21,896 nucleotides of DNA from IMG/VR virus record IMGVR_UViG_3300018933_000038, positions 1 through 21,896 of that record; one strand, 5' to 3'. The DNA is from a virus. The notes under the pieces are model-generated. The model saw only the letters and a list, made by a program, of their open reading frames with translations. It did not search any database and was not told where the DNA came from. The position numbers and the translations under genes were made by a program. Below, in pieces: positions 1 to 21,896 of this stretch (the first letter of the stretch is position 1; the number at the start of each line of letters is the position of its first letter).

Positions 1-36
1 CTCTGCTGTCCGTAGCCGCCCATCCCGCACCAGTGG

Positions 37-567
37 GTGAGACCTACGGATGAGGTGGTGAAGGTGCCCGCAGGCAAGGTGAGGGTCACCGGCTCCGGCT
101 ACTCGACCTTCGTGTACGCCGGTAAGCCGATCGCGTTCCTGAACAGCGTGGAGGACTCCGGGCAACGCGCCTGGTCGGACAAGGGGCAGGCGTACTCCTT
201 CATCCAGCCCCTCGGCGCGCGTACGCCCGTGGAGATCGCCACCTCCCGAGTCCTGGGCGGCGGCACGCTGCAGCTGACCATCCAGGAGCTCTGGAACCAG
301 GCCCACTGGGAGCAGATGGCCGGTATGGCCGGGACGAACAACATCGTCGAGATCTTCGACCGTCTATCCCGGACCGCGAACTACGTGACGGCGCAGACGA
401 TCATCAAGCCGCCGGGCACCGAGGCCACCCCGTCCAAGTGGCGCGGCAAGATCTACCACAACGTGACGATCGTCGACATCGCCGACGGCGACACCCTGAC
501 GGTCGGCGGCCTGGACGTGGCCAAGCCGGTGGTGGCTGCCTACACCCACTCCACCCGACTGCGCTGA
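37..567 (+). CDS. Putative tail tube protein
   Basis: This 176-residue protein is probably the major tail tube (inner core) subunit of a contractile tail. The call rests mainly on position: it lies directly before the frameshifted chaperone pair and the tape measure gene, where tube genes sit. The sequence is beta-rich and hydrophilic, with no signal peptide or membrane segment, which fits a polymerising tube subunit, but I recognise no decisive motif. The start is uncertain. GTG at 37 has no clear ribosome binding site, whereas GTG at 64 has GAGGTGG (52-58) five bases upstream and would give a protein beginning M-P-A-G-K; GTG at 58 is also possible. An upstream gene probably ends within the first 53 bases: open frames close at TGA 38-40 and TGA 51-53, but too little is present to identify it. 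By known gene order it could be the sheath gene. Confidence 0.6.
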   Translation: MRPTDEVVKVPAGKVRVTGSGYSTFVYAGKPIAFLNSVEDSGQRAWSDKGQAYSFIQPLGARTPVEIATSRVLGGGTLQLTIQELWNQAHWEQMAGMAGTNNIVEIFDRLSRTANYVTAQTIIKPPGTEATPSKWRGKIYHNVTIVDIADGDTLTVGGLDVAKPVVAAYTHSTRLR

Positions 568-581
568 CCAGGAGACGAGCG

Positions 582-1094
582 ATGACGGACACCTTCGGCA
601 CCTTCGACCCCGCCGACCGGCCGGGCAAGGCCGCCACGCCGCAGGACCAGCCGACTCTGAGGGCCGAGGACGGCACCGAGCTGCCTGCCTTCGACCAGCG
701 GCACGCCGAGGCCTTCCAGGGGCTCAACTACCTCGGCTCGCTGACCAAGTCCTTCTCTTGGCTGGGTCACGAGTTCGTCATCCGCACGCTGGGGGTGGAC
801 GAGCAGCTCGCGGTCGCCCAGGTTACCGACAAGTACAAGGGCACCGGCGAGCATCTCGCCTACGCCACGGCGGTGGTCGCCATGGCTGTCGTGACGGTCG
901 ACGGCGAGGAGCTGCCCACGCCGATCGGCGAGGACCAGATGCTGGCCGAATGGGCGCACCGGCGGTTCGCCTACGTCAAGGCCAACTGGTTCCAGCCCAC
1001 GATCAACCACGTGTGGCAGGAGTACCTGCAGCTGGAGGACAAGGTGGCGCAGGTCATCGAGGCCATGGGAAAAGCCTACGGCCCGGCCGCGTAG
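582..1094 (+). CDS. Tail assembly chaperone, short form (gpG-like)
   Basis: This 170-residue product of normal termination corresponds to the G protein of the phage G/GT chaperone pair. In known phages G and GT bind the tape measure protein and recruit tube subunits while the tail is built, and both are absent from the finished virion. The start is ATG 582 with AGGAGA at 570-575. The protein has an acidic N-terminus and a mainly helical C-terminal half rich in Trp, Glu and Gln, and ends at TAG 1092-1094, only 19 bases after the slippery heptamer GGGAAAA. It begins 14 bases after the tube gene stop, so the two are probably co-transcribed. The assignment comes from the slip site, the overlapping second reading frame and the tape measure gene directly behind; the sequence family itself I do not recognise. 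Confidence 0.82.
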   Translation: MTDTFGTFDPADRPGKAATPQDQPTLRAEDGTELPAFDQRHAEAFQGLNYLGSLTKSFSWLGHEFVIRTLGVDEQLAVAQVTDKYKGTGEHLAYATAVVAMAVVTVDGEELPTPIGEDQMLAEWAHRRFAYVKANWFQPTINHVWQEYLQLEDKVAQVIEAMGKAYGPAA

Positions 1095-1525
1095 ACCCGT
1101 GGCTGGAGCGCCACCTGCGGATCGCTGAGCGGCGGGGCCTGTACGCGGGTCGGCACCTGTCCCGGGTGCAGCAGTTCGGCCTGGAGCTGCTCGTTCTCGC
1201 CGACGGCTGGAAGGCGGGCGAGGACCGCGAGGAGGAGTTCGCCGAGCGGCTCAAGCTGGCGCTGGTCGCGGCCGGGCGCGACCCGGTGGACCTGTGGTCG
1301 GAGCCCGCCCCGGATTCGTACGAGGACTTCGACCCGGCAGCCGACGAGGACCGCGACTTCGACTACTCGGCCGTGGACTGGCAGGGGGGCTCGTCCGACG
1401 ACTGGGAGCGCATGCAGCAGGCGCTGGACCAGTCGCGGGTGCAGGTGTCCGGCAACCACGGCGAGGTGGACGACGAGCCGCCGGTGCCGGACATGGGCGA
1501 CGAATTCGACCGGGAGTGGCAGTAG
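582..1525 (+). CDS. Tail assembly chaperone, -1 frameshift fusion (gpGT-like)
   Basis: This is the predicted 314-residue fusion made when ribosomes slip back one base at GGGAAAA (1067-1073). The zero-frame codons are ATG GGA AAA; after slippage GGG and AAA are read and decoding continues with AGC at 1073 through to TAG 1523-1525. This adds about 150 residues beginning S-L-R-P-G-R-V-D-P-W-L-E-R-H. The added T domain starts with a helical, basic part and ends in a long acidic tail with many Asp/Glu pairs. The T frame has no good start codon or ribosome binding site of its own near the overlap, and its codon use matches the neighbouring genes, which supports translation by frameshift. In known phages the T part contacts the tape measure. 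The tape measure gene starts on the base after this stop, so translation is probably coupled. Confidence 0.82.
1067..1073 (+). promoter_or_regulatory. Programmed -1 ribosomal frameshift site GGGAAAA
   Basis: The heptamer G GGA AAA fits the X XXY YYZ rule in the correct phase, since zero-frame codons are ATG (1065), GGA (1068) and AAA (1071). The -1 frame is open to 1525. The zero-frame stop lies 19 bases downstream. A GC-rich stretch follows, with a possible hairpin GTGGC (1099-1103) / GCCAC (1110-1114) around a six-base loop. That hairpin is rather far from the slip site, so a closer structure or pseudoknot may be the real stimulator. Confidence 0.82.
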
Positions 1526-3730
1526 ATGACGACCCCTCCGCCGCCGGGTGGCAACGGACCGCAGGGCCTGACGGGCGCCCTGCGGTCGCTGGCGCTGCAG
1601 CTGCAGGCGCTCATGCACCAGAACCAGACCCTGCAGAACCTGCCCTCCAGCGCGGCGAACGCGCTGCGGCAGGCCCGGCAGAACGTCCTCAACCCGACCG
1701 CCCTCATGGGCGGGCAGCTGCCGCCTCCGGTCGCCCCGAACGCGCAGTGGCTGCAGCAGACGGCGGCGCACTTTCTGAGCCAGGTGGTGCTCAACCAGCC
1801 TCAGCGCACAGGCGTCCCGACTCCGCCCGGCCCGACTCCGCCCACTCCCACGCCGACCCCTGGGCCTACGCCTACGCCGACGCCCCCTCACCCCTACCCG
1901 CCGTACCCGTACCCGTACGGGCCCATGCCGTACGGGCCGTCGCCGTACACCGGGCCCATGCCGGGCCCGTACCCGGGTCCGATCGTCGCGCCGTCACACC
2001 CGGGCGGTGGCGGCGGCGGCGCGTCCACCGGCATGGGCTCGTGGACACGGGCCATGCTGCCCGCCTTCGGCAGGGCCGCGTTCGGCCCCTGGGGCGCCGT
2101 CGGCGGCGCCGTGATCTCGGCGGCCACGCAGATCCCGGCCGAGATCCGCTCTCAGCGCGACAAGAACGCCTACTACCAGTCCGTCGAGGGCGGCTCGAAC
2201 TTCGACGGCTTCAGCGAGCGGCTCTCCGAGGAGGTCTACCGCTGGTCAACGCCGATGGTGTTCTCCTCCGAGGAGGCCCGCAAGGCCTTCAAGGGCGTGA
2301 CCAGGCTGGGTTACAACTCGAAGGTCGAGGGCGGTATCGGTCGCCAGGAGGCGCTCGACTTCCTGTACCACGGCAAGACCCGGCGCGGGCAGACCGTGGA
2401 CGAGGGTTTGCAGCAGCTGCAGGTGAACAGCAAGAACGCCCTGGGAAGCCTGAACGACCTCAACGACGCACTGAACGAGGTCTCCGACAGCGCGGGCAAG
2501 GCGGGGATCAACGCCCAGCTGGCGCGCGCGGAGTTCGTCAACCTGATGGATCAGGCCATCAAGACCGGCTACGGCTCGTCGGCCACCGACGTCGCCTCGG
2601 CCGAGCAGCAGCTCAAAAACTCCTACGGTCGCTCCTTCCAGGACGTGGACGTCTCCGGACGGCTGACCGTCAACCACGCCTACATGGCGGCCTCGGCGTC
2701 CGGGATCAGCGTCTCGGACTACCTGACGGGCGGCGTCACGCAGAAGCTCGCGGCAGACGCAGCTCTGGACCAGCGGACGCTGCAGAACCTGCTGAAGCCG
2801 GGCGTCGAGGAGTGGATCAACCAGGAGATCTCCAAGGCGGGCGGCGCTGGCAACCTCAGCGAGGACGTCATCCAGCAGATCGCCGAGGAGATGCTGCGGA
2901 GGTTCTACCCGAACGACGCCTACGCCCTCGTCCCCGCCGTCACCACGCTCTCCGGCACCAAGGTCACGGACCCGGTGAAGGCTGCCATGTGGATCGTGCA
3001 GCACTTCAACGACAAGGGCGCCACCTCCCAGAGCAAGGAGCTGACGGCCGCCGACAAGAGGAAGCAGGAGGAGATCAGCCGGAAGAACGACGTCATCACC
3101 GGCGTCGGCAACACCGCGCGGGTGCCCGCGAACGACCGTGGCCCGCAAGCGGGCAAGACGCTGCTCGGCGACAAGCTGGACGAGGAACGCTCCGGAGGCT
3201 TCCTTGGCTTCGGCAGCAGCCCCTCCGGCGCCGTCGAGGCGTACAACCAGTGGCACGACAAGAACGGCGGGCAGGAAGACCCGGTCATCTACCACCTGCT
3301 CAACGCGATCGACGGCGACAACAAGTCCAAGGTCGCCGTCACGACGAAGACCGGCAAGCGGGTGGTGCCGCTGGCCGACGCGATCAAGAACCACCGCAAC
3401 GAGCTGGCATCCGGAAAGGCCGTCGTCGTCGAGGGCGACCACGCGGGCAAGACGGTCCAGGAGATCCTCGGCAAGGACAAGGTCGACCCGCTGCGAGACT
3501 TCTCCAAGGAGGCCGCGAAGGCCGACAAGTCCGGCGAGTCCTACGCCTCGTGGGAGAAGGACCACACCACGAGGGACAAGAAGGGCCGGGAGAAGCTGGA
3601 GATCACGCTGACGGCCGAGGCCCGTCGCCTGCTGACAGTCCTGAACAGCACCGGCGTCGAGGGATCCTCCGCAACCGCTACGCCGCCGCTGAGCCCGTTC
3701 GCGTCCAACCCGAGCTACGGCGGGGAGTAG
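1526..3730 (+). CDS. Putative tape measure protein
   Basis: At 734 residues this is the longest gene between the chaperone pair and the hub proteins, the position of the tape measure protein that sets tail length and is ejected ahead of the DNA. Using the usual rule of about 1.5 Angstrom per residue, the tail would be roughly 110 nm. The N-terminus (1-95) is Gln/Asn/Leu-rich and helical. Residues 98-157 are an unusual Pro/Thr then Pro/Tyr-rich tract, followed by a glycine run (160-165). Residues about 171-202 form a hydrophobic Gly/Ala-rich segment that could interact with a membrane. The remaining 530 residues are polar and mostly helical. I see no peptidase or lysozyme domain. ATG 1526 follows the GT stop directly. 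Unlike many tape measures it lacks several clear membrane helices and is fairly short, so a different internal tail role is possible. Confidence 0.72.
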   Translation: MTTPPPPGGNGPQGLTGALRSLALQLQALMHQNQTLQNLPSSAANALRQARQNVLNPTALMGGQLPPPVAPNAQWLQQTAAHFLSQVVLNQPQRTGVPTPPGPTPPTPTPTPGPTPTPTPPHPYPPYPYPYGPMPYGPSPYTGPMPGPYPGPIVAPSHPGGGGGGASTGMGSWTRAMLPAFGRAAFGPWGAVGGAVISAATQIPAEIRSQRDKNAYYQSVEGGSNFDGFSERLSEEVYRWSTPMVFSSEEARKAFKGVTRLGYNSKVEGGIGRQEALDFLYHGKTRRGQTVDEGLQQLQVNSKNALGSLNDLNDALNEVSDSAGKAGINAQLARAEFVNLMDQAIKTGYGSSATDVASAEQQLKNSYGRSFQDVDVSGRLTVNHAYMAASASGISVSDYLTGGVTQKLAADAALDQRTLQNLLKPGVEEWINQEISKAGGAGNLSEDVIQQIAEEMLRRFYPNDAYALVPAVTTLSGTKVTDPVKAAMWIVQHFNDKGATSQSKELTAADKRKQEEISRKNDVITGVGNTARVPANDRGPQAGKTLLGDKLDEERSGGFLGFGSSPSGAVEAYNQWHDKNGGQEDPVIYHLLNAIDGDNKSKVAVTTKTGKRVVPLADAIKNHRNELASGKAVVVEGDHAGKTVQEILGKDKVDPLRDFSKEAAKADKSGESYASWEKDHTTRDKKGREKLEITLTAEARRLLTVLNSTGVEGSSATATPPLSPFASNPSYGGE
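1817..1996 (+). repeat. Low-complexity Pro/Thr and Pro/Tyr tract inside the tape measure gene
   Basis: The DNA encodes PT and PTP units followed by PYP, PYG and PGP units (residues 98-157). Short DNA units recur, such as CCGTACCCGTACCCGTACGG around 1900-1919 and two copies of CCGTACGGGCC (1928-1938 with a related copy just before). The tract is probably an extended, flexible polyproline-like linker. Such tracts can change length by slippage or recombination. Confidence 0.75.
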
Positions 3731-3733
3731 GCC

Positions 3734-4384
3734 GTGGCTCTCGCCTCTCTCGGGTTCACCGGCGGCCCGCAAATCACCTTCCGCATCAACCCCTCGTCGA
3801 TCGACTGGGGGTTCGACATCCACACCTCGGTCACCCCGACCGTCGGAGGCCGCGTCGTGCAGATCACCGGCGCGACTCTGCGCGACATCACCGTGGTCGG
3901 CTACCTCGGTGAGGACCGGAAGGCCGGGCGGTCGCCCGACAGCATCCCTGACCACGCCGGGGCCAGCTGGCGGCTGCACGAGGCGTTCATCGCCAAGTGC
4001 CGCCAGATCATGGAGCATCAGTCTCGGGACTCCACCGTGCCCGGCAAGATGCACACCCCGGCCGTCTTCAACTACCCGCCCCACGACTGGCGCTGGAAGG
4101 TGTACCTCACGGACGTGGCCGACATCGACGGTCAGGCCAGCATCGAGCACCGCACGGGGAAGTACTCCCACGGCTACCAGATGAGGCTGTTCATCGTGCA
4201 GGCCGGGTCCGCCTCGCTGGTGAAGGCGGGCACCTCCAAGGACGCGGTCGACGTCGCGCAGGAGAAGGCCATCACCTCCTACATCGCCCGCATCAGCGAG
4301 GGCATCGGCTGGCGGCAGTCGGCGTACAACGGGCCGACCGGCACCGAGGACCCGAAGGACACCGACAAGGGACAGGAGGAGTAG
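3734..4384 (+). CDS. Tail/baseplate protein (tape-measure-adjacent hub component)
   Basis: This 216-residue protein follows the tape measure gene by three bases. The start GTG 3734 is preceded by GGGGAG (3722-3727). Its N-terminus contains F-R-I-N-P-S-S-I-D-W and later G-G-R-V-V-Q-I-T-G-A, followed by D-I-T-V-V-G. To my recollection this pattern (NP near the start, then GGxVVQ and a beta-strand) occurs in tail and baseplate proteins of actinobacterial phages that lie between tape measure and hub genes; I could not confirm this by search. The middle is aromatic-rich (W-R-W-K-V-Y-L) and the C-terminus is a polar tail rich in Asp, Lys and Glu. There is no membrane segment. It probably sits at the tail tip, joining tube or tape measure to the hub. 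An LysM-type baseplate protein is an alternative, but I see no clear LysM repeat. Confidence 0.62.
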   Translation: MALASLGFTGGPQITFRINPSSIDWGFDIHTSVTPTVGGRVVQITGATLRDITVVGYLGEDRKAGRSPDSIPDHAGASWRLHEAFIAKCRQIMEHQSRDSTVPGKMHTPAVFNYPPHDWRWKVYLTDVADIDGQASIEHRTGKYSHGYQMRLFIVQAGSASLVKAGTSKDAVDVAQEKAITSYIARISEGIGWRQSAYNGPTGTEDPKDTDKGQEE

Positions 4385-4617
4385 TGGCGAACCAGTGGGG
4401 GGCCGACGTGCCCATCTCCATGCCGCAGCCGTTGCGCTCCGACCAGGAGGCCCTCGTCCCCATGGGCGGCGGCTTCGTGATGACCCTCGACGGGCTCTTC
4501 CCGGACATGTCGGCCGCCGACCACGAGCGGCTGGCCACTCCCACCTATGCCCCGTTCGACCCGCGCCGCGTGGACGTGACGGTGCCCGACCCGGACGAGG
4601 AGGAGGACAGTGGCTGA
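4384..4617 (+). CDS. Small hypothetical tail-module protein (77 aa)
   Basis: The gene starts at GTG 4384, sharing one base with the preceding stop (TAGTG), with GGAGGAG (4376-4382) just ahead, and ends at TGA 4615-4617. The protein begins M-A-N-Q-W-G-A-D-V-P and ends in an acidic tail (D-E-E-E-D-S-G). It overlaps the next gene by eight bases. The chained overlaps on both sides and the good ribosome binding site support it as a real gene despite its size. I do not recognise a family. In the middle are the motif G-G-G-F-V-M-T-L-D-G-L-F-P-D and a Y-A-P-F-D-P-R-R-V-D stretch. It may be a small tail-tip or assembly factor by context only. Confidence 0.7.
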   Translation: MANQWGADVPISMPQPLRSDQEALVPMGGGFVMTLDGLFPDMSAADHERLATPTYAPFDPRRVDVTVPDPDEEEDSG

Positions 4618-5254
4618 AACCCGCAAAGGGCTGAACTGCCTGCTCGCCTACCCCAAGCCGGGAGGAGTCGCAGCGTTCTACGTGCGCGCCGACGTCCTCG
4701 GACACGGCATGACGATGGTCGCCGACACCTCCAGCGCCCGGAACTCCCGGGCCTACTACCCACACAAGGTGACGCCGTCGCGTTTCTACCTACGCGTGAT
4801 CCTCAAGGGCTACAGCGAGCGGAAGGCCTTCGCCGACTGGATGCAGCGGTACGCGGACTACGTCATGAACCCCGGCCTGCCCGCCGGTAACTCCTTCCCC
4901 GACATGACCGTGGCCGTCCCCGCCCGGAACTTCCACCGCGAGGGCGTGCCGCTGACCGGCTTCGAGTGGGGCGACACGGCCGGGGCCATGGTGTGGACGC
5001 CGGTCATCACCTTCGAGTGCACCAACGAACCGCAGGAGTTCGGCGTGCCGGTGACGCCGAGCAGCTTCGTGGCCGCGACCGACCCGGACCTGAAGTACTT
5101 CTGGCCCATGGGCACCCAGCTCGGCGGGAACTCCGTGCCGTCCGGCAACTACCAGGAGATCATCGACGGCTCGGACGGCGGCTCCGACGTCGGCCAGGGC
5201 GAGGCGCCACTGCTGCCGGGCGACGTTCACGTGCGTGACGACTACGGCGAGTAG
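4610..5254 (+). CDS. Tail/baseplate protein
   Basis: This 214-residue protein starts at GTG 4610 inside the end of the preceding gene, with GAGGAGGAGG (4597-4606) as a strong ribosome binding site. The sequence is soluble and beta-rich with many aromatic residues (Y-Y-P-H-K-V, S-R-F-Y-L-R-V, D-W-M-Q-R-Y-A-D-Y). It contains N-F-H-R-E-G-V-P-L-T-G-F-E-W-G-D in the middle and an acidic Gly/Asp-rich C-terminus. It is almost the same length as the protein encoded at 3734-4384 and lies in the same operon, so it may be another tail-tip or hub ring subunit, but I see no clear sequence similarity between the two. Function is assigned by position only. Confidence 0.58.
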   Translation: MAETRKGLNCLLAYPKPGGVAAFYVRADVLGHGMTMVADTSSARNSRAYYPHKVTPSRFYLRVILKGYSERKAFADWMQRYADYVMNPGLPAGNSFPDMTVAVPARNFHREGVPLTGFEWGDTAGAMVWTPVITFECTNEPQEFGVPVTPSSFVAATDPDLKYFWPMGTQLGGNSVPSGNYQEIIDGSDGGSDVGQGEAPLLPGDVHVRDDYGE

Positions 5255-5342
5255 AGGAGCCCCGGCGCGACCCTCGATGAGATCCAGCCGCCGGGGCGTG
5301 TCTACACGATAGCGGGTGGCCCCAAGGGGCGGAGGTGGTCTC
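5255..5342 (+). promoter_or_regulatory. Short intergenic leader with inverted repeats before the hub gene
   Basis: This 88-base gap breaks an otherwise overlapping run of genes. It holds a perfect 9-base inverted repeat, GCCCCGGCG (5259-5267) and CGCCGGGGC (5289-5297), and a small repeat CGTGT-CT-ACACG (5297-5308). No T-run follows, so a classical terminator is not evident. It could be an internal promoter region, a processing site or a structured leader that tunes hub translation. Confidence 0.35.
5331..5338 (+). promoter_or_regulatory. Ribosome binding site deciding the hub start
   Basis: GGAGGTGG lies just upstream of GTG 5343, with seven bases between GGAGG and the start codon. The longer open frame could begin at GTG 5316, but nothing resembling a ribosome binding site precedes that codon, so 5343 is preferred. 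Confidence 0.7.
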
Positions 5343-7817
5343 GTGCCGAACTTCGTCCTGGCCCCGGGCGTCAAGGTCTACATCGCTACGCAGAAGCACG
5401 GGATCATCGACGTCTCGGACGACCTGGTCGAGGGTTCGATGACGCGGCGGTCCGACGGCGTCAGCAGCTTCAACTTCGCCCTGCAGAACGCGCGCCGGAA
5501 GTACGACGGCGTGCTGACGCCGAACGATCGCATCTCGGTGCAGATGAAGCGGTTGAAGTGGGTGCAGGTCTTCACCGGCTACCTGAACAAGGTGCCCCTG
5601 GTGACCGCTTGGCCGCGCGTGGTGCATCTGACGTCCTCCTGCTCGCTGAAGAGGCTCCAGTACTGGTACTGGGACTCGCACACCGAGGCCTCGCAGGCCA
5701 TGGTGCGCATGGCTCTGGAGGACGCCAGCAAGGAGACCGGGGTCTCCGACGGTGGCATGACGAACGTGGCACTGTCCGTGCTGAAGAAGGTCGTCGGCTG
5801 GCCGGAGTCGAAGGTCCACATCGCGCGGATCCCGGACAACTGGTACTCCGTCGTCGAGACGCTGGCCAAGCAGATCAACGCCGAGCTCGACAGCGCCGAC
5901 GAGATCGCGCGGGCGCTGTACGAGCAGCTCGGCACGGCGTCCGTCGGGGGCACGAGCGGCGCCGACGCGAGCTCGCTGACCGGCACGTACGGCGGGTTCA
6001 ACAGCAAGGAGCAGAAGGCCAACGGCGCGATCATCTACAACGTCGGCAAGGAGAAGGGGGCCTCCTCGCGCGACTGCATCGCGGCGATCATGACGGCGAT
6101 GCAGGAGTCCGGCCTGAAGAACCTCAAGGGCGGCGACCGCGACAGCGCGGGCCTGTTCCAGCAGCGACCGTCCATGGGCTGGGGCACCTACGAGCAGGTG
6201 ACCGACCCGAGGTACGCGGCCGGGAAGTTCTACGATGCCCTCTTCAAGGTCAAGAACCGCAACTCGATGGAGCTATGGCAGGTCTGTCAGGCCGTCCAGC
6301 GATCCGGCGTGCCCAGGGCGTACGACAAGCATGAGCCTGCCGCCACGGCGATGGTGAAGGACCTGGAGAAGGGCGGCGGGAAGTACTCCGGCCTGAACTC
6401 GAAGCCACAGGGCACGATCTCCGGCGTTGACCTGGCCCAGCTCGCGGTGAACTTCTGCAAGAAGTACCCGAACATCCCGTACACCCAGCAGTACGGCGGT
6501 ACCCAGCTCAGCGTGCTGAAGGCCGAGCCGCCGCCCGGCCTTGACTGCAGCTCCTTCGTGCAGGCCATGTACCTGCGCGCGCTGGGGGCCCTCTACGACA
6601 TCCCCCGCGTCGCGGCCGCGCAGTACAGCTTCTGCAAGAAGGTGTCGGTGGAGAAGGCCCTGAAGACCGCTGGAGCACTGGTCTTCAAGGGCGGCAGCCC
6701 CGCGTCTATCCACCACGTGGAGATGAGCCTGGGCGACGGCAAGAACACGATCGGCGCGCACAGCTCGCGAGCGAAGCCGAACGTCGGCATCGGACCGGCC
6801 CTGCCCGCGTCCTACTGGGACTACGGCGGCTTCCTGCCGCGCGTCGCGTACACCACCGGCGCTGGCACGGTCATCTTCGACGGCTCCGACGGCACCGACG
6901 GCGGCGTCGTCGACATGAACGACCCCACGGTCGAGCTGGTCACCGGCGCGGACGTGCCGGGCTACAACCCGGACGACCCGTTCGACAAGATGTTCGGCGA
7001 CAACGCGTGGACGCCGATCAGTACGGCGGAGAACGACCCGAACTACGCGATGGCGCAGATGCTGGTGGGGCCGCGCGCGCTGCTGAACGACCAGCCGCTG
7101 CTGCCGTACTTGAAAAATCTGTTCAACTCGACGATGCGATCGTTCTGCTCGGCGCCGAACGGTGACCTGATCGCCTGGTACCCCGACTACTACGGGATGT
7201 GGGGCACCGCCGCCAAGATGGTGGTGCAGCCGATCGAGGTGCAGGACTTCGAGGTGTCGTGGTCGGACGACTACATGGTCACGCATCAGTTCGTCGTCAC
7301 GGCGCCGTTCGGTACGAACCTCTTCGACCCGTCCACCGGCACGGCCCAGTCGGTGACTCAGGACTACCTGGCGTCGGCGGCCGTCTTCACCACGGGCGTG
7401 GTCAATGTCGACTTCCCGGGCGTGTGGAAGGCGTTGTTCGGGATGGACATGACGGAGGCGCAAGGGAAGGCGTACGCCGACTCACTCAAGCAGCGGTTCG
7501 GTGCTCGGCCGGACTACCAGCAGCTGCCTGGTCTGATCGGCCCGAAGGCCGCTCTGTTCAGCGCGATCTTCCTGTTCATGCGGCAGTTCGCCTACCAGTA
7601 CCAGGCCAGCATCCCCCTCACCTTCATGCCGGAGCTGTGGCCCGGGATGCTGCTGCAGTTCCCGGCCTTCAACTTCCAGGGGTACGTGACGACGGTGACG
7701 CACAGCTTCAAGTTCGGCGAGGGCGGCTACTTCAACACGTCCGTGAATATCGCGGCCCCTGCCCGGCTCACCGGCGACGAGAAACTGCTGGGTCTGCCGA
7801 TGGCGGGAGGGAAGTGA
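5343..7817 (+). CDS. Baseplate hub protein with embedded lysozyme-like and NlpC/P60 domains
   Basis: This 824-residue protein probably forms the central hub under the tail tube and carries two wall-cutting domains. Residues 1-190 (V-Y-I-A-T-Q-K, strand-rich, W-Y-W-D) and about 540-824 resemble the two halves of gp27/gpD-type hub proteins; the C-terminus contains F-M-P-E-L-W-P-G-M and V-T-H-S-F. Residues about 221-310 are lysozyme/transglycosylase-like: A-M-Q-E-S-G with candidate catalytic Glu 255, then G-D-R-D-S-A-G-L-F-Q-Q-R-P-S-x-G-W-G-T, a pattern common in actinobacterial wall hydrolases. Residues about 361-502 are NlpC/P60-like: L-D-C-S-S-F-V-Q with candidate nucleophile Cys 402 and His 457/458 (I-H-H-V-E-M); G-A-H-S-S (His 473) may supply the next residue. 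Known enzymes of these types cut glycan strands and stem peptides. Acting in the tail tip, both would open the wall locally during DNA entry. Catalytic assignments are read from motifs only. Confidence 0.8.
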   Translation: MPNFVLAPGVKVYIATQKHGIIDVSDDLVEGSMTRRSDGVSSFNFALQNARRKYDGVLTPNDRISVQMKRLKWVQVFTGYLNKVPLVTAWPRVVHLTSSCSLKRLQYWYWDSHTEASQAMVRMALEDASKETGVSDGGMTNVALSVLKKVVGWPESKVHIARIPDNWYSVVETLAKQINAELDSADEIARALYEQLGTASVGGTSGADASSLTGTYGGFNSKEQKANGAIIYNVGKEKGASSRDCIAAIMTAMQESGLKNLKGGDRDSAGLFQQRPSMGWGTYEQVTDPRYAAGKFYDALFKVKNRNSMELWQVCQAVQRSGVPRAYDKHEPAATAMVKDLEKGGGKYSGLNSKPQGTISGVDLAQLAVNFCKKYPNIPYTQQYGGTQLSVLKAEPPPGLDCSSFVQAMYLRALGALYDIPRVAAAQYSFCKKVSVEKALKTAGALVFKGGSPASIHHVEMSLGDGKNTIGAHSSRAKPNVGIGPALPASYWDYGGFLPRVAYTTGAGTVIFDGSDGTDGGVVDMNDPTVELVTGADVPGYNPDDPFDKMFGDNAWTPISTAENDPNYAMAQMLVGPRALLNDQPLLPYLKNLFNSTMRSFCSAPNGDLIAWYPDYYGMWGTAAKMVVQPIEVQDFEVSWSDDYMVTHQFVVTAPFGTNLFDPSTGTAQSVTQDYLASAAVFTTGVVNVDFPGVWKALFGMDMTEAQGKAYADSLKQRFGARPDYQQLPGLIGPKAALFSAIFLFMRQFAYQYQASIPLTFMPELWPGMLLQFPAFNFQGYVTTVTHSFKFGEGGYFNTSVNIAAPARLTGDEKLLGLPMAGGK

Positions 7818-8056
7818 TGCTGGGGCCGGGGAACGCGGCCTCGTACGGGCTTGGCTGGACGGTCAAGCAGGTCACCATCCGAGAGCTCATCGCGGGCAAG
7901 AAGAAGGCGCTGTGCGTCGACACCGAGGGTCAGCGGATCGAGGTCACGACAGCGATTCAGCGCACCGGGATCGAGCTGGAGGTGGGGCAGCGGTGGCTCG
8001 TCGACCGCACGTACGGGCACTGGACCTTCGCCGCCAAGCTGGACCTGGGGACATGA
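7817..8056 (+). CDS. Small baseplate-associated protein (79 aa)
   Basis: ATG 7817 shares one base with the hub stop (TGATG), so translation is probably coupled. The protein has alternating short strands (V-T-I-R-E-L, A-L-C-V-D-T-E-G-Q-R-I-E-V, I-E-L-E-V-G-Q-R-W-L-V-D-R, W-T-F-A-A-K-L) and looks like a compact beta-barrel, possibly of OB type as seen in some baseplate spike bases. This is a fold guess from the strand pattern, not a recognised family. It is the last gene before the convergent ParA/partner cassette and is followed within four bases by a large palindrome. Confidence 0.65.
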   Translation: MLGPGNAASYGLGWTVKQVTIRELIAGKKKALCVDTEGQRIEVTTAIQRTGIELEVGQRWLVDRTYGHWTFAAKLDLGT

Positions 8057-8059
8057 GAA

Positions 8060-8103
8060 GGCGGCCCGGACCTGTGACATGCATGTCACAGGTCCGGGCC
8101 GCC
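8060..8103. repeat. 44-bp perfect palindrome containing copy 1 of the 20-bp palindromic site
   Basis: The left half runs GGCGGCCCGGACCTGTGACA then TG and the right half is its exact reverse complement. The core CTGTGACATGCATGTCACAG is at 8072-8091. It lies between two convergent genes, starting four bases after the tail gene stop at 8056. It could fold into a very stable hairpin on either strand and act as a bidirectional terminator. No T-run follows on the + strand, which is often the case in actinobacterial terminators. It could equally be a protein-binding site. Confidence 0.9.
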
Positions 8104-8109
8104 AGAAAA

Positions 8110-8129
8110 CTGTGACATGCATGTCACAG
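8110..8129. repeat. Copy 2 of the 20-bp palindrome CTGTGACATGCATGTCACAG
   Basis: This is a perfect palindrome identical to the core of the 8060-8103 palindrome, starting six bases after it and ending nine bases before the 3' end of the partner gene on the minus strand. Read on the minus strand it is followed directly by TTTTCT, so here it could also work as an intrinsic terminator for the ParA/partner operon. The right flank GGTCTG is shared with copy 3. Confidence 0.9.
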
Positions 8130-8138
8130 GTCTGAGGG

Positions 8139-9044
8139 TCAGCCCGCGAGCAGCCCTTCAGCCTCAGCCAGCCTCTTCTTCATGTCGTCGATGTACTCCT
8201 GCGCGGACTGCCTGTCGCCTGCCTTGACCAGCTCCTGAACGAGGCCCAGGTCGAGCTTTCCGGTGGCCCGAGCTTCCCTCAGGCGCTCGGCTACGGGGCG
8301 CGGCTGCCGCGCGGTGAGCTGCTTCGGCTCCTTCGCCGCCTGCTCGCTCGCGGCCATCAGGCGGCGCAAGTTCTTCACCGCCTCAACGGTCACCTCTCCG
8401 TTCGCAGCCAGCTCGTCGTACTTGGCTCGCAGGAGGTCAGGGTCGTTCTTGCCCAGCGAGTAGAGCTGGTCGACGAGGTTCTGAGCCAGCGGAGCAGTCA
8501 GTCGGTCCCCGAGCGCCGTGTAGACGACGTGGTGCTTGATCGCGCGGTAGTAGGTGTGCCGCTCGATGCCGATGGACTTGGCGAACTTCTCGACGGAGCT
8601 GTGGCCGCCCGCCCTGTAGCTGCCCTTGGCCTGCACCTCGGCGAGCCAGCGGCCGGTGAGGGTCCAGTAGTTCTTCTCTATCTCGGCGAACCCGCTGCCA
8701 GCCGCCTCACCGATCTTCTTGATCTGGCGTGCCGCGTGGGCGAGGTGCTGCAGATCGTCGGAGTCCTCCGGTGCGGGGACGTACTCGAAGGGGTCGTCAG
8801 GCTCCCGGGGCTGCACGACCCCTTCGATGGGGGCTGGGGCGGTCGGATGCGGCAGCGCCTGTGGCTGCTCGGCCGGAGCGTTTGCGGCAGCGGCGGCAGC
8901 GGCTTCAAGGGCGTCGTCCTCGCCTCGGCGGGCCGGAGCAATCTCGGTGGCCGTGGCCGCCTGTGTGGCTGCCAGGATGCGCCTCTCCCGCGCCGTCAGC
9001 GGCTTGTTGGCCTTCTTGGTGGTGGGGGCCTCAATGCGGGCCAT
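8139..9044 (-). CDS. Putative ParB-like DNA-binding partner of ParA
   Basis: This 301-residue protein is encoded directly downstream of a ParA-family ATPase, with the start sharing one base with the ParA stop (TGATG on the minus strand). Residues 1-40 are basic and include L-T-A-R-E-R-R-I-L, resembling the Arg/Lys-rich N-terminal tips with which known ParB proteins stimulate ParA. Residues about 41-95 are a flexible Ala/Pro/Glu linker. Residues about 100-235 are helical, with a possible helix-turn-helix at 149-172 (S-S-V-E-K-F-A-K-S-I-G-I-E-R-H-T-Y-Y-R-A) and a helical bundle after it. The C-terminus (about 280-300) could form a short coiled coil for dimerisation. I do not see the conserved box motifs of canonical ParB (ParB/Srx fold), so it would be a divergent centromere-binding protein or a transcriptional regulator. 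The nearby repeated palindromes are natural candidates for its binding sites. Confidence 0.65.
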   Translation of the reverse strand: MARIEAPTTKKANKPLTARERRILAATQAATATEIAPARRGEDDALEAAAAAAANAPAEQPQALPHPTAPAPIEGVVQPREPDDPFEYVPAPEDSDDLQHLAHAARQIKKIGEAAGSGFAEIEKNYWTLTGRWLAEVQAKGSYRAGGHSSVEKFAKSIGIERHTYYRAIKHHVVYTALGDRLTAPLAQNLVDQLYSLGKNDPDLLRAKYDELAANGEVTVEAVKNLRRLMAASEQAAKEPKQLTARQPRPVAERLREARATGKLDLGLVQELVKAGDRQSAQEYIDDMKKRLAEAEGLLAG

Positions 9045-9838
9045 CAGCTGACGACCTCCTTCACGGCGTGGCGGAACAGAAGACCCACCTCTTCGAGATG
9101 GGTGCGCTTCGGGGTCTCGTCCCAGGAGCGCGGGTACTCGGGAGAGTCGCTGATCTCGAACTCCTTACCCACGAAGGTGATGTCGATCTTGTCGCGGATG
9201 TCGTCGTCGATCTTCATGGCCATGATGGACTCGACAACGGGGCGGGCGTCGGCTGCCAGCGTGTTGCGGCCGGTGCACTTCACCATGCACACGAAGACCT
9301 TCAGGCGGTTCTCGTTCGCCTTGCCGCCGCGCGCAGCAGTCTTGGCTGTCGGCGCGATCCGGTTCCACTCGAAGCCGGAAGGCGCGAACGGGAGGAGCAC
9401 CATGTGTGCCGCCTGGCACAGCTCCCAGTACTCCTCCTTACCGGCGCCGCCGGAGTCGACGATGACGACGTCGTGCGTCTTGCGGCAGGCGTCGATGACG
9501 TCATCGAGGTCGGGGGCGTCCTCTTCCTGGTTCTTGCAGTCGTAGGTGACCAGGTCGAACGGAACCTTCTCCGGCCCTCCGGGGCGGGACTCCCTGACCT
9601 TGTACCAGTTGTCGACGCTCTGGCTGTTGTTGTCCGTGTCGATCACGACGACCTTGAGGCCGAGGATCAGGGACAGGTAGAGGGCGAGGAAAATGGTCAT
9701 CGTGGTCTTGCCGGTGCCGCCCTTGAGCATCCCGACACCGATGACCAAGCATCCGTTGTTGTCGATCCACGCGCGGATCTCGGCATGTGAGGCAAGCAGG
9801 CGCTTCATCTGCTGTCTGGGGAGCGTTGAAGTCTTCAC
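9044..9838 (-). CDS. parA: ParA-family partition ATPase
   Basis: This 264-residue protein has the deviant Walker A motif K-G-G-T-G-K-T-T at residues 39-46, with the signature lysine at its start, an A' motif V-V-V-I-D-T-D-N-N-S-Q-S (63-74) and a Walker B-like D-V-V-I-V-D-S-G-G (123-131). These define the ParA/MinD group of ATPases. ParA proteins bind DNA non-specifically in the ATP form and move or position partner-bound DNA. The protein lacks a long N-terminal DNA-binding domain, so it resembles the short type Ib ParA. The start is GTG 9838, preceded on the minus strand by AGGAGAGGA about five bases upstream; ATG at residue 11 is an alternative. The substrate tail past residue 130 is less typical (G-A-G-K-E-E-Y). 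It forms an operon with the downstream partner gene and is transcribed against the surrounding tail genes. Confidence 0.88.
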   Translation of the reverse strand: MKTSTLPRQQMKRLLASHAEIRAWIDNNGCLVIGVGMLKGGTGKTTMTIFLALYLSLILGLKVVVIDTDNNSQSVDNWYKVRESRPGGPEKVPFDLVTYDCKNQEEDAPDLDDVIDACRKTHDVVIVDSGGAGKEEYWELCQAAHMVLLPFAPSGFEWNRIAPTAKTAARGGKANENRLKVFVCMVKCTGRNTLAADARPVVESIMAMKIDDDIRDKIDITFVGKEFEISDSPEYPRSWDETPKRTHLEEVGLLFRHAVKEVVS

Positions 9839-9955
9839 TCCAGTCCTCTCCTAGGCGGGGTGTCGCACCACATCTTGCCGTACAGGCGCCCTGGCTATGG
9901 CCAGGAGCCGTGTTTCGGGCCCGTTTGGCCGCTCCCAAGAGGTGAGGAGGTGGCC
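9839..9955. promoter_or_regulatory. Divergent intergenic region between parA and the gp25-like gene
   Basis: This 117-base region must carry the start signals of the minus-strand ParA operon and possibly of the + strand gp25 gene. It contains a perfect hairpin CCTGGC-TATG-GCCAGG (9890-9905) and a palindrome CGGGCCCG (9916-9923). A weak + strand promoter candidate is TTGCCG (9875-9880) with TATGGC (9896-9901), but the spacer of 15 bases is short. None of the 20-bp palindromes occurs here, so if they are operators they do not act at this promoter directly. Confidence 0.45.
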
Positions 9956-10384
9956 ATGAAGACGCTGGCACTCGTCGGTGGAGACCTCGCGCTGGGTGAG
10001 GGCGGCTACCGGACGCTGACCGGCGCGGCGCGGATCCGGCAGGACCTGGCGCTCGCGCTGGCCGAGCCGTACGGGCACGACCCGTATCACCCGGAGTTCG
10101 GGTCGGTGCTGGCCTCGCATATCGGTGAGCCGCTGACGCCGGAGCTGGAGCTGCTGGTCCGCTCGGAGGTCGTGCGCGTCCTGCAGCAGTACGTGGATGC
10201 TCAGCAGGCGCAGATCGCCGCCGATGCGCTGTCCGGCTCACGGTCCCGGTTCAGCTTCCAGGACGTGGTGAAGTCGGTCCAGTCCATCACCACGGACATC
10301 CAGTACGACACGCTGAAGGTGACCATCGCACTGCGGACGCAGTCCGGGGCTGTGGTCCGGGTGCTCCGAACGGTGAGCACCTGA
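9956..10384 (+). CDS. gp25-like (GPW/gp25 family) baseplate wedge protein
   Basis: This 142-residue protein matches the GPW/gp25 family by length and by the region D-L-A-L-A-L-A-E-P-Y-G-H-D followed by P-Y-H-P-E-F-G-S-V-L-A-S-H-I-G-E-P-L-T (about residues 25-60). That pattern, a helix, a short loop and then PEFGS, is typical of the wedge proteins that join the sheath to the baseplate in contractile tails. The C-terminal half has alternating strands (T-T-D-I-Q-Y-D-T-L-K-V-T-I-A-L-R-T). ATG 9956 is chosen because GAGGAGG (9944-9950) lies five bases upstream; the longer frame from 9860 would give an atypical N-terminal extension and no binding site. In most contractile phages the gene is next to baseplate J, as here after a 248-base gap. 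Its presence is the main evidence that the tail is contractile, together with the J-like protein. Confidence 0.85.
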   Translation: MKTLALVGGDLALGEGGYRTLTGAARIRQDLALALAEPYGHDPYHPEFGSVLASHIGEPLTPELELLVRSEVVRVLQQYVDAQQAQIAADALSGSRSRFSFQDVVKSVQSITTDIQYDTLKVTIALRTQSGAVVRVLRTVST

Positions 10385-10386
10385 TT

Positions 10387-10406
10387 CTGTGACATGCATG
10401 TCACAG
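10387..10406. repeat. Copy 3 of the 20-bp palindrome CTGTGACATGCATGTCACAG
   Basis: This copy is identical to the other two and starts two bases after the gp25-like stop codon. The right flank GGTCTG equals that of copy 2, so copies 2 and 3 share 26 identical bases in that direction. No T-run follows on either strand, which argues against a simple intrinsic terminator at this copy. It is about 2.3 kb from copies 1 and 2, on the other side of the ParA/partner cassette. Confidence 0.9.
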
Positions 10407-10538
10407 GTCTGCTGGAGCGGTAGGGTCGGTGCCCACGGGCGACGCGCGTCCGTTTCGCGAGAAGGCCTCACCGCTCCAAGCCAGGGCCAACTGGGGAGCA
10501 CCGAGGCCAGCGCGGCCTTCAGGTAGCTCTTGGAGGCG

Positions 10539-10578
10539 GAAGGCGGGGTCCCTTGCCCGGGACGCCGCCTTCACTTTT
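10539..10578 (+). terminator. Candidate intrinsic terminator upstream of the baseplate J gene
   Basis: The arms GAAGGCGG (10539-10546) and CCGCCTTC (10565-10572) pair perfectly. After a single G/G mismatch an inner stem GTCCC (10548-10552) / GGGAC (10559-10563) closes a six-base loop TTGCCC. The hairpin is followed by ACTTTT. This is the best intrinsic terminator in the window. It would end transcripts coming through gp25, implying a separate promoter for the J gene, or act as an attenuator that is read through late in infection. Confidence 0.65.
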
Positions 10579-10632
10579 GCTGTGAGGCGCCTTCCTCTCG
10601 CCCTCAAGGGGTGACGAGAGGGAGGGTGCCGC

Positions 10633-12483
10633 ATGGCTGTTTCCAGGGAGGACATCGTCTCGCAGATGCGGGACGCTCTGCTGGTCTCTGACCCGGAGCT
10701 GGATACGTCCATCGGCACCCCAGCTCGGAAAATCCTGGACGCGGTGGCCGCGTCGCTGGCCGACGCGTACGTCGAGAATCACGTGCTGTCGTACGCCTAC
10801 GACATCGACTCCAAGACCGACGCCGACCTGGACTCGTTCTGCCAGCTGTTCGGCATCGCCCGGATCGCGGCCCGGCGCGCGGTCGGCACGGTGACGTTCT
10901 CCCGGACCGGCGACCTGACCGCCACCGTCTTCATCCCGGTCGGAACCGAAATCGCGTCCTCGGCCGACACTGCGATCGTGGTCACCACGGTCACCGGCGC
11001 GACGCTCATGCCGGGCGCCACGTCGGTCACGGTGCCGGTCCAGGCCGTGACGGCCGGACCGGAGGGCAACCTGGGCGCCGGTCAGGCCACCCTGATCACC
11101 TCCCCCATCCAGGGAGTCAACTCGGTGGTCAACACGGCCGCCTTGACCGGCGGCATGTCCCGAGAGACCGACTCGGAGCTGCGGGCCCGCTGGAAGTCCA
11201 CGGTTTTCCGGTCGCTGGCCGGGACGGAGCAGATGTACCGGGGCGTGGCTCTGGACGACGCCGACTGCTACGCGGTGTCCGTCGTCGGCTCATCGCGGAC
11301 CCGGTCGGAGATCCTGCAGGTTCCCGCGAGCGGCAACACGGTCTGCCAGATCGCGGACGCCCGCTACATCTACTCCTCGCCGGTCAAGGTGACGAAGGCC
11401 GACGGCACGCCGCTGGTCAAGGGCTACGACTACACCTGGATCCCGGCGAACCCGCCGCAGATCTCGTCGCTGTCGTCGGCGTTCCCGGCTGCGGGCCAGC
11501 TGCTGACGGTGGAGTACCAGTACCTGCCGACGGTCAGCCGCAACGACCCGGCGAACAACATCACCAACCGGGTGGATCTCTTCGTCGGCGGCACCCGTGC
11601 GCAGGCCGCGCAGGCCTCCCTGGTTTTCCGGCAGGCGAAGAAGTTCCAGACCGTGTCCACGCTGGACCTGTACACGGGGCACTGGCTGCGCGCGGATCAG
11701 ACCCGGCCGGAGGCGAACAACGTCTACGTGCCGCTGCCGTTCGGGCCGATCGTCACCGTGCCGTCCACGATCAAGATCGGGGCGACGACGTATGGCCTGG
11801 CGACGAAGACGAACGCGCTGGGCACGGTCGCCAACGGGGTGACGTACGCCTACCAGATCATCCACGAGGATACGGTGGACGGCTGGACGCCGAACAGCCG
11901 CTTCGGGCTGGAGTGGCACCGTAGCTACCTCCCGGCGGACGGGTCGGCATTCTCGGTCGGCGGCAACGGCGACTACACCTACAACGAGGTGCCCGCCTCG
12001 GTCCAGGACGCGGTCAACCGCTGGCGGTTGGCCGGGATCGACACTCAAGTCCACCAGGCCAAGCAGCGCTGGCTCCGCTTCGCCCTGGGCGTGATGTACA
12101 CCGCCAACTCAACCGGATCGGTTGACTCGGTCCAGGACGCCATCCGCAGCGCCTTGAGCGACTACCTGAACCGGATGGACTTCAACTCGAACGTGCAGAT
12201 CAGCGACATCTTGACCGTCATTCACCAGGTGCCCGGGGTGGACAACTGCCGCCTGCTGCACGGCGGCGACGTGACCGGCTACAGCCCGGCCAACCCGAAC
12301 GCGTCCATCGTGGGCATCCAGCAGATCGCGCCCGGCGCAGCCCCGAACTCCGCCGCGCTCTCCAGCTACGTCGAGGCCGCCACCGGCCGGGCAAAGGACA
12401 TCTACTTCCGTGACGACGAGCTGCCCGCCCTCGGCGGGGTGGTCTTCAAGACCCTCGCCCGCAACAGCTTCGGGGTGCTGTGA
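10633..12483 (+). CDS. Baseplate J-like protein
   Basis: This 616-residue protein carries the hallmarks of the baseplate J family: an N-terminal helical part with P-A-R-K-I-L-D-A-V-A, a central beta-domain with I-P-V-G-T-E-I-A-S (101-109) and A-G-P-E-G-N-L-G-A-G (141-150), and the signature L-T-G-G-M-S-R-E-T-D-S-E-L-R-A-R-W at about 171-187. J proteins form the outer wedge of contractile baseplates and link the wedge to the fibres. It is longer than many family members (about 300-450 residues), with an inserted beta-rich region at roughly 220-430 containing an Y-I-Y-S-S-P-V segment. The C-terminal V-P-G-V-D-N-C-R-L (about 533-541) also fits the family. ATG 10633 is preceded by GGGAGGG (10620-10626). 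The stop shares one base with the next start (TGATG), showing translational coupling. Confidence 0.88.
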   Translation: MAVSREDIVSQMRDALLVSDPELDTSIGTPARKILDAVAASLADAYVENHVLSYAYDIDSKTDADLDSFCQLFGIARIAARRAVGTVTFSRTGDLTATVFIPVGTEIASSADTAIVVTTVTGATLMPGATSVTVPVQAVTAGPEGNLGAGQATLITSPIQGVNSVVNTAALTGGMSRETDSELRARWKSTVFRSLAGTEQMYRGVALDDADCYAVSVVGSSRTRSEILQVPASGNTVCQIADARYIYSSPVKVTKADGTPLVKGYDYTWIPANPPQISSLSSAFPAAGQLLTVEYQYLPTVSRNDPANNITNRVDLFVGGTRAQAAQASLVFRQAKKFQTVSTLDLYTGHWLRADQTRPEANNVYVPLPFGPIVTVPSTIKIGATTYGLATKTNALGTVANGVTYAYQIIHEDTVDGWTPNSRFGLEWHRSYLPADGSAFSVGGNGDYTYNEVPASVQDAVNRWRLAGIDTQVHQAKQRWLRFALGVMYTANSTGSVDSVQDAIRSALSDYLNRMDFNSNVQISDILTVIHQVPGVDNCRLLHGGDVTGYSPANPNASIVGIQQIAPGAAPNSAALSSYVEAATGRAKDIYFRDDELPALGGVVFKTLARNSFGVL

Positions 12484-13814
12484 TGACGACACCGATCCAT
12501 CAGGGCAACGGCATCTACGGGACCGCCGTCATCCCCGGCGGCCTGATCCCCTTGCAGGCCGACATCACCGTTCCTCAGTCCACCTCGTTGGCCAGCGGCA
12601 CCGGCATGCTGGTCTCGGACGTGTCCGTCTCCGAGCAGATGCGGCACTTCCCCGAGGAGGTCTACGACCTTCGGCCTACCTCGCATCTGGTGCGGCTGAT
12701 GCAGGCGCTGCTCGGGGACTCCGGCGTTGGCCAGCTTCGCAAGCGGCTGTTGGTGGCCCAGCTCCAGAGCCTGTCTGCGGCCGGGGCGAGATTCTTTGAT
12801 CTCGACCGGTTCTACGGGGCGATCTTCAATGCCACCCGCAACGACGATGAGCAGCTGCCGATCAACCCCATGGAGACGGCGACCGCCACGGCGTCGGAGT
12901 GGGACTCGATCGAGGCGGCTGACGCCTCGTTCCGGGACCGGATGACCGCCCTGGCGAAGGCCGTCGCCATGGGTGGCACCGTGCCGGGCCTGCAGGCGGC
13001 CGCCGAGGCCATCACCGGCGTCGAGGTCGACGTCTACGAGTCCTGGGCACTGCTGGACGCTGCTGAAGACACGGAGGAGGCCGCGCACACCTGGGAGTGG
13101 ATGGAGGGCGGCGACTGGGCCGAGTACGAGGGCCAGATCTGGGGCGCCTTGGAGGGCACGCCGTTCTACGGCCGGTCCGGCTCCTTGACTCGCTCCGAGG
13201 TCCTGGTGCGGGTCAACCGCGACTACCCGGCCACGGCCGCCGGGCGGGCGCAGCAGACCAGCGACGAGTCTGCGCTGGTGCGGGTCCTGGAGCGGCTCAA
13301 GCCTGCGCACACCCTGCTCACGGTGGATACGCAGGGCACCTCGGCCCTGGTGGCCCGGGGTATTGCCGGGGTGCGCGCTGACAGCGAGAACTGGGAGGTC
13401 GTCCCGCAGGTCACCCCGAGCCGGGTGCCGACCAGCACGAACCCCTACCCCCTGTCGGTCATGCAGGAGCAGGACGGCCTGAGCCAGAGCGCTGCCCGCG
13501 TGCTGCCCCGGCCGCCGCTGACGACCCGGCTGGGGGATGAGTGGTCGTACGGCCAGCAGGTCCCCGTCTGCCGCTCCTACGCGGTCAACCCGGAGGACCC
13601 GGCCGACTTCACCACGCCCGGCGCTGTCCCGGATGCCGACCTTGACTCGCTTGACCAGACGGTTGTCTGGCGCGACGGCACCTCGACCGTCTACCGGGCC
13701 TCGCTCGGCGCGCTGGACCCGCTGCAGAGCCAGGCCGCGCGCGCGGGTGGCGACGGCGTCCTCATCGCCAACCCGTACAGCGGTGACCGCCGCACCGTCC
13801 TGACCACCGACTGA
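12483..13814 (+). CDS. Baseplate-to-fibre protein at the gpI position
   Basis: This 443-residue protein starts at ATG 12483, sharing one base with the J stop; a GTG one codon earlier is possible but unlikely. Its place between J and the large tail protein is that of gpI, which in P2-like phages joins the baseplate to fibres. The N-terminal half is helical with L-P-E-like spacing (M-R-H-F-P-E-E-V-Y-D-L, then L-L-G-D-S-G-V-G-Q-L-R-K-R-L) and a motif F-F-D-L-D-R-F-Y-G-A, which loosely resembles gpI-type proteins where a Gly-rich turn is followed by LDxxFG. The middle is acidic (W-E-W-M-E-G-G-D-W-A-E-Y-E). The C-terminal 150 residues look like extended strands. There is no signal peptide or membrane segment. 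Role assigned by context; the similarity to gpI is weak. Confidence 0.6.
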   Translation: MTTPIHQGNGIYGTAVIPGGLIPLQADITVPQSTSLASGTGMLVSDVSVSEQMRHFPEEVYDLRPTSHLVRLMQALLGDSGVGQLRKRLLVAQLQSLSAAGARFFDLDRFYGAIFNATRNDDEQLPINPMETATATASEWDSIEAADASFRDRMTALAKAVAMGGTVPGLQAAAEAITGVEVDVYESWALLDAAEDTEEAAHTWEWMEGGDWAEYEGQIWGALEGTPFYGRSGSLTRSEVLVRVNRDYPATAAGRAQQTSDESALVRVLERLKPAHTLLTVDTQGTSALVARGIAGVRADSENWEVVPQVTPSRVPTSTNPYPLSVMQEQDGLSQSAARVLPRPPLTTRLGDEWSYGQQVPVCRSYAVNPEDPADFTTPGAVPDADLDSLDQTVVWRDGTSTVYRASLGALDPLQSQAARAGGDGVLIANPYSGDRRTVLTTD

Positions 13815-13827
13815 GCAAGGGGCACCC

Positions 13828-16800
13828 ATGGCCGACCTGTACGCCAACTACGCCGAACTGGCCGCCGCGCGCCAGATCGGCGTGGACTATCGGCTGCTGG
13901 TGCGCACCCCTCCGGGCTCTCGGCTGGCTCACATCGCCATCCACGGCGGCGGCATCGAGCCCGGCACCACGGAGATCGCGGACTACCTGGCCGGGTCTGC
14001 GTCGCGGTTCTACAGCTTCGACGGCATGCTCACCTCGGGCAACGCCGACATGCACATCACCGCGACGAACTACGACGAGCCGCAGGCCCTGGAGCTCGTC
14101 GCAGCCAGCGACTACGTCATCTCCTGGCACGGCGCGGCCGGGGACAGCGAGGTCACCTACATCGGCGGTCTCGACACCGAGACCGGGGAGAAGATCGCCA
14201 CCGCGCTGACGCAGGCCGGATTCACCGTGCAGGCGGCCACCGGGGGCATCGCTGGCACCGAGCCTACGAACATCTGCAACCGGGGCGCTCGCGCGATGGG
14301 TGTCCAGATGGAGCTCAGCCTGGCGCTGAGGCAGTCGTTCTTCGAGGACTTCACCCGCAGCGGGCGGGACAGCGGTGTCCGTACGTCCGCCTTCTACACC
14401 TACATGGCCGCCATCCAGACGGCGCTCAACGGCATGGACGTGCCAGGCAAGGCCGTTGGCTCGGCATGGAAGGGGCGCGTTGCCCGGCCGGTCGGCGTCA
14501 CCAGCTCGCTGTCCGGCGACTTCGGCGTCCCCACCCTGGCCCCCTTGACCGTGGACGGCATGCCCCTTGACTCACTCAAGGACGCGCTGCGCCTGTCAAG
14601 CCAGCGGCAGAGCTCGGGCAACACCGAGCGGTTCTGGTCAAGCCCTCCCCGGAACAACGGGGACCCGGTGCGCGAGGTGTTCGAGTTCTCGCTGTCCACT
14701 TCCCGACCGGTCAACCGGCTGTCGTTCTCCCTCGCCCGGTTCCCGCAGCGGGCCTGGGTCCAGTACCGCGACACCGATGGGGTGTGGCGGCCGCTGCGGA
14801 ACTCCCGCACCGGCGGCGTGGTCCAGCTCAGCATCATGGACTCCGTCCCGGCAGTTATCCCGACCGGCGTGGCCAACGAGGTCAAGTTGCACCCGCAGCA
14901 CTTCGGCGCCGGGCACTGGATGCCGCAGATGGTCGACGTCGAGCCGGTCACCGCCAGCAGGTTCAGGATCATCATGACCCGGCTGCCGTCCGGGTCCGCG
15001 CCGCGCGGGAACGACGGGCAGCCGGTCCCGTACTCGCTGGGAGTCAAAGACGCCCTGGTCTCCTACCGGGCCTCGTCCTTGACCGACCTGCCGTGGCTGC
15101 CCCAGCAGGACTCCGAGCACACGGTGCCGGTCGCCGGGTCAACCGACCTGCTGGGCTCCCAGGTCGACTACCTGGTGCGACGCAACCGGGCGGACAACCT
15201 GGTCCCGCCCGCGAGCGGCGTGTGGCGGTGCGCGCCGCAGCCGGTGCCGAACGCCGTGGTGAGCCTGTACCTGGACCTGCGCACCTCGGACGGCGCCGCT
15301 CAAGTCGTCGACCGCCTGTACGTTGACCCGGTCACGTCCGGGGTGTCGATGAACCTGTACTACACCGACGCCACGGCCGTGCCCGAGCGGTTCGAGCCGA
15401 GCGACACTCCGCTGACCTCGCCTCTTGTCCGCGCGTCGGCGGACATGCCCGTTGCCGACGGCGAGGGGCTGCTGTTCAGCTCGCCCCGCTCGTACCTCGA
15501 CGTGGACAACCGGGCCTGCCAGTTCGACCCGGCCAGTCCTTTCCTGCTGGCCATGACGGTCCAGCCCCAGGTCACCTCCGAGGACGCCGGTCAGTGGACC
15601 GTCCTGGACACCCCGGCGATGACCCTCTGGATCAAGGAGGGCTCGGTCAAGGCCCGCCTGGGTGACCGCACGGTCGAGCTTGAGCCGGTCACGTTCGGGG
15701 TCAACTCCCGCATCCCGATCGCCGTGGCGTACGACGGCTCGACGTTGACCGTGCGCACGCCCTGGGAGACCCGGGTCCAGGAGCACACCCACGTGCAGGA
15801 CATGGCGCCGCCGAGCGTCATCCGGCTCGGCGGACCGTTGCAGGGCGAGGGTGGCTCGCTGCGCCTGCGGAACCTCTTCCTGGCGCTCGGCCGCGCCGCC
15901 GACGTCGACTCCATCGAGGCCTACTGGGACGACCCGTCCGTCTACGCCTTCAACCCCGGCTACGGCAAGGACGCCACGGCGCACACCTGCTCCAGCGCGG
16001 TCCTGCGCATGGACCCCAGCCTCATCACGGCCGGGCTGGAGTCCGTCTGCCCGTGGGGCCTGATCGGCGGGCCGCCGGTCGCCCTGGACGACCTGGTGTG
16101 GACCCCGGTCCCGGGCGACTTCACCCTGCGCAAGGGGCTGATGAAGTTCAGGCCGGTCAAGGCCCGGCACCTGAAGCTGGAGTTCACCAACCTGCAGCCG
16201 ATGCTGCTCACCCCGAGCCAGGCCGCGCCGCTGGTGGAGACGAAGCTGTTCCCGGCCGACACCGGGCGGGGCTCCAGCATCGTCGCCTCCGGCGACACCC
16301 AGTCCGGCTCGGCTCCGGTGGGCGCCCGGGTCGCCACCGAGCAGGGCGCGGTCTACCAGTACGTGGACGCCAACCGAATCGTCTCCACGACGGCCAGCTC
16401 GGCGGCCTACCTGCCGACGGAGGCCCTGTACGCGCCGGACCCCATCGCTGCCCAGCAGCTGCGCCGGTCCGGCCAGCGATTCCCGTACATGCCGCTGCCG
16501 GGGACGAAGGCGCCGCGCTTCACCAGCACGGGCAGGCACCGCTACCACGTGGTCCAGCTGGCCATGGACACCAAGGTCGCCTACACCGTGGCGCTGTCGC
16601 AGGTGCTCGCCTACCTGGCCGACCCGATCGCCCAGCGCGACACCGAGCAGTACGTGGAGCTGCTCCACGACACCGCCTACCTGTCCGGCTACCGCGATGA
16701 CGAGCAGGGCGGCTGGACGCACACCGGCTCAGCGCTCGTGACGACGGAGCAGCCACCCTTCACGGGCGCGCGGATCACGTCGAAAACGTTCGTGTCCAAG

Positions 16801-18012
16801 CGGCGGGTGCTCGGCGTGCAGTTCGCCGCGCAGGCCTCGACGGCCAAGCAGCTCGTCAGCGACCCGGACTTCGACGACCCGAGCCTGCGGTACTGGCGGC
16901 CGGTCGGCGACGCCACGATCAGCTCCTCAACCGAGTACATCTCCACCCTGGGCCGCATGGCCGAGGTGGTGCGCGGGCACGCCGTGTCGTCCTGGGGCGC
17001 GCTGGAGTCGAGGTTCCCGACCTGGGGGGACCTCGACGAGGCGGACCCGCTGCCGAACCGGCCACTGTGGTGGGAGATCGAAAACGCCACCAGCCAGGCC
17101 GACTTCGGCGGCATCGAGTCGCTGCGGCCGGTGACCCCGGCACCGGGGGGCCGCCTGTACGCGGCCGCAAGGGTCTACACCGACGCTCCGCTCATCGAGC
17201 CGCTGCGGCTGCAGCTGGTCAACGGCGACGGCCGGATCCTGGCCGAGGCCACCCGCACCTTCGACGCAGCCACGGTCGGCGAGTGGTACGTCGGCTTCAC
17301 CGTGCGCACCAGCGCGCCGACCGGGACGGTCACCTGGGACACGGTGTCGGCCGGGAACACCCGCTCCTGGGGCGCCGTCGAAGGCCGGGGGCTATGGGGC
17401 GACGTCACCCAGGACTGGGACATGGACGACGTCCACAACGTCCGGGTCCGCATCATCCAGCAGGGCCGCGAGGGCACCGGCCAGTGGCACACGGACTCGC
17501 TGGCCATCTTCAACGACCCGATCATCTGGGAGGTGTCCCGGGACGGCGGCGTGAACTGGCACGAGATGCTGGACATCCGCAACAACCCGCGCGGGGTGTT
17601 CCTCTTCCCCGACCTGCCCGCCAGCGACCGGTCCGGCGGCACCCAGCTGCGCTGGAGGGTCACCGGCTACGCCCCGGACCTGTCGGTGTCCTCGGTCATC
17701 CTGCGCCCCTGGTACGCCACGCTGACCGGCGCGGTGCCCTACCAGGACACGCTGCAGGCAGCCGGAGCCGCGAGCTCACTGGCCGACTACTACCCGGCGG
17801 TCGACTCCGACCCGCTGTTCCGAGGCTGGCAGCACCCCATCCCCGAGGACTGGTGGCTGGCGTTCCGCCAGTGGATGCAGCAGAACGCGCCGAAGACCGA
17901 CCCGCTGCCCACGATCACCCTGCCCGAGGCGGTGGCCGAGGGCACCAACGAGGGCAACCCGCCCGCGCTGGCTCGCCACACGCTCACCGACGCCTTCGTC
18001 CTCAACCGCTAA
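13828..18012 (+). CDS. Large tail protein with N-terminal poly-gamma-glutamate hydrolase-like domain and lectin-like domains
   Basis: The 1,394-residue product is the largest in the window. Residues 1 to about 205 match the pattern of the PghP/YjqB family (poly-gamma-glutamate hydrolase): I-A-I-H-G-G-G-I-E-P-G-T-T-E-I-A (His 39, Glu 44), S-G-N-A-D-M-H-I-T-A (His 76), Y-D-E-P (82-85), S-W-H-G-A (His 101), Y-I-G-G-L-D, N-I-C-N-R-G (148-153) and G-V-Q-M-E-L-S (Glu 162). Family members are zinc enzymes that cut gamma-linked glutamate polymers. Later parts are beta-rich: a discoidin-like stretch near 283-325, a LamG/concanavalin-like segment about 564-711, a carbohydrate-binding-like segment about 1008-1230 and an R-D-G-G-V-N-W-H-E repeat-like strand region after it. 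It probably forms a fibre or side-spike that digests a surface polymer while binding it. Start ATG 13828 follows AAGGGG (13817-13822). Domain borders are estimates; the lectin calls are weaker than the hydrolase call. Confidence 0.78.
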   Translation: MADLYANYAELAAARQIGVDYRLLVRTPPGSRLAHIAIHGGGIEPGTTEIADYLAGSASRFYSFDGMLTSGNADMHITATNYDEPQALELVAASDYVISWHGAAGDSEVTYIGGLDTETGEKIATALTQAGFTVQAATGGIAGTEPTNICNRGARAMGVQMELSLALRQSFFEDFTRSGRDSGVRTSAFYTYMAAIQTALNGMDVPGKAVGSAWKGRVARPVGVTSSLSGDFGVPTLAPLTVDGMPLDSLKDALRLSSQRQSSGNTERFWSSPPRNNGDPVREVFEFSLSTSRPVNRLSFSLARFPQRAWVQYRDTDGVWRPLRNSRTGGVVQLSIMDSVPAVIPTGVANEVKLHPQHFGAGHWMPQMVDVEPVTASRFRIIMTRLPSGSAPRGNDGQPVPYSLGVKDALVSYRASSLTDLPWLPQQDSEHTVPVAGSTDLLGSQVDYLVRRNRADNLVPPASGVWRCAPQPVPNAVVSLYLDLRTSDGAAQVVDRLYVDPVTSGVSMNLYYTDATAVPERFEPSDTPLTSPLVRASADMPVADGEGLLFSSPRSYLDVDNRACQFDPASPFLLAMTVQPQVTSEDAGQWTVLDTPAMTLWIKEGSVKARLGDRTVELEPVTFGVNSRIPIAVAYDGSTLTVRTPWETRVQEHTHVQDMAPPSVIRLGGPLQGEGGSLRLRNLFLALGRAADVDSIEAYWDDPSVYAFNPGYGKDATAHTCSSAVLRMDPSLITAGLESVCPWGLIGGPPVALDDLVWTPVPGDFTLRKGLMKFRPVKARHLKLEFTNLQPMLLTPSQAAPLVETKLFPADTGRGSSIVASGDTQSGSAPVGARVATEQGAVYQYVDANRIVSTTASSAAYLPTEALYAPDPIAAQQLRRSGQRFPYMPLPGTKAPRFTSTGRHRYHVVQLAMDTKVAYTVALSQVLAYLADPIAQRDTEQYVELLHDTAYLSGYRDDEQGGWTHTGSALVTTEQPPFTGARITSKTFVSKRRVLGVQFAAQASTAKQLVSDPDFDDPSLRYWRPVGDATISSSTEYISTLGRMAEVVRGHAVSSWGALESRFPTWGDLDEADPLPNRPLWWEIENATSQADFGGIESLRPVTPAPGGRLYAAARVYTDAPLIEPLRLQLVNGDGRILAEATRTFDAATVGEWYVGFTVRTSAPTGTVTWDTVSAGNTRSWGAVEGRGLWGDVTQDWDMDDVHNVRVRIIQQGREGTGQWHTDSLAIFNDPIIWEVSRDGGVNWHEMLDIRNNPRGVFLFPDLPASDRSGGTQLRWRVTGYAPDLSVSSVILRPWYATLTGAVPYQDTLQAAGAASSLADYYPAVDSDPLFRGWQHPIPEDWWLAFRQWMQQNAPKTDPLPTITLPEAVAEGTNEGNPPALARHTLTDAFVLNR

Positions 18013-18021
18013 GGAGCCCTC

Positions 18022-18807
18022 GTGCGCGCGCACTTCAACCGCGCCCTGCTCGACCAGCAGGGCAACCAGGTCACCTCCGCCCAGGTGCGGCTCCTGGCCC
18101 CCGGCCGCACCGACCTGTACGGCCAGACCATCTACGCCGAGGCCACCGGCGGCACGACCCGCACCAACCCGTGGACGACGACCACCGGCGAGGTCGACTT
18201 CTACCTCGACGCCCCGGACCGCGTCCGGATCGGCGTCAAGGTCGGAGTGGCCCCGGAGGAGTTCTGGGACAACGTCGATGTGCTGGGGGTCGGCAACGAC
18301 TCCACGCACCCCGGCAGCGGCGAGGACTCCCTGCAGATCGGTGTCGGCGCCAGCGCGTCGGGACTGCATGCGACCGCGCTCGGCCAGGGAGCCCACGCCG
18401 CCGGAGACCAGTCCGCCGCGCTCGGTGAACAGGCGTCAACCGCCGGGGCCGGGGCGGTGGCCGCTGGCGCGCAGGCCTCCGCCACCCAGCCCGGCGCGGT
18501 GGCGCTCGGCCAGTCGGCACTGGCTCAAGGGAGCCAGTCCGCCGCCCTGGGCGCGGCGGCGCAGGCAACGTACAACCGCTCAACCGCCATCGGCGCGGGA
18601 GCCGAGACCGACCGGCCGAACCAGGTCGTCATCGGCACGCCCTCCGAGGTCGTCTTCCTGCCAGGAAGCGTCGCCCTGCTCAGCCCCAACGGCAACACGT
18701 TCCTGGTGGCTGTCACCGACGACGGCATGCTCTACACCCAGCAGCTGCCGACCTACGTGCCGCCCCCGCCGATCGAGGAGGGCGAAGGGGAGAGCGAAGG
18801 CCCGTAA
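18022..18807 (+). CDS. Tail fibre protein with anchor domain and YadA-like head repeats (short)
   Basis: This 261-residue protein starts at GTG 18022 with AAGGAG (18012-18017) overlapping the previous stop. Residues 1-90 form an anchor domain shared with the next fibre gene: R-A-H near the start, A-Q-V, then T-G-G-x-x-x-T-N-P and G-E-V-D-F-Y-L-D-A-P-D-R-V. Residues about 104-205 are tandem head-like repeats of the YadA/Hep_Hag type (units such as A-T-A-L-G-Q-G-A and S-A-A-L-G-x-x-A, about 14 residues each), which in bacterial adhesins form a trimeric beta-roll. The end (Q-V-V-I-G-T-P-S-E-V-V-F) is the usual closing motif of such repeats. A Pro-rich and acidic tail follows. It lacks an enzymatic domain. 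Likely a trimeric fibre or adaptor for another fibre. Confidence 0.78.
   Translation: MRAHFNRALLDQQGNQVTSAQVRLLAPGRTDLYGQTIYAEATGGTTRTNPWTTTTGEVDFYLDAPDRVRIGVKVGVAPEEFWDNVDVLGVGNDSTHPGSGEDSLQIGVGASASGLHATALGQGAHAAGDQSAALGEQASTAGAGAVAAGAQASATQPGAVALGQSALAQGSQSAALGAAAQATYNRSTAIGAGAETDRPNQVVIGTPSEVVFLPGSVALLSPNGNTFLVAVTDDGMLYTQQLPTYVPPPPIEEGEGESEGP
18331..18636 (+). repeat. YadA/Hep_Hag-like head repeats, short fibre
   Basis: About seven in-frame units of roughly 14 residues encode alternating Ala/Gly/Ser patterns ending in (A/S)-x-A-(L/V/I)-G. The units are similar at protein level but diverged at DNA level. Known repeats of this type form left-handed trimeric beta-rolls. Confidence 0.65.
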
Positions 18808-18864
18808 GCCCGGAATGCTGTGCTGCGCCCCCCTGGTGACTGAAGAGGTGACGAGGGAGGCGTA

Positions 18865-20478
18865 GTGGCGCGAGCACACGTGATGCGGCCGATCACCGGC
18901 GAGACAGGCGACCTGCTGTACGGCGCGCAGGTCACCGTGCGTGAGGCCGGGCTGTCGGTGAAGGTCGCCCAGCAGCTGTACGCGGGACCGACCGGGGGTG
19001 AGCAGCTGACGAACCCGTTCGTCGCGGCCAACGGCGTCATCGACTTCTGGGTGGATGAGCCGCAGCGCGTCTCGGTCCTGGTCCAGCACGAGAGCCACTC
19101 CGACATCCTCGTCTACCTGGACGCCGCACCGCCGCCGGAGGAGACCGCGCGCACGGACAGCCCGCTGCTCATCGTCGGCGAGCAGGTGCCCGGCAACGTG
19201 CTGCTGGCCGGTAACACCCCCGGCCAGGCGGTGTGGGGGCCGGTCCCCGCGAGCTCGGGCCTCACACCCCGGGTCACCGTGATCAGAGAGGACTTCGCGC
19301 TTTCCCGGGACCCGGTAGGCTGGTCGTTCACCCAGGCCGCCAACTCCACCCGCGACTATCCGACGGACGCCCCCACGGACTGGGGCTACTCCCGCTCCCT
19401 GCGCGGCAAGCACACCGGCAACTCGGGCAACCTGGTCGCCACCACCCCGGGCTTCACGCTGATCGAGCCGGGCTACATCTCATTGTGGCTGCGGCCAACG
19501 TTGGCCGCTGGCGAGAGCGTCGCCATCGCGGTGACGGCGCAGAACGGCACCAAGACGGTCCTGCAGACGCTCACGGACACCCGCACCTGGGGCTTGTACC
19601 GCTTCCCGCTGGCGGCCGGAACGTACCAGTCGGCATCCGTCGAGTTCAAGGGCGCGGCCACCTTCGTCGCGGGCACCGGCCACGAGATGTGGATGACCGG
19701 CCTGCAGATCATGTACGGCGGCACGGTCCCCGCGCACACCCACTCCGGCTCCGGTGTCAACTCGGTTCTCCTTGGCACCTCGGCCGTGGCCTCCGGCGTT
19801 GCCTCGGTCGCCGTCGGCGCAGCCGCCCAGGCCACCGGCACCAACGCCACCGCCTTCGGTGCCCGTGCGCAGGCAGCCGCCATTGACTCTCTGGCCGTCG
19901 GCCCCGACGCCAAGGCGCTATCCCAGAACTCGGTCGCCGTCGGCCCGCGCGCCAACGGCTCCCTGGCCTCAACCGGCTGGACCGCCGTCGGCACCGACGC
20001 CTACGTCGACTCGGTCGACGGCACCGCGATCGGCCGGTCGGCACAGGCATACGGCCAGGCCGGTACCGCTGTCGGCTACACGGCTTACGTCGGCCCCGGC
20101 GCCACCAACGCTGTGGCGCTCGGCAGAAACGCCCAAGCCCTCGCCCCCGGGGGACTCGCCCTCGGTGCCAACACGGTCGTCGCGGCCAGCCACACCGGGT
20201 CCTCGGCCATCGGTGACGCGGCCAAGACCACCGCCGCCGAGCAGGTCATGCTGGGCAACAGCGACACCCCGCTGCGGTCCGTCGTCTTCGCCAACCGGCT
20301 CTACGCCCTCGCCGCTGTCAACCTGGGCACGGACGCCTCTTCTCGGCTGGGGTTCTTCGGCGCCGAGGGCACTGTGAGGCCGATCGTCACCGGCTCCGAC
20401 GGCGGCAACCTGTCGCTGCGCGGCCTCCTTGGCGCGCTGCACGCACTCGGCCTGATCATCAACAACACCACGAACTGA
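18865..20478 (+). CDS. Tail fibre protein with anchor domain, beta-sandwich and YadA-like head repeats (long)
   Basis: This 537-residue paralogue of the preceding fibre starts at GTG 18865 with GAGGGAGG (18853-18860) upstream. Residues 1-87 repeat the anchor domain (R-A-H, G-A-Q-V, T-G-G-E-Q-L-T-N-P, G-V-I-D-F-W-V-D-E-P-Q-R-V). Residues about 135-288 are strand-rich and may be a beta-sandwich. A-H-T-H-S-G (290-295) is an HxH motif of the kind that binds metal along trimeric fibres. Residues about 299-475 are a long series of YadA/Hep_Hag-like repeats ending in E-Q-V-M-L-G-N and V-V-F-A-N. The C-terminus contains R-P-I-V-T-G-S-D-G-G-N and L-L-G-A-L-H-A-L-G-L-I, a short ending that I recall from many actinobacterial phage fibres. 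It probably forms a long trimeric adhesin. Confidence 0.8.
   Translation: MARAHVMRPITGETGDLLYGAQVTVREAGLSVKVAQQLYAGPTGGEQLTNPFVAANGVIDFWVDEPQRVSVLVQHESHSDILVYLDAAPPPEETARTDSPLLIVGEQVPGNVLLAGNTPGQAVWGPVPASSGLTPRVTVIREDFALSRDPVGWSFTQAANSTRDYPTDAPTDWGYSRSLRGKHTGNSGNLVATTPGFTLIEPGYISLWLRPTLAAGESVAIAVTAQNGTKTVLQTLTDTRTWGLYRFPLAAGTYQSASVEFKGAATFVAGTGHEMWMTGLQIMYGGTVPAHTHSGSGVNSVLLGTSAVASGVASVAVGAAAQATGTNATAFGARAQAAAIDSLAVGPDAKALSQNSVAVGPRANGSLASTGWTAVGTDAYVDSVDGTAIGRSAQAYGQAGTAVGYTAYVGPGATNAVALGRNAQALAPGGLALGANTVVAASHTGSSAIGDAAKTTAAEQVMLGNSDTPLRSVVFANRLYALAAVNLGTDASSRLGFFGAEGTVRPIVTGSDGGNLSLRGLLGALHALGLIINNTTN
19759..20289 (+). repeat. YadA/Hep_Hag-like head repeats, long fibre
   Basis: About a dozen in-frame units of roughly 14 residues follow the motif x-x-A-x-A-x-G-x-x-A-x-A, with insertions in some units (for example around S-T-G-W-T-A-V-G and Y-V-G-P-G-A-T-N). 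The array is longer and more divergent than in the short fibre, which fits repeat expansion and later drift. Confidence 0.65.
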
Positions 20479-20488
20479 GCGAGCCGCC

Positions 20489-21814
20489 ATGCCTCAGCTT
20501 TCCGTGCCCGGCCAGGTGGCCGCTGGACCGATCGACGGCTACCTGCGCAGCGATGCAGGCGACGGCACCCTCGGACTGCCGGACTACTCGCTGGTGCCGT
20601 ACACGTATGCTCCGATGCTCGGGCCCGTCGACAGCACGCCGCAGTGGACCATCGACCAGTACCGGCAGGCCCGCTTCGCCGCCTTCAAGGGCAACCCCGA
20701 CGGCTTCGGGGCGCTGCGGGACGTGGGCTCGGCTTCCGTCGGCGCCGTCGGCCTCACCGTCCTGCCGCAGGCCACCGGCACCATCACCGCGAGCCCTGAC
20801 GGCAGTCGCGACCCCGACTACACCTGGGGTCCGCGCGACTTCGCCATCGCCGTCCGGCATCCCGGCACCACACCGTGGACCGCGTCCAGCAGACGCGCCT
20901 ACCTCACCTTCACCCAGGCCACGAACTCCGTGGGCATGCGGCTCACCACGCCCAGCGCCCTGGGCCCATGGGATGCCGAAAAGGCGGACTCCGCCGCTCT
21001 GGCGCTGACCAGCCCGCTGCCGAACCTCTGGGACGGCAACCCCCACACCTTCCACGTCTCGACCTTCGGCGCCAACGTCTTCTGCGTGGTCGACGGTGTC
21101 ATCGGTCTGCCCTTCCGTGCACCGCGCGCCTACCGTCGCAATGCGGACGGCACCACGGACACCACCGTCTTCGGCAGCTTCCCCGCCATCGGCTCCGGCT
21201 CCTACATGGGATTTGACGCCCGAGGCGCGGAGACCTACCTGTGCCGGTGGGACGCCCTGCAGGCCGCCAGCGGCGACTTCTTCGCCTACGACATGGGGCC
21301 CACCATCGTTCAGGCCCCCTCAGCCGACACCTACACCCCGGCCTTCCTCGCCTCCGGCGAGGCATGGGCTCTGACCGGCACGGTAACGGCCAGCAAGGAC
21401 GGCGTCCTCCTGGCGGCCAACGCGACCGCCTCGTTCAACGTGACCCATCCGTACGGCGTGCTGTGCACGCGCTGGGGCACGGCGACCGCCGAGGGCGGCC
21501 TGGTGTTCCGCCGGGTAGATGCAAATAACTTTTACCAGGTCACCTCGACCGGCATCTACCACTGCATCAACGGCACCCTGACGAAGTTCCACACGTTCGC
21601 CACCCCGCTGGTCAGCGGCAGCCACGTGGCGGTGCGCAACTGGGCCAACCAGGTCCGGGTCTGGGTCAACGGCGTCTCCCAGGCGTTCTACATCGCCAAC
21701 TACCACGCCGCTGGTACCGGGTTCGGGTTCCGCAGCCCCGCCGCTGGCACCTCGCAGTGGCGCTACATCGCCTTCCAGCCACTGGTGTCCGACCCGGTCT
21801 TCCCCACCGCCTGA
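20489..21814 (+). CDS. Receptor-binding candidate with two lectin-like (LamG/ConA) domains
   Basis: This 441-residue protein starts at ATG 20489, ten bases after the long fibre stop, with only a weak binding site (GCGAG) ahead, so its translation may depend on coupling. It lacks the anchor domain of its neighbours. Residues about 45-260 and 285-441 look like two jelly-roll domains. The second has the pattern G-L-V-F-R-R-V-D-A-N-N-F-Y-Q-V followed by V-R-V-W-V-N-G-V and a final W-R-Y-I-A-F-Q-P-L, as in LamG/concanavalin-like binding domains. The first has F-C-V-V-D-G-V-I-G and G-S-Y-M-G-F-D-A-R-G. No enzyme motif is seen. A short AT-rich patch (about 21520-21537) with rare codons lies in the second domain, which might mark a recombined segment. 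Likely the receptor-binding subunit or a fibre tip. Confidence 0.68.
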   Translation: MPQLSVPGQVAAGPIDGYLRSDAGDGTLGLPDYSLVPYTYAPMLGPVDSTPQWTIDQYRQARFAAFKGNPDGFGALRDVGSASVGAVGLTVLPQATGTITASPDGSRDPDYTWGPRDFAIAVRHPGTTPWTASSRRAYLTFTQATNSVGMRLTTPSALGPWDAEKADSAALALTSPLPNLWDGNPHTFHVSTFGANVFCVVDGVIGLPFRAPRAYRRNADGTTDTTVFGSFPAIGSGSYMGFDARGAETYLCRWDALQAASGDFFAYDMGPTIVQAPSADTYTPAFLASGEAWALTGTVTASKDGVLLAANATASFNVTHPYGVLCTRWGTATAEGGLVFRRVDANNFYQVTSTGIYHCINGTLTKFHTFATPLVSGSHVAVRNWANQVRVWVNGVSQAFYIANYHAAGTGFGFRSPAAGTSQWRYIAFQPLVSDPVFPTA

Positions 21815-21823
21815 GGAGCTGTC

Positions 21824-21896
21824 GTGGACCGCTGCCACCTGTATTTGCCGCTCGTCGACTCCTCCGGCGCGGCCTACCCCTACGCCGGAGGAGTCG
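21824..21896 (+). CDS. Third fibre gene with the shared anchor domain (cut by the window end)
   Basis: GTG 21824 is preceded by GAGGAG (21813-21818) at five bases. The 24 visible residues, M-D-R-C-H-L-Y-L-P-L-V-D-S-S-G-A-A-Y-P-Y then A-G-G-V, align with the first residues of the anchor domains of the two fibre genes at 18022 and 18865: a basic or His start, a hydrophobic stretch, then D-x-x-G and a following Val. The gene continues beyond the window, so its length and tip cannot be described. The alignment is short, so homology is a reasoned guess. Confidence 0.6.
   Translation, partial: MDRCHLYLPLVDSSGAAYPYAGGV

Follow-up and report, generated by a model that had tools for sequence, protein, structure and literature searches.

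The closest described counterpart of the locus analysed here is the ParATS system of the conjugative Streptomyces coelicolor plasmid SCP2. Its ParT protein is ParB-like, is devoid of a CTPase domain, loads at an 18-bp inverted repeat located inside parT and spreads without CTP, and its N-terminus activates ParA (PMC12260392). A palindrome scan placed TGTCTCCAATTGGAGACA inside SCP2 parT, where the published 18-bp parS maps (PMC12260392), and similar palindromes of ~18 bp are present in or near the parT genes of other ParT-family plasmids. Among phages, the RedRock parABS system of cluster A actinobacteriophages, which form extrachromosomal prophages, is composed of ParA, a small partner and flanking parS loci, and partner diversity within cluster A was suggested as a means against incompatibility (PMC7157519).

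The window, the whole 21.9-kb stretch of viral DNA analysed here, carries a two-gene cassette of a ParA-type ATPase and a partner protein, flanked by identical perfect palindromes (Table 1). We read it as a three-part, ParATS-type partition system, with flanking palindromes that are parS-like and partly embedded in a terminator, from a Streptomyces phage with a plasmid lifestyle (probability roughly 0.86). The parA gene lies directly upstream of the partner gene, its end overlapping the partner start by one base. The surroundings form a contractile-tail module, with an NlpC/P60 tail protein, gp25 and baseplate J; a comparison of baseplate J with the phage collection gave large mycobacteriophages (Tonenili, HyRo and similar) of 154-161 kb as the closest, at ~30% identity. 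Neither the window partner nor its ParA has a match in that collection. A tRNA scan of four loci and a simple promoter scan of positions 7700-10800 returned nothing, and Rfam gave only low-scoring microRNA-like hairpins on the region, far below gathering scores.

Table 1. Features of the partition cassette and its tail-module surroundings (window positions)
Feature	Positions	Strand	Basis or remark
Large tail-module protein with NlpC/P60 domain, upstream of cassette	5316-7817	+	domain match
Small tail-module gene, left of cassette	7817-8056	+	converges with the partner gene
Perfect inverted repeat of 44 nt centred on copy 1; probably terminates the ParA-partner operon	8060-8103	-	folding
Site A copy 1, parS-like	8072-8091	.	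centre of larger hairpin
Site A copy 2, partner-proximal	8110-8129	.	exact match
Partner gene, 301 aa; ParT-like candidate centromere-binding protein	8139-9044	-	structure model, profile comparison
ParA-type Walker ATPase, 264 aa, type 1	9044-9838	-	ParA family matches
gp25-like baseplate protein, right of cassette	9956-10384	+	phrog_2669
Site A copy 3, distal	10387-10406	.	directly after gp25 stop
Baseplate J-like protein	10633-12483	+	PF04865

The partner belongs to no family in Pfam, NCBIfam or PHROGs, has no sequence match in PDB and gives no Pfam ParB hit even at an E cutoff of 10. Structure searches with models of the two partner types, A (the window type) and B, against PDB, and with the A model against a viral library, gave no match at E up to 0.001; these models hold long disordered stretches. 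The AlphaFold2 model of partner A is composed of a disordered N-terminus, a weak short helix (residues 18-30), a long helix (97-115), a confident helical core (120-181) and C-terminal helices, and partner B is similar, being helical apart from two one-residue bridges. The modelled core is probably a DNA-binding, helix-turn-helix domain, and no CTPase-like domain is recognisable in either model. A ParT profile, built as a ten-sequence ParT alignment, was compared with the phage partners. The hhalign comparison of alignments A4 and A5 (including the partner of G407, a 155-kb relative) gave a probability of 96% and an E value of 2.7e-9 over 213 columns, and A1 against A4 scored 48.4, compared with a maximum of 20.6 for 100 column-shuffled controls and 13-14 for unrelated alignments; SCP2 ParT as a single sequence was not significant against the partner. 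By profile comparison, the partner is a remote homologue of SCP2 ParT, not a canonical ParB. The sequence-only reading had proposed a divergent ParB-like protein: the ParB-like role holds, and the canonical ParB identity gives way to a ParT-like one with no recognisable CTPase domain.

Several properties are shared with SCP2 ParATS. Both are ParA-partner operons with a perfect palindrome as known or candidate parS (18 bp in SCP2), a length close to the ~18 bp of the TGTGACATGCATGTCACA core of site A and of TGAGACCCNNGGGTCTCA in site B'. Both partners are without a recognisable CTPase domain and follow the same order of disordered N-terminus, long helix, helical core and C-terminal helices, and homology is detectable between the two partner families as well as between the two ParAs. 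The differences are equally clear: the cassette resides in a phage tail module and SCP2 is a conjugative plasmid; the cassette sites are intergenic, as a close pair with a distal copy, whereas SCP2 parS lies inside the partner gene; and the palindrome sequence is different, the site alleles are exchangeable and sequence identity is very low. RedRock parABS shares the role but belongs to an unrelated phage type. Its ParB, of 89 aa, has weak ribbon-helix-helix matches and no detectable similarity to the window partner, and its parS consists of eight 8-bp direct repeats, in contrast to the 20-bp palindromes of the cassette. Canonical ParABS, whose HTH-ParB is CTP-dependent, exemplified by SCP1 ParB1/ParB2 (PMC13245405), shares the logic of an ATPase, a centromere-binding protein, a palindromic site and a variable N-terminal contact with ParA, but differs in the ParB CTPase domain, which is not detected in the partner. 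The canonical parS (TGTTTCACGTGAAACA) is absent from the window with up to three mismatches allowed.

Exact and 3-mismatch searches of the whole window confirm the earlier count of three exact CTGTGACATGCATGTCACAG copies and no others, and gene coordinates bear out their bracketing arrangement, with two copies past the partner gene and one past gp25. None is expected by chance (0 in 100 shuffles), and for perfect 20-bp palindromes regardless of sequence the expectation is ~0.02 per 21.9 kb. Copies 1 and 2 are 38 bp apart between converging gene ends (tail gene stop at 8056, partner stop at 8139), and the start of copy 3 adjoins the gp25 stop. The 20-mer is far more constant than its surroundings: copy 2 is identical at 20/20 positions in all eight lineages with a window-like partner (type A), with flanks 39-52% identical; the copy 1 core is kept in 7/7 lineages with at most one mismatch; and the adjacent partner genes, compared over their final 402 nt in seven lineages, share an invariant run of 7 nt at most. 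The TGTGA...TCACA appearance of the site resembles a CRP operator. The CRP consensus has 6 bp between TGTGA and TCACA; this candidate was rejected, the gap here being 8 bp and the site being absent at the parA promoter.

The site co-occurs with its partner gene across databases. CTGTGACATGCATGTCACAG is present in eight IMG/VR contigs, all with the partner gene adjacent. A search of 84,980 species genomes of bacteria and archaea found the exact sequence three times, always in Streptomyces: twice in cassettes (MH60 and A0642) and once in a CRISPR spacer, the sole occurrence there outside a cassette. The spacer, flanked by CCCCGCAGCGCGGGGAC repeats in S. albipurpureus CWNU-1, records a past encounter with such a phage; the best-matching phage site agrees with it at 27/33 bases and is therefore not its exact target. 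A partner profile search of 393 Streptomyces genomes gave a single match, the already known MH60 element, so the partner family is rare. One of the eight IMG/VR contigs with CTGTGACATGCATGTCACAG, pRLB1-9.1 (Streptomyces sp. RLB1-9; 154,158 bp), was submitted as a complete circular plasmid and carries genes for major capsid and tail proteins, a helicase and a DNA polymerase. In its first 150 kb, no perfect palindrome with arms of 10 bp or more is present apart from two CTGTGACATGCATGTCACAG copies, and the site is confined to the cassette in the 154-157 kb records. Two tyrosine recombinases are annotated in pRLB1-9.1, so it could also integrate. The plasmid-like prophage proposed from the sequence thus has a 154-kb circular plasmid among its relatives, and it is from relatives that we infer the same state for the phage of the window, itself a 21.9-kb linear fragment.

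Comparison of 13 independent phage lineages, with near-identical contigs of L015 counted once, revealed that the site changes with the partner. Eight lineages have a type A partner and the same 20-mer at the same place; the other five have another partner type (~26-34% identical) and a different palindrome at that place, either site B (TGAGACCC-AGT-GGGTCTCA) or its variant B' (TGAGACCC-NN-GGGTCTCA). Partner type and site type correspond in 8/8 lineages for A and 5/5 for B/B' (Fisher p 0.0008). Sites B and B' are again paired, 36-38 bp apart, with a third copy after gp25 in some lineages, and within IMG/VR site B is restricted to this phage group: to the contigs with a type B partner, to L011 and to L036, the last a fragment with the partner gene outside view. 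The correspondence is independent of ParA, types 1 and 2 each occurring with both site A and site B. L015 encodes a ParA 88% identical to that of the window and a partner only 33% identical, of type B; it lacks CTGTGACATGCATGTCACAG and instead has two copies of GTGAGACCCAGTGGGTCTCAC, 37 bp apart, at the site position. Conversely, five lineages (L004, L009, L011, L014 and L050) encode a ParA only ~40% identical to the window's, yet have partner A and site A. The partner of L067, B', is 61% identical to B and is accompanied by three TGAGACCC-GT/AT-GGGTCTCA sites, two of them spaced at 36 bp and the last overlapping the stop codon of gp25.

The third copy is missing from most type A lineages. Outside the window, distal copies are present in L005 and L007 (A), L036, L039 and G408 (B) and L067 (B'). 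Located on the far side of ParA, the distal copy fits the partner type in 5/5 lineages with both in view (the window and L007 for A, L039 and G408 for B, L067 for B'). Beyond these lineages, G407, with its cassette at another genome position, has GTTCCGCGCGGAAC at the partner 3' end, and long palindromes directly follow the partner gene in the Streptomyces plasmids pFRL1, the NBC_01766 plasmid and pZL1. In pFRL1, a palindrome also precedes the ATPase gene, placing one on each side of the cassette, and its partner shows weak similarity to the phage partners in profile comparison.

Terminators and operators had been named as alternatives to the parS-like reading. It is unlikely that the palindromes are mere transcription terminators between the converging tail and ParA operons, copied at a few gene ends, although part of this view holds for copy 1. 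That copy forms the tip of the 44-nt hairpin (-46.9 kcal/mol, z -10.5), whose outer arms vary among lineages and remain largely complementary; copy 2, read on the minus strand, runs into TTTT, a terminator-like match, and A and T runs border the type B copies, an arrangement seen in bidirectional terminators. A terminator, however, requires a stem and not 20 fixed bases, and the 20-mer is invariant while the outer arms drift. The T run of copy 2 is absent in L004, L007 and L010, and CTGTGACATGCATGTCACAG is unused elsewhere in the 154-157 kb genomes. Termination also does not predict a site that follows the partner type, distal copy included. L011, with partner A, has one additional B'-like palindrome: its two A sites are intact without complementary arms, beside a separate terminator-like B' hairpin with A and T runs, as if the terminator and site roles had separated. 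Termination is likely a second role, because the copy 1 hairpin is strong and the type B copies are flanked by A/T runs.

The partner itself is divided at a conserved ARRG motif into the first ~38 residues and the remainder. The N-terminus tracks the ParA type, TARERR-type sequences occurring with ParA type 1 and FGGRG-type with type 2, and the remainder falls into two blocks that coincide with the site types. Mantel tests on 12 lineages associate the N-terminus with ParA (rho 0.73, p 0.0002) and the remainder with the site (rho 0.87, p 0.002), and coefficients are near zero, without association, between N-terminus and remainder and between ParA and site. This pattern is expected of a protein that combines a peptide contacting ParA with a domain reading the site. 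The parS-like site proposed earlier is, at the level of sequence comparison, supported by these data: it co-occurs with the partner gene and changes with the putative DNA-binding part of the partner, not with ParA.

The main caveat is the physical linkage of site and partner, which is broken partly, and by the distal copies only. The association might reflect linkage alone, adjoining DNA being swapped as a block and the palindromes having another role or none. The pair lies within ~70 bp of the partner stop in a region clearly shuffled by recombination, and the partner N-terminus adjoins ParA, so recombination within the partner gene could yield an equal association. Nevertheless, this account is weakened by the retention of the exact 20-mer while neighbouring sequence diverges, by the distal copies across ParA that fit the partner type, and by unrelated palindromes recurring at the equivalent place in distant cassettes (G407 and the three Streptomyces plasmids), and we consider it very unlikely. 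Scarcely credible is an operator role, in which the partner would be an autoregulating transcriptional repressor: a perfect palindrome and a helical partner with a probable helix-turn-helix in its model would suit it, but the ParA-gp25 gap, where the operon promoter would be positioned, has no copy in any inspected lineage, the close pair sits at the operon 3' end, and solely the distal copy could overlap a promoter.

Most likely, the three palindromes are parS-like sites of a phage-borne ParT-like system with exchangeable specificity. In the mechanism we propose, ParA would act as a nucleoid-binding ATPase contacted by the basic ~38-residue N-terminus of the partner, and the helical core and C-terminus of a partner dimer would bind the 20-bp palindrome. 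The palindromes would serve as loading sites: the close pair at the operon 3' end, joined in some lineages by a further copy beyond gp25 at a distance of ~2.3 kb. On the model of SCP2 ParT, dimers would load at these sites and spread to adjoining DNA without CTP; the loaded partner would then collect ParA and activate its ATPase, which would draw the plasmid copies apart before septation or sporulation. The copy 1 hairpin probably also terminates transcription between the two converging operons. Site alleles A, B and B', and the unrelated palindromes of distant relatives, would be exchanged by recombination jointly with the DNA-binding part of the partner, apart from ParA and the contact peptide. 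Binding, spreading, ParA activation, plasmid stabilisation and segregation are what we infer from these comparisons.

Partition specificity may be switched by recombination at the domain boundary, the contact peptide going with ParA and the DNA-binding part with unrelated palindromic centromeres, so that related phages evade mutual incompatibility through proteins that are CTP-independent clamps of the ParT kind; we regard this proposal as evenly poised. If true, domain-boundary switching would offer naturally varied examples from which the recognition code of the ParT family could be read. CTP-independent partition of the ParT kind was first described in 2025, for one plasmid, and the present finding places a remote ParT branch in large tailed phages, where the sequence alone suffices to identify candidate centromere sites and naturally occurring swaps divide the ParA-contact part from the site-reading part. 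Matched and mismatched pairs of partners A, B and B' with sites A, B and B' make the lock-and-key pairing directly testable, and bear on specificity, on phage-plasmid incompatibility and on half-site spacing, with a centre of 2 or 3 bp.

The ~190-bp stretch immediately past the distal palindromic site is common to the window and two related phage lineages, L005 and L007, and is missing in the other relatives. Within it, CACTTTT comes after a strong hairpin, and in L007 a TATGGT lies at promoter-like spacing from the distal site; the stretch is possibly a small RNA or leader. Further along the window, a 1394-aa protein with a poly-gamma-glutamate hydrolase domain, followed by two YadA-head-repeat proteins, probably forms a tail fibre region that would act on a poly-gamma-glutamate layer.

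The phage lineage L011 encodes partner A with two A sites and additionally holds a single palindrome whose sequence is that of B' and which has runs of A and of T, possibly a relic or a plain terminator. The phage-plasmid pRLB1-9.1 carries an ATP-grasp enzyme as cargo, together with tgmA, a putative ATP-grasp-modified RiPP. Its 1158-aa protein near the capsid gene, annotated as ParB/RepB/Spo0J family, has DUF7178 as its sole Pfam match (E up to 0.001) and is a different protein from the cassette partner. Relatives of the partner from the more distant phage G407 occur on Streptomyces plasmids, with long perfect palindromes directly 3' of the partner gene.

Locations of the features described
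Feature	Sequence	Position
Stretch past distal site	window	10407-10600
Probable tail fibre region	window	13828-20478
B' palindrome	L011	2100-2119
ATP-grasp enzyme and tgmA	pRLB1-9.1	69862-71032 (L032:19862-21032)
1158-aa protein	pRLB1-9.1	139588-143064 (L033:39588-43064)
Palindrome in spacer	NZ_JAMQAW010000105.1	L051:1383-1402
Palindromes past partner gene	pZL1 (L099)	
Palindromes past partner gene	NBC_01766 unnamed1 (L100)	
Palindromes past partner gene and ahead of ATPase gene	pFRL1 (L101)	

The palindrome also lies inside a CRISPR spacer, TGTGACATGCATGTCACAGAAATCGAGGTCCCG, of Streptomyces albipurpureus CWNU-1. Because the closest phage site found matches this spacer at just 27 of 33 bases, the phage it targets is an unsampled relative.
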